From positions 558,001 through 622,000 of the forward strand of contig NZ_JAKGCS010000024.1 in assembly GCF_021556395.1 (NCBI RefSeq): a stretch of 64,000 nt of DNA, read 5' to 3'. The number at the start of each line of letters is the position of its first letter. Position 1 is the first letter of the stretch. Both the position numbers and the translations under genes were made by a program. The DNA is from Acuticoccus kalidii. Its GTDB lineage: Bacteria > Pseudomonadota > Alphaproteobacteria > Rhizobiales > Amorphaceae. Below the pieces are notes generated by a model. The model saw nothing but the letters and a program-made list of their open reading frames with translations. It was not told the origin of the DNA and did no database searches. Shown one piece after another: positions 1 through 64,000 of the stretch.

Positions 1-878
1 CCGACGCCGTTCACCCGGCCAAGGAACCCGCGAATGAGGTCCGCAATCTCGGCGGCGTGGGTTTCGAGCGCAAAATGCCCCGTCTCGAAGAGGTGGATCT
101 CCGCCCCCGGCACGTCGCGCGCATAGGCCCGCGCCCCGTCCGGCCCGAAGAACGGGTCGCCGTCGCCCCAGACCGCGAGGATCGGCGGCTGATACTGGCG
201 GAAATAGGCCTGCCATTCGGGATAGAGCGCGACGTTCGTCTTATAGTCGCCGATGAGGTCGAGCTGGATCTCGGCACCGTCCGGCCGGTCGAGGATCGCC
301 TGGTCGTGGGCGATCCCGTCGGGGCCGATGCGGTCGCGGATCGCGTCCGGCACGCCGTGCAGATACTGCCAAAGCGTCGTCTCGCGGGTTTGGAGCGCCT
401 TCAGCGCCTCGCGGTTCTCCGCCGTCGGGTTCTCCCAATAGCGCCGGACCGGATCCCAGGCCGGCAGCAGCCCCTCCTCATAGGCGTTGCCGTTCTGGGT
501 GATGATCGCGGTGACGCGCTCGGGATGCATGGTGGCGAGGCGGAAGGCCGTCGGCGCGCCATAATCGAACACGTAGAGCGCATAGCGGGTGAGGCCGAGC
601 GCTTCGGTGAAGCCCTCCATCGCCTTGGCGAGATTGTCGAACGTGTAGGCGTAGCGACCGCGCGGCGGGGCCTTGGTCGAACCGTAGCCGGGCAGATCCG
701 GCGCGACCACCCGGTAACGATCGGCGAGCCGCCAGATCAGATCCCGGAACATGTGACCCGACGACGGATAGCCGTGCAGGAGCAGAAGAACCGGCGCGTC
801 CTTGGGCCCGGCCTCGCGATAGAAGATCTCGAGCTCGCCGACATTCTGCGTCGCGTAGCGGGTGGTGATGGCGTTCAT
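1..878 (-). CDS. Alpha/beta hydrolase, epoxide hydrolase/haloalkane dehalogenase type (partial)
   Basis: Starts at ATG 878 and runs off the left edge, so about 292 residues are visible and probably only a few are missing. The fold is an alpha/beta hydrolase: the oxyanion motif HGYPSS lies near residues 35-40, the nucleophile elbow reads VFDYGAP with Asp105 in place of the usual Ser, a GDGDPFFGP acid loop follows, and His sits in ETGHFALE near the C-terminus. An Asp nucleophile is typical of epoxide hydrolases and haloalkane dehalogenases, which form an alkyl-enzyme ester, so a cytoplasmic detoxification or catabolic role is inferred. It lies 74 bases downstream of the flavin-oxidase-family gene on the same strand and is probably co-transcribed with it under the LysR operator at 1729-1754. 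Substrate unknown. Confidence 0.85.
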   Translation of the reverse strand, partial: MNAITTRYATQNVGELEIFYREAGPKDAPVLLLLHGYPSSGHMFRDLIWRLADRYRVVAPDLPGYGSTKAPPRGRYAYTFDNLAKAMEGFTEALGLTRYALYVFDYGAPTAFRLATMHPERVTAIITQNGNAYEEGLLPAWDPVRRYWENPTAENREALKALQTRETTLWQYLHGVPDAIRDRIGPDGIAHDQAILDRPDGAEIQLDLIGDYKTNVALYPEWQAYFRQYQPPILAVWGDGDPFFGPDGARAYARDVPGAEIHLFETGHFALETHAAEIADLIRGFLGRVNGV

Positions 879-952
879 GATAGGCTCTCCGAAGAGGTGT
901 TGAGGGCGTGGCGGCGCCGCTTTCCGGCGCCGCTGTTCGAGGGCGCGGCGAC

Positions 953-1615
953 TCAGTCGTCGCCGGCGCCGGCGCAGCCTTCTTTCAGCCACAGCTTTTC
1001 GCGCAGGACCGCGATCTCGCCTTCGAGCGCGGCGATCCGTTCGTCGCGCACGGTAACGGCCTGTGCGACGTCCTCCGCCTCGAAGTGCTGCGGGATGTGT
1101 TGCGGGCAGTTGATGTCCCACGCCGTGATGCGCAGCACGAAAGCGCGCTCCACGCGGGCGCGATAGACGCCCGCTTCGACCTCCGGCGGCGTCACGCGGG
1201 CGATGAGCTCGGGATCATCCTCGACCACGCTGAGCTCGCCCCAGATCTTGATGCGCTGGCGCCGGGCATAGTTGATGAGGAAGAGGTGCGCCTTCCGGTT
1301 CTCGGCGGCATTGCCCATCGAGATATATTGCTGGTTGCCGGTGAAGTCGGCGAAACCGAGCGTCGTCTCGTCGAGCACCTTGATGAACCCGGCCGGCCCG
1401 CCGCGATGCTGGATATAAGGCTGACCATCCGCGCTCGCGGTGGCGAGGAAGGCGCTGCGCGTCCCGGCGAGGGCAGCGCGAAGGCGCCCGTCGACGGTGC
1501 TGCGCCAGCCGCCCCGCCTCTCGATCGCTTCGTAAAGTTCGCGCGAGCCCTTCGCCGCCTGCAAGGCTTTGACGGTGGGCGTGAACGCGACATCGCTCGC
1601 AGGATGCATCGCCAT
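953..1615 (-). CDS. Pyridoxamine 5'-phosphate oxidase-family flavin protein
   Basis: A 220-residue protein. The ATG at 1615 is chosen because AAGGAGGAGGG lies just upstream; the frame is open further back to 1726 but without a good ribosome site. The split-barrel flavin fold is recognisable from FLATASADGQPYIQHRGGPAGF (about residues 53-74) and the block around QYISMGNAAENRKAHLFLINY, which contact FMN in this family. The C-terminal 40 residues are a predicted helix (RDERIAALEGEIAVLREKLW), absent from classical PdxH, so this is a PNPOx-like general reductase or heme/flavin-binding protein rather than the vitamin B6 enzyme. It is divergent from the LysR gene at 1784 and upstream of the alpha/beta hydrolase on the same strand. 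Family firm, reaction unknown. Confidence 0.85.
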   Translation of the reverse strand: MAMHPASDVAFTPTVKALQAAKGSRELYEAIERRGGWRSTVDGRLRAALAGTRSAFLATASADGQPYIQHRGGPAGFIKVLDETTLGFADFTGNQQYISMGNAAENRKAHLFLINYARRQRIKIWGELSVVEDDPELIARVTPPEVEAGVYRARVERAFVLRITAWDINCPQHIPQHFEAEDVAQAVTVRDERIAALEGEIAVLREKLWLKEGCAGAGDD

Positions 1616-1728
1616 ATGTGATCCCTCCTCCTTGCCGCATGGGTTGGCGCGGTGCGTGACCGTGCGCGGTGGGTCAGAGGTAGATCCGTCGGGACACGAT
1701 AATAATACCCGTTCTTCGGCATTCACCC

Positions 1729-1754
1729 TTGCGCATTATGATGGTAATGCGCAA
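1729..1754. promoter_or_regulatory. LysR-type operator, perfect 10-6-10 palindrome
   Basis: TTGCGCATTA (1729-1738), six bases, then TAATGCGCAA (1745-1754): a perfect inverted repeat in the 168-base gap between the divergent flavin-oxidase-family gene (start 1615) and LysR gene (start 1784). The position and the T-N-A architecture fit a LysR recognition site controlling both directions. Confidence 0.7.
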
Positions 1755-1783
1755 AGCGCGGGCGAGTGCATCGGGGATCGGGA

Positions 1784-2686
1784 ATGGACAGGTTGCGCGG
1801 CATGGAGGTGTTCGTCGCGGTCGCCGACGCCGGAAGCCTCGCCGAGGCGGCGCGCCTCATCGGAATGAGCGCGCCCGCCGTGACGCGCGCCATCAATGCG
1901 CTCGAAACCCGCCTCGGCGTTCGCCTCTTCACGCGCACCACGCGCTCGCTTCGCCTCACGGATGCGGGGGCGCTCTATCTCGCGCGCTGCCGCGATCTTC
2001 TCACCGCCATCGCCGCAGCGGAGGAAGAGGCGGTCGGCCGGCATGGTCAGCCGTCCGGCCGCCTGCGCATCACCTCGCCGACCCGCTTCGGGCAGCTCCA
2101 CGTCGTGCCGGTGCTGACCCGGTTTCTCGACGCCTATCCGCAGGTCTCGATCGAGGCGATCTTCGTCGACCGCGTCACCAATCTCGTCGAAGAGGGGTTC
2201 GATGTCGCCGTGCGGATCGGGCCTCTGCCCGATTCACGCCTCGTCGCGACGCGGGTCGGCACAGTGCGGCGCGTGGTGTGCGCCGCACCGGACTATCTCA
2301 GCCGCTATGGACGGCCGGAGACGCTCGCCGATCTCGCCGGCCACCGGCTCATCGCCGCGACGCCGATGAACGCGGCCGACGAATGGTCTTTCGGGGAGGC
2401 CGGAAGCGTCGCCTTCACGCCGCGCCTTCGCGTCAGCACGATCGACGCGGCGATCGCCGCGGCCCGCCATGGCTGGGGCCTCGCGCGCGTCATTTCCTAT
2501 CAGGTCGTGGACGACTTCGCCTCGGGCACGCTCGTCAGCGTCCTCGACGAGGTGGACCCGGCGGAGCTCCCGGTGCATCTCCTGCGCGCCGAAGGGCGCG
2601 TCGCGTCCGCCAAGGTCCGCGCCTTCGTCGACCATGCGAAAGAGGCGCTCGGCCGCGTCCTCGCGTTTGAGGCCCCGTCGTCATAA
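1784..2686 (+). CDS. LysR-family transcriptional regulator
   Basis: A 300-residue LysR regulator starting at ATG 1784, preceded by GGGGATCGGGA. An in-frame GTG at 1766 is possible but lacks a ribosome site. The N-terminal winged helix-turn-helix (MDRLRGMEVFVAVADAGSL, then SAPAVTRAINALETRLGVRLF) occupies residues 1-60, and the periplasmic-binding-like effector domain covers about 90-290 (RLRITSPTRFGQ, then EGFDVAVRIGPLPDS). The length is normal for the family. It belongs to the branch that often controls a divergent oxidoreductase or hydrolase. The palindrome at 1729-1754 is its likely site, so it probably regulates itself and the leftward PNPOx-like/hydrolase pair. The inducer cannot be inferred. 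Confidence 0.93.
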   Translation: MDRLRGMEVFVAVADAGSLAEAARLIGMSAPAVTRAINALETRLGVRLFTRTTRSLRLTDAGALYLARCRDLLTAIAAAEEEAVGRHGQPSGRLRITSPTRFGQLHVVPVLTRFLDAYPQVSIEAIFVDRVTNLVEEGFDVAVRIGPLPDSRLVATRVGTVRRVVCAAPDYLSRYGRPETLADLAGHRLIAATPMNAADEWSFGEAGSVAFTPRLRVSTIDAAIAAARHGWGLARVISYQVVDDFASGTLVSVLDEVDPAELPVHLLRAEGRVASAKVRAFVDHAKEALGRVLAFEAPSS

Positions 2687-2863
2687 ATGGAGACCTGATG
2701 GGTGCCTCTGTCCAATCTGACCCGGGACGCACAAGAGATACCGCTGCTGAAGGGCGATAACCCGCAACTGTACAATTCGGACGGGATATCGATGAGGTTA
2801 TCGTGAACGACGCCATCAGCGATGGCTGCCCATGGAAATGATGGACATCATACAAAGCCCTCT

Positions 2864-3181
2864 ATGCCCACCTTGAAAGAAATATTCGATGGCGCCTTAA
2901 CTCCCAGAGGGAGCCCTCCGGCGTCGCCGATCGAACTCTCGACCTCCCTCGATTATATCCGAAAGAACGGATATTATATACATTCTGCGGAAGCATTTAT
3001 ATTAAAGAATGGGAGAGAGATCCCAGACCTGACATATGCAATATTGGGACTAGATGGAGAAATGAATATCGAGGCTCATAACAATATCGAAAAATCCTTC
3101 GATCTAGCCAGATACAAGATCAATTTGGCCAATGAAAGCGGCGAAGATGTAAGGTTCGTTATCTGGCTGAGTGAAATATGA
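2864..3181 (+). CDS. Hypothetical protein in AT-richer patch
   Basis: A 105-residue ORF from ATG 2864 (an earlier in-frame start exists at 2822). I recognise no family. The protein is acidic and soluble with no signal or membrane segment; it contains a block KNGREIPDLTYAILGLDGEMNIEAHNNIEKSFDLARYKINLANES that reads like real coding sequence, with no low-complexity bias. Its codons use many A/T third positions (ATATTGGGACTAGAT, AATATCGAAAAATCC), unlike the surrounding genes, suggesting recent acquisition. There is no strong ribosome site and no co-oriented neighbour. It might be an orphan immunity-type or phage-derived protein, but that is only a guess. Confidence 0.45.
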   Translation: MPTLKEIFDGALTPRGSPPASPIELSTSLDYIRKNGYYIHSAEAFILKNGREIPDLTYAILGLDGEMNIEAHNNIEKSFDLARYKINLANESGEDVRFVIWLSEI

Positions 3182-3578
3182 TCGGAGCGCTGGTTGCTAG
3201 CGATTAGGGCTTTGGTCGAGACGGATTAGGTCTCAAGTCACGCCATGTTTGACAGACGAAGAACCAAGGCTGGCAGCGGGCAAGGGATCGGTTTGAAATA
3301 GCGGGCTTCACTCACGCTACGACGCTTGGCTGAGGACCCGTTTCGTTCCCACGACTTCTAGCAGTGCTTGTGATCCAAGCTAAACCGACAGCCCTCTCAG
3401 ATGGCCGATTGCAAGACATGACCAAGGAAACCCAACTGGCCGTCGCCGATCTTCGCGCAACGCCGGATTGAGCAAGAGCCAACCGTCTGGTTCATCGCGC
3501 GTCTATGCGTTCACGATCGAGAGCCGGCCACCCTATCGGATCCACTTGGCTCGCAACGTGAACGGGATCGCCCGCGCG
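3182..3578. other. Intergenic, no gene recognised
   Basis: About 400 bases between the AT-richer ORF and the end of the cyclodeaminase-like gene. Composition is mixed and less GC-rich than the rest of the window, with short interrupted frames in all six readings. I see no RNA gene, no clear terminator and no full mobile element. It may be the scar of an old insertion or deletion, together with 2687-2863. Confidence 0.5.
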
Positions 3579-4514
3579 TCAGCGGGCGGCGATGCCGAGG
3601 GCGCGGGCGGCGACGCACAGATCCTGTAACGCGAGGCCGGTGCTGTCGAACAGGGTGCGCTCCGCCGCATCCGTGCGTCCCGGCACGGTGCCGGCGAGCA
3701 CATCGCCGAGTGTGACGGCGCCGGCGCGCGCCTGCGGGACGGCCTCGATCTCACCCAGCGTCGCCGACTGTTCGATATCGTCCACGACGAGGCGCGCCGC
3801 GGTGACGAGTTCGCCGTCCATCTCCCGCTTGCCGCGGGTGTCCGAGCCCATCGCGTTGATGTGGGTTCCGGGCCGCACCCATTCGGCCGGAAAGAGCGGT
3901 TCCGCCGCCGGGGTGATCGTGATCACCACATCCGCCGCCCGCACCGCCGCCTCGACGGTCGCGGGCGCCGCCTCGATGCCGCGCGCGGCGAGACGGTCGC
4001 GGAGCGCCTCCACCCCCTCCGGGCTTCGACCCGCGAGGAGTACCCTCGTGAACGGGCGCGCGAGAAGCGCCGCCTCCACCTGGCTCGCCGCCTGCTTGCC
4101 CGTCCCGATAATGGCGAGCGTCGTCGCATCCTCGCGGGCGAGCGCACGGATCGCGATCGCGCCGACGGCGGCCGTGCGCGCCTCGGTCAGCCAGTTCGCC
4201 GCGACCGCGCCGATCACGCGGCCGGTCTCGCGCTCGAAGACGAGCGTGGTCGACTGGTGGTTGTCGGGCTTGTCGGCATGGCGGGCATTGCCCGGCCAAT
4301 AGCCGCCGGCTTTGAGGCCGACGATCCCCGCCGAGGGCAGCTCGGCCGACTTCACGCCGAACGTGCCGCGCCCCTCGGCGACGCGCTCGCGAACGGCCGG
4401 AAACAGGCGCGCCGTCCCGGCGGCGAGATCGCGCAAGGCGGCCTCGACCGCCTCGACGGCGTCGGAAAGGCTCACCCGCGAGCGGGCTTCGGTCTCATCG
4501 ACCACGATCATCAT
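3579..4514 (-). CDS. Ornithine cyclodeaminase/mu-crystallin family protein
   Basis: A 311-residue protein from ATG 4514 (ATG ATG pair). The family shows in LKAGGYWPGN (about residue 67), the NAD-binding glycine loop AIIGTGKQA followed by the Rossmann region LLAGRSPEGVEALRDRL, and the conserved block GTHINAMGSDTRGKREMD. Members deaminate ornithine to proline or reduce delta1-pyrroline-2-carboxylate and other cyclic imines with NAD(P)H. The gene is last in a leftward operon after an arylformamidase-like hydrolase (20 bases away) and an ABC importer, so a reductive or deaminating step on an imported nitrogen compound is more likely than ordinary arginine catabolism. The exact reaction cannot be assigned. 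Confidence 0.87.
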   Translation of the reverse strand: MMIVVDETEARSRVSLSDAVEAVEAALRDLAAGTARLFPAVRERVAEGRGTFGVKSAELPSAGIVGLKAGGYWPGNARHADKPDNHQSTTLVFERETGRVIGAVAANWLTEARTAAVGAIAIRALAREDATTLAIIGTGKQAASQVEAALLARPFTRVLLAGRSPEGVEALRDRLAARGIEAAPATVEAAVRAADVVITITPAAEPLFPAEWVRPGTHINAMGSDTRGKREMDGELVTAARLVVDDIEQSATLGEIEAVPQARAGAVTLGDVLAGTVPGRTDAAERTLFDSTGLALQDLCVAARALGIAAR

Positions 4515-4533
4515 GCTGGCTTTCGTGTCGCGC

Positions 4534-5367
4534 TCAGGCAAAGCCCGGAAGGGCCGAAACGCGCGCGTAGAGGGCCGACGAGGCGTCGGCATAGGCTTCC
4601 ATGATGGAAGAGTGATTTTCGCCCGGCGCCACGAAGAAATCGGCATCGAGCCCGGCGACCTGGCACTTCTCGGCATAGAGCGCGGACTGGGCGATCCAGC
4701 CGGGGCTTTCCGCGCCGCCGACGACGATCTCCATCGCGACGCCCTCGGGCGGCGTCATCCGCATCGGGCTCACCGCGTCGACATCGGCCGGATCGAGCCG
4801 GATCTCCGCATTGACCGAGACGGACGGAACCGGCGTCAGATCGTAGAGCCCGCTGACGAGGACGAGGCTCCTCACCGTGCCCGCCGTCCGGGCGCGATGC
4901 TCCGGGGCGCTGAGCGCGGCGGCGAGGAGATGCGCCCCGGCGCTGTGGCCGGAGGCGACGACGCGCGCCGGGTCGAAGCCATGGGCTTCGGCGAGCTTCG
5001 GCAGCGCGGCGAGAAGGTCGGCGGTCTGCGCCACGATCTCCGCGACGGTGGCGGCGGGGCAAAGCTGGTAATTCGCGGCGATGAAGGTCGTGCCGTTCGC
5101 CACCAGCGGATCGGCGAGGAAGCTGAAATCGCGCTTGTCGCGACCGCGCCAGTATCCGCCATGGAGGAAGAGATGGGCGGGGCCGCCGGCCGCTCCCTGA
5201 AAGAGGTCGAGCGTGCTGTCGGGCCGTGCGCCATAGGCAATGTCGCCGACGAAGGCGAGGCGCTCGCGCGTTGCCGCGCTGCTCTCATCGGCGCGGTCGC
5301 GATATTGGGCCGAATCCGGCGTCGTGACGCGCGGATTATACTGCCACTCGTGATCGCGGCGGCTCAC
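4534..5367 (-). CDS. Alpha/beta hydrolase, arylformamidase-like
   Basis: A 277-residue hydrolase starting at GTG 5367, which overlaps the stop of the ABC ATPase gene by four bases (GTGA), indicating translational coupling. The oxyanion motif HGGYW lies near residue 70, the nucleophile elbow GHSAGAH near 142, an acid follows in the second half, and the catalytic His is in PGENHSS near 255. HGGYW and GHSAGAH together are typical of kynurenine formamidase/arylformamidase and related carboxylesterases. It likely hydrolyses a formamide, amide or ester in the cytoplasm. Its position between an importer and a cyclodeaminase-like gene suggests a catabolic operon rather than tryptophan degradation; no kynureninase is present. 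Confidence 0.85.
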   Translation of the reverse strand: MSRRDHEWQYNPRVTTPDSAQYRDRADESSAATRERLAFVGDIAYGARPDSTLDLFQGAAGGPAHLFLHGGYWRGRDKRDFSFLADPLVANGTTFIAANYQLCPAATVAEIVAQTADLLAALPKLAEAHGFDPARVVASGHSAGAHLLAAALSAPEHRARTAGTVRSLVLVSGLYDLTPVPSVSVNAEIRLDPADVDAVSPMRMTPPEGVAMEIVVGGAESPGWIAQSALYAEKCQVAGLDADFFVAPGENHSSIMEAYADASSALYARVSALPGFA

Positions 5368-6143
5368 GCGGCCACCTCGCGCGCCATCAGATGCTCCCAG
5401 AGCTGGCGGCGATGATGGGCGAAGGCGGGACTTTCGCGGATCTCCTCGCCCCGCCCGGCGCGCGGACGGGGAATGTCGATATCGATGATGGTCGCGATCC
5501 GCCCCGGCCGCGCCGACATCACGACGACGCGGTCGGCGAGCATGATCGCCTCGTCGATCGAGTGGGTGACGAACATGATCGTCTTCGCCATCCGCTCGGA
5601 CAGCGCGAGCATTTCATTCTGGAGAATTTCGCGCGTCAGGGCGTCGAGCGCACCGAACGGCTCGTCGAGCAGCAGGATGGCCGGGTCGACGGCGAGCGCG
5701 CGGGCGATCCCGATGCGCTGCTGCATCCCGCCCGACATCTGGCGCGGATAGTGATCGGCGAAGGCGGCGAGGCCGACGGTTTCGAGCGCGGTGCGGATGC
5801 GCTCCTTCTGCTCCGCCTTCGGAACGCGGCGCGCGTCGAGCGCGAAGGCGATGTTGCGCGCGGCGGTCAGCCACGGCAGGAGCCCGTATTGCTGGAAGAC
5901 GAAGCCGCGCTCGGGCCCCGGTCCGGTGATCTCCCGCCCGTCGATCTTCACCGATCCCGCGGTGCGCTCTTCGAGGCCCTGGACGATCCGCAACATCGTG
6001 GTCTTGCCGCAACCCGACGGCCCGACGATCGTGATGAACTCACCCGCAGCGACGTCGAGATCGAAGCCTGCCAGCGCTTCCACCGTCCGTCCCTGACGGT
6101 CGACGAAGGTCTTGGACAGGCCGGAAATGGAGAGGGTCTTCAT
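5364..6143 (-). CDS. ABC transporter ATP-binding protein, SsuB/TauB type
   Basis: A 259-residue ATPase from ATG 6143 (MKTLSISGLSKTF). Walker A GPSGCGKTT is at residues 41-49, the Q-loop follows in FVFQQYGLLPW, the signature MSGGMQQR lies near 136-143, and Walker B LLLDEP is at about 157-162, with the switch His in FVTHS. The full set indicates an active ATPase of the nitrate/sulfonate/taurine importer group. It works at the inner membrane with the permease at 7277 and binding protein at 6232. The three parts lie in the order permease, binding protein, ATPase on the minus strand, with the hydrolase coupled behind. The transported compound is unknown. Confidence 0.93.
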   Translation of the reverse strand: MKTLSISGLSKTFVDRQGRTVEALAGFDLDVAAGEFITIVGPSGCGKTTMLRIVQGLEERTAGSVKIDGREITGPGPERGFVFQQYGLLPWLTAARNIAFALDARRVPKAEQKERIRTALETVGLAAFADHYPRQMSGGMQQRIGIARALAVDPAILLLDEPFGALDALTREILQNEMLALSERMAKTIMFVTHSIDEAIMLADRVVVMSARPGRIATIIDIDIPRPRAGRGEEIRESPAFAHHRRQLWEHLMAREVAA

Positions 6144-6231
6144 GCTAATCGGCTCCGGCGGGATCGGGCACCGGCGGTGCCCGCGGGAAAGCCACGGGCG
6201 CAACGCGCCCGCGGCGATGGTGTCGGTCGGC

Positions 6232-7233
6232 TCAGTTCTCGAAGCGACCGATCTCGTCGAGAACCTCCAACAGGATCGACTGGTCGAGGACGGCCTCGAC
6301 CGGCAGGACCTCCGGCTGCATGCCGGCGGCCACGTTGAGCTCCTGCATGTACGTCGCGGCCTCGTCGCTCACGAGGCCGTCCGGGTTCCAGATGCCGCCG
6401 GTGTAGAAGTCGTAGAAGGCGGCAAGGTCCTCATCGGAAAAATCGAAATGCGCCTTCGCGATCTCGAGGGCCTCCGCTTCGTTCTCGAAGATGAAGCGGG
6501 TGGCGAGCAGCTCGGCGGTGATGAAGCGCTTGAGGACGTCGCGGCGCGTCTCGATGCTCTTCACCGACACGTCCCAGGGCAGCATCACATAATTCGGCAG
6601 CGCCTCGCCGACGACGGACATGAGGTCGATGCCTTCGGCGCGGTCGGCCTGGGGCGAATAGGAGGCGACCGTGGCGTCGACCGTGCCGGCGAGGATCGCG
6701 TTGCGACGCGCGCTGGAGCCGGAAACGGCGACCCAGTTGATCGTGTCGATCTCCGCCTCCGGAACGCCCGCCTGACGCAGCAGCGCGAGGATCACGACAT
6801 GAGGCAGAGAACCGGGGCTCGACACGGCGATGTTCTTGCCCGGAAAGTCCTCGATGGAGGAAATGCCCGAGTCCGGCCGGACCCAGAGCGCATAATGCAG
6901 ACCCGTCGCGATCCCGCCGATCGTGCGGACCTCGGCGCCCTTGCCGACGGCGATCAGCGTCTCGGCCATACCCGCCTCGATCACGTCCGACGAGCCGGAG
7001 ATCAGGCTGCGGATGGGGATCGAGGAGTCGGCGATATGATCGAACGACACGTCGAGACCCTGGTCGGCGTAAAAGCCCTTATCCTGCGCGACGAACTCCG
7101 GGAGGCTGACGAACATCTTCGCCGGGAGCGCGACGGAGAGCCTGTCGGCGGCTTGGGCGACCGGGGCGGTGAGCCCGGCCGCGGCGATCGTCGCGGCGAT
7201 CGCCAAACGCGTCATCGTGCCTTTGATCTTCAT
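6232..7233 (-). CDS. ABC transporter substrate-binding protein, NMT1/SsuA-like
   Basis: A 333-residue periplasmic binding protein. The N-terminus has a Sec signal (MKIKGTMTRLAIAATIAAAGLTAPVAQAA, cleavage after AQA near residue 28). The mature part follows the NMT1/SsuA pattern: VALPAKMFVSLPEFVAQDKGFYADQGLDV, then GSSDVIEAGMAETLIA and IAVSSPGSLPHVVILALLRQAGV. Such proteins deliver small sulfonates, nitriles, riboflavin precursors or aromatic nitrogen compounds to a two-component permease. Its gene is second in the operon, 43 bases after the permease. The ligand is likely a small nitrogen compound handled by the downstream hydrolase and cyclodeaminase-like protein, but this is inference. Confidence 0.9.
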   Translation of the reverse strand: MKIKGTMTRLAIAATIAAAGLTAPVAQAADRLSVALPAKMFVSLPEFVAQDKGFYADQGLDVSFDHIADSSIPIRSLISGSSDVIEAGMAETLIAVGKGAEVRTIGGIATGLHYALWVRPDSGISSIEDFPGKNIAVSSPGSLPHVVILALLRQAGVPEAEIDTINWVAVSGSSARRNAILAGTVDATVASYSPQADRAEGIDLMSVVGEALPNYVMLPWDVSVKSIETRRDVLKRFITAELLATRFIFENEAEALEIAKAHFDFSDEDLAAFYDFYTGGIWNPDGLVSDEAATYMQELNVAAGMQPEVLPVEAVLDQSILLEVLDEIGRFEN

Positions 7234-7276
7234 GGGACGTCTTTCTGGGTTTGCGGTGCAACGGAAAGGCGATGGG

Positions 7277-8086
7277 TCAGCGCCAGGCGCCGAGACGGTC
7301 CTCGACGACCCGCACGATGGCGGTCAGCACGTTCCCGATGATGGCGAGCACGAAGACCGGGACGAAGGCCTTGGCCGTCTCGAACTGGTTCGTGTAGTTG
7401 ATGATGAGACCGCCGAGACCGGCGATGGACGTCAGGAATTCGGCCACGATCATCGCGATGATGCCGCGCGAGACGGCAAGGCGCATCCCGGAGGCGATGT
7501 ACGGCGTCGCCGAGGGCAGGACGATGCGGCAGAAGCTCATCCACGCCCCTGCCCCGAACGCCTTGCCGATATCGAGATAATTCTTCTCGACATTGCGCAC
7601 GCCCGCGAGCGTGTTGATGATCACCGGGAAGACGGCGAACAGCGCGATGATGATCACCTTCGCCGTGAAGCCGATGCCGACCCACAGCATCAAGATCGGG
7701 ACGAGCGCGATCAGCGGCATCGAATAGAGCGCGTTGATATAGGGATCGAGCGCGACCTCGACCGTCCGATTGACGCCCATCAGAACGCCGATCAGCATGC
7801 CGATCGCAGCCGCGACCGCGAAGCCGACCCCGAACGCCAGCATGCTCTGGCCGGTGGCGGCAAACAGCTCGCCCGTTTTCGCAAGATCCCATGTCGCGAC
7901 GAGAACGTCGGTCGGCACCGCGACGAGCAGCGGATTCGCCTGCCGGCCGAAGAACTCCCACAGCCCGATGATGATCACCGCGGTGGCGATCCGAACCATC
8001 GAATCACGCCCGAGACCGCGCCGCGGACGCGCCGGAAGGGTCGGCTGGGAGGTGGTGGGCTGGGTGCTCATCGAACGTCCGAACAT
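7277..8086 (-). CDS. ABC transporter permease, SsuC/TauC type
   Basis: An inner-membrane permease of up to 269 residues. Starts at ATG 8086 and ATG 8071 are both possible; neither has a strong ribosome site. After a short cytoplasmic tail with Arg residues there are about six membrane segments (IATAVIIIGLWEFF, then MLAFGVGFAVAAAIGMLIGVLMG, ALYSMPLIALVPILMLW, AKVIIIALFAVFPVIINTLAGV). The EAA-like loop (YLDIGKAFGAGAWMSFCRIVLPSATPYI) contacts the ATPase. It is the first gene of the leftward operon and lies divergent from the GntR gene at 8199, whose likely operator is in the gap. Confidence 0.92.
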   Translation of the reverse strand: MFGRSMSTQPTTSQPTLPARPRRGLGRDSMVRIATAVIIIGLWEFFGRQANPLLVAVPTDVLVATWDLAKTGELFAATGQSMLAFGVGFAVAAAIGMLIGVLMGVNRTVEVALDPYINALYSMPLIALVPILMLWVGIGFTAKVIIIALFAVFPVIINTLAGVRNVEKNYLDIGKAFGAGAWMSFCRIVLPSATPYIASGMRLAVSRGIIAMIVAEFLTSIAGLGGLIINYTNQFETAKAFVPVFVLAIIGNVLTAIVRVVEDRLGAWR

Positions 8087-8125
8087 GTTTCAGCAACGTG
8101 ACAACGGTACCTTCGTCTATCGGGA

Positions 8126-8157
8126 TGTCAACCTGACTGTCTGACAAGATGACAACA
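8126..8157. promoter_or_regulatory. Putative GntR/FCD operator cluster
   Basis: The gap between the divergent permease and GntR genes carries a perfect palindrome TGTCTGACA (8138-8146) with further half-sites TGTCA (8126-8130) and TGACA (8150-8154). FCD-type GntR regulators usually bind short palindromes of the TGGTNNACCA or TTGTNNACAA kind, so this is the best candidate for control of the ABC operon and for autoregulation. Confidence 0.45.
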
Positions 8158-8198
8158 AAAACGAATCCGATTATTCTTTGGGCACGGGAGAGAACGCC

Positions 8199-8867
8199 AT
8201 GAACAAGATCCAGCGCGTTGCGGCGCCTGTGCGCGAGCAGGTGGAGCGCCATCTGAGGACCGCCATCGAGACCGGCGATCTGCCGCCCGGCGCGCGGCTC
8301 ATTGAGCGCGAGCTCTGCGAATCCTTGGGCGTCAGCCGCCCGCTGGTCCGGGAGGCGCTGCGCCGGCTCGAATCGGACGGGCTCGCCGTATCCCTCCCGG
8401 TCGGCGGAATGTGCGTGACGCGCCTCAGCTTCGCCGACGCGCTCGAGATCTACGCCGTCCGCAAGGAGCTCGAAGGGCTCGCGGCGGCCGAGTTCGCCCT
8501 CCGCGCGAGCGAGGAGGACCGGGCGCGGCTCGGCGCGATCGTCGGCGAGCTTCACGCCGCGCTAGAGGCCGGCGACGGCGGCCCGCTGATCGACGCCAAG
8601 AACGAGTTCTATGCTCTGTTGGCGCGCGGTGCTGGCAACCGCTTCCTCGCCGAGATCCTGTCGAAGATGCACGGGCGCATCCGCCTCCTGCGGGGCACCT
8701 CCCTCTCGGCGCCGGGCCGCACGGCCCATATGGTCGCCGAGCTCGCCGCGATCGCCGAAGCGGTGCTGAAGCGCGATCCCGTGCGCGCCCGCGCACTCGC
8801 CGAGGAGCACATCCTCAATGCGATGACCGCGACGCGGGCTTCGCTCGCGATGGACGAGGCGGGCTGA
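8199..8867 (+). CDS. GntR-family regulator with FCD domain
   Basis: A 222-residue regulator. The ATG at 8199 is chosen because GGGAGAG lies ahead; a TTG at 8178 is in frame but weaker. The winged helix covers residues 1-75 (VREQVERHLRTAIETGDLPPGARLIERELCESLGVSRPLVREALRRLESDGL), and the all-helical FCD effector domain follows (EIYAVRKELEGLAAAEFA, then FYALLARGAGN and HMVAELAAIAEAVLKRDPVRARALAEEHI), where Asp/His residues usually bind a metal and an organic acid. It is divergent from the ABC/hydrolase operon, which it most likely represses until the imported compound or a product is present. Confidence 0.92.
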   Translation: MNKIQRVAAPVREQVERHLRTAIETGDLPPGARLIERELCESLGVSRPLVREALRRLESDGLAVSLPVGGMCVTRLSFADALEIYAVRKELEGLAAAEFALRASEEDRARLGAIVGELHAALEAGDGGPLIDAKNEFYALLARGAGNRFLAEILSKMHGRIRLLRGTSLSAPGRTAHMVAELAAIAEAVLKRDPVRARALAEEHILNAMTATRASLAMDEAG

Positions 8868-9304
8868 GGCTCCTCCCTCGCGCCGGTCCGCCCGCCGGGG
8901 AGAATGCCCGAGCGCGGTTCGGCGACACTCCACCCACCGGCGCCCCGCGCGAACGCCGTCGAGGCGCCGCCGGCCATCGTCTCGGCCGAGCCGTGCTGGT
9001 CGACGTCGATTTGAGGTGCACGCGAGGTTTCGCCGGAGCGGCCGCGGTCTTCGGCCGGCATTCTGTGTCAGCTTTGCGGCATTGAAGCGGCACTGAAGCA
9101 AGGCGATAGTTGCAGCCCTGCATCAACCCGGCCCGACTCGACCAATCGCCAGATTGTGTTGTTGTCCAAACTATTGCAAGGTCGAAGCCCCTTCGATGAA
9201 GGGCGAGAAGGCCGAGAATTTTTAGTTTATTCCTATAGCGCGATAGGATTTCTCCTCGGATTTCGAAGGGTCGTATTGTTTTTACGTTTAAGGGAGGGAC
9301 TGCC
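8868..9304. other. Intergenic region upstream of RTX gene
   Basis: About 440 bases without a believable gene. The right half becomes AT-richer and probably holds the promoter of the beta-helix/RTX gene. It contains two palindromes: CCCTTC-GAT-GAAGGG (9189-9203) and TCCTAT-N6-ATAGGA (9231-9248). The second lies about 55 bases before the GTG start and is a plausible regulator site. The start itself is preceded by AAGGGAGGGA. No RNA gene was recognised. Confidence 0.45.
9231..9248. promoter_or_regulatory. Palindrome upstream of RTX gene
   Basis: TCCTAT-AGCGCG-ATAGGA, a perfect 6-6-6 inverted repeat in an AT-rich promoter-like stretch ahead of the beta-helix/RTX gene. No known regulator is assigned; it might also be a hairpin in the leader. 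Confidence 0.35.
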
Positions 9305-10666
9305 GTGGCAATTATCAACGTAGAATCAGGTCAATCCATTCAGACGGCCATCAACAACGCGGTGGCTGGCGACACGATCCTGGTCGCACCGGGCGTCTAT
9401 AACGAAGACGTCGTCATCACTAAGTCGTTGACGCTGCTGTCCACCGGCGGTGCCGACGTCACGACGATCAACGGCCAGAACGGGGCGCTCGGCGCGATCG
9501 AGATCGATCCCAACGTCAACGACGTGACGATCGGCGACATCGGTCAGGGCTTCACGATCCTCGGGAACAACGGCAATGGCGCGATCGAGATGGGCGCCAT
9601 CTATCTCCAGGGCGACCACGACAACGTGACGATCCGTGGCAACGTGCTCGAGGCGCGCGGCGATTCAGCGATGACGTCGGAATATAGCGCGACGGTCACC
9701 AACCTCGTGATCGACAACAACGCCTTCACCGGCCAGACCTTCGAGGGCACCATCCCGGAGGGGGACGGCTTCAGCGGTCAGTTCAACGTAGGCAACAACG
9801 CGCCGCGTCAGCTCGTCGTGCTCGGCGCCGAAGGTCAGAATACGTCGAACGTCACGTTCACGAACAACGAGGTGTCCGGCACCGCTGGCGGCATCAATGC
9901 CAACGGCGATCCGCAAGGCAACACGCTCGTGACCATCGACGCGGAGAATTCGGTGATCTCCGGCAACACCTTCACCGGGTTCACCAATCGCTACGCCTAC
10001 GCCCTGCGCGCGCGTGAAGACAACACGGACGTCGTCAACAACACGTTCGACGCCGAAGCGAGCGGCAGCGAGAACACCGCGCGCATCTTGGTCGAGTCGG
10101 ACAATCCGGGCGAGGTCGCGTTCAATACCCAGATCGCCCCGGACGGGACCACGACCTCCGGCGGCTCCAGCGAAAACGACTTCATGATCGGCACGTTCGA
10201 TGACGAAGTCCTCGCCGGCGCCGGCGGCGACGACCGCTTGTTCGGTTTGTTCGGCGACGACACGCTCGACGGCGGCACCGGAAACGACCGCCTGTTCGGC
10301 GGCCTCGGTGACGACCGCATCGACGGCGGCGAAGGCCGCGATCACGCCTGGGGCGGGTTCGGTGACGACGTTTTCGCCTTTTCCGATGGCGACGGCAGGT
10401 TCATCGTCCACGACTTCCAGGGCGGCGCTCGCTTCGGCCCCTCCCCGACCCCGTCCTTTTCGGACCTGGTCTTCGGCCGCGATATGATCGAAGTGAATGT
10501 CGACGGTTTCGACAGCCTCGCCGACATCCTCGAGGTGGCCGAACAGCGCGGCCTCAACACCGTGCTGGACTTCGGCAATGGTGACAGCATCGTTCTGAAG
10601 AACACGCTCGTCTCGAGCCTCGACGAGGCCGACTTCTCGTTCCCGGTCGAGGACGTCTTCGTCTAA
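9305..10666 (+). CDS. Parallel beta-helix protein with RTX calcium-binding C-terminus
   Basis: A 453-residue protein beginning at GTG 9305 behind AAGGGAGGGACTGCC. Residues 1-270 form repeated short strands typical of right-handed beta-helix proteins (SIQTAINNAVAGDTILVAPGVYNEDV, then NVTIRGNVLEARG, NLVIDNNAFTG, NVTFTNNEVSG, SVISGNTFTG, TDVVNNTFDA), as in NosD or pectate-lyase-like folds. Residues of about 290-360 hold RTX nonapeptides of GGXGXDXLX type (GGDDRLFGLFGDDTLDGGTGNDRLFGGLGDDRIDGG). There is no N-terminal signal peptide, so type I secretion through a C-terminal signal is expected. No type I secretion genes are in the window. It converges on the giant autotransporter gene. It may be an adhesin or a polysaccharide-acting protein. 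Confidence 0.9.
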   Translation: MAIINVESGQSIQTAINNAVAGDTILVAPGVYNEDVVITKSLTLLSTGGADVTTINGQNGALGAIEIDPNVNDVTIGDIGQGFTILGNNGNGAIEMGAIYLQGDHDNVTIRGNVLEARGDSAMTSEYSATVTNLVIDNNAFTGQTFEGTIPEGDGFSGQFNVGNNAPRQLVVLGAEGQNTSNVTFTNNEVSGTAGGINANGDPQGNTLVTIDAENSVISGNTFTGFTNRYAYALRAREDNTDVVNNTFDAEASGSENTARILVESDNPGEVAFNTQIAPDGTTTSGGSSENDFMIGTFDDEVLAGAGGDDRLFGLFGDDTLDGGTGNDRLFGGLGDDRIDGGEGRDHAWGGFGDDVFAFSDGDGRFIVHDFQGGARFGPSPTPSFSDLVFGRDMIEVNVDGFDSLADILEVAEQRGLNTVLDFGNGDSIVLKNTLVSSLDEADFSFPVEDVFV

Positions 10667-10719
10667 GACCCTCGCGCGACGGGGCGAGCGGGCTTTTCAA
10701 CCCGTTCGCCACCAAAAAA

Positions 10720-10746
10720 GGCCGGCCAGGGTCACCCCGGCCGGCC
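10720..10746 (-). terminator. Rho-independent terminator for the autotransporter
   Basis: Read on the minus strand, a GC-rich hairpin (GGCCGGCC arms, inner GGG/CCC pairs, loop near 10732-10734) is followed by six T residues (complement of AAAAAA at 10714-10719). This is a classic intrinsic terminator for leftward transcription from the autotransporter gene. Confidence 0.75.
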
Positions 10747-10759
10747 CGTATCCGTCCCG

Positions 10760-10787
10760 AAAGGCCGCCACATCGCTGGCGGCCTTT
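10760..10787 (+). terminator. Rho-independent terminator for the RTX gene
   Basis: AAAGGCCGCCA (10760-10770), loop CATCGC, then TGGCGGCCTTT (10777-10787), followed by CTGTTT. An 11-base perfect stem ending in T residues, about 95 bases after the RTX stop codon. The A/T ends make it usable in both directions. Confidence 0.8.
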
Positions 10788-10799
10788 CTGTTTGGCCCC

Positions 10800-13700
10800 T
10801 CAGAAGCGCTTCACGAAGCGCAGGCTGCCGGAGTGGTTGGAGTAATCGTCTCCGAACGCGCCGTCATAGTCGGCCCGCACGTCGAAACCGTTCGTGTTGG
10901 AGATCTGCACGCCCGCACCGATGCGGGCGAGAACGTCCGCAACGGGAAGCGTCGTCTTGAACGTCCCGGCGCTGGCCGGCGCGCTGTCGAGCTTCGCCTC
11001 GGTCTTCCATTCGTCCTCGGTCGACAGGCTGAGGCCCGCGGAGGCGAAAAACCGGGCGTCCCAACCCGCGGACGGCTTGAACCGGGCGCCGATCTCGACA
11101 GCCGGGGTCGCGACGACGGCGAACTGGTCCTGGCTCTCGACATCGAGATTATAGGCCCCGGCGCCCGTCTCCGTGTAGGCCCCCGAGTGGGCATAGAGCG
11201 CGTCGACATCGAGGAACGGGCGGACATAGGCGACATCGTTCGCGGCGGTGTAGGCAATCCGCCCACGCGCCCCGAGGGTGTAGAGGTCGCTCTCGCCGTG
11301 CGCCTTGCCGGCGAAGCCGGGCGTCACCACCGAGCGGTTGATGTCGTACCAGCCATAGCTGCCGGAAACCGCGCCGGAGACCTGGAACGCGCCGATCTCC
11401 CGCTTGACGGCGAGCGCGGCATAGACCGTGTCGCCATCCGACTTCGAGAAGCCGTCGGAGCTGTCATAGCGGGAGTTCTCGTAACCCGCGGCAAAGCCGA
11501 GGAACCAGTTCTCGCTGAACTCGGCCTGTCCACCCGCCGCAAAGCCCCAGAGCGTGCCGTCATAGCCCGGCGCGCCGCCCTGATCGATCACCGCACCGCC
11601 CATTTCGGCCCACGTGCAGGCGTCCTCCGTCACCATTGCGTCGTCTCCCTCGAAGGCGGGGCACCGCATCGCCTGGTCGAGGCGCCCGAGGGAGAGGACG
11701 GTCTGCGCCGCCGCGGCGGCTTGCGAGCCGCCCGGCGACAGCGAAGACAGAGCCTGCGCATAGGCCGACCCGCCATCGCCCATCGCGGACAGGCGGTTAT
11801 AGTCGGCGAGGATCCGGGCATACCGGGTGCCGTCCGCCGCGAACAGCGCGTCGAGGTGCCCGCCCACTCGCCTCTGATTGCGCGACAGAAGCGCGAACGC
11901 CTCGCTGAAGCGCGTCTCGGCGACCCGAAGCTCCACCCCGTCGCCGCGCGTGCGCGCCTCGAAGTCGACGGCGGGCGTGTCGACCGCCTCGATCGTCCCG
12001 GTGATCGCGCCGTCCGCGGTGATCACCGTCGCGACATTGCGGGCGATCATCGTGGCGTCGACCGCGATCGACCCGTCGAGTGAGGCATCGCCCGCCACGT
12101 GAAGGCGCGAGGCGCGGCCGCGCCGGAAATCGGCGACGGTCGCCGTCGTGCCGGTGCGCGTCTGGCTGAAGTCGCCCGTGATGGTGAGCCTTTCGGTCTC
12201 GTAAACGCCGCTGCCGATCAACATGCGGCCGGCATTGTTGACGTGCGCCTCGTAGAGGTTCGCGTCCCGCAACGTCTGGTCCGAGGTGTTGTTGACGGTG
12301 ATGGCGGTGTTGCCGTCGGCGTTCGAGCCGGTGACGTTGCCGGACAGTGTCCCGGCATTGTTCACGGTGAGCACCCCGCCCTCGGCGGTCGTCTCGTCGC
12401 TGATATAGCCGATCGCCGCACCGCCCGAACCGGCGACGATGGTCGATCCCTCCGCGATGTTGACGGCATTGTCGTGCCCGTCGGCGACGAAGATCGCATA
12501 ACCGTCGCTGCCGCTGCCGCCGGTAATGTCGGCATTGGCGTTGACCGTCACGATGCCGGCCGTGCTCGGTGCCTGGCTCTGCGCGAAGATGCCGACGGAG
12601 CCGGTTCCCGTGGTCGACACACCGCCATTGGCGGTGACCGTCACAGCGGCCGCCGTGCTACTCCCGCCGCCGCCGGTGTTGGCGCCGGCGAATGTGCCGG
12701 AGGAATCGCCGCCGACACCACCGCCGCCCCCGATCGACTGGGCGATGATCCCGTGGGCATATGTCCCCACCGTGCTCACCGGAATGTCCAACGTCACGGA
12801 CACCGCCGCGCCGTCGCCGCTCGCTCCGCTGGAGCGGTTGATGCGGCCGAGAGGACCGCTCCCCACATCACCGGCCACGCCGCCGCCGCCGCCGATGGAC
12901 TGGGCGATGATGCCGTGCGCGCCGTCATAATAGGTCCTCACGCTGCCGGAGGTGATGTCGAGCGTCACGGTGTTCGCGCTGCCGCCGCCGCCGCCCGATC
13001 CCCCGAGATTGACGCTGAGGATATTGTCGGCCGAGCCCACCCCGCCGATACCGCCGCCACCGCCGATCGATTGGGCGATGATGCCGTGCGCCCGCGCGCC
13101 AAAGGTTTTGACATTGGCACCGAAGCTCGCGTCGATGATGCCGCCGACGCCGCCTCCGCCGCCGGCGCCGCCGACCGCGACGTCGATGGAATAGTCGTCG
13201 TCACCGCCTGCGGACGTGTCGGACGTGCCTGTTCCGCCGATGCCGCCGCCTCCGCCGATCGACTGGAGCACCATGCCGTAGGCGTCATCGCCATAGGTGT
13301 AGGCGTTGATGAAGCCCTTGACGGTGACGGTGTCGCCGTCGCCGGAGCTCCCGCCATTGCCGCCATCGCTGCCGCCGAGGCTGAGGCTGCCGCTCGCCGA
13401 GTCGGAGCCGTCCCCGCCTTGACCGCCGCCCCCGCCGATCGACTGAAGCACGACCGCATGGGCCATGTAGCCGTTGGTCGTGACGGTCGCGCCGGGCGCG
13501 TTGTCGTCGAACGTCGCCGTCACGAGCCCGCCGCTGCCGCCGGAGCCACCCGAACCGCCGATGCTGAGATCGACCTGGCCGGTGTCGCCCGACGAGGAGG
13601 AGTAGGCGGTACCGCCGATACCACCACCGCCGCCGATCGACTGCGCGACGATACCGTCCGCCCAGTCGGCGGTCGTGGTGATGCTGCCCTGATAGTCGAC

Positions 13701-16061
13701 CGTGACGCTGCCCGCCTGGCCGCCCGTTCCCCCGGACCCGCCGACGGACGCCGTCAGCGTGACGTCGACGCCATCGTCATCATCGTCGTCATCATCGTCG
13801 TTGGTGATGGCGGCGACGCTATCGTCATCATCGCTCGCCGTGTCGCTCGTGGTGCCGACGGAACCGGCGAGGCCGCCGCCGCCGCCGATCGATTGGGCGA
13901 GGATGCCGTCGGCATCGATGCCCGCGGTGGTGATCGTCGCCCCGTCCATCGTGACGGTGACGTCCTTGCCGGCGCCGCCTTGGCCGCCCGATCCGCCGAG
14001 ACTGACGCTCACGGTGCCGCAATAGCTCTCGGATTCGGAGATCGCCGAGCCGTGGCATGTCGCTTGGCTGTCGTCCTCCGCGACTTCCTCCCCACCCGAC
14101 GATTGAACCTCGCCGCTCAAAGTGAGATTGCCGCCTTGGACGGTCCCACCGCCGCCGCCGACCGACTGCGCGATCACCCCGCGCGCGCCGTCGCCAGCGG
14201 TGCTGATCACGGCGTCCTCATAAAGGGTGACGTCGGCGCTGCCGCCGTCCGCGCCGAGTTCGCTCGCCTCGACATTCAGCGAGCCGACATTGAGCGTGAC
14301 GTTGAAATTGCCGTTGCCGGCGATCTGTTTCGTCGTGCTGTTCGGCACGCCCGAGTTGCCGCCGCCCCCGCCGATCGACTGAACCATGACGGCATTGGCG
14401 AACTGGCCGTTGGTCGTGATCGTCGTCGGCGTGGAATTGCCGGCGCTCGAGCCGACCGTCGCCGAGGCCGCCCCGCCCGAGCCGCCATCGCCGCCCGCCC
14501 CGCCGATCGAGGCGTTGATCGTCAATCCATATTGCTCGGTGGAATCGGGGAAGGTCGTCGTCGCGGTGGAGGCATCGCCGCCCGAGCCGCCGCCGCCACC
14601 GATCGATTGCACGAGGATGCCGTGCGAGCTTGCCCCGTTGGTGGTGATCGAGGAGGCGTCGGCCAGGGTGGCGGAGGCCGTGCCGCCGCTGCCGCCGTCG
14701 CCACCCGATCCGCCGAGCGCGAACTGCGCATTGAGGGTCAGCGTGAAATCGGGATCCTCGGGGTCGATCGGTATGCCCGTGGTGATCGCGCTCGCCGACG
14801 ACGAGCCGCCCGTTCCGCCGCCGCCACCGATCGACTGGACCAGCATGCCGATCGCATCGTGTGCGCCGTCGACGGTCGTTCCGGTCTCGATCGACGTCTG
14901 CGTGAGGTCGGCGGAGGCAGTGTTGCCCGCACCGCCGCCTTTGGCCATCCCGCCGAGCGCGAAGCCGACGGAGATAAGGCCGAAGGACCGGCTGCTGGCG
15001 TTGCCGCCAGAGCCGCCGCCGCCGCCGATCGACTGGACCTTCACGCCCGCCGCCTGACTGCCGCCGGTGGTGATCGTGCCGTTGTCGAGGGTGACGTTCG
15101 CCGTGCCGCCGTTCCCGCCGGCGCTCCCGGAGCCGCCGATGCTCATCTGCACGTAGTCGATGGCCGTCACCGTGGTGGCATCGCCGCCCGAGCCGCCGCC
15201 GCCGCCGACCGACTGGGCGAAGACGCCTGTCGCGCCCCGGCCAGCGGTCGCCACGTCGAAGGCCTGCGTGTTGGCGACGGTGACGTCACCGCCGACCCCG
15301 CCGCCGCCGGACTGCCCGCCGATCGCCGCGGTCGGAATGTTGAGGACGCCGCCGGAAAAGGCGTCGCCGCCATTGCCCCCGCCGCCGCCGACGGACTGGG
15401 CGAAAAGGCCGTAAGCGTAGCCGCCGCGCGTCTTGATCTTGCCGACGTCGGTGATGTCGACCGTGCCGCCGTCGCCGCCGCCGCCGCCATTTGTGCCGAG
15501 GGTGAAGACGCCGTAGCTGTTGCCGTCGCTCTTGCGCGGCTTGCCGGAGGCGCTGCCGCCGCCACCGCCGACGGACTGCGCATGGACGCCGATCGCCGCG
15601 TCCGCGTTCGTCGTCACGCTGTTGGTGTTGCCGACCGTAACCTTGCCGGGCGCCGTTCCCGAATCCGATCCGCCGGTCCCGCCGATCGACAGGATCGCGG
15701 TGGAGACGCCGGCCGCACCGCCCGCGCCGACGATCGATTGGGCGAGGATGCCGGCCGCGCCATAGCCGTTGGTGACGATCGTGCCGTCATTGGTGACCTC
15801 GACCGTGCCGCTCTCGCCGCCCGAGCCCCCGCTGCCGCCGAGCGCCACACCGACCGCGTTCGCGACGCCACCGGAGCCGCCGCCACCACCGATCGATTGG
15901 GCGAGGATCCCGTTGGCCTGGATGCCCTTCGTGTTGATCGACCCGCCGGAGGCGACCGTAACGCTGACATCGCTGCCGATGCCGCCCTTACCGCCCGCGC
16001 CGCTCGCGCCGCCGAAGAGACCGTTGAAGTCCCCGCCATCGCCACCGCCGCCGCCGACGGA
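10800..16061 (-). CDS. Autotransporter, 3' part: glycine-repeat passenger and beta-barrel (after amber codon)
   Basis: This is the 1,753-codon continuation, in the same frame, of the gene starting at 17717; it is cut off from its signal peptide by the TAG at 16062-16064. The passenger contains some 16 copies of a block ending in AQS(I/V)GGGGG spaced about 70-100 residues apart, a run of nine Asp codons near 13780-13800, and a segment with two Cys (MRCPAFEGDD, then EDACTWAEMGG). The last 270 residues are an autotransporter beta-barrel (WFLGFAAGYENSRY, then YAALAVKREIGAFQVSG) ending in Phe, as outer-membrane barrels do. Without readthrough or an internal start (for example GTG 15848) this part would not be exported. 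No internal start has a signal peptide. Confidence 0.8.
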   Translation of the reverse strand, partial: SVGGGGGDGGDFNGLFGGASGAGGKGGIGSDVSVTVASGGSINTKGIQANGILAQSIGGGGGSGGVANAVGVALGGSGGSGGESGTVEVTNDGTIVTNGYGAAGILAQSIVGAGGAAGVSTAILSIGGTGGSDSGTAPGKVTVGNTNSVTTNADAAIGVHAQSVGGGGGSASGKPRKSDGNSYGVFTLGTNGGGGGDGGTVDITDVGKIKTRGGYAYGLFAQSVGGGGGNGGDAFSGGVLNIPTAAIGGQSGGGGVGGDVTVANTQAFDVATAGRGATGVFAQSVGGGGGSGGDATTVTAIDYVQMSIGGSGSAGGNGGTANVTLDNGTITTGGSQAAGVKVQSIGGGGGSGGNASSRSFGLISVGFALGGMAKGGGAGNTASADLTQTSIETGTTVDGAHDAIGMLVQSIGGGGGTGGSSSASAITTGIPIDPEDPDFTLTLNAQFALGGSGGDGGSGGTASATLADASSITTNGASSHGILVQSIGGGGGSGGDASTATTTFPDSTEQYGLTINASIGGAGGDGGSGGAASATVGSSAGNSTPTTITTNGQFANAVMVQSIGGGGGNSGVPNSTTKQIAGNGNFNVTLNVGSLNVEASELGADGGSADVTLYEDAVISTAGDGARGVIAQSVGGGGGTVQGGNLTLSGEVQSSGGEEVAEDDSQATCHGSAISESESYCGTVSVSLGGSGGQGGAGKDVTVTMDGATITTAGIDADGILAQSIGGGGGLAGSVGTTSDTASDDDDSVAAITNDDDDDDDDDGVDVTLTASVGGSGGTGGQAGSVTVDYQGSITTTADWADGIVAQSIGGGGGIGGTAYSSSSGDTGQVDLSIGGSGGSGGSGGLVTATFDDNAPGATVTTNGYMAHAVVLQSIGGGGGQGGDGSDSASGSLSLGGSDGGNGGSSGDGDTVTVKGFINAYTYGDDAYGMVLQSIGGGGGIGGTGTSDTSAGGDDDYSIDVAVGGAGGGGGVGGIIDASFGANVKTFGARAHGIIAQSIGGGGGIGGVGSADNILSVNLGGSGGGGGSANTVTLDITSGSVRTYYDGAHGIIAQSIGGGGGVAGDVGSGPLGRINRSSGASGDGAAVSVTLDIPVSTVGTYAHGIIAQSIGGGGGVGGDSSGTFAGANTGGGGSSTAAAVTVTANGGVSTTGTGSVGIFAQSQAPSTAGIVTVNANADITGGSGSDGYAIFVADGHDNAVNIAEGSTIVAGSGGAAIGYISDETTAEGGVLTVNNAGTLSGNVTGSNADGNTAITVNNTSDQTLRDANLYEAHVNNAGRMLIGSGVYETERLTITGDFSQTRTGTTATVADFRRGRASRLHVAGDASLDGSIAVDATMIARNVATVITADGAITGTIEAVDTPAVDFEARTRGDGVELRVAETRFSEAFALLSRNQRRVGGHLDALFAADGTRYARILADYNRLSAMGDGGSAYAQALSSLSPGGSQAAAAAQTVLSLGRLDQAMRCPAFEGDDAMVTEDACTWAEMGGAVIDQGGAPGYDGTLWGFAAGGQAEFSENWFLGFAAGYENSRYDSSDGFSKSDGDTVYAALAVKREIGAFQVSGAVSGSYGWYDINRSVVTPGFAGKAHGESDLYTLGARGRIAYTAANDVAYVRPFLDVDALYAHSGAYTETGAGAYNLDVESQDQFAVVATPAVEIGARFKPSAGWDARFFASAGLSLSTEDEWKTEAKLDSAPASAGTFKTTLPVADVLARIGAGVQISNTNGFDVRADYDGAFGDDYSNHSGSLRFVKRF

Positions 16062-16064
16062 CTA
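16062..16064 (-). other. In-frame amber codon interrupting the autotransporter
   Basis: TAG at codon 552 of a reading frame otherwise open from 17717 to 10800. The surrounding protein reads HGILA-stop-SVGGGGG, while the next repeat reads NGILAQSIGGGGG. Most repeat copies carry Gln at this point, and CAG to TAG is one C-to-T change. Confidence 0.9.
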
Positions 16065-17717
16065 GGCGAGGATGCCGTGCGCGAAGTCGAGCTTGCTGCC
16101 GATCCGGTTCGTGCCGTCGGTCGTGATCACGCCGCTCGTCAGCGTCACGTCGACCGTGCCGCCATTGCCGCCCCCACCGGCCGATCCTGGGCTTCCGAAG
16201 ACGACGTTGCCGGCACCACCATCGCCGCCGAACTGGCCGATCGACTGGGCGACCACGCCGCGCCCGGAATCGTTGCCGGCCGAGGAGGCCTCCGCCTTGA
16301 TCGACTGGTCGGCCGTAATGTCGAGCGTGACCGAAACGTCACCCGCATTGCCACCGTTGCCGCCACGGGAATCGTTTGCGTTCGACAATCCGGCCCCGCC
16401 GGTGCCCCCTTGGCTGACCGCGAGGATCCCGTCGACGGCCGTGCCGGCGGCGAGCACCGCGATCCCGTCGCTCGAGAACGTGCTCGCGGGCATACTGACG
16501 GTGACGGAGCCGCCCGCCCCGCCGTTCCCGCCAGGCTCGCCATGCTGGCCCACGCCGCCGGTGCCGCCGGTCGAGATCGCCACGATCGTGCCGCTCTGAT
16601 CGGTCGATGCGATCGTGCCGGACTGTGTGGCGCGAGCCGAACCGAAGACGTTCACGTCGACGGCGCCACCGACGCCCCCGGCCCCACCGGGTGCGAAGTT
16701 GCTGTCGACGCCGACATCATAGGAATAGCCGCCGTCCCCGCCGGTGCTTTCGGCGTAGACGCCGCGGAACGCCCCGTCGGTCGCCTGCCCGAAGGCGGTC
16801 ACCGAATAGTTTGCCGTAAGGGTCACGGAGCCGCCCGCGCCCCCGGTGCTGCTGCCGCCGCCGCCTTGCGTCTCACCGTTGGAGGAGTTGTATGCGTTGG
16901 GGCCGCGCCCGCCTGCGGACTGCCCCCAGACACCGTAGACACTCTGGGCCGTCAAAGGATTGTCGGCGCTTCCGGTCACGATATTGCCGACGTCGACCTG
17001 GACCGTCCCGCCCGCGCCACCATTCCCGCCGAGCGGCATGAAGTTCGCGCCTTCATTGCCGCGGCCGCCCGTCCCGCCGATGCTGGAGACCCGCAACGCG
17101 GCGATCGTGCCGGGGCCCGTCACCCCGGAAATGCTGGTCAGGATCGTGTTGCTGCTCGCCTCGCCATTATAAGTAACGTTGCCGCCGGCCCCACCGGCGC
17201 CGCCGTTGCTCTTATTGTTCGAGTTGTCGTCGTTCCCGTTGCCGCCGGTCGAGATGAAGCGCGCGGCCTCCATCTCATAGGCGGTGCTGGCATATTCGTT
17301 GATCGTGTAGGTCGCACTGCTCGGCGGGGTGATCGTCAGGTCGCCACCCTGTCCGCCCGCCGACGGACCATTCGATGATCCGTTGCCGCCGACGGTGTTG
17401 ACCCATGTGCCGTAGAGATAGTTGCTCGGGTTGCCGTCACCGGGCAACGAGACGTCGATGTCGCTGTTGTAGACGAAGGTCCCGCCGCCCCCGTTACCAC
17501 CCGGCGTGTCCCCGCTGCCGGCCGATCCGTTGGACGTGTACAGAAACGGCTTGTCCGTGGTGGTGCCATTATCAAAAATGCAAGTATCGCCGCTGGGCTC
17601 GCAGCCATAACTGTTCTGTGCCAGGGCCATTTGCGGAAAGAATAACGCGCAGGACGACAGAACCGTCGACACCATGAGCGTCTGTTGAAACGGAATGGCA
17701 CGCGTGGAAATTTTCAT
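16062..17717 (-). CDS. Autotransporter, 5' part: signal peptide and start of passenger
   Basis: The ATG at 17717 starts a long signal peptide (MKISTRAIPFQQTLMVSTVLSSCALFFPQMALAQ, cleavage after ALA near residue 33). An earlier in-frame start at 17807 would bury it. The 551 codons up to the amber stop hold glycine-, serine- and asparagine-rich strands (GGNGGAGGTVQVDVG, STGGTGGVGQHGEPGGNGGAGG), the start of a beta-helical passenger. With the 3' part the preprotein would have 2,305 residues, a typical size for giant autotransporter adhesins. As read, the product is a secreted fragment without a barrel. The gene appears disrupted, unless the amber is an assembly or base-calling error or is suppressed. 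Confidence 0.8.
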   Translation of the reverse strand: MKISTRAIPFQQTLMVSTVLSSCALFFPQMALAQNSYGCEPSGDTCIFDNGTTTDKPFLYTSNGSAGSGDTPGGNGGGGTFVYNSDIDVSLPGDGNPSNYLYGTWVNTVGGNGSSNGPSAGGQGGDLTITPPSSATYTINEYASTAYEMEAARFISTGGNGNDDNSNNKSNGGAGGAGGNVTYNGEASSNTILTSISGVTGPGTIAALRVSSIGGTGGRGNEGANFMPLGGNGGAGGTVQVDVGNIVTGSADNPLTAQSVYGVWGQSAGGRGPNAYNSSNGETQGGGGSSTGGAGGSVTLTANYSVTAFGQATDGAFRGVYAESTGGDGGYSYDVGVDSNFAPGGAGGVGGAVDVNVFGSARATQSGTIASTDQSGTIVAISTGGTGGVGQHGEPGGNGGAGGSVTVSMPASTFSSDGIAVLAAGTAVDGILAVSQGGTGGAGLSNANDSRGGNGGNAGDVSVTLDITADQSIKAEASSAGNDSGRGVVAQSIGQFGGDGGAGNVVFGSPGSAGGGGNGGTVDVTLTSGVITTDGTNRIGSKLDFAHGILA

Positions 17718-17850
17718 GGCTACCTGCACAATGTACAGGCGCGTTATTGCTGCCCACCAAGGCCGGCACAAGTTAATTAACCCGCCTTGGCGTCGTTCGG
17801 CGTGCATTGTTGGTTTATGGTGACAGTCAGGCGTTCAGCGCCCACGAATA

Positions 17851-17897
17851 CGATCGTTAACCCAGATAAAATTGATGTGATGGACGCCTAACGATCG
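17851..17897. repeat. Inverted repeat upstream of the autotransporter
   Basis: CGATCGTTA (17851-17859) and TAACGATCG (17889-17897) form a perfect 9-base inverted repeat around 29 AT-rich bases, in the 277-base gap before the autotransporter start. It may be a regulator pair-site or a hairpin. No regulator gene lies next to it. Confidence 0.35.
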
Positions 17898-17994
17898 ATC
17901 GATTGCTTTCAAACCTTGCCTCAATGTCAACCTATGCACCGTCATCAGTGCGGATGCCCGTCGCCCGGACGGCGGGGAGCACGCCTCACCGCCG

Positions 17995-19137
17995 TCAGCC
18001 CGCGAGCCGAAGGATCGTCGCCTCATAGCCGTGCGCCGCATCCACGACGTCGGCGACCGCGACGCGCTCCTCGTCGGTGTGGAACTGCGCCGGATCGCCG
18101 GGGCCCCATTTCACCGCCTCGATCCCATTGACGATGAGATAGCCGGCATCGAGCGAGCCCGGCGAATAGAAGGTGTCGCGTTCGGCGAGCCCCGCCTGCG
18201 CCAGCGCGGACTGGATCGACGACACCAGCGGGCCGGCTTCGTCGACGATCGAGCCGTACATGAAGGGCCCGCGCTCCACCTCGATCGCGAGCGGCGCATC
18301 GAGCGTGAACGCCTCTCGCAGGCCAGCAAGGACCGTCTCCGGCTCCTCTCCCGGCATCAGGCGGCGATCGAACATCATCCGCGCCTCGGACTGGACGGTG
18401 TGGGTGGCGTTGGGCGCGGTGCGGATCGCGGTGCACGTCAGCGTCGCGGGGCCGAGCGCATCGTGCGAGGGAAGGTCCGCGCCGATCGCCTCGGCGCGCT
18501 CCAAAAGGATGCGCACGCCCTTCGTCACGTCGACGCCCGCCCATGGCGTGCTGCTGTGGCTCGATTTGCCGTGGATCGTCACGTCGACATCGAGCCGGCC
18601 GCGATTGCCGAGCGCGATCTTGCCACCCGTTCCGATCGCGAGGATCCCGAAGCGCGGCGTCGCGCCGAGCGCGTCGAGCGCCACCGCGACGGCGTCGTGC
18701 CGGCCGGTCTCGCCGGCGGTGAGGAGCGCGAAACCGACGCGGCGCTTGAGCCGCCCGCCCGTTGCGGCGCTGATGAAGGCGGCGAGCGTCGCGGCGAGCG
18801 CCGATTTCTGCTCGCTCACCCCGCGCCCACGCACCGCGCCGCCGTCATGCTCGCCCGCGAACGGGTCACGCATCCGGTTCGCCGGATGCGTCATGGCGTA
18901 ACCGAGGAGGAGAAGCGGCATCTCGGTCCCCGCCGGTCCTGCTTCCGCGATGAGGTTGCCGAAGCTGTCGATGCGGGTCGCAATGCCCGCCTCTTCGAGG
19001 AGCGGGCGCACGGCCTCGGTCACGAAGGAGAGCACGGCCGGATCGGCCTCCATCATGTCCGTCTGCTCGCTCGGATGGCGCACGAAACGCTGCATCCAGG
19101 TGACGAGGCGGTCTTCTGTGATGGGCAGATGGCTCAT
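17995..19137 (-). CDS. M20-family (ArgE/DapE-like) amidohydrolase with altered metal site
   Basis: A 380-residue cytoplasmic hydrolase. Its ATG overlaps the stop of the ligase gene by four bases (19134-19137). The M20 fold is visible (DPFAGEHDG, GRGVSEQKSALAA, GRLDVDVTIHGKSSHSSTPWAGVD, FHTDEERVAV). Usual zinc ligands are changed: the HxD of LLGHxD reads LLGYAMTHP, the Asp of GRGxxDxK is Glu, the Glu-Glu pair reads GET, and the third ligand position (EPT in relatives) is GT. The dimer-domain HSSTP and the last His are kept. It may use a different metal arrangement or be a divergent subfamily. As last gene of the acyl-CoA ligase operon it could release an acid from an amide conjugate. Confidence 0.82.
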   Translation of the reverse strand: MSHLPITEDRLVTWMQRFVRHPSEQTDMMEADPAVLSFVTEAVRPLLEEAGIATRIDSFGNLIAEAGPAGTEMPLLLLGYAMTHPANRMRDPFAGEHDGGAVRGRGVSEQKSALAATLAAFISAATGGRLKRRVGFALLTAGETGRHDAVAVALDALGATPRFGILAIGTGGKIALGNRGRLDVDVTIHGKSSHSSTPWAGVDVTKGVRILLERAEAIGADLPSHDALGPATLTCTAIRTAPNATHTVQSEARMMFDRRLMPGEEPETVLAGLREAFTLDAPLAIEVERGPFMYGSIVDEAGPLVSSIQSALAQAGLAERDTFYSPGSLDAGYLIVNGIEAVKWGPGDPAQFHTDEERVAVADVVDAAHGYEATILRLAG

Positions 19138-20765
19138 GGACGGCTCCTGCGTTCGGTGCGCGGGGACAGCGTTCCGAAAGTTTTCGACAAGATGTCGAGC
19201 GCGGCGCGCCGGTCGGGCTTGCCGGCGTCCGTGCGCGGCAACCCGTCGACGACGAGGACGGCGCGGGGAATGGCGAAGGTCGGACCGTTCGTGGCGCAGA
19301 ACTCCTGCACCTCGACCGGCGCGAGGGATATGCCGGGCCGCGGCGCGACGAGCGCCGCCGGCGCGAACGACTTCGTGGTGTGCGGCAGGGGAACGACGAT
19401 GACATCGTTCACCGAAGACAGCTTCAGGATGAGATTTTCGACATCCTTCGGATAGAGATTTTCGCCCCCGCAGGAAAACATGTCGTCGCTGCGGCCGACG
19501 AAATAGAGAAAGCCGTCACCATCCTTGCGGAAGATGTCGCCGGTCTTCAGCCATCCGTCCTGGAGCCGTTCGGCGGTGAGGTCCGGCCGGCCGGCATAGG
19601 CGGTGAGCACATAGGGGCTGCGGATCCACAATTCGCCGAAGGTCGCGCTTTCGCCGCCGGCCTCGTCCACCAGCTTGCCCTCATATTCCGGGGCGATGAC
19701 GCCGACGCTGCCCTTCGGCGTCGGCCGTCCGTCCCCATGCGCGCGCGTCGGCCCACCCCCTTCGGTGAGGCCATAGCTCTCCTTGATCGCGACACCCGGA
19801 AAGGCGGCGGCAAGGCGCTCGCTCAACTCCTCCGGGACGGCGGAGGAGCCCATCGAAAGGGTTTCGAGGGCGGAGAAATCGAGGGTCTCGACTAGATCCG
19901 TCTCGCGCAAGATGTCGGCGAACATCGCCGGGACGCCGCCGCAGATCGTGACGCGATGGCGCGCGAGCGCCTCGAGATAAAGGCGCGGCTTGAAGGCGCG
20001 CATGATGACGACGGACGCGCCGCCTCGAAGCATCGGCTTGATCGTCCCGCGCATCGCATTCTTGTGGAACATCGGGGCGGCGACGATGCCGCGCTCCTCC
20101 GCGCGGCGCGGCCAATATTCCTCGCTATGCTCGATCCCCCAGAGCATCCCGCCATGGGTGAGGACGATGCCCTTCGGCACCCCTGTGGAGCCGGCCGTAT
20201 ACGGCTGGAACGCCTGATCCTCGAAGCGCATCGTCGCCACATGATCGGACGGCGCGGCCGCCTCGAAGAGCGCGCGCCATGCCCGCCAACGGCCTTTCCC
20301 CGAGCCGGAGAGATCGATGAGCGTTCCCGCCTCCATCTCGCCCGCGAGAGCGTCGAGCGCCGGCGTTTCGGCCAGATCGGCGAGGAGACCTGTGGCGCCG
20401 CAATCCTTGAGGACGAAGCGCAGCACATCGAGCGGAAGGCGCGGATTGAGGAAGGCCGGGATCGCGCCGAGCCGCATCAAAGCGAGGAAGATCACGAGGA
20501 AGGTGTGCGAGTTCGGCAGCGCCATCGCAAGGCGCGTGCCGCGCGTCACGCCGAGACCCTCGAAGAGGCCGACCGCCTTACGGATCGCCGCTTCGAGATC
20601 GTCATAGGTGAGGACGATCTCGCCCGCGCCCGAGATGTCGATGATGGCGACCCGGTCGCCCGGAACCGGCCGCGCCGCGACGAAGGCGCCGAGATTGCAG
20701 GCCGGGTGAAGGTCGGGGATCCGCGCCAAAGTCGGCCGGTCGATGGGGCTCGATGCGGCCGCCAT
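19134..20765 (-). CDS. AMP-dependent acyl-CoA synthetase/ligase
   Basis: A 543-residue class I adenylate-forming enzyme that activates a carboxylic acid with ATP and joins it to CoA. Core motifs are in order: A3 YTAGSTGVPKG (about 190), A4 around APMFHKNA, A5 SYGLTEGGGPTRAH (about 335), A7 GWLKTGDIFRKDGDGFLYFVGR, A8 DDMFSCGGENLYPKDVE, and the A10 Lys in PRTDAGKPDRR. The A8 sequence resembles that of aryl- and medium-chain acid ligases. It starts one base after the stop of the oxidoreductase and overlaps the M20 gene. With the thioesterase and oxidoreductase in the same operon it points to CoA-dependent breakdown of an imported acid, perhaps aromatic. Confidence 0.9.
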   Translation of the reverse strand: MAAASSPIDRPTLARIPDLHPACNLGAFVAARPVPGDRVAIIDISGAGEIVLTYDDLEAAIRKAVGLFEGLGVTRGTRLAMALPNSHTFLVIFLALMRLGAIPAFLNPRLPLDVLRFVLKDCGATGLLADLAETPALDALAGEMEAGTLIDLSGSGKGRWRAWRALFEAAAPSDHVATMRFEDQAFQPYTAGSTGVPKGIVLTHGGMLWGIEHSEEYWPRRAEERGIVAAPMFHKNAMRGTIKPMLRGGASVVIMRAFKPRLYLEALARHRVTICGGVPAMFADILRETDLVETLDFSALETLSMGSSAVPEELSERLAAAFPGVAIKESYGLTEGGGPTRAHGDGRPTPKGSVGVIAPEYEGKLVDEAGGESATFGELWIRSPYVLTAYAGRPDLTAERLQDGWLKTGDIFRKDGDGFLYFVGRSDDMFSCGGENLYPKDVENLILKLSSVNDVIVVPLPHTTKSFAPAALVAPRPGISLAPVEVQEFCATNGPTFAIPRAVLVVDGLPRTDAGKPDRRAALDILSKTFGTLSPRTERRSRP

Positions 20766-20766
20766 G

Positions 20767-21795
20767 TCAGTGTGCCTTGGCGGGCGCGGTGGCCGGCGCG
20801 GTGGCGTTCATCGTCTCCCCGAAGGTGAGGACGACCTTGCCGACGACCTCCCGCCCCTCGAGCAGACGGTGCCCCTCCGCCGCGTCGGTCGCCGGAAGGA
20901 CGTGGCTGATCAGCGGCCGCACGCCGCCATCGGCGACGAGGGCGAGCGACTTGGCGATATCGTCCTGGGTGTAGCCGTTGGAGCCGAGGATCTGGAGCTC
21001 GCGCGTCCAGATATAGCGGATGTCTGTTTTCGGGTCGAAACCACCCGTCGCCCCGCAGGTCACGAGGCGGGCGCGCCGTTTCATCGCCCGCAGCGACGGC
21101 ACCCAGGTGTCGCCCCCGGTATAGTTCATCACGAGATCGACGCCGGTCTTGCCGGAAAAGCGCCAGGCGGCGGCGCTGAAATCCTCAGCCGCGCTGTCGA
21201 CGACGAGATCGGCGCCCAGCTCTTGCAGCGGCGCGAGCTTCGCCGCGCCACGGGTGACGGCGATCACCGAGGCCCCGGCCCGCTTGGCGAGCTGGATCCC
21301 GGCCGTGCCGACACCGCCGCTCGCCCCGACGATGAGGACCATTTCGCCCGCCTGCATGTGGCCGATCGTGTCGAGCATTCGGAAGGCGGTCGCGAAGTTG
21401 ATCGGCACGGCCGCGGCGGTGACATAGTCCATTCCGTCCGGCAGCGGCAGGATGTGGGTCGCAGGAACCCGCGCCATCTCCGCCATGCCGCCTTGCGTCT
21501 CCTCCCCCATCATCCCGTCCGGCGTCATCGGGTTGACGGCGACGCGGTCGCCCACCGACCACCCCGTCACCTCGCTCCCGCACGCGACGATCTCGCCCGC
21601 GATGTCACCGCCCGAGATGAACGGTGTCTGCACCGGAAAGCCCGGCATTCCGCGGCGCACGAACACGTCGAGATGGTTCATGCCGACGGCGTGCACCTTG
21701 ATCACGACATCGCCGGGACGGGGCTCGGGATCGGGCCACTCCCGATAAGCGAGACCTTCGATGCCTCCCTGCTTTTCGATTACGACGGCTTTCAT
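20767..21795 (-). CDS. Medium-chain (zinc-type) NAD(P)H:quinone oxidoreductase-like
   Basis: A 342-residue MDR-superfamily enzyme from ATG 21795, with GGGAG upstream (an in-frame start at 21810 is less likely). Typical blocks are MKAVVIEKQGG, DVVIKVHAVGMNHLDVFVRRG, FISGGDIAGEIVACGSEV, and the nucleotide loop IVGASGGVGTAGIQLAKRAGASVIA near residues 155-180. The structural zinc Cys cluster of true alcohol dehydrogenases is absent (the region is short and has MTPDGMMGEE), so it is closer to quinone or enoyl reductases. It is part of the ABC-importer/ligase operon and probably reduces an enone or CoA-thioester intermediate. Confidence 0.87.
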   Translation of the reverse strand: MKAVVIEKQGGIEGLAYREWPDPEPRPGDVVIKVHAVGMNHLDVFVRRGMPGFPVQTPFISGGDIAGEIVACGSEVTGWSVGDRVAVNPMTPDGMMGEETQGGMAEMARVPATHILPLPDGMDYVTAAAVPINFATAFRMLDTIGHMQAGEMVLIVGASGGVGTAGIQLAKRAGASVIAVTRGAAKLAPLQELGADLVVDSAAEDFSAAAWRFSGKTGVDLVMNYTGGDTWVPSLRAMKRRARLVTCGATGGFDPKTDIRYIWTRELQILGSNGYTQDDIAKSLALVADGGVRPLISHVLPATDAAEGHRLLEGREVVGKVVLTFGETMNATAPATAPAKAH

Positions 21796-21883
21796 CGACG
21801 TTTCTCCCACGCGGCCGGACAGGGCCGCCTCTCATATCGTTCGGGCCGCCGGACCGTGCGGCCCGGCGAGGATGGAAAAGGGG

Positions 21884-22675
21884 TCAGGTGTTGGTCCGCA
21901 CGTCGGTGCGGCGCCAGGAGATGAGGTATTCGGCGAGGCCGACGGCGCCATAGAGCACCATCCCGAGGATCACGGTGACGCCGACGCCGACGAACATGAG
22001 GTCGGTCCGCATGCTCGTCCCCCCATAGAGGATGAGGTAGCCGAGCCCGGAGTTCGCGCCGACCCATTCGGCGACGATCGCGCCGATCACCGCCGCCGCC
22101 ATCGAGATCTTCAACCCGGCGAAGAAGTAGGGAATGCTCGACGGGAACTGCACCTTGCGGAAAATCACGCTCGTCGACGGCGTCACGAGGCGGACGAGAT
22201 CGATGGCGTTCGGATCGGCCGACCGGAGGCCCTGCACGACGTTCACCGCCGTCGGAAAGAAGCACACCAGCGCCGTGACGATCACCTTCGGCAGGATGCC
22301 CGTGCCGAACCAGATGACGAGGAGCGGCGCGACGGCGAGCTTCGGCACCGTCTGCGAGACGATGAGGAAGGGGTAGACGATCCGCTCGGCGACCGACCAG
22401 CGCACGATGAGATAAGCGAGCCCCACCGCGACCGCATTGCCGACGAGGAAGCCGAGCAGGATCTCGTAGGTCGTCGTCCAGGTGTGCCCCCACAAAGCCG
22501 GTCCGAGATTGATCCCGGCCCGCACGATGCGCTCCGGGCTCGGCAGGATGAAGGCGCTGACGCCGAACAGGTCGACATAGAGCTGCCACGCGATGATGAA
22601 GGCGACGAAGCTGAGCACCGGCGGTGCGTAATAGAGCGCTTTGCGCCCGATCGACCGGATCGAAAACACCGGCAT
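21884..22675 (-). CDS. ABC transporter permease, SsuC type
   Basis: A 263-residue inner-membrane permease from ATG 22675 behind AAGGACG (start 22711 is also open). About six membrane segments follow (ALYYAPPVLSFVAFIIAWQLY, GNAVAVGLAYLIVRWSVAERIVYPFLIV, AVAPLLVIWFGTGILPKVIVTALVCFFP, then a C-terminal LMFVGVGVTVILGMVLYGAVGLAEYLISW). The EAA-like loop (RSADPNAIDLVRLVTPSTSVIFRKVQFPSSIPYFFAG) docks the ATPase. It belongs to importer 2 with the ATPase at 22875 and binding protein at 23732, in an operon that continues into the oxidoreductase, ligase and M20 genes. Confidence 0.9.
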   Translation of the reverse strand: MPVFSIRSIGRKALYYAPPVLSFVAFIIAWQLYVDLFGVSAFILPSPERIVRAGINLGPALWGHTWTTTYEILLGFLVGNAVAVGLAYLIVRWSVAERIVYPFLIVSQTVPKLAVAPLLVIWFGTGILPKVIVTALVCFFPTAVNVVQGLRSADPNAIDLVRLVTPSTSVIFRKVQFPSSIPYFFAGLKISMAAAVIGAIVAEWVGANSGLGYLILYGGTSMRTDLMFVGVGVTVILGMVLYGAVGLAEYLISWRRTDVRTNT

Positions 22676-22874
22676 GACTATACGTCCTTCCGATTGGAGC
22701 ACGGCCCGCATCCGTCCGGCCCGCTGGTTGGCCCGGTACCATCCGCCCGCACCGACGGAAATCGGATCCGAACGGCGTGGCGTTTCGCGGGGCGTGGCAT
22801 GACGTCGAGCAAGGGAACGGAACTAGATGCGCGCATCGTCGGTCATCCGGCCCGGCGAGGCGGCGCCCGAGGCT

Positions 22875-23729
22875 CTAGTGGTAGCCGACATCGGCCTCGA
22901 GCTCGTCGAGGAGGACGCGGCAATGCTCCACGAACTCCATCTGAAGCCGGTGATCCTTCGTCCGCGGCCGGCCGAGATCGATGGGGCGGATCAGCCCCAC
23001 CTTTCCCGGCCGCGCCGTCATCACGATGACGACGTCGGACAGGAACACCGCCTCCTGCACAGAATGGGTGACGAAGAGGACGGTTTTCTTGTCCCGCTTC
23101 CAGATGTCGAGAAGGTCGAAGGCCATCCGGTCCCGCGTCAGCGCGTCGAGCGCGCCGAACGGCTCGTCCATCAGAAGGACCGAGGGGCCGAACGCGAGGG
23201 CCCGGGCGATCGACACGCGCTGCTGCATCCCGCCGGAGAGCTGGTGCGGCATGTGCCGCTCGAATCCGCCGAGGCCGACGAGGTCGATATAATGACGCGC
23301 CGTCTCCTGCCGCTTGCGCCGCGGAACGCCCTGCAATTCGAGCAGGAAGCCCACATTCTCGATCACGTTGCGCCATTGGAGGAGCACCGGCGACTGGAAG
23401 ACGACGCCGAGAAGCCCGTTCGTCCGCGCATTCTCCGGGTCGACCCCGCCGACGCTGACCGACCCGGAGGTCGGGTTGAGAAAGCCCGCGACGAGGCGCA
23501 GAAGGGTGGACTTGCCGCACCCCGAGGGCCCGAGGATCGACACGAACTCCTGAGGTCGCACATCGAAGGAGACGTCCTTCAAGGCTTCCACCTCGTTCGC
23601 CGTGCCGCGACCGTAGACGAGGCCGATATTCTGGAACCGGATCGCGGGGTGGGCGGCGGTCTGCGCCGCCCCGTCCGCACCCGGTCGGGCGTCGGTCATT
23701 GCCGTGCTCACGAGGCGGGGCCGTATCAT
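22875..23729 (-). CDS. ABC transporter ATP-binding protein, SsuB/TauB type
   Basis: A 284-residue ATPase; ATG 23729 is used, and ATG 23699 (MTDARPG) is equally possible. Walker A GPSGCGKST is at residues 67-75, the Q-loop in VVFQSPVLLQW, the signature QLSGGMQQR near 170, Walker B LLMDEPFGALDALT, and the switch His in FVTHSVQEA. It energises importer 2. It starts two bases after the stop of the binding-protein gene, so the two are co-transcribed. A gap of about 200 bases separates it from the permease, longer than the other spacings, which may carry a weak internal promoter. Confidence 0.92.
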   Translation of the reverse strand: MIRPRLVSTAMTDARPGADGAAQTAAHPAIRFQNIGLVYGRGTANEVEALKDVSFDVRPQEFVSILGPSGCGKSTLLRLVAGFLNPTSGSVSVGGVDPENARTNGLLGVVFQSPVLLQWRNVIENVGFLLELQGVPRRKRQETARHYIDLVGLGGFERHMPHQLSGGMQQRVSIARALAFGPSVLLMDEPFGALDALTRDRMAFDLLDIWKRDKKTVLFVTHSVQEAVFLSDVVIVMTARPGKVGLIRPIDLGRPRTKDHRLQMEFVEHCRVLLDELEADVGYH

Positions 23730-23731
23730 GT

Positions 23732-24733
23732 TCAGTCGAGGTTGGCGATGAGGTCGGCCGGATCGTAGGCCGTGTCGATCAGGCCCGCGGAGGCGAACGT
23801 CTCGTAAGTGCTTTGCCAGCCCTCCACGCTCTGCGCACCGAACGGCACATCACCCGATGCGGCGCGCGTGCGCGGGATGATCTCCGTCCACTTCGCCGTT
23901 TCTTTCTGAATTTCGGTCTCGGGAACGTGCTTTTTGAGGATTTCGATCGCCTCGTCGACATTCTCGATCGTGTATTCCCACGACCTCAACGTCGCCTCGG
24001 TGAAACGCTTGGCAAGGTCGGGATTGTCCGCGACGACCGCTTCGTTCGCGAAGAGGACCTGGCCGTAGGAATTCACGCCATAGTCGCCGAGATCGATGAC
24101 GTTGAGGTCGAAACCGTCCTCTTGGAGCGCGATCACCTCGTTGGTGGCGAGGGTGATCGTGGCGTCGATCGTGCCGGCGATGAGGACCGGCGAGGACGAC
24201 GTCGTGCCGAGATCGGTCAGCTCGATCTGCGAGGCGTCGAGGCCCGCCGCGTCGACGAGCGCGCCCCAGAAGGCGAACACGGTGCTGCGCGAGGAGACGC
24301 CGACCGTCTTGCCATAGAGGTCTTCCGGCGTCTCGATCCCGCTGTCCTTCAGCGAAATCATGACATTGGGGCTCTGCTGCAGGAGCACGGCCGTCGCGAC
24401 CACCGGAACCCCGCGGCTGCGCCCGATCGCGACGGCATCGGCGACCGCGACGCCGAACATGTCGTTGCCCGACCCGACGAGCTTCACCGTGTCGTTGGAG
24501 CCGATCCCGGGCGTGATGGTGATATCGATCCCCGCGTCGGCGTAGAAGCCTTTCTCGAGGCCGACATAATACGGCGCATGTTCGGCATTCGCGACGTAGT
24601 TTAGGCGCAATGTCGCAGGTTCGAGCGCCCCATCCTGCGCGAATGCATGTGATGATGCCCCGGCGATCAACACCAAGGCCGCACCAACACTAGAGAATAC
24701 CGAAAATCCTGGCGAACGAACCAACGACCCCAT
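23732..24733 (-). CDS. ABC transporter substrate-binding protein, NMT1/THI5-like
   Basis: A 333-residue periplasmic protein with a signal peptide (about residues 1-32, VGAALVLIAGASSHAFAQ). The mature part starts LRLNYVANAEHAPYYVGLEKGFYADAGIDITITPG, the signature of the NMT1/THI5-like binding proteins for pyrimidine precursors, aromatic acids or riboflavin parts, followed by SNDTVKLVGSGNDMFGVAVADAVAIGRSRGVPVVATAV. It is the first importer gene after a gap of about 140 bases behind the thioesterase; that gap holds a palindrome AATTCGAATT at 24800-24809. Ligand unknown, probably the acid or amide processed by the downstream ligase and hydrolase. Confidence 0.9.
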   Translation of the reverse strand: MGSLVRSPGFSVFSSVGAALVLIAGASSHAFAQDGALEPATLRLNYVANAEHAPYYVGLEKGFYADAGIDITITPGIGSNDTVKLVGSGNDMFGVAVADAVAIGRSRGVPVVATAVLLQQSPNVMISLKDSGIETPEDLYGKTVGVSSRSTVFAFWGALVDAAGLDASQIELTDLGTTSSSPVLIAGTIDATITLATNEVIALQEDGFDLNVIDLGDYGVNSYGQVLFANEAVVADNPDLAKRFTEATLRSWEYTIENVDEAIEILKKHVPETEIQKETAKWTEIIPRTRAASGDVPFGAQSVEGWQSTYETFASAGLIDTAYDPADLIANLD

Positions 24734-24799
24734 AGACCGGACCTCTTCCTATTGCATCGAAGACAAGCCGATCGTGACCTCTTGGTTATTCAAATGGCA

Positions 24800-24809
24800 A
24801 ATTCGAATT
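24800..24809. promoter_or_regulatory. AT-rich palindrome ahead of ABC importer 2
   Basis: AATTCGAATT, a perfect 10-base palindrome in the AT-rich gap between the thioesterase and the binding-protein gene. A site for the LysR regulator encoded at the operon head is possible; nothing else in the sequence confirms it. Confidence 0.3.
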
Positions 24810-24876
24810 CTCAATACAGCGCTATCACGAGAGCGGATGCCCGCGGCGGGGCATCGCGCCCGCCGGATCGAGGGCG

Positions 24877-25305
24877 TCAGCCGGCCGGAGGCCGCGTGAA
24901 GAAGACCGCCCGCCCCTGCGCGGCGACGCGACCGTCCTCGCCCGCCACCACGACGTCGGCGCTGCCGAGATTGGCGCCGCTGCGCACGACCGTCGCCGTC
25001 GCCGTCAGCGGCAGGACCGCCGGCCGCAGATAGTCGACGCGCATGTCGATCGTCGGGATTCCGCGGCCGAGGCCGGCGTGAAGCGCGGCATGTGCGGCAA
25101 TATCGACCAGCGCGGCGACGACGCCGCCATGCGCGACCGCCCCGTCCTCCCCGCGGTGGAGCTCTTCCCGGTCGGGAAGGTGCACCGTGACCGTGCCCGC
25201 GCTCCGGTCGCAGGCGAGGATGCGGCAATCGAGCCAGCGATGAAGGGGGGAGCGGTGAAGGAACGCGTTGAGGGCGTCGAGATCGTCCGAGGCGTCAGGC
25301 AACAT
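24877..25305 (-). CDS. PaaI-family hotdog thioesterase
   Basis: A 142-residue single hotdog domain. The PaaI/4HBT pattern is clear: VAHGGVVAALVDIAAHAALHAG (about residues 58-79, helix with the catalytic Asp) and TIDMRVDYLRPAVLPLTATATVVRSG on the following strands. Such enzymes hydrolyse aryl- or acyl-CoA thioesters in the cytoplasm, often rescuing CoA from blocked intermediates. The gene overlaps the LysR gene by 11 bases on the same strand and precedes importer 2 and the acyl-CoA ligase, so it likely serves the same CoA-dependent pathway. Confidence 0.9.
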   Translation of the reverse strand: MLPDASDDLDALNAFLHRSPLHRWLDCRILACDRSAGTVTVHLPDREELHRGEDGAVAHGGVVAALVDIAAHAALHAGLGRGIPTIDMRVDYLRPAVLPLTATATVVRSGANLGSADVVVAGEDGRVAAQGRAVFFTRPPAG

Positions 25306-26203
25306 TCAGCAAGGATTCTTCAAGGGTCGTTGAGGCGATCAGGTTGCGCAGCCACGTGAGGCCCGCATCATCATTCCGCCGCGAATGCCAGACCATCGAG
25401 ACGGGAAAGCCGTGCGTGCGGAACGGAAGTCGGCGGATGTCGATCTTGCGCCCGCGCGAGAACTCGTGCGCGAGGCGGCGCGGCAAGGTGAGCATCAGAT
25501 CCGACCCTTCGACGAGAACCGGCGCCGCAAGGCAAAAGGGCAGGCTCACCCGGTTCACACGCTCGAGATTCATCGTCTTCAACAGCCGGTCGACGTGGTT
25601 GCCGAGCCCGGTGCCGATGACGACATGGTTCGCCTCCAGATAGTCGGCGAGGGAGAGCGGTCCCCGCCCCGCGCCCTGGCTCGCACAGACCCATTCGTCC
25701 TCGAAGAGGACCTGTGTCTCGTGCTGCGGGTCGTCGCGCTCGTCGAAGGCGATGCAAAGGTCGGCATCGTCGCTGTCGATCGCCTGATGGATCGTGTCGT
25801 TGCCGATATTGTGGACGCAGATCTTGATGGTGCTCGACTGCGCCCGCACGTGCTCGACGATGCCGCCGAGGAGAACGAAGGCGCTATAATCGTTCATGCC
25901 GATACGGAAGGTGCGCTCGGAGGTGGCGGGGTCGAAGGTCTGCACTTCGCCGGTGAGGGCGCGGATCTGGGCGAGGGCCTGCGACACCGACCCCGCGATC
26001 TCGTAAGCGCGCTGGGTCGGAACCATCTCGTTCTTATGGCGCACGAAGAGCTGGTCATCGAACGCGAGCCGCAATTGGGCGAGGGAATTGCTGATCGCCG
26101 ACTGGCTGAGGCCGAGGATCTGACCGGCGCGCGTCGTGCTCCGCTGCGACATCATCGCTTCGAACACGACCAGAAGGTTGAGGTTGAAGTGACGCAGGTT
26201 CAT
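25295..26203 (-). CDS. LysR-family transcriptional regulator, NodD/NahR-like
   Basis: A 302-residue regulator starting at ATG 26203. It begins MNLRHFNLNLLVVFEAMMSQRSTTRAGQILGLSQSAISNSLAQLRLAFDDQLFVRHKNEMVPTQRA, the form seen in NodD, NahR and other aromatic-responsive LysR proteins. The effector domain follows (FRIGMNDYSAFVLLGGIVEHV, then DADLCIAFDE). Unusually for LysR, it heads the operon it probably controls, overlapping the thioesterase gene. A CGTCTG-CC-CAGACG palindrome lies just upstream. A phenolic or other aromatic effector is likely by family, not proven. Confidence 0.92.
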   Translation of the reverse strand: MNLRHFNLNLLVVFEAMMSQRSTTRAGQILGLSQSAISNSLAQLRLAFDDQLFVRHKNEMVPTQRAYEIAGSVSQALAQIRALTGEVQTFDPATSERTFRIGMNDYSAFVLLGGIVEHVRAQSSTIKICVHNIGNDTIHQAIDSDDADLCIAFDERDDPQHETQVLFEDEWVCASQGAGRGPLSLADYLEANHVVIGTGLGNHVDRLLKTMNLERVNRVSLPFCLAAPVLVEGSDLMLTLPRRLAHEFSRGRKIDIRRLPFRTHGFPVSMVWHSRRNDDAGLTWLRNLIASTTLEESLLNVA

Positions 26204-26215
26204 GGCCGATCGTTA

Positions 26216-26229
26216 CGTCTGCCCAGACG
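26216..26229. promoter_or_regulatory. Palindrome upstream of the NodD-like LysR gene
   Basis: CGTCTG-CC-CAGACG, a perfect 14-base palindrome 13 bases before the LysR start. A site for autoregulation or for RNA polymerase blocking is plausible; a neighbouring AraC gene ends at 26281. Confidence 0.35.
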
Positions 26230-26280
26230 AAGATCAAGCCACTAATTAAGGCAAACGCGTTCCGAAAGTGGGCAACCACC

Positions 26281-27162
26281 TCACCCCGTCGCGCGCGCGG
26301 GGGTGAGGCGGGCGATATCGGCCTTCGGCGGACGGCCGAACACCCGCGTATATTCGCGGCTGAACTGCGAGGGCGAGTTGAAGCCCACCGCAAAGCCCGC
26401 CTCGCGCGCCAGAACGCCCTCGGCGAGCATCAGCCGCCGCGCCTCCTGAAGGCGCAGCCGCGTCCGATATTGCAGCGGCGTCATGTCGGTGACGGTGCGG
26501 AAGTGGGCGAAGAACGAGGAGCGGCTCATGCCGGTGAGGCGGGCGAGCGTTGCAACGTCGATCTCGTCCCGGAAATTGACCGTGAGGTGGTCCACCGCGC
26601 GGGCGATGCGCCCGACCCGGCTACCGGGCGCGGCGATCGCGTGGATCAGCGCGCCTTGCGGACCGTTGAGCAGCCGCCAATGGAACTCGCGCAGCACCAG
26701 CGGCGCGAGCGCCTCGGCCTCGCGCGGATCGTCGAGCAGGCGCAGGAGCCGCACGGCGGCTTCGAGGATCCCCGGATCCGTCTCCGCAACACCCGTCGCA
26801 TGGCGCGGCGGCGGCATGTCGGCCTGATCGGCGACGAGATCGCTGATCAGCCCGCGATCGAACTCCACCTTGAGGCACAGATAAGGGCGCTCAGGGCTCG
26901 CCTCGATGACCGCGCCGAGGGCCGGAAGCTCCACCCCCACAACGAGATAATGACCCCGGTCATAGACGAGGTCGCGGCCGGCCATGCGCACATGCTTGCG
27001 GCCTTCACCGATCAGGCAGCACGAGGGCGGATAGGTCGTGTCGACGAGCTCGGTCCGCTCGGACGCGCGAATGACGCCGACGCCGGGCAGCATCGTTTCG
27101 CTGGCGCCGTCCGTCGGTTGGTGGCGGGCGATCAGCCCGGCGAGCTCGTCGGTCAGTGTCAT
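26281..27162 (-). CDS. AraC-family transcriptional regulator
   Basis: A 293-residue regulator from ATG 27162 (the frame is open further upstream but without family similarity). The N-terminal AraC_N cupin-like domain is seen in GVGVIRASERTELVDTTYPPSCCLIGEGRKHVRMAGRDLVYDRGHYLVVGVELPA. The C-terminal double helix-turn-helix covers about residues 195-290 (IDVATLARLTGMSRSSFFAHFRTVTDMTPLQYRTRLRLQEARRLML, then GFNSPSQFSREYTRVFGRPPKAD). It belongs to the group that often controls a divergent oxidoreductase or small stress gene. It is divergent from the exported Atu4866-like gene at 27285, its likely target. Confidence 0.92.
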   Translation of the reverse strand: MTLTDELAGLIARHQPTDGASETMLPGVGVIRASERTELVDTTYPPSCCLIGEGRKHVRMAGRDLVYDRGHYLVVGVELPALGAVIEASPERPYLCLKVEFDRGLISDLVADQADMPPPRHATGVAETDPGILEAAVRLLRLLDDPREAEALAPLVLREFHWRLLNGPQGALIHAIAAPGSRVGRIARAVDHLTVNFRDEIDVATLARLTGMSRSSFFAHFRTVTDMTPLQYRTRLRLQEARRLMLAEGVLAREAGFAVGFNSPSQFSREYTRVFGRPPKADIARLTPARATG

Positions 27163-27284
27163 CCGAACCGAGATAGTCACTCTGGACGATCGTGCAAGCC
27201 TGCAAGATCTCCGTTCTATCGCCCCCAGGCTGCGCGCCCCACCTCCCCATTCGACCGCACGCGATGCGGCACGAGAGGAGAGAC

Positions 27285-27647
27285 ATGGAACTGAGGCCCT
27301 TGATGACACGGACAATGTTCACGACCGCGCTCACCGCCTTCGCCTTTGCTTTTGCCGCTGCGCCGGCCCAATCGACGGAGACCACGATGTCAGATCATCC
27401 CGCAGATCATCCCTATGTCGGAATGTGGGTGACCGAGGACGGCCGCGTTCGCCAGGAGCTGTTGGCGAACGGCCGCTATGACGAAGCCCGCGGCACGCGC
27501 GAAAGCGCCTATCAGGGACGCTATGAGGTCGACGGCAACACCATCCAATATTGGGACGACACCGGCTTCACCGCCGACGGCACCTTCATCGATGGTGTCC
27601 TCCACCATGGCGGCATGGTGATGTACCGCGAGGAGGCTTCGCAATGA
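27285..27647 (+). CDS. Exported Atu4866-domain protein
   Basis: A 120-residue protein from ATG 27285 behind GAGGAGAG. A signal peptide follows a short N-extension (MTRTMFTTALTAFAFAFAAAPAQS). The mature part matches the Atu4866 family, named after an Agrobacterium protein: YVGMWVTEDGRVRQELL, NGRYDEARG, YQGRYEVDGNTIQYWDDTGFTADGTF, DGVLHHGGMVMYRE. It is a small beta-barrel of unknown biochemical role, often next to AraC regulators and SnoaL-like or oxidoreductase genes. Here its stop overlaps the next start (ATGA at 27644), so the two exported proteins are made together. It is likely to be AraC-controlled. Confidence 0.85.
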   Translation: MELRPLMTRTMFTTALTAFAFAFAAAPAQSTETTMSDHPADHPYVGMWVTEDGRVRQELLANGRYDEARGTRESAYQGRYEVDGNTIQYWDDTGFTADGTFIDGVLHHGGMVMYREEASQ

Positions 27648-28174
27648 CGCATGCACCCCTGCCCCTCCGCCCCCGCCGCGGCCTCCGTCACGCACTGCTC
27701 TGCGCCATCCTCGCGCCCTTCATCGCCGCGTCCCCGGTCGCGGCGCAGCCCCCGGCGGCCGAGGCGACCACCGAGGCCAACCGGCAGCTCGTCCGCGACG
27801 CGTTCGACGCCTGGGCGAACGGCGAGAGCGTTTTCGGCGAACTCCTCGCCGAGAATGTCGAGTGGACGATCCACGGGTCGGATCCCGTCGCCGGGACATA
27901 CACGAACCGCGCCGATTTCGTGGAGCGGGCCTCCGTGCCGCTCATCTCCCGGCTCGCCGGACCGCTGGTCCCCGAGGTGCACGCGATCTACGCCGATGGC
28001 GACACGGTGATCGTCCGCTTCGACGGCAGCGCGACGACGACCTCGGGCGCGCCCTATCGCAACCAGTTCGTCTGGATCTTCGAGCTCGCGGATGGAGAGG
28101 TCGTGCGGGCGGAAGCTTTCCTCGACCTTTCCGCCTACCGCACCGTCGTCGACAACAACGCGCCGCGCGGCTGA
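27644..28174 (+). CDS. Exported SnoaL/NTF2-like protein
   Basis: A 176-residue protein whose ATG overlaps the previous stop by four bases. A signal peptide covers about residues 1-36 (LRHALLCAILAPFIAASPVAAQ). The mature domain is a nuclear-transport-factor-2-like cone: ANRQLVRDAFDAWANGESVFGELLAENVEWTIHGSDPVAGTYTNRADFVERA, then VIVRFDGSATTTSGAPYRNQFVWIFELADGEVVRAEAFLDL. Such domains act as cyclases, isomerases or binding pockets. Export is unusual but occurs. No catalytic set can be assigned. It probably works with the Atu4866-like protein in the periplasm. Confidence 0.85.
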   Translation: MTHAPLPLRPRRGLRHALLCAILAPFIAASPVAAQPPAAEATTEANRQLVRDAFDAWANGESVFGELLAENVEWTIHGSDPVAGTYTNRADFVERASVPLISRLAGPLVPEVHAIYADGDTVIVRFDGSATTTSGAPYRNQFVWIFELADGEVVRAEAFLDLSAYRTVVDNNAPRG

Positions 28175-28254
28175 CGCCGCCAGAGGGTCTGGCCCCGGCT
28201 CATAGGCGGGGCGGCGGGCACGCGTGACAGGCCCCGCCACGACCGACACACTGC

Positions 28255-28282
28255 GGGCGCGCGGACATCTGTTCGCGCGCCC
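28255..28282 (+). terminator. Hairpin terminator between convergent genes
   Basis: GGGCGCGCG (28255-28263), a 10-base loop, then CGCGCGCCC (28274-28282), followed by TCTCTT. It lies between the convergent SnoaL-like gene (ends 28174) and LysR gene (ends 28368). The T-run is weak, so efficiency is uncertain. Confidence 0.5.
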
Positions 28283-28367
28283 TCTCTTGCCGGGCCGGCC
28301 GCGGACGTCCCCCGTGTCTATCCGACAGCGCGATAGCGTCCGCCGCTCGGGCCTCCGGCACAGCGCC

Positions 28368-29315
28368 TCACGACACCGCCTTCAGCGCCGCGTCCCCTTC
28401 AGCCTGCGCCTCACCCGTATCGATGCCGTCCACACGGCGGAGCCGCGCGATGGCGAACTCCGTGAAGGCGCGGACGACCGGCCGCATGAAGCGCACCGAT
28501 GGGTAGGCGAAGAACGCGTCGGAGGCGCGCAGCTCGTAGTCGGGCAGAATGCGCACCAGGCGGCCGTCGCCGAGCTCATCGGGAACGAGAAGCCGCTGGA
28601 TCGGCCCGACCGCGCGCCCTTCGATCAGCGTCCTCACCACGACATCCGGGTTGTTGCTGCGCAGGATCGGCCGCACGAGCGCCTCCGACGCCTCCCCCCC
28701 GCGATAAAGGGTCAGCGTGTCGAGCGGCGCCATCGACAGCGTGCTCACGACCGGAACGTCCGCCAGCTGGGCGAGCGAGTCGATCGGTCCGATCCGCGCC
28801 AGCAGCGCCGGCGTCGCGACGAGGATGCGCCGGACGACGCCGATCTGCCGGATGATGAGGCCCGGCGTCTCCGGCCGCCCGAGACGGAGCGCGAGATCGA
28901 AGTTCTCATAGACCAGATCGACCGTGCGATTTTCGAGCGCGAGGTCGACGGTCACGCCCGGATGCAGCTCCTGGAAATCGAGCACGAGCGGATGCAACTG
29001 CTTGGCGCCGATGCAGGTCGGGGCGTGGACGCGCAACAGCCCCTCCACCGCACCCATGTCGCGGCGCACGCCTTCCAATGCGGCGTCGATGGTGGCAAGC
29101 CCCTGCCGGCTCGCTTCATAAAGGGTCTGGCCGAGGGGCGTCGGCCGGACGAGGCGGGCCGAACGTTCGAGGAGGCGCGCGCCGACCTCCCCTTCGAGAT
29201 TTCGGATATGCTTGCTGACGGCAGGTTGCGACACCGACAGATCGCGCGCCGCCGCGCTGATCGAGCCACGCTCGACGGTTCGGACGAAAGCGCGAAGGGC
29301 GAGGGCGAGGTCCAT
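28368..29315 (-). CDS. LysR-family transcriptional regulator
   Basis: A 315-residue regulator from ATG 29315 with AAGAG upstream. The DNA-binding domain reads [62 protein letters not shown]. The effector domain follows ([59 protein letters not shown]). It is divergent from the SnoaL-like/RidA pair starting at 29460, separated by 144 bases with a TATGGG-N8-CCCATA palindrome. It probably controls that pair and itself. Confidence 0.92.
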
Positions 29316-29329
29316 ATCAAACTCTTGGT

Positions 29330-29349
29330 TATGGGCTACAGAACCCATA
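29330..29349. promoter_or_regulatory. LysR-type operator candidate
   Basis: TATGGG (29330-29335), eight bases, CCCATA (29344-29349): a perfect 6-8-6 inverted repeat 15 bases before the LysR start and upstream of the divergent SnoaL-like gene. Fits a LysR box in a shared control region. Confidence 0.5.
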
Positions 29350-29459
29350 GCTCAGAAGCGCTCTTCTGTCGCCTCACCTATATGCCGGCAAACGCAGCGT
29401 TCCGAGAGACGATCGACCGGCCGGCCGTCGTGCCGCGCCCCGGACAAAGGGCCGACATC

Positions 29460-29843
29460 ATGACCGACCTCGCCGAGAACAAGGCGAACGTGATCGCGTT
29501 CTACGAGATGATGTTCAACGATTGCCGACCGCGCGAGGCGATCGCCCTCTTTGCCGGTGACGACTATATCCAGCACAATCCGCACGTCGCGACCGGCAAG
29601 GACGGCTTCATCGCCTATTTCGAGCGGATGGCGCGCGAGTGGCCCGGCAAGCGCGTGGCGATCAAGCGCGCCGTAGCCGAAGGCGATCTGGTGGTTCTCC
29701 ACTGCCACCAGCATTGGCCGGGCGGCGCCGACTATGCGGCGATGGACATTTTCCGCCTCGATCATAACGGCAAGATCGTCGAGCATTGGGATGTTTTGCA
29801 GATTTTGCCGGCCTCGTCCGCCAACGCCAACGGCATGTTCTGA
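29460..29843 (+). CDS. SnoaL-like (NTF2-fold) cytoplasmic protein
   Basis: A 127-residue protein. The ATG at 29460 is chosen because similarity begins there; the frame is open far upstream only because it is antisense to the LysR gene. The pattern is that of predicted SnoaL-like aldol condensation enzymes: [57 protein letters not shown], then [46 protein letters not shown]. His and Asp in YIQHNP and the final EHWD block are conserved in the group. It is followed by a RidA gene. A role in detoxifying or cyclising a small metabolite is possible. Confidence 0.88.
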
Positions 29844-29893
29844 GCGGCCGCTGCCACCCTCCCCCTCTCCTCTCCAACGAGATCGGATATGAG

Positions 29894-30295
29894 ATGCCGA
29901 AACCGCAATTCTTCGTGACGCCCGGTTATGGCGAACGCCTTCGCGCCTCACACCACTATTCACAGGCCGTGAAAATCGGCGATCGGATCGAGACATCGGG
30001 CCAGGGCGGCGTGAACGACGATCTCGCCATCCCGCCCTCGCTCGACGACGAGATTGCGCTGGCGTTCCACAATGTCGAGCGAACCCTCGCCACCGCCGGG
30101 GCGAGCTGGCGCGACGTGGTGCACGTCAATTCCTACCATGTCGGCGGTTTCCCGCCGGAGGTCAATGCGATCATGACCCGGCTGTTTCGCCAGTATATGC
30201 CCGATCACGCCCCGATCTGGACGGAGACCGGCGTCGAGGCGCTCGCCCTGCCGGACATGCGGATCGAGATCCGCGTTACCGCCGTTCTCGCCTGA
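29894..30295 (+). CDS. RidA/YjgF-family protein
   Basis: A 133-residue protein from ATG 29894. The Rid pattern is seen in HHYSQAVKIGDRIETSGQGGVNDD, EIALAFHNVERTLATAGASWRDVVHVNSYHVG and PDHAPIWTETGVEALALPDMRIEIRVTAVLA. Archetypal RidA deaminates enamines/imines through an Arg near position 105; here the corresponding segment reads ALALPDMRIEI, so a divergent subgroup is likely. It lies 50 bases after the SnoaL-like gene and converges on TRAP importer 1. It may remove a reactive imine produced in the neighbouring pathway. Confidence 0.88.
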   Translation: MPKPQFFVTPGYGERLRASHHYSQAVKIGDRIETSGQGGVNDDLAIPPSLDDEIALAFHNVERTLATAGASWRDVVHVNSYHVGGFPPEVNAIMTRLFRQYMPDHAPIWTETGVEALALPDMRIEIRVTAVLA

Positions 30296-30344
30296 GGGGC
30301 CGGGCCGGCGGCGGGGATCGGGCCGGCGTGCGCCGACACGGTCC

Positions 30345-31652
30345 TCAACCGCGCGCGGTCATCAGCCCCGGCAGCCACAAGGCGATTTGCGGGAAGGCGA
30401 TCAGCAACGCGACGGCGACCGCCATCAGCAGGAAGAACGGCGCCGAGGCGAGCGCGACGAACCAGAGCGAGCGGCCCGTCAGCCCCTGCACCAGGAAGAG
30501 ATTGAAGCCGATCGGCGGGGTGATGAGCGCCATTTCGCCCACCAGCACCACGAAGACGCCGAACCACACCATGTCGATCCCGGCCGCCCGCACCATGCCT
30601 TCGACGATGACGATCGTGAGGACGATCATCGAGATCCCGTCGAGGACGCAGCCGAGCAGCATGTAGAAGACGAGGAGCACCAGGATCAGCGCCGTCGGCG
30701 ACAGCGACATCGCGTTGATCCACGCGGCGAGATCGCGCGGCAGGCCGGTGAAGCCCATCGCCATGGTGACGAAGGCGGACCCGGCCACGAGAAGCACGAT
30801 CATCGACGTCGTGCGCACGGTCGACATCAACGAGTCCGACAGCGCCGCGAGGGTGAGCTCGCCGCGGATGGCGGCGAGGATCAGCGCGCCGAGGACGCCG
30901 AGCGCGGCCGCTTCCGTCGGCGCGGCGATGCCGGCATAGATCGAGCCGATCACCATGACGATGAGGCCGACCACCGGCAAAAGCTCGACGAACCCGCTGA
31001 GGATCTCGCGCGGCTTCGCTCGTTCCTCGCGCAGCGCGCGGCCGGTCGGCGTCACGAGGCCCCAGATCATGAGATAGGCGAAGAAGAGGCCCGCCAGCAT
31101 CAGCCCCGGAATGACGCCGGCGAGGAACAGCCGGGCGATCGATTCCTGCACCAGGACGCCATAGAGGATCATCGTGATCGACGGCGGAATGAGGAGGCCG
31201 AGCGTTCCCGCGCCGGCGAGCGAACCGGCGACGAGGCGATCCGGATAGCCGCGCTTTTTCAGCTCCGGCATCGTGATCTTCCCGACCGTCATCAAGGTGG
31301 CGGCGGAGGAGCCCGAGATCGCCGCGAACGCCGTGCAGCCCGCGACATTGACGTGAAGCAGTCCGCCCGGCAGCCGTCGCAGCACCGGCGAGAGGCCGTT
31401 GAACAGCCCCTCCGCGAGCCGCGCGCGGAACAGGATCTCCCCCATCCAGACGAAGAGCGGCAGGGACGCGAGGCCCCAACTCGAGATGCTCGACCAGACG
31501 GCGGTGGCCATCGCCGGCCCCATGGCCCGGCTCGTCGCGAGTTCCATCGCGACCATGCCGACGACGATGAGCGCCGCGCCGATCCACACGCCGAGGCCGA
31601 GCACGAGGACGAGAACGACGAGTAGGCCGATGCCGAGGGTAACGGGATCCAT
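30345..31652 (-). CDS. TRAP transporter large permease (DctM), system 1
   Basis: A 435-residue inner-membrane protein from ATG 31652. It has about 12 hydrophobic segments and the DctM blocks LFVWMGEILFRARLAEGLFNGLSPVLRRLPGGLLHVNVAGCTAFAAISGSSAAT, GLLIPPSITMILYGVLVQESIARLFLAGVIPG, and GEMALITPPIGFNLFLVQGL near the end. It carries out sodium-driven uptake of an organic acid delivered by the periplasmic DctP at 32215, with the small subunit at 31657 (4 bases away). The operon order on the minus strand is DctP, DctQ, DctM. Its neighbours, a creatinase-like hydrolase and a LysR, suggest a nitrogen-containing acid substrate. Confidence 0.92.
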   Translation of the reverse strand: MDPVTLGIGLLVVLVLVLGLGVWIGAALIVVGMVAMELATSRAMGPAMATAVWSSISSWGLASLPLFVWMGEILFRARLAEGLFNGLSPVLRRLPGGLLHVNVAGCTAFAAISGSSAATLMTVGKITMPELKKRGYPDRLVAGSLAGAGTLGLLIPPSITMILYGVLVQESIARLFLAGVIPGLMLAGLFFAYLMIWGLVTPTGRALREERAKPREILSGFVELLPVVGLIVMVIGSIYAGIAAPTEAAALGVLGALILAAIRGELTLAALSDSLMSTVRTTSMIVLLVAGSAFVTMAMGFTGLPRDLAAWINAMSLSPTALILVLLVFYMLLGCVLDGISMIVLTIVIVEGMVRAAGIDMVWFGVFVVLVGEMALITPPIGFNLFLVQGLTGRSLWFVALASAPFFLLMAVAVALLIAFPQIALWLPGLMTARG

Positions 31653-31656
31653 CGGC

Positions 31657-32199
31657 TCAACCGTCCTCGTCGACGAGGAGATTGCCGTCGCGGCGTCGCA
31701 CCGGGGAGCGGCCGGTCGCGGCGTAAAGGACGAGACCATGCGTCAGCGCGATCGCGAAGACGACGACACCGACGGCGATGGGAAGTTGCGGGATCCACAG
31801 CGGCAGCGCGTCCGAGCGGTCGCTGATGTCGCCATAGCGCACCGAGATGCGCACGAGCCGGACGAGATACCAGGCGAGATAGGCGACCACGCCGGCCGTG
31901 ACGGCGAGCGCCAGCATATCCACCCGCCGCCGCACCGCGCCGCCGAGGGCCGACAATGCAAGGTCGACGCGGATGTGACCGCCGGCGCGGAAGGTGTGGG
32001 CGAGCCCGAGGCTGCCGGCGGCGCCCAGCAAGTAGCCGGCCCCTTCGGTGAGGCCGGGCACATAGGCGCCGAAGAACCGGCTCACGATGCTGGTCAGGAC
32101 GAGAGCGAAGATCGCCACCACCGAGAGCGCGGCGAGGATCGCGCACAGGCCATAAAGGCCTGACAACACCGTGTCCGCAGCGCGCGCGATCGCTCTCAT
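31657..32199 (-). CDS. TRAP transporter small permease (DctQ), system 1
   Basis: A 180-residue membrane protein with four hydrophobic segments (VLSGLYGLCAILAALSVVAIFALVLTSIVSRFF, GYLLGAAGSLGLAHTFRAGGHIRVDL, MLALAVTAGVVAYLAWYLVRLV, LPIAVGVVVFAIALTHGLVLY). GGHIRVDL matches the conserved DctQ stretch. It bridges DctP and DctM. It starts 15 bases after the DctP stop. Confidence 0.9.
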   Translation of the reverse strand: MRAIARAADTVLSGLYGLCAILAALSVVAIFALVLTSIVSRFFGAYVPGLTEGAGYLLGAAGSLGLAHTFRAGGHIRVDLALSALGGAVRRRVDMLALAVTAGVVAYLAWYLVRLVRISVRYGDISDRSDALPLWIPQLPIAVGVVVFAIALTHGLVLYAATGRSPVRRRDGNLLVDEDG

Positions 32200-32214
32200 A
32201 CCGGCCCGTCGATC

Positions 32215-33216
32215 CTACTGCGCGGCGCGGTAGGCTTCGATGACAGACGCACCCTCGTCGCCAGCCGATTCGACCCATTCGTCGACCATGGTGTCACCGA
32301 TGGACTTCAGCGATTCGGCAAGTTCGGCGGACGGCTCTTCGACGGTCATCCCGGCTTCGCGCATCGTGTCGATATAGCCCTGGTTCACGGTCTCCATCTC
32401 CTGCCAGACGGCGGCCTCGGCCTGCGCCGCAGCCTCCATCAGAGCGGTCTGCGTCTCCTCATCGAGGCCGTTCCAGGTGTCGAGGTTCACGAGCACCACC
32501 GACTTCGGCAACCACGCATTCACGAGATAGAAATAGTCCACATAGTCCCAGATCTTCTGGAACACGCCGATGGCGCCGGAGGCCATCATGCTTTCCGCCA
32601 TGCCGGTGGAAAAGGCCTGCGCGATCTCGCTCGCCTCGGTCCGCGTCGGCACCGCGCCCATCAGCTCCGCAAGGCGGGTCGTCGACGGGTCGTAGGCGCG
32701 GAAGCGCTTGCCTTCCATGTCCTCGATCGTGGTCACTTCGCTGTTCACGAAGAGGCCCTGAGGCGGCCAGATCGGCGCGAAGAGGAGCTTGAGGCCGCGT
32801 TCTTCGAGGGCCGCCTCGAGCGCCGGGCGGGAGGCGTCGTAAAGGGCGCGCGCCTCGGCCGCGTTGGTGGCGAGGAACGGCACCGTGTCGAGCCCGAAGA
32901 TCGGCGCCTCGGCGGAGTGCGCGCCGAGGAAGCGCGCGCCGATCGGCACCTGGCCCTCGCGCACCGCACGCAGGATCTCCGACCCGCCATAGAGCGAGCC
33001 GCCCGGATGGACGGTGATGTCGATCTCACCGCCGGTGCGCTCGCGCACGTCTTCGGCGAAGGCGATATAGGCCTGGGTGATGAAGTTGCCGGCGCCATAG
33101 GCGGTGGGCATGTCCCACTGCTCGGCGGCCGCGGGGGCGGCGGACGCGAGGAGGCCCGCAACGGCCGCCGCCAAGGCGGCCTTGGGGCGGAAGACGGCGA
33201 AAATCGGCTCAGACAT
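32215..33216 (-). CDS. TRAP transporter substrate-binding protein (DctP), system 1
   Basis: A 333-residue periplasmic protein from ATG 33216. A signal peptide covers about residues 1-31 (PKAALAAAVAGLLASAAPAAAE). The DctP fold shows in WDMPTAYGAGNFITQAYIAFAEDVRERTGGEIDITVHPGGSLYGGSEILRAVREGQVPIGARFLG and FFLYLVNAWLPKSVVLVN-type blocks; the Arg that usually grips a carboxylate lies in EGKRFRAYDPSTTRLAELMGAVP. It binds an acidic compound and passes it to DctQM. It lies 90 bases downstream of the M24 gene on the same strand, so the operon may start at the M24 gene. Confidence 0.9.
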   Translation of the reverse strand: MSEPIFAVFRPKAALAAAVAGLLASAAPAAAEQWDMPTAYGAGNFITQAYIAFAEDVRERTGGEIDITVHPGGSLYGGSEILRAVREGQVPIGARFLGAHSAEAPIFGLDTVPFLATNAAEARALYDASRPALEAALEERGLKLLFAPIWPPQGLFVNSEVTTIEDMEGKRFRAYDPSTTRLAELMGAVPTRTEASEIAQAFSTGMAESMMASGAIGVFQKIWDYVDYFYLVNAWLPKSVVLVNLDTWNGLDEETQTALMEAAAQAEAAVWQEMETVNQGYIDTMREAGMTVEEPSAELAESLKSIGDTMVDEWVESAGDEGASVIEAYRAAQ

Positions 33217-33308
33217 GGTGGTCCCTTTCGTCGCTGGGCCGCCGCGGCGCGCCCACTGTGGCGGCCCGCTCGGCGTCGTGCATAGATCGTCGGTCGTCAC
33301 GAAGCGCT

Positions 33309-34484
33309 TCAGTCGACCACGACGAGTTCGCGTGGATATCGGGTCAGCACCTCGCATCCCGTCGCGCTCACACGGACGCTGTCGCTGATCGCCATGCCGA
33401 AATCTTCGCGGAACATCGTCGGGATCACATGGAAGGTCATGTTCTCTTCGAGCACCGTCTCGTCATCGGGACGGATCGCATAGATATGCCCCTCGGCCCA
33501 ATTCGGCGGAAAGCCGATGCCGATGCCATAGGCGGTCCGGCTCTTGAAATACTTCGCAAGGCCAAGCCGTTCGAGCCCCTCGCGGCAGCGCCGGTCGATC
33601 TCGCCGGCGGTTTCACCCGGACGGATCGTCGCGACCGCGGTTTCGAGAAGCGCGATCAACGCCTCGGCGCTCGCCTTCTGCTCATCCGTCGGCGGCCCGA
33701 CGACAGCGGTGCGCGCCATCATGGCATGATACCGGTCGACGCAGCCCGCCCCCTCGATCAGCACCACGTCGCCACGCGCGATGGTGCGCCGGCGCCAGAG
33801 CGCGAAGCAGAGTGCCGAGCGCGGCCCGGACACCACCATCGGCGGATGCCCGATATACTCGCTGCCCGCCGCGATGGAGCCCTGATAGAGCGCGGCGGCG
33901 ACGTCGTTGTCGCTGGCGCCCGGCTTCACGGCGGCGAGCGCCGCCGCCATCCCGGCCTCCACCGCCGTCGCGGCGCGGCGCATCCGCTCGATCGCCTCCG
34001 GCCCCTTGGTGCGCCGACGCATCTCGATGAGACCGTCGCAGTCCTCGAACGTCGCGCTCGCCATGGCGACGAGCTGGCGGTGATCGCGGACACTGAGATA
34101 GCGGGAGGTCGTCTCGAGGCCGATCCGCCCGCCCGCGGGCAGCGCGCCCGACAGGACCGCGACCGGATCCTCGGTGTCGAAGATCGCAACCGCCTCGCCG
34201 ATCGTCGGCAGCGCCAGCGCCAGATCGCGGTTGACCACACGGGTGACGAGAACCGGAAGCCCCTCGCGCGGCAGCAGCATCGCCTGGAAGGTGAAGTAGC
34301 CGATGGTCTGATAACCAGTCAGCCAGAACATGTTCTCGGGATCGAAGAGGAGAAGACCGTCGAGATCCCGCGCCGCGAGGTCGGCCTGGATGGTGGCCAT
34401 CCGCTCGCGCAGCATGTGTTCGTCGAAGGGCAGCTCGTCGCGCCAGATCCGGCGGTCGGCCGCCGGCACTGTGTCGATGGACAC
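33309..34484 (-). CDS. M24-family hydrolase without metal ligands (creatinase/ectoine hydrolase-like)
   Basis: A 391-residue pita-bread protein: N-terminal creatinase domain (residues 1-155, with MFWLTGYQTIGYFTFQAMLLPREGLPVLVTRVVN) and C-terminal M24 domain (160-391). The five metal ligands of aminopeptidase P are missing: VLIEGAGCVDRYHAMMARTAVVG has Glu and Met/Ala at the two Asp positions, YGIGIGFPPNW lacks the ligand His, HVIPTMF lacks Glu, and GMAISDSVRV has Ser at the last Glu. Metal-free members include creatinase and ectoine hydrolase EutD/DoeA, so amidinohydrolase or amide/ring-opening chemistry is expected. The usual PH dyad is also replaced (ALCFALW). It is linked to TRAP system 1 and a divergent LysR. 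Confidence 0.86.
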   Translation of the reverse strand: MSIDTVPAADRRIWRDELPFDEHMLRERMATIQADLAARDLDGLLLFDPENMFWLTGYQTIGYFTFQAMLLPREGLPVLVTRVVNRDLALALPTIGEAVAIFDTEDPVAVLSGALPAGGRIGLETTSRYLSVRDHRQLVAMASATFEDCDGLIEMRRRTKGPEAIERMRRAATAVEAGMAAALAAVKPGASDNDVAAALYQGSIAAGSEYIGHPPMVVSGPRSALCFALWRRRTIARGDVVLIEGAGCVDRYHAMMARTAVVGPPTDEQKASAEALIALLETAVATIRPGETAGEIDRRCREGLERLGLAKYFKSRTAYGIGIGFPPNWAEGHIYAIRPDDETVLEENMTFHVIPTMFREDFGMAISDSVRVSATGCEVLTRYPRELVVVD

Positions 34485-34582
34485 CGTTGGGCGATTTCCT
34501 TGTTTGAAAAGGTCGTTGTGCCGTACACGGACGGTAGTATAGCCTCAAATCGCTTTTTCGGCGTCTACACGAAACGCAGGTA

Positions 34583-35509
34583 ATGACCCCACGTCAGGTC
34601 GAGGTCTTCCGCGCCATCATGCGCGCCGGTTCCATCACCGGCGCGGCCGGTCGCCTCAATCTCAGTCAGCCGGCCGTCAGCAAGCACCTGTCGCTGCTGG
34701 AGCAGGAGCTCGGCTTCGGCCTTTTCGAGCGCGGCCACAACCGCCTCGTGCCGACGCTCGAAGCCGAAGCGCTGTTCGAGCAGGTCGAGGCGCTCTATGG
34801 CGGCATCGAGGAGCTCGACCGCTTCGCCCAATCCCTTCGGCACAACAATCACGGCGCGGTCACCGTCGCGACGCTGCCGCTCCTGTCGCATCGCTGGATG
34901 CCCTCCGTCCTCGGAGGGTTCGCGGCGCGGCATCCCGATATCTCGCTGTCGGTGCCGGTGCGCAGCACGAGCTGGATCGGGCGGGCGGTGGCGGCGGGAC
35001 GGGTCGATATGGGCGTCGGCCTGCGCTCCGCCGCCCAGCAGGGGATCGAGCAGCACCTTCTGATGCGCCTGCCGCTGGTGTGCGTCTCGCTGCCCGATCA
35101 TCCGCTGGCGGGGTCCGGCCCGGTGGATCCGGCCGTGCTTCAGCCTTATGACGTGATCACCCTCAGCAATTTCGAGGGCGCCCCCCTCGCGCTCACCCCC
35201 GACCTGTCCGACCGTGTCGGGCGGCGGCGGCTCGAGGCGTTCACGGTGGAATTCGCATGCGAGTTCGCACGCGCCGGCGTCGGGCTCGCGATCGTCGATG
35301 CGCTGACGGCGATGCACTTCGCGGCCGACGGTCTCGTCGCGATGCCGCTGCGGGCGGACGCGGAATTCGCCCTTGCGCTGATGCGCCCGGCGCGGCGGCG
35401 CCCCTCGCAGCTCGCAAGCGTGATCGAGGCGCATCTGATGGACGCCGCCGGCGCGACCGAGGCGACCGTTCGCGCGTTCATGGCGAAACTCTCCGCCCCT
35501 CCCCCCTGA
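34583..35509 (+). CDS. LysR-family transcriptional regulator
   Basis: A 308-residue regulator: DNA-binding domain [58 protein letters not shown], then an effector domain (VTVATLPLLSHRWMPSVLGGFAARHPDISLSVPVRST). It starts 98 bases from the divergent M24/TRAP-1 genes, which it probably activates. The gap contains an imperfect inverted repeat around CCGTACACGGACGG but no clear T-N11-A box. It resembles regulators of opine or amino-acid-derivative uptake; the effector is unknown. Confidence 0.92.
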   Translation: MTPRQVEVFRAIMRAGSITGAAGRLNLSQPAVSKHLSLLEQELGFGLFERGHNRLVPTLEAEALFEQVEALYGGIEELDRFAQSLRHNNHGAVTVATLPLLSHRWMPSVLGGFAARHPDISLSVPVRSTSWIGRAVAAGRVDMGVGLRSAAQQGIEQHLLMRLPLVCVSLPDHPLAGSGPVDPAVLQPYDVITLSNFEGAPLALTPDLSDRVGRRRLEAFTVEFACEFARAGVGLAIVDALTAMHFAADGLVAMPLRADAEFALALMRPARRRPSQLASVIEAHLMDAAGATEATVRAFMAKLSAPPP

Positions 35510-35596
35510 TCGGCTCGAGCCGGCCGACCGCGCGCCCGGCGCCGATCCAGCCGACGCTGCGGCCACACCCGCAAGGCCTCAGGGATTCGAGGCGGA

Positions 35597-37966
35597 TCAG
35601 TCCGCGACGGGTCGCAGCAGCGCGAGGATCGTCTCCGGCCGCAAGGGAAGCTGGTTGACGAAGGCCCCCGTCTCGCCGAGCGCATCGTTCACAGCGCCGG
35701 CGACCGCCGGAACCGCGCCGATCACGCCGCCTTCGCCGGCCCCCTTGAAGCCGCCGAGCGTCGCGTCCGTCTCCGATTCGATGTGCGCCATCGTGATGTC
35801 CGGGATGTCGCACGTGCTCGGCAGGAGATAGTCGAGGAGCTGGGTGGTCAGGAGCTGGCCGTCTTCGTCATAGACGACGGCCTCCATCAGCGCCTCGCCG
35901 ATCCCTTGCGCGACGCCGCCATGCACCTGGCCCGCGACCAGCATGGGATTGATCATACGCCCGCAATCGTGCGCCACCGCATAGCGCTCCACGGCAACGC
36001 GGCCCGTGCCGACATCGACCGACACCACGGCGGCATGAACGGCGTTGGCGATCGACACGTTGGGCGGATCGTAGAAGGCACGGCTTTCGAGCCCGTATTC
36101 CTCGCCGTCGGGTAAGGGCCGCGCTTCGAGCGAATGGGCGATCGCGGCGAGCTCGCGAAAGCTCATCGTCATGTCGGACCCGGCGACCCGCGCCTCGCCG
36201 TCGACGAGCTCGACATCCTCCGGCGCGACCTCCAGATGGTGGCCGGCGATTCGCTTCAGCTTCGCCGCGAGCGCCTCCGAGGCGCGGAAGACCGCGCCGC
36301 CCGCGACCACTGCCGCGCGGCTCGCGAACGTGCCTGAGCCGAACGGGGTCGTCGCCGTGTCGCCCTCCTCGACGCTGATCGCGCTGGGATCGATGCCGAG
36401 ATGCTCGGCGATGATCTGGGCGAACACCGTGAGGTGGCCCTGCCCCTGGGTCGACTGGCTGACCGCCGCGACGAGGCGGCCGTCGGCGGTCATGCGCACC
36501 GTCGCGCCCTCGAAGCCCGGAACGCGGTGGAGGCCGCGTGTGCGGTAGCGTGAGGCGCCCTGTCCGGTGTGCTCGGTGATGCAGGCGATGCCGATCCCGT
36601 AGCGCTTGCCGTCGCGGATTTCGCCGCGCGGGTGGTCGCGTCGGAAGCCGTCATAGTCGATCGCGGCGAGAGCCTGTTCGAGGCAGGCCGCGTGACTCTG
36701 TGTGTCGGAGGTGATGCCGGCCGCGTTGGTGAACGGCAGATCCTCCGGCTGCACGAGATTCTTGCGCCGCATTTCCAGCTTGTCGATGCCGAGGGCGGCC
36801 GCGGCACGGTCGATCAACCCCTCCTGTGCGAAGTGGGCGATCGGCGCGGCGACGCCGCGATAGACGCCGACGGGCGCGGTGTTGGTGAACACCGAGTGCG
36901 TTGCGTAGGCATAATGGGCGAATTTGTAGGCGCCCGGCAGATAGATCGCGCCGCCGCCCGCCTCGGCGCTGGAGCCGAAGGGAAAACAGGCATAGGCGCC
37001 GATATTGACGTGGAGGCGGTTGCGCACGGCGAGGATCGTCCCGTCCTGCGCGAGGGCCATCTCCACGTCATAGCGATAGTCGCGCGCGTGGGTACTCGTG
37101 ACGAAATCGTCCTGACGGTCGCCGATCCACTTGACCGTCCCGCCATGGCGGCGGGCGAGCGCGGCGGCGATCACCTCCTCCGGGTAGACGTGCGCCTTGA
37201 TGCCGAAGCCGCCGCCGACGTCGGGCGCCACGACGCGGATCCGGCTTTCGGCCATGTCGAGGAGCTCGCCGAGAGAGGCCTGCAGAAGGTGCGGGATCTG
37301 GGTGGACGACCAGAGCGTCAGCGCGCCCTTGCCCTTGTCGTAGGAGGCCATCACCCCGCGCGGCTCCAGCGAGACGCCCGCCATGCGCGCGGAGCGGAAG
37401 GTGTCCTTCACGACGAGATGGGCCGAGGCGAACACCGCGTCGAACCCCTCCGTCTTGTACTCGCCCGCAAAGGGGATGTTGCCCTCGATATCGTCGTGGA
37501 CGGCGGCCGCCCCCTCGGCGATCGCGTCCTCGATGGAGACGACGACGGGAAGCGCCTCATAGTCGACGAAAACGGTCTCGAGCGCATCTTCGAGAAGGTA
37601 GGGATCCTCCGCGAGGAGCACGGCGACCGTGTCGCCGACATAGCGCACCCGGTCGGTCGGCATCACGTCGCGGAAGGTCGCCTTATAGCCGGGCTTCGGC
37701 CGGTCGGGCTCCATGGTGCGGATCGAGGGGGTGAGATCGGCGGCGGTATATCCGGCGACGACGCCCGGCATCTGCAGCGCCTCGGCAAGGTCGATCGAGA
37801 GGATGCGGGCGTGCGCGACGGGGCTTCGCACGCAGCCGAGATAGAGCGTGCCCGGCGGCTCCGGCAGATCGTCGACATAGGCGCCATAGCCGCGCAGGAG
37901 GCGGTCGTCCTCCTGGCGCGGGACGGGGCGGCCGATATGGCGGAAGACGGGACGCGGATCAGACAT
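35597..37966 (-). CDS. Molybdenum hydroxylase large (molybdopterin-binding) subunit, CoxL/XdhB type
   Basis: A 789-residue catalytic subunit of the xanthine dehydrogenase family. It carries VRSPVAHARILSIDL near residue 47, DVGGGFGIKAHVYPEE near 250 (cofactor binding), GVYRGVAAPIAHFAQE near 365, SQSTQGQGH near 505 and the catalytic Glu745 in FKGAGEGG. It is not form I CO dehydrogenase: the CoxL loop AYRCSFR is absent. It hydroxylates a carbon next to a ring nitrogen or oxidises an aldehyde using water. The gene overlaps the 2Fe-2S subunit by 8 bases. The adjacency to TRAP-2 and the nicotinate genes makes a nicotinate hydroxylase role attractive but unproven. Confidence 0.9.
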   Translation of the reverse strand: MSDPRPVFRHIGRPVPRQEDDRLLRGYGAYVDDLPEPPGTLYLGCVRSPVAHARILSIDLAEALQMPGVVAGYTAADLTPSIRTMEPDRPKPGYKATFRDVMPTDRVRYVGDTVAVLLAEDPYLLEDALETVFVDYEALPVVVSIEDAIAEGAAAVHDDIEGNIPFAGEYKTEGFDAVFASAHLVVKDTFRSARMAGVSLEPRGVMASYDKGKGALTLWSSTQIPHLLQASLGELLDMAESRIRVVAPDVGGGFGIKAHVYPEEVIAAALARRHGGTVKWIGDRQDDFVTSTHARDYRYDVEMALAQDGTILAVRNRLHVNIGAYACFPFGSSAEAGGGAIYLPGAYKFAHYAYATHSVFTNTAPVGVYRGVAAPIAHFAQEGLIDRAAAALGIDKLEMRRKNLVQPEDLPFTNAAGITSDTQSHAACLEQALAAIDYDGFRRDHPRGEIRDGKRYGIGIACITEHTGQGASRYRTRGLHRVPGFEGATVRMTADGRLVAAVSQSTQGQGHLTVFAQIIAEHLGIDPSAISVEEGDTATTPFGSGTFASRAAVVAGGAVFRASEALAAKLKRIAGHHLEVAPEDVELVDGEARVAGSDMTMSFRELAAIAHSLEARPLPDGEEYGLESRAFYDPPNVSIANAVHAAVVSVDVGTGRVAVERYAVAHDCGRMINPMLVAGQVHGGVAQGIGEALMEAVVYDEDGQLLTTQLLDYLLPSTCDIPDITMAHIESETDATLGGFKGAGEGGVIGAVPAVAGAVNDALGETGAFVNQLPLRPETILALLRPVAD

Positions 37967-38459
37967 GGCTCGCCTCGCGGTTCGCGCGCAGATCTTCAGC
38001 CGCGCTCATGACGGCGCGCACGATGTTCACATAGCCGGTACAGCGGCACAGATTGCCCGACAGCGCAGTGCGGACCTCCTCCTCCGTCGGCGTCAGCGTC
38101 TCGGCGAGGAGCTGACGCGCCGCCATCAGGAAGCCCGGCGTACAGAAGCCGCACTGGAGGGCGTGGTTGCGGTGAAAGGCCGCCTGGATCGCCGACAGCT
38201 CCGCGTCGGGCGCCAGGCCCTCGACGGTTTCGAGCTCGGCGCCGTCGACCTGCACCGCGAAGGTGAGGCAGCTTCGCGCCGTGCGCCCGTCGATCGAGAC
38301 CGTGCAGGCTCCGCAGACCCCGTGCGCGCAGCCCACATGTGTGCCGGTGAGGCGCAGATCATAGCGCAGGAAGTCGGCGAGGAGGCGCCGCGGCTCGACC
38401 GCGCGCCGATAGCGCCGACCGTTGACGGTGACGCTGATGTCGATCTTGTCGCCGGTCAC
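37959..38459 (-). CDS. Molybdenum hydroxylase (2Fe-2S) subunit
   Basis: A 166-residue electron-transfer subunit. Plant-ferredoxin cluster Cys are at 44, 49, 52 and 64 (GCAHGVCGAC, SCLTF). The second cluster uses Cys103 and 106 (QCGFCTPG) and Cys138 and 140 (CRCTG). No signal peptide is present, so the enzyme is cytoplasmic, unlike the Tat-exported homologue at 62053. The ATG overlaps the FAD-subunit stop by four bases and the gene overlaps the large subunit, so the three subunits are tightly coupled. Confidence 0.93.
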   Translation of the reverse strand: MTGDKIDISVTVNGRRYRRAVEPRRLLADFLRYDLRLTGTHVGCAHGVCGACTVSIDGRTARSCLTFAVQVDGAELETVEGLAPDAELSAIQAAFHRNHALQCGFCTPGFLMAARQLLAETLTPTEEEVRTALSGNLCRCTGYVNIVRAVMSAAEDLRANREASHV

Positions 38460-39331
38460 GCGGCCACTCCCATCTTGTCCACGGCGACCCGCACGGCGCG
38501 CGCTACGAGCGTCGGCACGAGTTCGCGGCGGTAGGCGCTGGAGCCCTCCAGATTGTCGAGAAGGTCCGCATCGCCGAGCGGATCGGCGACGCCTGCGATG
38601 GCGCTCTCGACCTCGCCGAGCGCGCGGCCGGTAAGCGCCTCCTCGAGCGCGGCGAGCCGCACCGGCACCGGCGAGACGCCGATCGCGGCGAGCCGCACCC
38701 AGTCGATGCGCCCGCCCGCAATGCGCAGCGCCGCCGCGATCCCCGCGACCGCGAGGCCGTGGCCGCGCATCCCCGTCTCCACGAAGGCGGTGACGGTGCC
38801 GGGCGCGAGCACCGGAAAGCGCACCGCCGTCACCATCTCGCCGGGCTCGACGACAGTCGTCAGCGCATCGAGGAAGAAATCGGCCGCGGGGACGGTGCGC
38901 CGCCCGCCCTGCCGCTCGATGACGATCTCGGCGTCGAGCGCCACCGCAACGCCGGAGAGTTCGGCGACCGGGTCGGCATGGGCGATCGTGCCGCCGACGG
39001 TGCCGCGATGGCGTGTCGCCGGGTGGCCGTTCAGCGCCAGCGCCTCGGCGACCAGCGGGCAGGCCTCGATCACCACCGGCGACAGCTCCGCCTCGCGCTG
39101 GCGCACCATCGCGCCGATCTCGAGCACGCCGTCCGCGACGGTGATCGTCGCGAGGTCGGCGCAGGCATTGAGGTCGATCAGCGCGGAGGGCGCGGCAAAG
39201 CGCAGGTTCATGAGCGGCACGAGGCTCTGCCCGCCGGCGAGGGGACGGGCGTCCTCGTCCTCCTCGGCGAGCATCCGGAGCGCGTCCGCCTTGTCGGCGG
39301 GTCGGTGGTAACGGAAGGCTTTCGGTTTCAT
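38456..39331 (-). CDS. Molybdenum hydroxylase FAD-binding subunit, CoxM type
   Basis: A 291-residue FAD-binding subunit: KPKAFRYHRPADKADALRMLAEEDEDARPLAGGQSLVPLMNLRFAAPSALIDL at the N-terminus (the AGGQS loop binds FAD) and NGHPATRHRGTVGGTIAHADPVAELSGVAVALDAEI near residue 100 (second FAD loop), then the CO_deh_flav_C domain. It passes electrons from the clusters to NAD or a quinone-linked acceptor. It starts 7 bases after the TRAP-2 DctM stop, linking the enzyme to uptake. Confidence 0.92.
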   Translation of the reverse strand: MKPKAFRYHRPADKADALRMLAEEDEDARPLAGGQSLVPLMNLRFAAPSALIDLNACADLATITVADGVLEIGAMVRQREAELSPVVIEACPLVAEALALNGHPATRHRGTVGGTIAHADPVAELSGVAVALDAEIVIERQGGRRTVPAADFFLDALTTVVEPGEMVTAVRFPVLAPGTVTAFVETGMRGHGLAVAGIAAALRIAGGRIDWVRLAAIGVSPVPVRLAALEEALTGRALGEVESAIAGVADPLGDADLLDNLEGSSAYRRELVPTLVARAVRVAVDKMGVAA

Positions 39332-39338
39332 CGGGTCG

Positions 39339-40649
39339 TCACAGGAGGTTCGGAATGAAGGTGACGATCGGCGGGAAGGCCACCATCAGCGCCATGCCGA
39401 GGATGAACAGCGCCACGAACGGCCACACCGCGCGGAACACCTGCTGCAGGCTGATCTGCGGCGTCACCGACTGGAACGCGAAGAGGGTGTAACCGAGCGG
39501 CGGCGTGATCCCGCCGAGCGTCATGTTGATGAGGAAGAGGAGCCAGAACCACACCGGATCGAAGCCGAAGCTCTTCATGATCGGCTCGAACAGCGGGATC
39601 AGGATCAGCATGATCGCGATCTGATCGACGAACATGCACAGGACGAACGGCACGATCAGCATGACGATGAGCATCGGCAGCGCGTCGAGCCCGAGCCCGG
39701 CGATGACGTCGACGAGCGCGCGCGTCGAGCCGGTGAAGGCGAGGAGCTGGGTCAGCATCTTCGACATCGCCATGATGATGAGGATCGTGCAGGCGATCGA
39801 GGCCGCGGCGGCGAGCGATTCCACGATCATCTTCCAGGAGAGATTGCGGTAGATCGCAGCGGTCACGAGGGCGCCGACGACGCCGGTCGCGGCCGATTCG
39901 GACGGCGTCGCGACGCCGAGCATGATGAGCCCCATCACCATGAAGATGACGATGAGGAACGGCAGGCACCGCACGACCGCCATCACCTTCTCGCGGCCCG
40001 AGACCTCCGTCACCTCCCCCGCCGAAGGGGGCGAGCGCGACGGGTCGATCCCGACGACGATGAAGACGTAGCCGAGAAAGAGGGTCGCAAGGAGAAGGCC
40101 CGGCACCACGCCCGCGACGAGGAGCTTCGCAATCGACACGTCCGCGATGGTGCCGACGATGATGGCGAGGATGCTCGGCGGAATGATCGGCGCGAGGCTC
40201 GCCCCGGCGAGGATGGAGCCGGCCGACAGGTTCACGTCATAGCCGCGCTTCAGCATCCCCGGCACCGCGGCACGGCCGAGCATGGCGGCGACGGCCATCG
40301 CCGATCCCGACAGCGCGCCGAAGACGGCCGAAAGCACGATGACGAGGACGTATTGCCGCCCCTTCACGCGGCCGACGAGCTTGTCGACCGAGTTGAAGAG
40401 GACGTCCATCGTGCCGGAGCGGAAGAGGAGCTCACCCATCAGGATGAAGAGCGGGATGCTGGCGAGCGATGTGGTCGTGGTCGCCTCGTAGAGGCTGTTC
40501 ACGAACATCGAATAGCCCGCCGGCCCGATGATGGCCGCGATGCCGACGATGATGACGACGAGGAAGGACAGGAAGATCGGCGTTCCGAGGAGGAACAGGC
40601 CGAAGGCGAGTCCCCCGCCGATCGAAAGGTAGGTGTACCAGGGCAGCAT
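39339..40649 (-). CDS. TRAP transporter large permease (DctM), system 2
   Basis: A 436-residue membrane protein from ATG 40649 with about 12 segments. DctM blocks: LASIPLFILMGELLFRSGTMDVLFNSVDKLVGRVKGRQYVLVIVLSAVFGALSGSAMA, APIIPPSILAIIVGTIADVSIAKLLVAGVVPG and INMTLGGITPPLGYTLFAFQSV. It imports an organic acid with DctQ (40717) and DctP (41261). It lies directly upstream, on the same strand, of the molybdenum hydroxylase genes, so transporter and enzyme probably form a six-gene operon for one substrate. Confidence 0.92.
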   Translation of the reverse strand: MLPWYTYLSIGGGLAFGLFLLGTPIFLSFLVVIIVGIAAIIGPAGYSMFVNSLYEATTTTSLASIPLFILMGELLFRSGTMDVLFNSVDKLVGRVKGRQYVLVIVLSAVFGALSGSAMAVAAMLGRAAVPGMLKRGYDVNLSAGSILAGASLAPIIPPSILAIIVGTIADVSIAKLLVAGVVPGLLLATLFLGYVFIVVGIDPSRSPPSAGEVTEVSGREKVMAVVRCLPFLIVIFMVMGLIMLGVATPSESAATGVVGALVTAAIYRNLSWKMIVESLAAAASIACTILIIMAMSKMLTQLLAFTGSTRALVDVIAGLGLDALPMLIVMLIVPFVLCMFVDQIAIMLILIPLFEPIMKSFGFDPVWFWLLFLINMTLGGITPPLGYTLFAFQSVTPQISLQQVFRAVWPFVALFILGMALMVAFPPIVTFIPNLL

Positions 40650-40716
40650 CAATGAGCCTCGGTTGCCGCGCCACGGGCGGCGGGGGCGAGCGGAGCGGGC
40701 TGACGGTCGGTCATCG

Positions 40717-41229
40717 TCAGTATTGAAGCGCCTCGCGCGCCTCGTCCGGCGGCCGGACGACATGGCGCAGGAAGTGGATCGCGGCGAGGAGGAGGCCGAA
40801 GGTGATGAACCCCGTGACCCAGTATTTGGGGATCGGCTGGTTGGCGATCGTCATGATCCCCTTCTCGGCCTGGCGCACATTCTCGTTGAAGGAGAGCCAC
40901 GCCGCGTAGCCGCAGAAGACCGCGCCGAGAAGATCGATGAAGCGCAGGAGCCGCTTTTCGGTGGCTTTTCCGACGCGCTCGAAGATCAGCGTCACGGCGA
41001 CATGGCCACGTGTCGCCGTGACCTTAGGCAGGAGGAGGAAGACGCCGGCGCACAGCGCGTACCCGACAAGGTCGGCGGCCCATTTGGTCGGCGCGGTAAA
41101 GAAGTACCGCGCCACCACTTCGTAGACATAAGACCCGGTGATCACGACCAACATCACCGTGCCCAAGACGAAGGCGACGGTCGTGAGGGCATCATGCAGC
41201 TTGATGAAGCTCGTCCAAAGCGCGCGCAT
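40717..41229 (-). CDS. TRAP transporter small permease (DctQ), system 2
   Basis: A 170-residue membrane protein from ATG 41229 with four hydrophobic segments (LTTVAFVLGTVMLVVITGSYVYEVVARYFF, LVGYALCAGVFLLLPKVTATRGHVAVTL, LLRFIDLLGAVFCGYAAWLSF, YWVTGFITFGLLLAAIHFL). The RGHVAVTL stretch is the family's conserved spot. It sits between DctP (31 bases) and DctM (67 bases). Confidence 0.9.
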   Translation of the reverse strand: MRALWTSFIKLHDALTTVAFVLGTVMLVVITGSYVYEVVARYFFTAPTKWAADLVGYALCAGVFLLLPKVTATRGHVAVTLIFERVGKATEKRLLRFIDLLGAVFCGYAAWLSFNENVRQAEKGIMTIANQPIPKYWVTGFITFGLLLAAIHFLRHVVRPPDEAREALQY

Positions 41230-41260
41230 CGTGATCACCGCCCTCGCCTGTCGCGCCGAT

Positions 41261-42235
41261 TTACTCGGTCATGCCCTTTTCGCGGGCGAACGCGCGAAAC
41301 TCTTCCGCCTTTTCGCCGGACTGCTCGGCCGCCATCGACCACGCCTTTTCGGCGAAGGCCTTTTGCGCCTCGGCGCCCCACGCCTCGTCCTGCTCGTCGA
41401 TCCGCGCACCGCACGCGATCATCTGCGCGTCCTCGTCGGCGAGGATCTCCTCGAAGGTGGCGACGGTGTTCTCTTCGAGCTTCTCGCCCTCGGAGAGGAG
41501 GAGTTGCTGCTCGCTCTCGTCGAGCGCGTTGAACTTATCGAGGTTCATGAAGATGAGGTAGGAGACCGCGCCGAAGGACGGGCGCACCATGTTCGGCGTC
41601 ACTTCGCACAGCTTGAAGCCGATCGCGCCGACCGCCGGCCAGGAGATGCCGTCGACGATGCCGCGCTCGGCCGCGGCGTACATCTCGCCCGCCGGAAGGA
41701 TGACCGGGGCACCGCCGAGCGCCTCGATGAGCCCGTGATAGACCGAGGTGCCGCGCACCTTGAGGCCGGTGAGCTTACCGTCGGCCATCGGTTGCCGCAG
41801 CAGGATCTGATAGCCCGTCAGCGCCGTCGGGATCGAGATGAGCTTGAGGTTGTGGTTCTCCTGATAATACGCGTCGAGCCAGTCCCACACGCCCGACTCG
41901 CGCCGCTTCGCCGGGTCGCCCTCGATCGCGTCGATCGCCGTCGAGATGCCGGTCTCGCCGCTATGATAGCCGCCATGGGTGAACAGCAGGTCGAAGATGC
42001 CGAGAGAGACCGGCTGGAGCTGCTCGAACGGCGGCACCGCTTCCGGTCCGGTCATCGTGATGGTCGTGTCTCCGCCGGAGGCTTCGGCGACCGAATCCAT
42101 GAACACCTCGACGATGTTCGGAACCGCGGTGTAGCTCGCGTCCCAGGACGAGAGCAGCCGCAGCTCCGTCGCGCTCGCCGGGCCGGAAAGAGCCACGATC
42201 GCCGCGGCGAAGGCAGCGCCAAACGAATATCTCAT
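41261..42235 (-). CDS. TRAP transporter substrate-binding protein (DctP), system 2
   Basis: A 324-residue periplasmic protein. ATG 42235 has GAAGGGGAAG upstream and starts a signal peptide (MRYSFGAAFAAAIVALSGPASATE, cleavage near residue 23). DctP features include LRLLSSWDASYTAVPNIVEVFMDSVAEASGGDTTITMTGPEAVPPFEQLQPVSLGIFDLLFTHGGYH, and the Arg in GLKVRGTSVYHGLIEALGGAPVILPAGEMYAAAERGIVDG. It is divergent from the aldo/keto reductase gene at 42465; the 229-base gap is AT-richer and likely holds promoters for both. No GTGTACA nic-type motif was found in this gap. Confidence 0.9.
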   Translation of the reverse strand: MRYSFGAAFAAAIVALSGPASATELRLLSSWDASYTAVPNIVEVFMDSVAEASGGDTTITMTGPEAVPPFEQLQPVSLGIFDLLFTHGGYHSGETGISTAIDAIEGDPAKRRESGVWDWLDAYYQENHNLKLISIPTALTGYQILLRQPMADGKLTGLKVRGTSVYHGLIEALGGAPVILPAGEMYAAAERGIVDGISWPAVGAIGFKLCEVTPNMVRPSFGAVSYLIFMNLDKFNALDESEQQLLLSEGEKLEENTVATFEEILADEDAQMIACGARIDEQDEAWGAEAQKAFAEKAWSMAAEQSGEKAEEFRAFAREKGMTE

Positions 42236-42464
42236 GCAACTTCCCCTTCGAGAATTAGAGCGTAGACGTAGGAGATTGGGCGTCACGCGAATTCCTCGAA
42301 TGAGAGAGTAGATTGCGTTTCTTGTCAACGAATCTGCGTGATTATTGACGACTGGCGTTGTCCGGGTGACGATGCCTGAAACGTTGATTTTTCTTTGCAT
42401 ACACACAATTGCACAAAGTCACGGCAATGGCCGGACGATTGTGCGCCACAGGCGAGCCAAATCT

Positions 42465-43445
42465 ATGCAGTATGTGCGCCTCGGCCGCAGCGGCCTCAAA
42501 ATCTCACGTATCGGGCTCGGCGGTTTCTCGTTCGGCGACAAGGCGTGGCAGCCGTGGGTTTTGCCGGAAGACGAGAGCCACCCGATCATGGCGCGGGCGA
42601 TCGAATGCGGCGTCAACTTCATCGACACCGCCGACATGTATTCCAACGGCGTGAGCGAAACGATCATCGGCCGTATCTGGCCGGACCTTGCGCGGCGTGA
42701 GGAGCTAGTGATCGCCACCAAGGCGTTCGGCGTCACCGGCCCCGGCCCCAACGAGCGTGGCCTTTCGCGCAAACACCTCTTCGACGCGATCGACGGCTCG
42801 CTGACGCGCCTCAAGACCGACTATGTCGACCTCTATCAAACCCACCGGACCGACCACGACACCCCGATCGAGGAGACCCTCGAAGCGATGCATGACATCG
42901 TGAAATCGGGCAAAGCGCGCTATTTCGGAATGTCCAACGTCCTCGCCTATGAGCTGATGCGGGCGATCGCGATCTGCGAGAAGAACGGCTGGACGAAGCC
43001 CATCTCGGTGCAGAACCACTATAACCTCGCTTATCGCGAGGAAGAGCGCGAGATGATCCCGCTCTGCATGCTCGAAGGCGTCGGCGTGACGCCGTGGAGC
43101 CCGCTCGCGCGCGGCTTCCTCGCCGGCAAGACGACGCGCGGCGGCGTGACCGGCTCGACCCGCGCCGAGGCCGATCCCTTCATCCAGCGCTTCTTCTCCG
43201 GCGACGCCGACTATGACGTGCAGGACGCCGTCCGCGCGCTCGCCGCGGCGAAGGGCGCTTCGATGGCCGAGATCGCCATCGCCTGGATGTTGTCGAAGCC
43301 CTATGTCGCGGCGCCGGTGATGGGGGCGACCAAGCCGGAGCAGATCGAAAGCGCGGTCCGCGCGCTCGATGTGAGCCTCACCGCCGAGGAGATCGCCGCC
43401 CTCGAAGCCCCCTACAAGCCCCACCCGGTGCTGCTTCACCTGTGA
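42465..43445 (+). CDS. Aldo/keto reductase
   Basis: A 326-residue NADPH-type TIM-barrel reductase: MQYVRLGRSGLKISRIGLGGFSFGD, NFIDTADMYSNGVSE with Asp/Tyr of the catalytic tetrad (DTADMYSNG), KTDYVDLYQTH with the conserved His, and the C-terminal cofactor block APVMGATKPEQIESAVRALDVSLTAEEIAAL. It resembles the AKR9/11-like group. It lies between TRAP-2 and nicX, ending 30 bases before the nicX operator. A role with the molybdenum hydroxylase or in aldehyde clearance is possible; it is not a known member of the Pseudomonas nic pathway. Confidence 0.9.
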   Translation: MQYVRLGRSGLKISRIGLGGFSFGDKAWQPWVLPEDESHPIMARAIECGVNFIDTADMYSNGVSETIIGRIWPDLARREELVIATKAFGVTGPGPNERGLSRKHLFDAIDGSLTRLKTDYVDLYQTHRTDHDTPIEETLEAMHDIVKSGKARYFGMSNVLAYELMRAIAICEKNGWTKPISVQNHYNLAYREEEREMIPLCMLEGVGVTPWSPLARGFLAGKTTRGGVTGSTRAEADPFIQRFFSGDADYDVQDAVRALAAAKGASMAEIAIAWMLSKPYVAAPVMGATKPEQIESAVRALDVSLTAEEIAALEAPYKPHPVLLHL

Positions 43446-43474
43446 CGGCATGGGGCTTGCAGGCGCGGAGGACA

Positions 43475-43505
43475 GTCAATTTATAACGTGTACATATAAA
43501 TTGAC
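43475..43505. promoter_or_regulatory. 31-base palindromic operator upstream of nicX
   Basis: GTCAATTTATA (43475-43485), ACGTGTACA (43486-43494), TATAAATTGAC (43495-43505): perfect 11-base arms around nine bases. The right arm runs into TTGACT (43501-43506), a good -35 box with AAGTAT or TATTGT-type -10 candidates near 43524-43532. A second GTGTACAC palindrome is at 43531-43538. The GTGTACATATAAA stretch recurs exactly at 50354-50366. This is the best candidate for the NicR-like MarR binding site. Confidence 0.75.
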
Positions 43506-43530
43506 TTGCCGGTCATCGGCTGGAAGTATT

Positions 43531-43538
43531 GTGTACAC
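43531..43538. promoter_or_regulatory. Second GTGTACAC site in the nicX promoter
   Basis: GTGTACAC, a perfect 8-base palindrome near the expected nicX transcription start, centred about 45 bases after the larger operator's centre. A repressor bound here would block RNA polymerase; a pair of sites fits cooperative or tandem binding. Confidence 0.5.
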
Positions 43539-43633
43539 GTTGAATTATCGCGCCGACGAGCGCTCCCGTCCGGCCCCGTTCGCGCCTGTGGCGACCGGCG
43601 CCGACCGGCCGCTCCGGCATGGGGAGAAGTGAC

Positions 43634-44665
43634 ATGACGTCGATGCTCGAAGTCTTCCGCAAGGAATTGGAGCTTTGCAAGGTCGGCAGCGGCCAGACGC
43701 TCGCGGTCCTGACCGAAGACGGCAATCGCCAGGATTATGCCGACGCCTTCCTCGCCGCAGCGCAGGAACTCGGCGCCTCCGCCTTCCAGCTCAACCTCTC
43801 GCGCAGCGGCCAGGGCGGCCGGGGCGACCGCGCCGTCGGCGCGACCTCGCTCGCCGGCAACCGCCCCGCGATCGAGGCGCTGAAGTCCGCCGACATCGTG
43901 ATCGACCTCATGTTCCTCCTCTTCTCCGAGGAGCAGATCGAGATCACCGACAGCGGGACGCGCATGCTCCTCGTCGTGGAGCCATTCGAGGTGCTCTCGG
44001 AGCTGCTGCCGAACGAGACGCTGCGCAAGCGCGTCGAGGCTGGCGGCGAGCGCCTCAAGAATGCGCGCACGATGCGCATCACCTCCCCCGCCGGCACCGA
44101 CGTCACCTACGAGCTCGGCAAGTACCCGACCCTCACCGAATATGGCTACACCGACGAGCCCGGCCGCTGGGATCACTGGCCCTCCGGCTTCCTCTTCACC
44201 CAGGGCAATGACGAGGGCGTCAACGGCACCGTGGTGATCGGGACCGGCGACATCATCTTCCCGCTGAAGCGCTATGTGGTCGACCCGATCACGCTGACGA
44301 TCGAGAAGAGCATGGTCACCAAGATCAGCGGCGACGGGCTCGATGCCGCGATCATGCGCGACTACATGGAATCCTATAAGGACCCGCGCGCCTACGCGAT
44401 CAGCCACATCGGCTGGGGCCTCAACGAGCTTGCCCGCTGGAGCCAGCTCGCCACCAGCGCCAATATCGGCGAGGAGATCGGGATGCACGGGCGCGCCTTC
44501 TACGGCAACGTCCTCTTCTCCACCGGCCCGAACACCGAGCTCGGCGGCACCAACGACACCATGTGCCACCTCGACATCCCGCTGAAGGGCGCGAGCCTGT
44601 GGCTCGACGGCGATCATATCGTCGATCTCGGCAAGATCGTCCCCAAAGAGATGCAGCCCGCCTGA
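43634..44665 (+). CDS. nicX: 2,5-dihydroxypyridine 5,6-dioxygenase
   Basis: A 343-residue non-heme iron(II) dioxygenase that opens 2,5-dihydroxypyridine to N-formylmaleamate. ATG 43634 follows GGGGAGAAG. The length matches characterised NicX (about 350). The fold is related to M29 aminopeptidases rather than to other ring-cleaving dioxygenases. The iron ligands by alignment of spacing are His258 (AISHIGWG), His312 and Asp314 (MCHLDIP), the same pattern as His/His/Asp in Pseudomonas NicX. Its stop overlaps the nicD start (TGATG). Transcription is likely controlled through the palindromes at 43475-43538. It is a key enzyme for nicotinate and some nicotine pathways. Confidence 0.92.
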   Translation: MTSMLEVFRKELELCKVGSGQTLAVLTEDGNRQDYADAFLAAAQELGASAFQLNLSRSGQGGRGDRAVGATSLAGNRPAIEALKSADIVIDLMFLLFSEEQIEITDSGTRMLLVVEPFEVLSELLPNETLRKRVEAGGERLKNARTMRITSPAGTDVTYELGKYPTLTEYGYTDEPGRWDHWPSGFLFTQGNDEGVNGTVVIGTGDIIFPLKRYVVDPITLTIEKSMVTKISGDGLDAAIMRDYMESYKDPRAYAISHIGWGLNELARWSQLATSANIGEEIGMHGRAFYGNVLFSTGPNTELGGTNDTMCHLDIPLKGASLWLDGDHIVDLGKIVPKEMQPA

Positions 44666-45456
44666 TGGGGACGAACCCGATCGGAGGATGGCTGAAGCGT
44701 GACGGTGTGCTCCTGCACACCTTCACCTATGAGGGGGACGGGCCCGACCTCCTCCTCGTCCCCGGCATCACGAGCCCCGCGATGACGTGGGGCTTCGTCG
44801 CCGAGCGCCTCGCCGAATTCGCGCGCGTCACCGTCGTCGACGTGCGCGGGCGCGGCCTCTCGGACCACACGCCCGGCCTCGATTATTCGCTCGACGCGCT
44901 GGCGCGGGACACGCTCGCGGTCGCCGCGACGCTCGACAAGCCGATCCTCGTCGGCCACTCGATGGGCGGGCGGATCGCGGTGGCGGCGAGCGCCATCGAC
45001 CCCGCGGCCTTCGCCCGCACGATCGTGGTCGACCCGCCGGTCAGCGGCCCCGGCCGCCGTCATTATCCGAGCCCCCTCCCGCCCTATCTCGAGATGATGG
45101 ACGAGATCGCGCGCGGCGGCGGGATCGAGGCGGTGAAGCGCACGCTGCCGACCTGGACGGAGGCGCAGTGCCGCGCCCGCGCCGACTGGCTCCCGACCTG
45201 CTCGGTCGAGGGCGTGGTCGCGACCTACGAATCCTTCCACGAGGAGGACATGCACGCCCTCCTGCCGAAGGCGACGCTCCCGATGCTGCTGATCTACGCC
45301 GAGAATGGCGACGTGGTGCGGGAGTCGGACGCGGCCGAGTTCAGCAGCCTCGCGCCCGATTGCACGGCCGAGCGGATCGACGGCGCCGGCCACATGATCC
45401 CATGGGATCGGCTCGACGCCTTCATCGCCTCCGTGCGCGCCTTCGCCCTCGCCTGA
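44665..45456 (+). CDS. nicD: N-formylmaleamate deformylase
   Basis: A 263-residue alpha/beta hydrolase that converts N-formylmaleamate to maleamate and formate. Nucleophile elbow VGHSMGG puts Ser99, acid Asp123 (VVDPPVSG) and His243 (DGAGHMIPWDR); oxyanion region VPGITSPAMTWG near residues 32-43. The same triad spacing is found in Pseudomonas NicD. Its start overlaps nicX by one base, so the two are translated together. It converges on nicF, with a hairpin between them. Confidence 0.92.
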   Translation: MGTNPIGGWLKRDGVLLHTFTYEGDGPDLLLVPGITSPAMTWGFVAERLAEFARVTVVDVRGRGLSDHTPGLDYSLDALARDTLAVAATLDKPILVGHSMGGRIAVAASAIDPAAFARTIVVDPPVSGPGRRHYPSPLPPYLEMMDEIARGGGIEAVKRTLPTWTEAQCRARADWLPTCSVEGVVATYESFHEEDMHALLPKATLPMLLIYAENGDVVRESDAAEFSSLAPDCTAERIDGAGHMIPWDRLDAFIASVRAFALA

Positions 45457-45464
45457 CGGCCGGT

Positions 45465-45488
45465 CCGAAGCGGCTCAGGCCGCTTCGG
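45465..45488. terminator. Bidirectional hairpin between nicD and nicF
   Basis: CCGAAGCGGC (45465-45474), loop TCAG, GCCGCTTCGG (45479-45488): a perfect 10-base stem at the meeting point of the convergent nicXD and nicF transcripts, overlapping the nicF stop codon. There is no long T-run, so it may act as a weak or Rho-assisted terminator or protect 3' ends. Confidence 0.6.
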
Positions 45489-46098
45489 TCGCCTTCAGGA
45501 ACGCGTCGCGCTCCATCAGCGTGGCGTATTTCTGACTCATGTCGAAGAGGTTCGCCTCGTGCGGGCCGATCGCGCGGTCGCCGACACAATCGGTCAGCAC
45601 GACCGGCGTGAACCCGGCATCCATCGCATCGACGACGCTCGCGCGCACGCACCCGCTCGTGGTGCAACCAGCGACCGCGAGCGTCCTCACCCCGCGCCGT
45701 GTGAGCCACGGCCCGAGATCGGTGCAGGCAAAGGAGGACGGCGTGCGCTTGCGCACGACAAGCTCACCGTCGGCCGGCGTCAGCTCCTCGACGATCTGGG
45801 AGAGCGGCGAGGATTCGGTGAGGACGAGCAGGTTCGGCAACTTGGTGGAAAAGACGTTTCCGTCCGACCCGTCATCGGCGAAGACGATCCGGGTGTGCGC
45901 AACCGGCCAGCCCCGCTCGCGCGCGGCGGCGAGGAGCCCCTCGGTCTTCTCGATCGCCGGGCCGATATTGCCACCGCCGAAGACATCCGGCGAGGCGAAG
46001 CTCGCGACGAAATCGATGATGAGGAGACCGATGGGAGGCACGACGGGAAGCGCCCCACCGAAACCTTGCCGCTGATAGACCGAGACGTCGTCGCTCAT
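45475..46098 (-). CDS. nicF: Maleamate amidohydrolase
   Basis: A 207-residue isochorismatase-like cysteine hydrolase that splits maleamate into maleate and ammonia. The catalytic triad is Asp29 (LLIIDFVASF), Lys117 (VVRKRTPSSF) and Cys150 (AGCTTSGCVRAS), at the positions expected for NicF-type enzymes; the non-proline cis-peptide region precedes Cys150. It lies 14 bases downstream of nicC on the same strand, so nicC-nicF form one transcript. The N-terminal YQRQGFGGALPV and FASPDVFGGGNI blocks are typical of N-carbamoylsarcosine amidase/NicF relatives. Confidence 0.92.
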   Translation of the reverse strand: MSDDVSVYQRQGFGGALPVVPPIGLLIIDFVASFASPDVFGGGNIGPAIEKTEGLLAAARERGWPVAHTRIVFADDGSDGNVFSTKLPNLLVLTESSPLSQIVEELTPADGELVVRKRTPSSFACTDLGPWLTRRGVRTLAVAGCTTSGCVRASVVDAMDAGFTPVVLTDCVGDRAIGPHEANLFDMSQKYATLMERDAFLKATEAA

Positions 46099-46112
46099 TC
46101 GCTCCGTTCCTT

Positions 46113-47258
46113 TCAGGCCGCCGCAGTGGTGCGCAGCGGCTCGCCGAAGACGTCATAGCCGAAAACCCAGCTCGGGTCCGTCTCTTCGCGTAGCCACGTG
46201 TTGTAGCGCGAGGTGGCCTGGACGCGGGAGGTCCGCTCGTGCCGGTTCAACTCGTAGAGCTTGAAGGCGGTCGTCACGTCGTCGCCGGTTTCCTTCAGGC
46301 AGCGCACGAGCATCGCCGCGTCCTCGATCGCCATCGCGGCGCCCTGCCCCATGTGCGGCTTCATCGGGTGGCACGCATCGCCGAGAAGGACGACCGAGCC
46401 CTCGCTCCAGAAGGGCAGCGGGTCGCGCTCGAAGAAGGCCCATTTGGTGATGCCGTCGGCCGGCGCGCACTCCAGGATATGGCGACAGTTCGGCTCGAAC
46501 CCGGCGAAGGTTCCGACGAACTCGTCCTTGCTGCACGGCAGGAACGAGGCCTCGGACGTCCACTCGGGATGCGGCGCGCCGGTGACGATATACACCTCGT
46601 CCCGGTTGTGGGTGATGTAATAGACGATGACATGCAGCTCCGGCGCCCACCATTTGGTGAAGTCCTGCATGTCGAAATTCGTCAGGAGCTCGCGCGGATA
46701 GAGCGAGCGATGGCCGACGACGCCCGTATAACGCGGCTTCTCCGCACCGAGGAGCACGTCGCGCACGCACGAGTTCAACCCGTCCGCGCCGATCACGATG
46801 TCGGCGGTCGCGCTGGTGCCGTCCATGAAGGCGAGGTTGATATCACTCCCCTTCGTGTCGAGCCCCACGAGGCGCTTGCTGAATTGGATCGAACCCGGCG
46901 CGACGGCGTCGACGAGGACTTTGTGGAAGTCGCCGCGATGGACGGTGAGGTAAGGCGCGCCCCACCGCTCCACCGACACGTCGCGGATCGCCATGTCGCA
47001 CAGCACCTCGCCGGTGTCCCACATGCGCGAGATCCAGGCCTCGGGCTGGACGCCGGTCTCGATCAGACGTTCGCCGACGCCGGCTTTGTCGAGCACCTTG
47101 ACCACGTTGGGGCCGAGATGGATGCCGGCGCCGAGGCGGGAAAAGCCCGGCGACTGCTCGTAGACGTCGACCGAGTAGCCCTCTTTTTGAAGGAGGATCG
47201 CCGCCACAGATCCACCGAGACCGGCGCCGATCACGGCCACTTTCGGTTTCGTCGTCAT
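46113..47258 (-). CDS. nicC: 6-hydroxynicotinate 3-monooxygenase
   Basis: A 381-residue FAD monooxygenase; Pseudomonas putida NicC is about 382. It decarboxylates and hydroxylates 6-hydroxynicotinate to 2,5-dihydroxypyridine with NADH and O2. ATG 47258 is used (start 47294 is open but unrelated). FAD motifs: GxGxxG in VAVIGAGLGGSVAA (residues 8-21), DG in VIGADGLNSCVRD, and GD in VLLGDACHPMKPHMGQGAAMAIEDA. RLGAGIHLGPNV with His47 and KWWAPELHVIVYYITHNRDEVYIVTGAPHPEW match known NicC closely, which favours this over nicotine-pathway hydroxylases. An ACGTGTACA motif lies 69 bases upstream. Confidence 0.93.
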   Translation of the reverse strand: MTTKPKVAVIGAGLGGSVAAILLQKEGYSVDVYEQSPGFSRLGAGIHLGPNVVKVLDKAGVGERLIETGVQPEAWISRMWDTGEVLCDMAIRDVSVERWGAPYLTVHRGDFHKVLVDAVAPGSIQFSKRLVGLDTKGSDINLAFMDGTSATADIVIGADGLNSCVRDVLLGAEKPRYTGVVGHRSLYPRELLTNFDMQDFTKWWAPELHVIVYYITHNRDEVYIVTGAPHPEWTSEASFLPCSKDEFVGTFAGFEPNCRHILECAPADGITKWAFFERDPLPFWSEGSVVLLGDACHPMKPHMGQGAAMAIEDAAMLVRCLKETGDDVTTAFKLYELNRHERTSRVQATSRYNTWLREETDPSWVFGYDVFGEPLRTTAAA

Positions 47259-47326
47259 CCCGTCTCCTTCCGCGTCGCCGCCGTTCCGGCGCAACGCTTA
47301 AACTGCGTCCACGTGCATATTTTACT

Positions 47327-47346
47327 ACGTGTACAAAATAAATTTC
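47327..47346. promoter_or_regulatory. nic-type operator motif upstream of nicC
   Basis: ACGTGTACA (47327-47335) followed by AAATAAATTT, in an AT-rich stretch about 70 bases before the nicC start. The nine-base core is identical to the spacer of the nicX operator (43486-43494); the flanking arms are only partly palindromic. Confidence 0.6.
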
Positions 47347-47409
47347 AACACAGATTCGCCGACATCCGCCGACTCACTCACGGCAGGATCGAACGTAAGC
47401 ACACTATCG

Positions 47410-48723
47410 TCAGATCATGAGGCTCGGCAGGAAGAGCGCGATCTGTGGGAAGGCGATCAACAGCGCGAGAAGGATCAGGTCGATGACGAGATAGGGAAAG
47501 GCGGCGCGCGCGACGTCGCTGATCGTCGTCCCTTTCGGCGCCGCCCCCACCATCACGAAGAGGAGGAGGCCGAACGGCGGCGTCATGGTGCTCATCTCGA
47601 GCGCCAGAAGGACGATGAGGCCGAACCAGACCGGATCGAAGCCGAGCGACTGGGCGAGCGGGATGAAGATCGGGATCGTCAGCATCATCTGCGACGTCTG
47701 ATCGATGAACATCCCGAGAAAGAGCAGCACCGCGAACATGATGAGGAGCATCGGCAACGGGCCGAGATCGAGCGCGCCCGTCATCTCGATGAGACCGGCC
47801 GTCGCGCCGGAAAAGGCCATCACCTGACTGAAGGTCAGCGAAGCAAGAAGGATCGCGAGCAGCATGGTCGAGACCTTGAGGCTCGCCTTCAACGATCTGT
47901 AGAGCGTCTGAACCGTGAGGAGGCGGAAGGCCGCCGCAACCACGAGCACACCGAGCACCCCGAAGGCGGCCGACTCGGTCGGCGTCGCGATGCCGAGAAT
48001 GATGAGACCGATGACGCAGAAGATGATGACGCCCGTCGGCAGGAGGTTCGTGACGACGAGGCGCAATTTCTCCCGGGTCGTCGCCGGATCGACAGGATAT
48101 TGCGGCGCGATCTCCGGGTTCAGGCGGACGCGGATATAAATGTAGACCACGAACATCAGCGCGAGCAGCAGCCCCGGCAGAACGCCGGCGATGAGGAGCG
48201 CGCCGATATCGATCTTCGCGAGGCTGCCGAGAAGGACGGCGAGCGCCGATGGCGGGATCAGCACCGCAAGGCCGCCGGTCGCCATGATCGGCCCCATCGC
48301 GAAGCGCTTGTCGTAGCCGCGGGCCTCCATATCGGGGACCAGCATCGAGCCGAGCATCGCGGTGTTGGCGATGCTGGAGCCGGAGAGCGAGGCAAAGAGC
48401 GACCCACCCGCGACGCTGATATAGCAAAGCCGCCCCGGCACCCGCCCGAAGAGCCGGTCGATCGCGTGGAACACCCGCTTCGACACGCCGGTGTGGAAGA
48501 AGAGCTCGCCCATCAGCACGAAGAGCGGCACAGGGACGAGATAGAACGCGCTGATCGAGCGCGACATATTGAGGATGAGCTGATGGAGCCCCGCCTCGCC
48601 GCCCATATAGAGAAACACGCCGACGATGTTGGCGGTGAGGAAGGCGAAGGCGACGGGCATCCCGATCGCCATCATCGCCATCACCAGGCCGAGCATGACC
48701 GACAGCGGCGCGATCCAGCTCAT
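47410..48723 (-). CDS. TRAP transporter large permease (DctM), system 3
   Basis: A 437-residue membrane protein from ATG 48723 with about 12 segments. DctM blocks: LVPVPLFVLMGELFFHTGVSKRVFHAIDRLFGRVPGRLCYISVAGGSLFASLSGSSIANTAMLG, GLAVLIPPSALAVLLGSLAKIDIGALLIAGVLPG and ALEMSTMTPPFGLLLFVMVGAAP. With DctQ (48764) and DctP (49327) it imports an organic acid. Because the binding-protein gene carries the nic-type operator motif, nicotinate or 6-hydroxynicotinate is the likely substrate; characterised Pseudomonas systems use MFS carriers instead. Confidence 0.92.
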   Translation of the reverse strand: MSWIAPLSVMLGLVMAMMAIGMPVAFAFLTANIVGVFLYMGGEAGLHQLILNMSRSISAFYLVPVPLFVLMGELFFHTGVSKRVFHAIDRLFGRVPGRLCYISVAGGSLFASLSGSSIANTAMLGSMLVPDMEARGYDKRFAMGPIMATGGLAVLIPPSALAVLLGSLAKIDIGALLIAGVLPGLLLALMFVVYIYIRVRLNPEIAPQYPVDPATTREKLRLVVTNLLPTGVIIFCVIGLIILGIATPTESAAFGVLGVLVVAAAFRLLTVQTLYRSLKASLKVSTMLLAILLASLTFSQVMAFSGATAGLIEMTGALDLGPLPMLLIMFAVLLFLGMFIDQTSQMMLTIPIFIPLAQSLGFDPVWFGLIVLLALEMSTMTPPFGLLLFVMVGAAPKGTTISDVARAAFPYLVIDLILLALLIAFPQIALFLPSLMI

Positions 48724-48763
48724 CGCCGCACCCCGGCGCCGGAACGAAGAATGGCCATCCCCG

Positions 48764-49264
48764 TCAGTGCTCCTGCAGCTCGCTCGAGAAGACGCCGCGC
48801 CAGGCAAGGCGGGCGAACTCGATCGTGAGAAGCGTGAAGCCCACCGGCATCGTGACGAGGACCGTCCAGCGCGGCACCGCGACGGAGCGAATATCGTAGC
48901 CGGTGATGGTGAGCGTCGCGCGTGTCGCGTAATAGGCGACGATCGCGCAGGAGAGCGCCGCGATCACGAAAGCGACGCGGCGGATCTGGATTTGCGCGGC
49001 GGGCGGCAGCTTTTCGAGGAATGTCGTCACGGAGACGTGGGCGTGCTCGCGCAAGACCCAGGGCGCGGCGAGCACCGTCATGTGCAACATGCCATATTCC
49101 GTCGCCGACATGGTGAAGGCCGGCGGCTGGATCCGCAGCGAGCGCAGCGACACGTCCCAGATGATGGCGACGAAGATGAACGCCAGGATCGCCCCGCCGA
49201 TGATGGCGCAGATATTGACGATCCAGTCATAGACGCGAACCGCGTCCGCCCACACTTTCGACAA
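48764..49264 (-). CDS. TRAP transporter small permease (DctQ), system 3
   Basis: A 166-residue membrane protein. I choose the TTG at 49264 because AAAGGA lies seven bases ahead and the protein then begins SKVWADAVRVYDWIVN, right before the first membrane segment; there is no ATG nearby (a GTG at 49255 is the alternative). Segments: IVNICAIIGGAILAFIFVAIIWDVSLR, MLHMTVLAAPWVLREHAHVSVTTFLE, VAFVIAALSCAIVAYYA, WTVLVTMPVGFTLLTIEFARLAW. EHAHVSV is the conserved DctQ spot. It is between DctP (62 bases) and DctM (40 bases). Confidence 0.87.
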   Translation of the reverse strand: MSKVWADAVRVYDWIVNICAIIGGAILAFIFVAIIWDVSLRSLRIQPPAFTMSATEYGMLHMTVLAAPWVLREHAHVSVTTFLEKLPPAAQIQIRRVAFVIAALSCAIVAYYATRATLTITGYDIRSVAVPRWTVLVTMPVGFTLLTIEFARLAWRGVFSSELQEH

Positions 49265-49326
49265 CGGAGGATCCTTTCCGGCTGCGCGGCCCAGGATGGC
49301 CCGGCACGCGGCCGGACCGGCCTCGA

Positions 49327-50361
49327 TCAGTTCTTGGACGGGTCGTAGAAGGCGCCCTTCAGCTTCTCGACCTCTTCGGGGGCGACATTGGCCTTCATGT
49401 CCTCCCACAGATTGCCGATGGCGGCGTCGACATAGGCCTCGCGCGCAGCGCCTTCGAGGTCGATATCGACGATCCCCGCCTCGTGGAGCGTCTGCTCCTC
49501 GGCGATGGCCTGTTTCTGGTAATTCTCGTGGGCGGTGATCTCGTTCTCGGCGATGACCTTCGTCAGCAGCGCCTGCGCCTCTTCCGACAGACCGTCCCAT
49601 TTCGACAGGTTGGCCATCAGCGCGATGTCGCCCTGCCGCCAGCTCGGCGCGATCCTATACTTGATGAATTTCGGCCAGCCATCGTCCGTCACGGAGACGG
49701 ACGTCCAGACGAGCCCGTCGATCACGCCGCGCTCCATGGCAGCGTACATGTCCGGCGGGAAGATGCTGATCATGATGACGCCGAGACGGTCGAGGAAGGT
49801 CTTGTAGGGCGAGCCGCCGCGGATCTTCCAGCCTTCGAGGTCGACCGAGCCGTCGTCGTTCATTTCCGGCTCTTTGAGGAGGTAGATGTAGAAGTTATAG
49901 CCGGAGCCGAAATAGCCGAGATATTTCGTATTCACCCGCTCCTCGAAATAGGCGCTGAGGAGGTCGAGGGCGCCCCTTTCGCGCAGCTCGGCCGCGGACA
50001 GGTTGCTGCCATTCTGAGCGACCGCCTCCGGCACGTCGCCGGAGAAGAGCGAGGATGCGCCATAGAAGAGATCGACGACGCCGCCCGAGAGCGCCTGCAG
50101 CATCTCCCCGCTCGGCATCGCCTCGGGCCCGCCGAGAAAGTCGATCTGGACGACGCCCTTGCCCTGCTCGTTCACGTCCTCGATCAGCGCGAGGAGCGGC
50201 TTGTTGAGATTGTGCGTCTTCGGATAGGCGGAAATCAGACGCAGCCGCGCCTCGGCCGCTTCGACGGGCTGGGCGAACCCGGCGACCGACACCGCCAACG
50301 CCACGAACGCCACGGCCGCGGCCCGCAGGCACCAACGTGCGCGCATTTCATATGTGTACAT
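49327..50361 (-). CDS. TRAP transporter substrate-binding protein (DctP), system 3
   Basis: A periplasmic protein of 339-344 residues. ATG 50361 has GGGGG five bases ahead; ATG 50346 (MRARWCLRAAA) gives a more usual signal peptide but no ribosome site. The signal covers about residues 1-35 (AAAVAFVALAVSVAGFAQPVEAAE). DctP features: LRLISAYPKTHNLNKPLLALIEDVNEQGKGVVQIDFLGGPEAMPSGEMLQALSGGVVDLFYGASSLF and the conserved Arg in EGWKIRGGSPYKTFLDRLGVIMISIFPPDMYAAMERGVIDGLVW. The GTGTACATATAAA motif overlaps the upstream ATG, placing the gene in the predicted nic regulon. Confidence 0.9.
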   Translation of the reverse strand: MYTYEMRARWCLRAAAVAFVALAVSVAGFAQPVEAAEARLRLISAYPKTHNLNKPLLALIEDVNEQGKGVVQIDFLGGPEAMPSGEMLQALSGGVVDLFYGASSLFSGDVPEAVAQNGSNLSAAELRERGALDLLSAYFEERVNTKYLGYFGSGYNFYIYLLKEPEMNDDGSVDLEGWKIRGGSPYKTFLDRLGVIMISIFPPDMYAAMERGVIDGLVWTSVSVTDDGWPKFIKYRIAPSWRQGDIALMANLSKWDGLSEEAQALLTKVIAENEITAHENYQKQAIAEEQTLHEAGIVDIDLEGAAREAYVDAAIGNLWEDMKANVAPEEVEKLKGAFYDPSKN

Positions 50362-50366
50362 ATAAA
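50351..50366. promoter_or_regulatory. nic-type operator motif at the TRAP-3 start
   Basis: TATGTGTACATATAAA. Its last 13 bases (50354-50366) are identical to 43488-43500 in the nicX operator. The motif covers the upstream start codon of the DctP gene, so a bound repressor would block transcription at or near the start site. Confidence 0.65.
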
Positions 50367-50630
50367 CCCCCGATTCTGATCCGAGCGATCGCGCATCGAG
50401 ACATCCGGGTACGACAGCGCGACCATTCCGCCGAACTCGGCTTCCAGCCCAACGTTAGCGCTACTCTTTGACTTTGAGCAAGTTGGACAAGTGCCGAGAT
50501 TTGATGCGACCGCCCGCCGCGGCATTATTATGTATGCCCTGATTCTGGGCAATCCTCGCGGCAGGCATGACACCATGGGGGACGCGCCGGCTTGCGGCGG
50601 CCATCCCCGGCCCGGCTCTCGCGCCGGAGA

Positions 50631-51164
50631 TCAATTGTCGGCGCTGATTTTCTTCAGGAGGTAGGTGAGCGCGACCTGTTCGGCGACCGAGAGGCCCTGA
50701 AGCGTCAGGCGGGTGATCTCACCGGCATTGGCGACCGATCGCGCGACGCTTTCCGCTCCGATATCGGTGAGCGAGACGAGGACCTTCCGCCGATCCGCTT
50801 GATCGGGCGAAAGGGCGACGAACCCGCGATCGCGCAACCGCTCGACGACACCGCGCATCGTCGCCGGGTCCACGGCCGTCGCGCGGCCGAGCGTCGTCAG
50901 CGACGCCGGCCCCTGCTCGGCGAGTGCGCACAAGACGCACAATTGCACCGATGTCATCTGCGGATCGGGCGACAGCTTCTGGAAGATCGCCGTATGGCGC
51001 TGATAGGCCTTGCGCAGAAGGTGGCCGGCCTGCTCGGAGAATTCGTAGCGCTGGCTTGCCTCCGGCAGCGTGAGCGCGTCGAGAGACGGCCCGTCGATCG
51101 CCACCGGCTCAACCTCGGCCGAACGCACCTTCTCCGCACTCTTCCGCTTCCGCGCTACCGCCAC
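50631..51164 (-). CDS. nicR: MarR-family regulator, NicR-like
   Basis: A 177-residue winged-helix regulator starting at GTG 51164 behind GGTGAGGG. The MarR domain covers about residues 45-170: EFSEQAGHLLRKAYQRHTAIFQKLSPDPQMTSVQLCVLCALAEQGPASLTTLGRATAVDPATMRGVVERLRDRGFVALSPDQADRRKVLVSLTDIG, with the Arg-rich wing RRKV. In Pseudomonas the MarR protein NicR represses nicC and nicX and responds to 6-hydroxynicotinate. Its location beside the nic genes and the shared GTGTACA motifs support the same role here. The symbol is by analogy, since the sequence relation was not tested. Confidence 0.8.
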   Translation of the reverse strand: MAVARKRKSAEKVRSAEVEPVAIDGPSLDALTLPEASQRYEFSEQAGHLLRKAYQRHTAIFQKLSPDPQMTSVQLCVLCALAEQGPASLTTLGRATAVDPATMRGVVERLRDRGFVALSPDQADRRKVLVSLTDIGAESVARSVANAGEITRLTLQGLSVAEQVALTYLLKKISADN

Positions 51165-51446
51165 GAAACCCTCACCTGTCGTAAGTTGGCCGCAATCGTC
51201 CAAGGATGCGGCAAATATGTTTATCGGATTTTCACGCCAGTCGCATCCTGCCGCTCCGTATCCGTCCCAAGGACGGCCCGCGACCGGCGGTCTCTCCAGG
51301 GATCGACGACCGGACTGCCGATCCGTCGGCGCGCAATGCCCGCTCGTGGTCACGGCGCGGCGCGCCAATCGTCGCCCGCATCGAGGAGGCTCTCTGACGA
51401 CCGGCCGTTGCGGGAATGTTGTGCTCTTCGCCGCCGCAGCGCACTC

Positions 51447-51466
51447 TGTTGTCCATGGCGACAACA
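51447..51466. promoter_or_regulatory. LysR operator, copy 1 (TGTTGTC-N6-GACAACA)
   Basis: TGTTGTC (51447-51453), CATGGC, GACAACA (51460-51466): a perfect 7-6-7 palindrome that contains the start codon of the LysR gene at 51455. Its position suits autorepression. A matching copy lies just after the gene at 52377-52396. Confidence 0.6.
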
Positions 51467-52363
51467 GTCGATCTCATCGAGATGCAAGCCTTCGTCACGG
51501 TGGTGACGCGTGGATCCTTCACGGCGGCCGCGGAGGATCTCGGCACCGACAAAGCGCGCGTCAGCCGCATTGTCCGGCGGATCGAGGAAAAGCTCGGCGC
51601 GCGCCTCCTGAACCGGTCGACACGGCGGCTCGGACTCACCGAGGTCGGGCGCGAGTATTTCGAGCGGGCTTCGTCGATCCTGATGGCGGCCGAGGCGGCG
51701 GAGGCCGTCGTCGCGGATCGGAGCCGCGCACCGACGGGACGCCTCAACGTGACCGCCGGAGCCGAATTCGGAACGAGCCGCGTCGACGGATGGATCGCCG
51801 CCTTTCTCCACCGTTGGCCGGCGGTGACGGCGCACGCGGAATACACCAACCGTCTCGTCGACATCATCCATGAAGGGATCGACGTCGCGATCCGCATCGG
51901 CCCACTGGACGATTCGGAGCTTTCGGCCCGCCGGCTCGGAGAGCTCGCTTATGGGCTCTACGCCGCGCCCGAATATCTGCGAGGAGCGGCGCCGCTTCGC
52001 ACGATCGAGGATCTCGATCATCACGACCTCATCATGCATGCGCCGCGCGGCCGTCCGGTCTGGACGCTCGTCAATGGCGACGAGACGGTGAAGGTGACGA
52101 AGACGCCGCGCTGTACGATCGACAACACCGTGAGCGCCCGGAATCTCGCACTGTCCGGGCTGGGGGTCGTCCAGCTCCCGCAATACTTGGCCGATCCCTA
52201 TGTGGCCGAGGGGGCCCTTTTCCATGTCCTGCCGGGCTGGGGGCGCCTTCCCGTGCCGGTCCACGCCGTGTTCGCATCCACCCGCTATGTGGATCCCAAG
52301 GTCCGCGCCTTCGTCGACCTCTGCCGCGATCGATTCGACGGGAACGGCGAAAGCCGGGGCTGA
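51455..52363 (+). CDS. LysR-family transcriptional regulator
   Basis: A 302-residue regulator from ATG 51455: MATTVDLIEMQAFVTVVTRGSFTAAAEDLGTDKARVSRIVRRIEEKLGARLLNRSTRRLGLTEVG, then effector domain GRLNVTAGAEFGTSRVDGWIAAFLHRWPAVTAHAEYTNRLVDIIHEGIDVAIRIGPLDDS. The recognition helix has TDKARVSRIVR rather than the usual SQPAVSR. It is followed on the same strand by the NAD(P)-binding protein genes; matched palindromes at its start and stop suggest it controls itself and those genes. Confidence 0.92.
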   Translation: MATTVDLIEMQAFVTVVTRGSFTAAAEDLGTDKARVSRIVRRIEEKLGARLLNRSTRRLGLTEVGREYFERASSILMAAEAAEAVVADRSRAPTGRLNVTAGAEFGTSRVDGWIAAFLHRWPAVTAHAEYTNRLVDIIHEGIDVAIRIGPLDDSELSARRLGELAYGLYAAPEYLRGAAPLRTIEDLDHHDLIMHAPRGRPVWTLVNGDETVKVTKTPRCTIDNTVSARNLALSGLGVVQLPQYLADPYVAEGALFHVLPGWGRLPVPVHAVFASTRYVDPKVRAFVDLCRDRFDGNGESRG

Positions 52364-52376
52364 GCGGGCGCCGCAT

Positions 52377-52396
52377 TGTTGCCCCGACCGGCAACA
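52377..52396. promoter_or_regulatory. LysR operator, copy 2 (TGTTGCC-N6-GGCAACA)
   Basis: TGTTGCC (52377-52383), CCGACC, GGCAACA (52390-52396): same 7-6-7 layout and five shared outer bases per arm with 51447-51466. It lies 13 bases after the LysR stop and about 150 bases before the first reductase-like gene, where an activator or repressor site is expected. Confidence 0.6.
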
Positions 52397-52546
52397 GTGC
52401 GTTGCCTGACCCGTTACTGTCGGCCTCAACTCCACAAACTTATGTCCGGGTCGCGCCACCGGCCACGGCATCCGCCGGCCGAGGGCGTGCAAAGAGGCGC
52501 GCCGCACCCGAGCGGTCGGCGGGCCGATCCAAGAAGGACATCGACG

Positions 52547-53350
52547 TTGACGCAGACTATCGGAATTATCGGCTCCGGCCTCGTCGGCAAGGCGGTCGCG
52601 CACCTCGCCGTCGCCGCCGGCTACCATGTGGTGATCAGCAATTCGCGGGGCCCCCACACCCTCACCGCACTGGTCGACGAACTCGGCCCGCTCGCCCGCG
52701 CTGGAACCGTCGAGGAGGCGATCGCAGCGGGCGATATCGTCACGCTATCCGTCCCTTTGCCGACGGTCGAACGACTGCCGGCCGCACGGTTCGCCGGGAA
52801 GATCGTACTCGATCAGACGAACTACTATCCCGGCATGGGCGATTTCCGCAGCACCGATCTCGACGCGGGCGCGCTGACATCGAGCGAACTCGTGGAACGG
52901 CACCTCGACGGCGCGGCGGTCATCAAGGGGCTCCACAATCTCGGCTGGATCCATATGCAATATAACGCCCGGCCGAAGGGCGACACCGAACGGACCACCC
53001 TGCCCATCGCCGGGGACGACGCCGGCGCGAAGGCGGCGGTGACGCGGTTCCTCGAGAGCGTCGGCTATGATGTGGTCGACGCCGGTTCGCTCGCCGAAAG
53101 CTGGCGTATCGAACCCAACACCCCGATTTATTTCTGGCCTTACGCACCCGTCATCCCGGAGGGTATGGCCGAGGAGGAGGCGAAAGCGCTGTTCCAGCAG
53201 CCCGGCCAACCCCTGTCCCCGGACGCCGCACGGGCCTTGATCGAGAACACGCAACGCCCCTCACCCATCGGAGGCACGCTGGAGGGAATGCCACCCGTCC
53301 ACGTCGCCTTGTTCCTCGAACTGGCGAGCGCCGACACCGTTCGGCCCTAG
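52547..53350 (+). CDS. NADPH-dependent F420 reductase-like (NADP-binding) protein
   Basis: A 267-residue protein. The TTG at 52547 follows AAGAAGGACATCGACG and starts LTQTIGIIGSGLVGKAVAHLAVAAGYHVVISNSRGP, a Rossmann glycine loop right at the N-terminus as in the family; no ATG is available. Further blocks: EEAIAAGDIVTLSVPLPTVERLP, KIVLDQTNYYPGMGDF and VKGLHNLGWIHM-type sequence (AAVIKGLHNLGWIHMQYNARPKGDTERTTLPIAGDD). Most bacteria with such proteins lack F420, so an NADP-dependent redox or stress role is likely. It is first in a rightward set of three genes behind a LysR site. Confidence 0.85.
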   Translation: MTQTIGIIGSGLVGKAVAHLAVAAGYHVVISNSRGPHTLTALVDELGPLARAGTVEEAIAAGDIVTLSVPLPTVERLPAARFAGKIVLDQTNYYPGMGDFRSTDLDAGALTSSELVERHLDGAAVIKGLHNLGWIHMQYNARPKGDTERTTLPIAGDDAGAKAAVTRFLESVGYDVVDAGSLAESWRIEPNTPIYFWPYAPVIPEGMAEEEAKALFQQPGQPLSPDAARALIENTQRPSPIGGTLEGMPPVHVALFLELASADTVRP

Positions 53351-53517
53351 CCCCCGGATGGCGGACCGATTGCGCCGGCGCGTCCTCCGCCTCCCTCTTC
53401 GCTGACAGACTCTGAACGATGTTGCTCACACGGTGGGCGCTGCGGCGTTGCGGCGTTCGCGCGCCGCCGCCTCGTGCCCGCGCCCGAACGGGGCGCCGCG
53501 TTGAATTGGATCCCACC

Positions 53518-54216
53518 ATGAAAATCGGAATCTTGAATGCCGGCAATATCGGCGGCCGCCTCGCACGCGCGTGGGCGGCCGCCGGTCACGATCTCGTCGT
53601 CGCGAAGGACGGCGAGGCGCGAAAGCTCGGCCCCCTTCTCGAAGATCTCGGCGACAGGGCTCGTTTCGGCACGATCCGCGAGGCTGCCGCATTCGGCGAC
53701 GTCGTCCTGTTCTCGGTCTATTGGCCTCGGGTGGGCGCGATCGTCGAGGCGGCCCGCGACGCGCTCGACGGCAAGATCGTGATCGAGACGATGAACCCGC
53801 TCGGCGTGACCGCCGACTTCAACCACGTCCACGATCTGGCGTTCATGCGCGACGGGTCGACCTCGGAAGATCTGCAAAGGCGGTTGCCGAGAGCCCGGAT
53901 CGTCAAGGCGTTCAACCTGTTGGCCGCGCCCGCGCTCGACGCGGCCGCGTGGGCCGAGGTTCCCGCGAAGCCGAGCATCTTCTTCGCGAGCGACGATGCG
54001 GGGGCGGGCGACGTCACGCGCCGTCTGATCGGCGATGCCGGGTTCAAAGCCGTCAACGCCGGACCGCTCCAGGTCGCGCGCCAGCTCGAACAGCTCGGCG
54101 TCCTTCTTCACCATATCGCCGAGCACGAATTCGCCGGCGAGGCCGATCTCGTCCGCCTCGCTTTCACCGTGGTCGAGGCGAAGCCCGGTCCGGTCATGCG
54201 CGAACGGATCGCGTGA
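53518..54216 (+). CDS. NADPH-dependent F420 reductase-like (NADP-binding) protein
   Basis: A 232-residue protein from ATG 53518: MKIGILNAGNIGGRLARAWAAAGHDLVVAKDG is the dinucleotide loop, then GDVVLFSVYWPRVGAIVEAARDALDGKIVIETMNPLG and ARIVKAFNLLAAPALDAAAW. The usual GXGXXG reads NAGNIG. It is a paralogue in fold, not a close copy, of the products at 52547 and 57011. It is probably cytoplasmic and NADP-dependent; substrate unknown. Confidence 0.85.
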   Translation: MKIGILNAGNIGGRLARAWAAAGHDLVVAKDGEARKLGPLLEDLGDRARFGTIREAAAFGDVVLFSVYWPRVGAIVEAARDALDGKIVIETMNPLGVTADFNHVHDLAFMRDGSTSEDLQRRLPRARIVKAFNLLAAPALDAAAWAEVPAKPSIFFASDDAGAGDVTRRLIGDAGFKAVNAGPLQVARQLEQLGVLLHHIAEHEFAGEADLVRLAFTVVEAKPGPVMRERIA

Positions 54217-54281
54217 CGGCGCGGGAACGCGCCCTCCGCACGACGAAAAACTTCAAATTTCTCGCAATGAAGGAAACGCAT

Positions 54282-55049
54282 ATGGCGACGCCACTTGCAG
54301 GCAAGACCGCGCTCATAACCGGCGGATCGCGAGGCATCGGGCGAGCGATCGCCGAACGGCTCGCGGCGGATGGGGCGACCGTCGCGATCACCTACAATCA
54401 GTCCGCCACCGGCGCCGCAGACGTCGTCGCGACGATCGAAAAGGCCGGCGGCAGCGCGTTCGCGCTCCAGGCCGATCTCGTCGACGCCGGATCCATCCCC
54501 GCCTTGTTCACGCGCCTCGCTGACGAACTTGGCCGCCGCAGGACGAGCGACGCGCTCGACATCTTGGTGAACAATGCCGGAAATTCGGGATGGGGCGGTC
54601 TCACCGACGCAACGCCCGAAGCGTGGAACACGATGTTCGCGGTCCACGCCCGCTCGCCCTTCTTCCTCGTACAAGCCGGCCTCGGCCGTTTGTCCGACGG
54701 CGGGCGCATCGTCAACATCTCGTCCAGCGCGGCGGCGCGACCGCTTCAGGCCGTCCCGATTTATTCGATGGCAAAGGCGGCGATCAACAATCTGACCCAC
54801 ACGCTGGCGATGGAACTCGGACCGCGCGGGATCACCGTCAACGCGGTCGCGCCGGCGTGGACGCGAACCGACATGAACGCCGCCGTGCGCGAGAATGCCG
54901 ACATGGTGAAGGCGATCGAGGCGGACACCGCCCTCGGCCGCTTCGGCGAGGCTTGCGATATCGCGGCGGTGGTCGCCTTCCTCGCCTCGGAGAACGGCCG
55001 CTGGGTGACCGGCCAAGTCATCGAGGCGAGCGGGGGCTATCGGCTCTGA
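54282..55049 (+). CDS. Short-chain dehydrogenase/reductase, FabG-like
   Basis: A 255-residue SDR from ATG 54282 with AAGGAAACGC upstream. Cofactor loop TGGSRGIGRA (about residues 15-24), NNAG near 95, catalytic Ser in IVNISSSAA, Tyr and Lys in YSMAKAA (about 160-166), and C-terminal RFGEACDIAAVVAFLASENGRWVTGQVIEASGGYRL. The set is complete, so it is an active NAD(P)H-dependent ketone reductase or alcohol dehydrogenase. It is the last gene behind the LysR-linked reductase-like genes and 66 bases after the previous stop. Confidence 0.92.
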   Translation: MATPLAGKTALITGGSRGIGRAIAERLAADGATVAITYNQSATGAADVVATIEKAGGSAFALQADLVDAGSIPALFTRLADELGRRRTSDALDILVNNAGNSGWGGLTDATPEAWNTMFAVHARSPFFLVQAGLGRLSDGGRIVNISSSAAARPLQAVPIYSMAKAAINNLTHTLAMELGPRGITVNAVAPAWTRTDMNAAVRENADMVKAIEADTALGRFGEACDIAAVVAFLASENGRWVTGQVIEASGGYRL

Positions 55050-55072
55050 GGCCGTAGCTGGCGATTACGGCC
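55050..55072 (+). terminator. Weak hairpin terminator
   Basis: GGCCGTA (55050-55056), nine-base loop, TACGGCC (55066-55072), directly after the SDR stop and before the convergent LysR gene. No T-run follows, so it is only a candidate. Confidence 0.35.
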
Positions 55073-55152
55073 CGCATAGCGGGCGCGCCGCAGCGGCCAG
55101 GCGCTGGGGAGGAACCGGACCGCGCTCCTCCCATTTTGCCGCCGGGGAGCCC

Positions 55153-56082
55153 TCAACCCAGGCTGCCGGCGAAGCGCTCCGGCCAGTTCTCGCGCGCGAA
55201 TACCTCTGCCACGAAATCCACGAAGACGCGCGTTTTCGCCGGCAGCAGCGTCCGGTTGGCGTAGTAGATCGAGATCGGTCCCATATCGGCGTACCAGGCC
55301 GGCGCGAGGCGGACGAGCGCGCCGCTGTCGAGGGCCGTCAGGACGTCGGGTTTCGACAGCAGCGTCACGCCGAGACCCGCGAGCGCCGCGGCGCGGATCG
55401 CTGCGGGATCGTTCAACACGATGCTCTCGCGCAGGCGCGCGGACGCCTCGCGTCCCGCCGCATCGCGCATCATGACGTGGCGGACCCGCCCGGTGAAATC
55501 GGAGCGCATGACGATGCCGTTCATCTCGCTGAGTTCCTCGGGATTCCGCGGCGCGATCCGGCCCTCCATATAGGCCGGAGAGGCGACGGCGACGGCGTGA
55601 ACCGGCGCGAGTGAGCGCGCCACCATGTCGGCCGTCAACTCGAAGCCGCCGCCGATCGCCACATCATAGCCTTCCGCCACGAGATCGACCTGCCGGTTCT
55701 CGAACGACCAGTCCGCCTTGATGTGCGGATAGCGGGCGAGAAACTCCGGCAGACGCGGCAGGATGTACTCGATCCCGAAGGCCGGCGCGATCGACACCCT
55801 CAGCGTTCCTGCCGGGGCGCCGTCCTTTGATGATGCGGCCGCGATCGCATGCTGGAGCGCCTCGAGATTGCCGCGCACCGAGCCGAGAAAGCGCTCGCCC
55901 TCTTCGGTGAGTGTCAGGCTCCGGGTGGAGCGGTGGAAGAGGCGCACGCCGAGATTTCGTTCGAGCGCCGCCACGTTGCGGCTGACGCCGGCCGGCGTCA
56001 GCCCGAGCCGTCGTGCGGCTGCGGAAAAGCTGCCGAGCTCGGCACTGCGCACGAAGGATTCGAGGTTGGCGAGCGATTCCAT
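55153..56082 (-). CDS. LysR-family transcriptional regulator
   Basis: A 309-residue regulator from ATG 56082 (a TTG at 56091 is also open): MESLANLESFVRSAELGSFSAAARRLGLTPAGVSRNVAALERNLGVRLFHRSTRSLTLTEEG, then LRVSIAPAFGIEYILPRLPEFLARYPHIKADWSFENRQVDLVAEGYDVAIGGG. The recognition helix TPAGVSRNVA is typical of regulators next to SDR and quinone reductase genes. It is divergent from the SDR/NADP-binding pair at 56226, with a GGCGTGA-T-TCACGCC palindrome between. Confidence 0.92.
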   Translation of the reverse strand: MESLANLESFVRSAELGSFSAAARRLGLTPAGVSRNVAALERNLGVRLFHRSTRSLTLTEEGERFLGSVRGNLEALQHAIAAASSKDGAPAGTLRVSIAPAFGIEYILPRLPEFLARYPHIKADWSFENRQVDLVAEGYDVAIGGGFELTADMVARSLAPVHAVAVASPAYMEGRIAPRNPEELSEMNGIVMRSDFTGRVRHVMMRDAAGREASARLRESIVLNDPAAIRAAALAGLGVTLLSKPDVLTALDSGALVRLAPAWYADMGPISIYYANRTLLPAKTRVFVDFVAEVFARENWPERFAGSLG

Positions 56083-56102
56083 TTTCAACAACCGCTTGAA
56101 AC

Positions 56103-56128
56103 AGATTGGCGTGATTCACGCCTAATCT
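56103..56128. promoter_or_regulatory. LysR-type operator candidate
   Basis: Inner palindrome GGCGTGA-T-TCACGCC (56108-56122) flanked by AGATT and AATCT, 20 bases before the LysR start and upstream of the divergent SDR gene. The nested T-N11-A spacing fits a LysR box. Confidence 0.6.
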
Positions 56129-56225
56129 TCACGGAGTTGGCAAGCGATATCCGCCTCAACGCACCGGCTCTGCGGCCGGTCTCAGCACACCGAACACGTC
56201 CCTCGGGACCCGGAGGAGGCATCGC

Positions 56226-56981
56226 ATGACCAACCCGACACCGCTTGCCGGTAAGGCTGCCCTCGTCACCGGCGGATCGCGCGGTATCGGCGCGGCGATC
56301 GTCACCCGTCTCGCCGCGGATGGCGCTGACGTCGCGTTCAGCTACGTCGCCGCGACGGACCGCGCCGAGGCCCTGGTGCGTGAGGTGGTCGCACTCGGAC
56401 GCAGGGCCTTCGCCATCCGCTCCGATCAGTCGGACCCGGCCGAAGTGAAGCGCTTTGTCGAAACCGCACACAAGGCGCTCGGCGCCATCGACATCCTCGT
56501 CAACTCGGCGGGCGCCGGCGTCTTCGGGACGGTCGACGATCCGGCGGGCGATCCCGCCGCGCTCGACCGGCAGATCGACATCAACGTGCGTGGAACGGCC
56601 GCCGCCGTGCGCGCTGCTGTGCCGCTGATGAAGGATGGCGGCCGGATCGTCTCCATCGGCACGTCGGGGTCGGACCACATGCCCTTTCCGGGCTTTGCCG
56701 ACTACGGAGCGACAAAGGCCGCGGTGCGGGCCTATGCGCGCGGCTGGGCCCGCGATCTCGGCGCCCGCAACATCACCGTCAATGTCGTCGAGCCCGGTTC
56801 CATCGACACCGAGTCCAATCCGCAGACGGGGCCGCACGCCGACGTGCAGCGGGCGCTGAGCCCGCTCGGCCGCTATGGCCGCCCGGAGGACGTCGCCGGC
56901 GCCGTCGCCTTCCTCGTCGGTCCAGACGCCGCCTACGTCAACGGCGCCGCGCTGAAGGTCGACGGCGGACAGTCCGCCTGA
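56226..56981 (+). CDS. Short-chain dehydrogenase/reductase
   Basis: A 251-residue SDR with GGAGG upstream of ATG 56226. Cofactor loop TGGSRGIGAA (residues 16-25), NSAGAG near 92, Ser in IVSIGTSGSD, Tyr and Lys in YGATKAAVRAYARGWA, and VEPGSIDTESNPQTG after it. The C-terminal RYGRPEDVAGAVAFLVGPDAAYVNGAALKVDGGQSA is typical. It reduces a ketone or oxidises an alcohol with NADP(H). It is followed, with a one-base overlap or a short leader, by an NADP-binding reductase-like gene. Confidence 0.93.
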   Translation: MTNPTPLAGKAALVTGGSRGIGAAIVTRLAADGADVAFSYVAATDRAEALVREVVALGRRAFAIRSDQSDPAEVKRFVETAHKALGAIDILVNSAGAGVFGTVDDPAGDPAALDRQIDINVRGTAAAVRAAVPLMKDGGRIVSIGTSGSDHMPFPGFADYGATKAAVRAYARGWARDLGARNITVNVVEPGSIDTESNPQTGPHADVQRALSPLGRYGRPEDVAGAVAFLVGPDAAYVNGAALKVDGGQSA

Positions 56982-57010
56982 TGCCGACCGAAACCCGAGG
57001 GAACGAAGCC

Positions 57011-57610
57011 ATGTCCATTGGTATCATCGGCGCCGGCAATCTCGGCGCCGCGTTCGCCCGTGCCCTTGCGCGCAACGGCATCGCCGCCTCGATCGCCAAC
57101 AGAAGCGGGCCAGAGACCCTTGCGCCGCTGGTGGCCGAGCTCGACCCCCACATCACCGCGACGCTCCTTGCCGAGGCGGCGGCCGCCGACATCGTCCTCG
57201 TCGCGGTGCCCTGGTCGAAGCTGCCCGCCGCGCTCGCCGATCTGCCGGATTGGAACGGGCGCATCGTCATCGACGCCAACAACCCGATCGAGGCGCCGCT
57301 TTTCGAACCGGTCGATCTCGGCGGCCGCCTCTCCACCGAGATCGTCAGCGCGCTCGTTCCCGGCGCGCGGGTGGTGAAGGCGTTCAATCATCTGAGGCCG
57401 GAGAAGCTCTCCGGCAATCCGGCGGCGGAAGGCGGCACGCGCGTTTTGTTCTATTCGGGGGACGATGCGGCGGCGAAGACCGAAATCGGCGCGCTCATCG
57501 AGCGGCTCGGCTTTCTCGGCATCGATCTCGGGCCGGTCGCCGTCGGTGGCAAGCTCGTCCAATTCCCGGGCGGACCGCTGCCCAACTTGAACCTCGTGAA
57601 CTTCAAGTAG
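57011..57610 (+). CDS. NADPH-dependent F420 reductase-like (NADP-binding) protein
   Basis: A 199-residue protein. ATG 57011 has GAGGGAACG upstream; ATG 56981, overlapping the SDR stop, is also in frame. MSIGIIGAGNLGAAFARALARNGIAASIANRSGPETL is the dinucleotide loop, then ADIVLVAVPWSKLPAALADLPDWNGRIVIDANNPIEAP and ARVVKAFNHLRPEKLSGNPAAEGGTRVLFYSGDD. It is the third such protein in 5 kb. It is co-transcribed with the SDR under the same LysR site. Confidence 0.88.
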   Translation: MSIGIIGAGNLGAAFARALARNGIAASIANRSGPETLAPLVAELDPHITATLLAEAAAADIVLVAVPWSKLPAALADLPDWNGRIVIDANNPIEAPLFEPVDLGGRLSTEIVSALVPGARVVKAFNHLRPEKLSGNPAAEGGTRVLFYSGDDAAAKTEIGALIERLGFLGIDLGPVAVGGKLVQFPGGPLPNLNLVNFK

Positions 57611-57965
57611 GCGCGCTATGGCGAGGATCATCGAGATCCGGTCGACCGGCCGCCCTTCGGCCCTCGGGTGGAGGGCCTCGCGGTCGGCGACCGTGTCGCG
57701 TCGATGCCCTCCCTCGCCGCAATCGCCGTCCTCATCGGCGGCATGACTTTCACCGGGGACGGCGGCACGCTGATCTGAGCGCGCCGCACGCGATCGTGTG
57801 ACCCGCGAACGGGTCCCGCGCCGACGGATGCCCCATTCCATGAGCCACTTTCATCAAACTTATCGCGATTTATGCGATAGTTGCCTCGCCATACGCCCAT
57901 ATCTCAACACCCTGCCGTCGGCGCTCTCGCCGGACGGGTCTTGCAACAGGGGTATGGAGAGAGAC
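57611..57965. other. Intergenic region, possible gene remnant
   Basis: 355 bases between the NADP-binding gene and the exported decarboxylase-like gene. A stretch of about 55 codons ending in TGA at 57776-57778 (VEGLAVGDRVASMP, then IGGMTFTGDGGTLI) looks protein-like but has no start or ribosome site and no family that I recognise; it may be the tail of a decayed gene. The right part (57840-57910) is less GC-rich and probably holds the next promoter. Confidence 0.35.
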
Positions 57966-58733
57966 ATGCGAAAGATTGCGGCACTCGCCGGTGCGCTCAC
58001 GGCGATCGGCCCCGCGGCGCACGCACAGGAGACGCCTCCGGCCCCCATGGAGACGCTCGCCGCCGTGTCCCCGGCCCTTCATGCCTATACGCAGGACGAT
58101 CTGTTCGGGTCCGTCTGGGGGAATGAAAGCCTCTCGCCGCGCGACCGCTCGCTCCTGACCGTCGCCGCTCTCATCGCGCGCAGCGAGTCGGAGGGGCTGG
58201 CGCAATATCTCGACTATGCCGTCGACAATGGCGTCACCGCGGCGGAACTCTCCGAGACGATCACCCATCTCGCCTTTTACGCCGGCTGGCAGAACGCGAT
58301 GAAAGCGGCAGCCGCCGCGGCGGACGTGTTTGCGGCGCGCGGCGTCACCGCGGACGAGCTTCCCGCCGCGGAGCCGGCCGACATGCTCCCCCTCGACCAG
58401 GAGGTGGAGGACCAGCGCCAGTCTTTCGTGCAAGAGCGGTTCGGCAATGTCAGCCAAGGTGTCGTCGACAACACCGAGCAGTTGCTTTTCCTCGATCTGT
58501 GGCAACGTCCGGCGCTCGCCCCGCGCGATCGAAGCCTCGTGACCGTCTCCGCCCTCATCGCCACCGGCAAGGTCGAGCAGGTCACCTTCCATCTCAACCG
58601 TGCGATGGACAACGGGTTGACGAAAGAGGAAGCGTCCGCTGCCTTGGCGCACCTCGCGTTTTATGCCGGCTGGCCGAACATTTTCTCCGCGATGCCCGTC
58701 GTCAAAGAGGTCTTCGACAGTCGCGAGGGCTGA
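57966..58733 (+). CDS. Exported double carboxymuconolactone decarboxylase-family protein
   Basis: A 255-residue protein from ATG 57966 with GGAGAGAG upstream. A signal peptide covers residues 1-24 (MRKIAALAGALTAIGPAAHAQ). Two CMD domains follow: RDRSLLTVAALIARSESEGLAQYLDYAVDNGVTAAELSETITHLAFYAGWQNAM (about 60-120) and RDRSLVTVSALIATGKVEQVTFHLNRAMDNGLTKEEASAALAHLAFYAGWPN (about 180-240). The CxxC of the AhpD peroxidase branch is absent, so it is closer to gamma-carboxymuconolactone decarboxylase relatives. Export plus internal duplication suggest a periplasmic binding or redox role with the nearby cupins; the reaction is unknown. Confidence 0.88.
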   Translation: MRKIAALAGALTAIGPAAHAQETPPAPMETLAAVSPALHAYTQDDLFGSVWGNESLSPRDRSLLTVAALIARSESEGLAQYLDYAVDNGVTAAELSETITHLAFYAGWQNAMKAAAAAADVFAARGVTADELPAAEPADMLPLDQEVEDQRQSFVQERFGNVSQGVVDNTEQLLFLDLWQRPALAPRDRSLVTVSALIATGKVEQVTFHLNRAMDNGLTKEEASAALAHLAFYAGWPNIFSAMPVVKEVFDSREG

Positions 58734-58781
58734 CGCGCGGGATCGCGCCGCCGGCCGCCCAAAGCCCGCCGCCCGCCGCGT

Positions 58782-59675
58782 CTACGGGTTGTAGCGCAGC
58801 GCGTCGACGAGAACGGCGAAGGCGGGCGAGGCCTGCCGGCGGTGGGGGTAATAGAGATAATAGCCCGGAAAGGGTGGGCTCCAGTCCTCGAGGACGGACA
58901 CGAGCCGCCCCGCCGCAATATGCTCCTCGACAAGGCTCTCCGGCACATATCCGAAGCCATAGCCTTCGAGCGCGGCGGCGACGACCGGGCCGACATAATT
59001 GAAGGTCAGCTGTCCATCGACACGCACGCGGATCTCGCGACCGTCCTTTTCGAACTCCCAAGCATAGAGGCCGCCATGCGTCGGCAGGCGCAGGTTGATG
59101 CAGACATGGTTCGTCAGCTCCTGCGGCGAGCCGGGATGACCGTGCTCGGCGACATAATCGGGCGAGCCGACTACCAGCATACGGAAATCCGGCCCGATAC
59201 GGACCGCGATCATCCCATCGGCGACCGACTCGCCGAGGCGAACGCCCGCGTCGAACTTCTCGCCGATAATGTCGGTCAAGCCATAGTCGGCGATGACTTC
59301 GACTTTGAGGTCCGGATAGTCTCGGAGAACCGGGAAGAGTTTCGGCCACAGGACGGTGTCGGCCGCATAGTCCGTCGCGGTGATGCGGATCATGCCGGCG
59401 GGGCGATCCCGCATTTCGATGAGGGCCTGCAACTCCTCGCCGATCTCGTCGAGGCGGGGGGCGATCCGCTCCAACACGCGCGTGCCTTCGGTGGTCGGCG
59501 TGACCTTGCGCGTGGTGCGGGTCAACAGGCGCATACCGAGCCGCTCTTCGAGGCCGCGCATTGCGTGGCTGAGCGCCGACTGTGACACCCCGATCTGCGC
59601 CGCCGCCCGCGTGAAGCTGCCCTCCCGCGCCACGATGATGAACGACATCAGATCGGAAATGTTGTCCTTCAGCAT
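58782..59675 (-). CDS. LysR-family transcriptional regulator
   Basis: A 297-residue regulator: MLKDNISDLMSFIIVAREGSFTRAAAQIGVSQSALSHAMRGLEERLGMRLLTRTTRKVTPTTEG, then RITATDYAADTVLWPKLFPVLRDYPDLKVEVIADYGLTDIIGEKFDAGVRLGESV. The type is common beside oxidoreductase, cupin and AKR genes. It is divergent from the cupin at 59897; the 221-base gap holds two copies of one operator design. Confidence 0.93.
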   Translation of the reverse strand: MLKDNISDLMSFIIVAREGSFTRAAAQIGVSQSALSHAMRGLEERLGMRLLTRTTRKVTPTTEGTRVLERIAPRLDEIGEELQALIEMRDRPAGMIRITATDYAADTVLWPKLFPVLRDYPDLKVEVIADYGLTDIIGEKFDAGVRLGESVADGMIAVRIGPDFRMLVVGSPDYVAEHGHPGSPQELTNHVCINLRLPTHGGLYAWEFEKDGREIRVRVDGQLTFNYVGPVVAAALEGYGFGYVPESLVEEHIAAGRLVSVLEDWSPPFPGYYLYYPHRRQASPAFAVLVDALRYNP

Positions 59676-59695
59676 TTATGAACCTGCATCATAAG
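59675..59695. promoter_or_regulatory. LysR operator, copy A (TTNATGAAC-N6-TCATNAG)
   Basis: TTTATGAACCTGCATCATAAG, with the perfect core TTATGA-N7-TCATAA (59676-59694). It touches the LysR start codon, fitting autorepression. Copy B at 59791-59811 matches at 14 of 21 positions. Confidence 0.6.
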
Positions 59696-59790
59696 AACGC
59701 GCCCATTTTACGGGTTCCGTTCCCACCGGACAACGCGACATCATCGCCGCGCTCGTCACGCAAGCCCACGCCCCAGCGCCGCCAACGAGT

Positions 59791-59811
59791 TTCATGAACG
59801 CTCTTCATGAG
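59791..59811. promoter_or_regulatory. LysR operator, copy B
   Basis: The 21 bases from TTCATGAAC to TCATGAG have the same layout as copy A at 59675. It lies about 85 bases before the cupin start, where activation of the rightward genes would be expected. Confidence 0.55.
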
Positions 59812-59896
59812 TGATTGTGCGCCCTGGCCGGTTATCGATCCCGCGCGTCCCCCTATTTTTGGAAAGCGACAGAGATCGCCGAGGAGGATCGACACC

Positions 59897-60292
59897 ATGA
59901 AGATCACGAGAGCCGGCACCCAGCCGTCCACGCCAGGCCCCGAGGACTGGTTCACCGGGCGCGTGCGGATCGATCCGTTGTTCGCCGCCGAGGCGCCCGC
60001 GCGCACGTCCGGCGCTGCCGTGACGTTCGAGCCGGGCGCGCGTACGGCCTGGCACACCCACCCGATCGGCCAGACGCTGATCGTGATCCAGGGCAAGGGA
60101 CGCGTGCAGCGCGAAGACGGCCCGGTCGAGGAGATCCGCCCCGGCGATGTCGTCTGGTTTCCCGCCGGAGAGAAGCACTGGCACGGCGCGGCCCCCGATG
60201 TCGCAATGACCCACATCGCGATCCAGGAGGCGCAAGATGGATCGGCGGTGACGTGGCTCGAAAAGGTCAGCGACACCGATTACGGGCGCTGA
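59897..60292 (+). CDS. Cupin-domain protein (cytoplasmic paralogue)
   Basis: A 131-residue single cupin from ATG 59897 behind GAGGAGGATC. Cupin motif 1 is [22 protein letters not shown] (two His and Glu/Gln metal positions) and motif 2 [19 protein letters not shown]. No signal peptide is present. It is a paralogue of the exported cupin at 61184, sharing WHTHP-GQ-LIVI-G and KHWHGA blocks plus the VTWLEKVSD tail. The group includes small metal enzymes acting on carboxymuconolactone-like or quinone compounds. It is the first gene right of the LysR operators. Confidence 0.9.
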
Positions 60293-60358
60293 CGACCACG
60301 CCCCAACGCCAGACGCTTCGACCGCGAGATCATCCGACAGTTATCCCGAAGGACGACC

Positions 60359-61061
60359 ATGCGCCCGACGATCACCTGCCACATGATCACGTCTTTGGAC
60401 GGCCGCCTGTTTCCGCATCGCTGGACTGGTCCCGATGGCGCATCCGCGATGGACATGGTCATGCGCGTCTATAATGAAGCGGATCGGCGGCGACGGATGG
60501 ATCGTCGGCCGCAAGACGATGGCCGACTCCGTGGCCGAGCATCCCGCCCCTCCGTTGTTGCCGGAACCCTGCATCCGTCCGCATTTCGTCGGGGAGCGTG
60601 CCGGGAGGGCGCTGGCGGTCGCCATCGACCCGTCCGGCCGCCTCGCCTTCGACGGCAACGATGTGGATGGCGATCACGCCGTCGTCATCCTTTCCCCGTC
60701 GGTCCCGCAGTCGACGCTCGATCGGCTGCGCGAGCGGGGCGTTTCCTACGTCTTCGCCGGCGCGGACGGCCACGATCTCGCCGCCGCGCTCACGACGATC
60801 GGCGAAGCGTTCGCCGTCCGCCGCCTCACCTTGCAGGGAGGTGCGACGACCAACGGGCGCTTCCTGGCCGCCGACCTGATCGACCACGTGTCCACCCTGA
60901 TCATGCCCGCGATCGACGGCCTTTCGGGCGTCCGCGCGATCTACGAATTCGACGGCCCGGACGCGACCCGTCCCTTCGAGGGGCGGCACCTGCGGCTCGT
61001 CTCCAGCGAAACGCTGGAGGGTGGCGTCGTCTGGCTTCGCCACGAGGTGCGGCGCGGCTGA
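60359..61061 (+). pseudogene. RibD C-terminal/dihydrofolate reductase-like gene, frameshifted
   Basis: A start with AAGGACGACC upstream opens MRPTITCHMITSLDGRLFPHRWTG, the typical N-terminus of RibD-C/DHFR-like reductases, and runs to about 60481. The rest of the family pattern then appears one base later in the next frame: GGDGWIVGRKTM, ALAVAIDPSGRLAF, LTLQGGATTNGRFLAADLIDHVSTLIMPAIDG, ending at the stop 61059-61061. The join is near 60479-60486; one extra base, or loss of five bases such as one copy of an ATCGG repeat, would explain it. As read, neither frame gives a full enzyme. Intact relatives of about 230 residues reduce pyrimidine- or pterin-like substrates with NADPH. Confidence 0.75.
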
Positions 61062-61183
61062 CCCCGCCCGCCTCCTGACCCATCCCGACACTCGATCGCC
61101 TCGTGGCGTTCCGCCCCGCGCGGGAGCCGCAGGCTCGTGCCCGGCCGAACAGGGCCATTTTTCCCAACCGACTGGAGACTTCG

Positions 61184-61654
61184 ATGCTGAAACAATCCGC
61201 ATTCGCGATCGCCACCATCGTCTGCGTATCGAGCGCCGCCGCGCAGGATATGCAGATCACCAAAAATGGCAGCCGAGACGGCATGATCGGCTCGTCCGAG
61301 CTCTTTACCGGCACGGTCTATGTCGAGCCCGTCTTCGACAATCCTGACCCGTTCATGGTGAACGCGGGCAAGGTGACGTTCCTGCCCGGCGCCCGCTCCA
61401 ATTGGCACACCCATCCGGCGGGTCAGATGCTGATCGTCATCGAAGGGACCGGCTGGGTCCAGGAAGATGGCGAGGAGAAGCACGTCATGCAGCCCGGCGA
61501 CGTGATCTGGTGCCCGCCCGGCGTGAAGCATTGGCACGGCGCGACCGACACCACCGCCGTCACCCATTATGCGATCCAGCAGTTCGAGGACGGCGAGAAC
61601 GTCACCTGGATGGAGCCTGTGAGCGACGAGCAATATGCGGGTGAAACCGAATAA
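61184..61654 (+). CDS. Exported cupin-domain protein
   Basis: A 156-residue cupin from ATG 61184 behind CTGGAGAC. A signal peptide covers residues 1-21 (MLKQSAFAIATIVCVSSAAAQ). Cupin motif 1 is GARSNWHTHPAGQMLIVIEGTG and motif 2 PGDVIWCPPGVKHWHGATDT, with the metal His set intact. It is a close paralogue of the cytoplasmic cupin at 59897. With the exported CMD protein and the Pao enzyme it suggests a periplasmic oxidation or detoxification module. Confidence 0.9.
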   Translation: MLKQSAFAIATIVCVSSAAAQDMQITKNGSRDGMIGSSELFTGTVYVEPVFDNPDPFMVNAGKVTFLPGARSNWHTHPAGQMLIVIEGTGWVQEDGEEKHVMQPGDVIWCPPGVKHWHGATDTTAVTHYAIQQFEDGENVTWMEPVSDEQYAGETE

Positions 61655-62052
61655 ACGGCGGTCGACGAGCCGCGCTCCCGTCAGCCGGCGACCATAAGGC
61701 GCCGCCACGCGCATCCCCTCGCCGCGACCCGGTGCTCGCGGCGATCACATTCTCGGAGCCGCCACGATCGCGCGACGAGCGGCCCGTCGGACGGATCGAC
61801 CCGCCACTCGTCACGCCGGCGTATGAGGCGCGGCATGTTCCCCGGTCGCGCCTTCCGGCCGTCCGACGCGGCGACTCGCGCGGGCGGTTTCACGAATGGC
61901 GTCGATTAGACTTATGAGCCCGGCCGCCATTATCCGCCCGCGATCGCAGCTTAGATTTATTCCATTGAAGATAGTCCGGGTGAGTTCGGCCGCCCCGGCT
62001 ATCCCGCCATGCTCGCCGCCCTCCGCGAGCACCAGCAAAGGGAAGAGCTTTG
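61655..62052. other. Intergenic region upstream of paoA
   Basis: About 400 bases. The left part is GC-rich with no believable frame; the right part (61915-61985) is AT-richer (AGCTTAGATTTATTCCATTGAAGATAG) and probably carries the promoter of the pao operon. No clear palindrome, RNA gene or terminator was recognised. Confidence 0.45.
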
Positions 62053-62715
62053 ATGGACCATCCGAAAAGCTTCCGTGTCACGCGCCGTGACGCGATGATC
62101 GGAGGCGTGGCGACGACAGCCGCCGCCGCCATCCCGACCGACGTTTTCGCCCAGACGCCGAATGCCCCCGTCAGCGCCGCAACCGCACCGACACGGGCCG
62201 TCACCACCGATATCGGCTTCACCGTCAACGGCACCGTCCGCGAGATCGCGGCGGCCGACAATCGCATGACGCTTCTCGATGCGCTGCGCGAAAGTCTGCA
62301 ACTGACCGGCAGCAAGAAGGGCTGCGACCATGGCCAGTGCGGCGCCTGTACGGTGATGGTCAACGGCCGGCGCATCAACGCCTGTCTGACGCTCGCCGTG
62401 ATGCACGAAGGGGACGAGATCACGACGATCGAGGGTCTCGGCACGCCCGACAAGATGAGCCCGATGCAGACCGCCTTCGTCGAGCATGACGGCTACCAAT
62501 GCGGCTATTGCACGCCGGGTCAGATCTGCTCGGCGACGGCCGTGCTGGAGGAGATCGAGGCCGCCGTGCCGAGCCACGTGACCGGCGATCTCACAGGCGC
62601 GATCCGCCCCACCGCCGAGGAAATCAAGGAGCGCATGAGCGGCAATATCTGCCGTTGCGGCGCCTACGCGAACATCCTCGCCGCCATTCAGGACGTTTCG
62701 GAGAACAACGCGTGA
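62053..62715 (+). CDS. paoA: Periplasmic aldehyde oxidoreductase, 2Fe-2S subunit
   Basis: A 220-residue subunit. ATG 62053 has GGGAAGAG upstream. The Tat signal [19 protein letters not shown] (residues 10-28) exports the folded enzyme. Cluster Cys follow as in E. coli Pao[44 protein letters not shown], then [11 protein letters not shown] and [17 protein letters not shown]. The close match to PaoA, including [18 protein letters not shown], supports the symbol. Its stop overlaps the paoB start (GTGA). Confidence 0.92.
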
Positions 62716-63662
62716 GAGCCTTTTCATACGAGCGCGCAACCTCCCCGCAAGGCGCAGCCCGAGCGCTCGCCGCCACCGAGGGCGCCAAATTCATCGCCGG
62801 AGGCACCAACCTCCTCGACCTCATGAAGCTCGAGATCGAGACCCCGACCCACCTCGTCGACGTCAACGATCTCGGCCTCGATACCATCGAGGACAGCGCG
62901 GACGGGGGTCTGCGCATCGGCGCAATGGTCCGGAATACCGACCTTGCGGCGCACGCCCGCGTGCGCCGCGATTATGCCGTTCTGACGCGCGCGCTGGTCG
63001 CGGGTGCGTCGGGCCAGCTTCGCAACAAGGCGACCACGGCCGGCAATCTCCTCCAGCGCACGCGCTGCCCCTATTTTTACGACACGAACATGCCCTGCAA
63101 CAAACGCGCGCCCGGCTCCGGCTGCGCCGCGATCGACGGCTATTCCCGCCAGCTCGGCATCATCGGCACGTCGGAGGCCTGTATCGCCACGCATCCGTCC
63201 GACATGGCCGTCGCCATGCGCGCGCTCGACGCTTCGGTCGAGACGGTGAACGCCGATGGCGACACGCGCACGATGCCCCTTGCGGACCTTCACCGCCTCC
63301 CAGGCGACACGCCCGAGAACGAGACGACGCTCGAACCCGGCGAGATGATCACAGCGGTGACGCTGCCCCCGGCGATCGGCGGCCGCCATTTTTATCACAA
63401 GGTCCGCGACCGCTCTTCCTACGCCTTCGCGTTGGTTTCGGTGGCGGCGGTCGTGCAGGCGGACGGCACGGGCCGGGTCGCGCTCGGCGGCGTCGCGCCC
63501 AAGCCATGGCGGCGCGAGGAGGCGGAAGCCGCCCTCCCCGACGGCGCCGCGGCGGCGATGGCGGCCATCCTCGACGGCGCGACCCCCACCGACGACAACG
63601 CATTCAAGGTGACCCTGGCGGAGCGCACGCTGACCGCCGTGCTCGCCCAAGCGCAGGAGTGA
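62712..63662 (+). CDS. paoB: Periplasmic aldehyde oxidoreductase, FAD subunit
   Basis: A 316-residue FAD subunit starting at GTG 62712, four-base overlap with paoA. FAD loops: [32 protein letters not shown] (about residues 28-60) and [76 protein letters not shown]. The four Cys inserted in the second block match the extra [4Fe-4S] cluster of PaoB, which normal CoxM subunits (including the one at 38456) lack. It has no signal of its own and is exported with PaoA. Confidence 0.92.
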
Positions 63663-63665
63663 GGC

Positions 63666-64000
63666 ATGAAGTTCGACAGTCCTGCCGGCGAAAATCTCTT
63701 CGACCGCGCAACGGTCATCGGCCAACCGATCCATCGCATCGACGGGCCCTTGAAGGTCACGGGCCACGCGCCCTACGCCTATGAACGACACGCCGTCGTC
63801 GAGGGGCAGGTCTACGGCTACCCGGTCGGCGCCGGTATCGCGAAGGGCCGCATCCTCGCGATCGACACCACAGCGGCCGAGGCGGCGCCCGGCGTCCTCG
63901 GCATCGTCACCACACTCGAACACGATCCGATCGAGGGGGTCTTCGACTACGATCCCGTTCGCCATTTCGGCGGCGACGAGGTGCTCCACTACCACCAGGC
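63666..64000 (+). CDS. paoC: Periplasmic aldehyde oxidoreductase, molybdopterin subunit (partial)
   Basis: ATG 63666, three bases after the paoB stop, opens a frame that runs off the right edge. The 111 visible residues match the N-terminus of PaoC-like large subunits (FDRATVIGQPIHRIDGPLKVTGHAPYAYERH, then GVLGIVTTLEHDPIE). The intact enzyme would have about 730 residues and oxidise aromatic or aliphatic aldehydes to acids in the periplasm. Confidence 0.88.
   Translation, partial: MKFDSPAGENLFDRATVIGQPIHRIDGPLKVTGHAPYAYERHAVVEGQVYGYPVGAGIAKGRILAIDTTAAEAAPGVLGIVTTLEHDPIEGVFDYDPVRHFGGDEVLHYHQ

Follow-up and report, generated by a model that had tools for sequence, protein, structure and literature searches.

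The minus strand of the window, i.e. the 64,000 nucleotide stretch of the genome of the marine alphaproteobacterium Acuticoccus kalidii analysed here, carries a giant autotransporter gene whose reading frame is interrupted once (Table 1). Re-translation of 17717-10800 agrees with the original prediction that the 2,305 codons are open but for a TAG at 16064-16062, which is the only internal stop, the terminal stop being extra. The gene is followed by a terminator-like hairpin and converges with a neighbour on the plus strand (9305-10666), which ends beside it. The product of this neighbour has 453 residues and contains RTX calcium-binding repeats (PF00353); its N-terminal end gives a weak NosD-like (beta-helix) match. 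Upstream, on the minus strand (17995-20765), an M20 peptidase gene and a gene identified by eye as AMP-binding-like overlap by 4 bases. Since the congener relatives of the M20 protein are only about 30 % identical, this may be an accessory region.

Table 1. Features of the interrupted autotransporter locus (window coordinates)
Feature	Position	Strand	Evidence
Interrupted autotransporter gene, 2,305-codon frame	10800..17717	-	Translation; congener relatives of 2,292-2,469 open codons
In-frame amber TAG (codon 552), in place of the Gln of strict motif copy 1	16062..16064	-	Sequence, translation, alignment
Pre-stop fragment, 551 codons, first part of the glycine-rich passenger, without barrel	16065..17717	-	
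Post-amber part, 1,753 codons, remaining passenger and barrel	10803..16061	-	
Strict motif region, 17 copies spaced about 50-110 residues, beta-solenoid-like	12714..16076	-	Motif count, structure model
PF03797 autotransporter beta-domain	10863..11612	-	G000:C23:568863-569612; E = 2e-38
Terminator-like hairpin, 13 pairs then a T run, just 3' of the gene	10719..10747	-	Consensus scan

The predicted protein is a type Va autotransporter of the passenger and barrel kind. Like other type Va proteins with a PF03797 domain, it has an N-terminal signal-like segment, a long repetitive passenger and a C-terminal barrel ending in Phe; unlike them, its passenger is glycine-rich and built on xQS(I/V)GGGGG, neither part of the protein matches a Pfam or NCBIfam passenger family, and the gene is interrupted. 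The barrel was missed by Pfam scans of the whole protein and was found on scanning the C-terminal piece, where residues 97-346 of a 366 aa fragment match PF03797 (E = 2.2e-38; profile positions 2-255 of 255). The C-terminus reads RFVKRF, with the aromatic Phe last, and the congener proteins likewise end in KRF, which bears out the intact barrel with terminal Phe that had been proposed. At the N-terminus, a hydrophobic stretch followed by an ALA-Q site was seen by eye and, judged in this way, the 551-codon fragment probably starts with a Sec signal peptide; Pfam found no domain in this fragment. Passenger and barrel are continuous in the congeners and here are not in one continuous frame, owing to the TAG at codon 552, and the gene is therefore classed as broken rather than as a working autotransporter gene.

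The amber codon falls into the first of the 17 strict xQSxGGGGG motifs. Position 2 of the motif is Gln in the 16 remaining copies (12 CAG and 4 CAA codons), so the original consensus AQS(I/V)GGGGG was right in expecting Gln at the stop position and too narrow only in its first residue, which can be A, V or L, i.e. the passenger repeat takes the form (A/V/L)QS(I/V)GGGGG. Codons 590-890 were modelled with AlphaFold as periodic beta strands, including the GILAQSI segment, at a modest mean pLDDT of 63; the model thus suggests, with modest confidence, repeats arranged as in a beta-solenoid. Comparison of the predicted passenger model with the PDB gave no significant match (best E = 3).

Relatives of the gene were found in three congeners, one of them Acuticoccus yangtzensis JL1095. 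Each consists of one uninterrupted frame of 2,292-2,469 codons, and identity amounts to 50-66 % over both parts, i.e. 50-56 % before and 55-66 % after the stop. Over the C-terminal 600 residues, the protein is 54-63 % identical to these relatives vs 29-34 % to three giant paralogues in its own genome (frames of 2,270, 2,298 and 2,756 codons). A scan of named genomes gave no match with the N-terminal part, while the barrel alignment matched Acuticoccus yangtzensis. The flanking genes, compared over about 2-8 kb to either side, show no neighbourhood conserved in the congeners; orthology is therefore read from the gene sequences alone. The disabling stop is absent from these orthologues, and the alignment places Gln at the amber site in all three, so that one nonsense substitution is sufficient, as had been suggested.

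On mononucleotide composition, the probability of a 1,753-codon open run is P ~ 6e-16. This value is too favourable and overstates the case for the post-amber frame, because GC-rich codon usage keeps 1,759 codons of the antisense frame open as well. The conservation in the congeners is better proof of a real gene than the length of the open frame. The antisense frame in question (12099-17378, plus strand) runs along most of the autotransporter gene, its codons aligned with those of the sense frame; most probably it arises from the GC-rich codon usage and is not a gene. As proof that the stop is recent, stop-free length was likewise considered and set aside, being weak alone when the antisense frame is equally open. 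Recency was judged instead from counts of lineage-specific changes and of stop gains.

Lineage-specific changes were counted as aligned residues at which one of four sequences alone differs. Before the stop, 19 residues are unique to the interrupted gene, compared with 28 and 18 in the relatives from congeners G002 and G007, respectively; after the stop, the corresponding counts are 62, 88 and 79. The dN/dS of the post-stop part is 0.39 against G002 and 0.30 against G007, and 0.39 for the intact pair G002-G007; these values are rough, the synonymous sites being well diverged (dS about 0.7-1). Given the actual codons, 293 single-base changes could have created another stop after the amber and none occurred, which therefore limits the age of the stop (95 % bound) to less than about 0.03-0.04 neutral substitutions per site. 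With no excess of changes in its own lineage, a dN/dS like that of intact pairs and no second stop, the lack of downstream decay stands as first described. No relaxation is seen in the part behind the stop, and by these measures the gene was under normal constraint until very recently.

Such a lack of decay is equally expected from a sequencing error or from efficient read-through. The first of these, i.e. a sequencing or assembly error, a minority allele or a culture mutation fixed in the stock, would leave the gene intact in nature, and it would explain why decay is completely lacking and why the relatives are uninterrupted; moreover, repetitive GC-rich sequence is harder to assemble. However, outside its own locus, the 900-base stretch surrounding the stop finds nothing but short matches in the assembly, at 66-86 % identity, and a collapse of near-identical repeats is therefore unlikely. 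Nonsense pseudogenes are, in general, commoner than single substitution errors in a consensus sequence. Error or a minority allele is second to a recent nonsense mutation, with something like one chance in six, while functional read-through is unlikely.

If the amber were suppressed or read as an amino acid, full-length protein would be made, and both the intact frame and the constraint behind the stop would follow; there is no other support for this. An amber-suppressor tRNA, for which a search had been proposed, was looked for among the 51 tRNA genes of the genome with anticodons as named by ARAGORN, and none has the anticodon CUA that reads UAG, with the caveat that the assembly is 94.9 % complete. 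One or more tRNA genes are probably missing from it, because tRNA-Thr(GGU) is also absent from the 51. In the window, ARAGORN called a tRNA-Thr(GGU) at 24117-24188 on the plus strand, with the anticodon at an odd position (27) and no Rfam support; long ORFs beside an ABC transporter gene overlap this locus, and the call is probably false. Release factor RF1 (prfA) is present, over the cut-off, and TAG is the regular terminator of an intact paralogue on contig 14, where it follows the terminal Phe immediately. In-frame stops were found neither in 150 ABC-transporter domains (ABC_tran), sampled in place of a genome-wide census, nor in six autotransporter barrels. Since the congeners have no stop at the site, it is not a conserved recoding site either.

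Together, the tRNA, RF1, ABC-domain and paralogue data speak against recoding across the genome and against a dedicated suppressor, and suppression is thus very improbable. Of the three options originally left open, a very recent mutation and an error are retained and suppression is not supported. Low natural read-through is possible, as for any amber. A leaky amber, through near-cognate insertion of Gln or through a suppressor encoded in the unassembled 5 %, might yield a little full-length surface protein. We hold this to be as improbable as suppression; if true, the gene would be a surface variant switched on and off by a stop.

The explanation that fits best is that a single, very recent substitution would have turned a Gln codon into a stop and inactivated the autotransporter gene; we give it a probability of roughly 77 %. 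Translation would end after 551 codons, and the truncated product would be a glycine-rich fragment bearing the putative signal peptide and lacking the C-terminal barrel. Because the barrel is absent, the mechanism of type Va secretion predicts that the fragment would fail to reach the cell surface, and it would probably be broken down. Rescue by a downstream restart seems unlikely because the downstream frame has, as judged by eye, no signal peptide. The fragment might conceivably be a functional new protein and the stop an adaptive truncation, considering that the start and the apparent signal peptide are kept. However, it contains no domain of its own, the cut lies inside a repeat motif, and the short, 551-residue form occurs in no congener examined, so that this idea is the least credible of all. 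Most probably, the interrupted gene is an ordinary pseudogene and a very young one. It resembles other bacterial nonsense pseudogenes, among them the 'pseudo-pseudogenes' translated at a low level that Feng et al. (2022) reportedly described, in that one stop inactivates a gene that is intact in all other respects, here known from the sequence only.

The loss would be tolerable, because intact paralogues remain in the cell. Besides the interrupted gene, which is one of about six autotransporter genes, the genome encodes autotransporter barrels at five loci, all of them in open frames and including those of the three giant paralogues. Other members of the family are broken as well: in congener G005, the passenger (1,819 codons) and the barrel of one related copy lie in different frames, the split being near the barrel (L116, about 6500), and another member consists of remnants in several frames (L115, 4945-6480). 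The genes of the monomeric autotransporters BmaA, BmaB and BmaC of Brucella, likened here by description, likewise appear to be functional in certain species and pseudogenes in others (PMC7697752). BmaC is also giant; its passenger has pectin-lyase-like and PATR domains (PMC7697752), unlike that of the interrupted gene, in which none was detected. Considering the broken copies in G005 and the probable pseudogenes of some Brucella species, the loss of single family members is ordinary.

Nothing new about translation would follow from this locus unless full-length protein were found, and it calls for caution in that a conserved open frame behind a stop is no evidence of recoding. For the family, the locus would clearly capture a giant autotransporter gene just as it is being lost.
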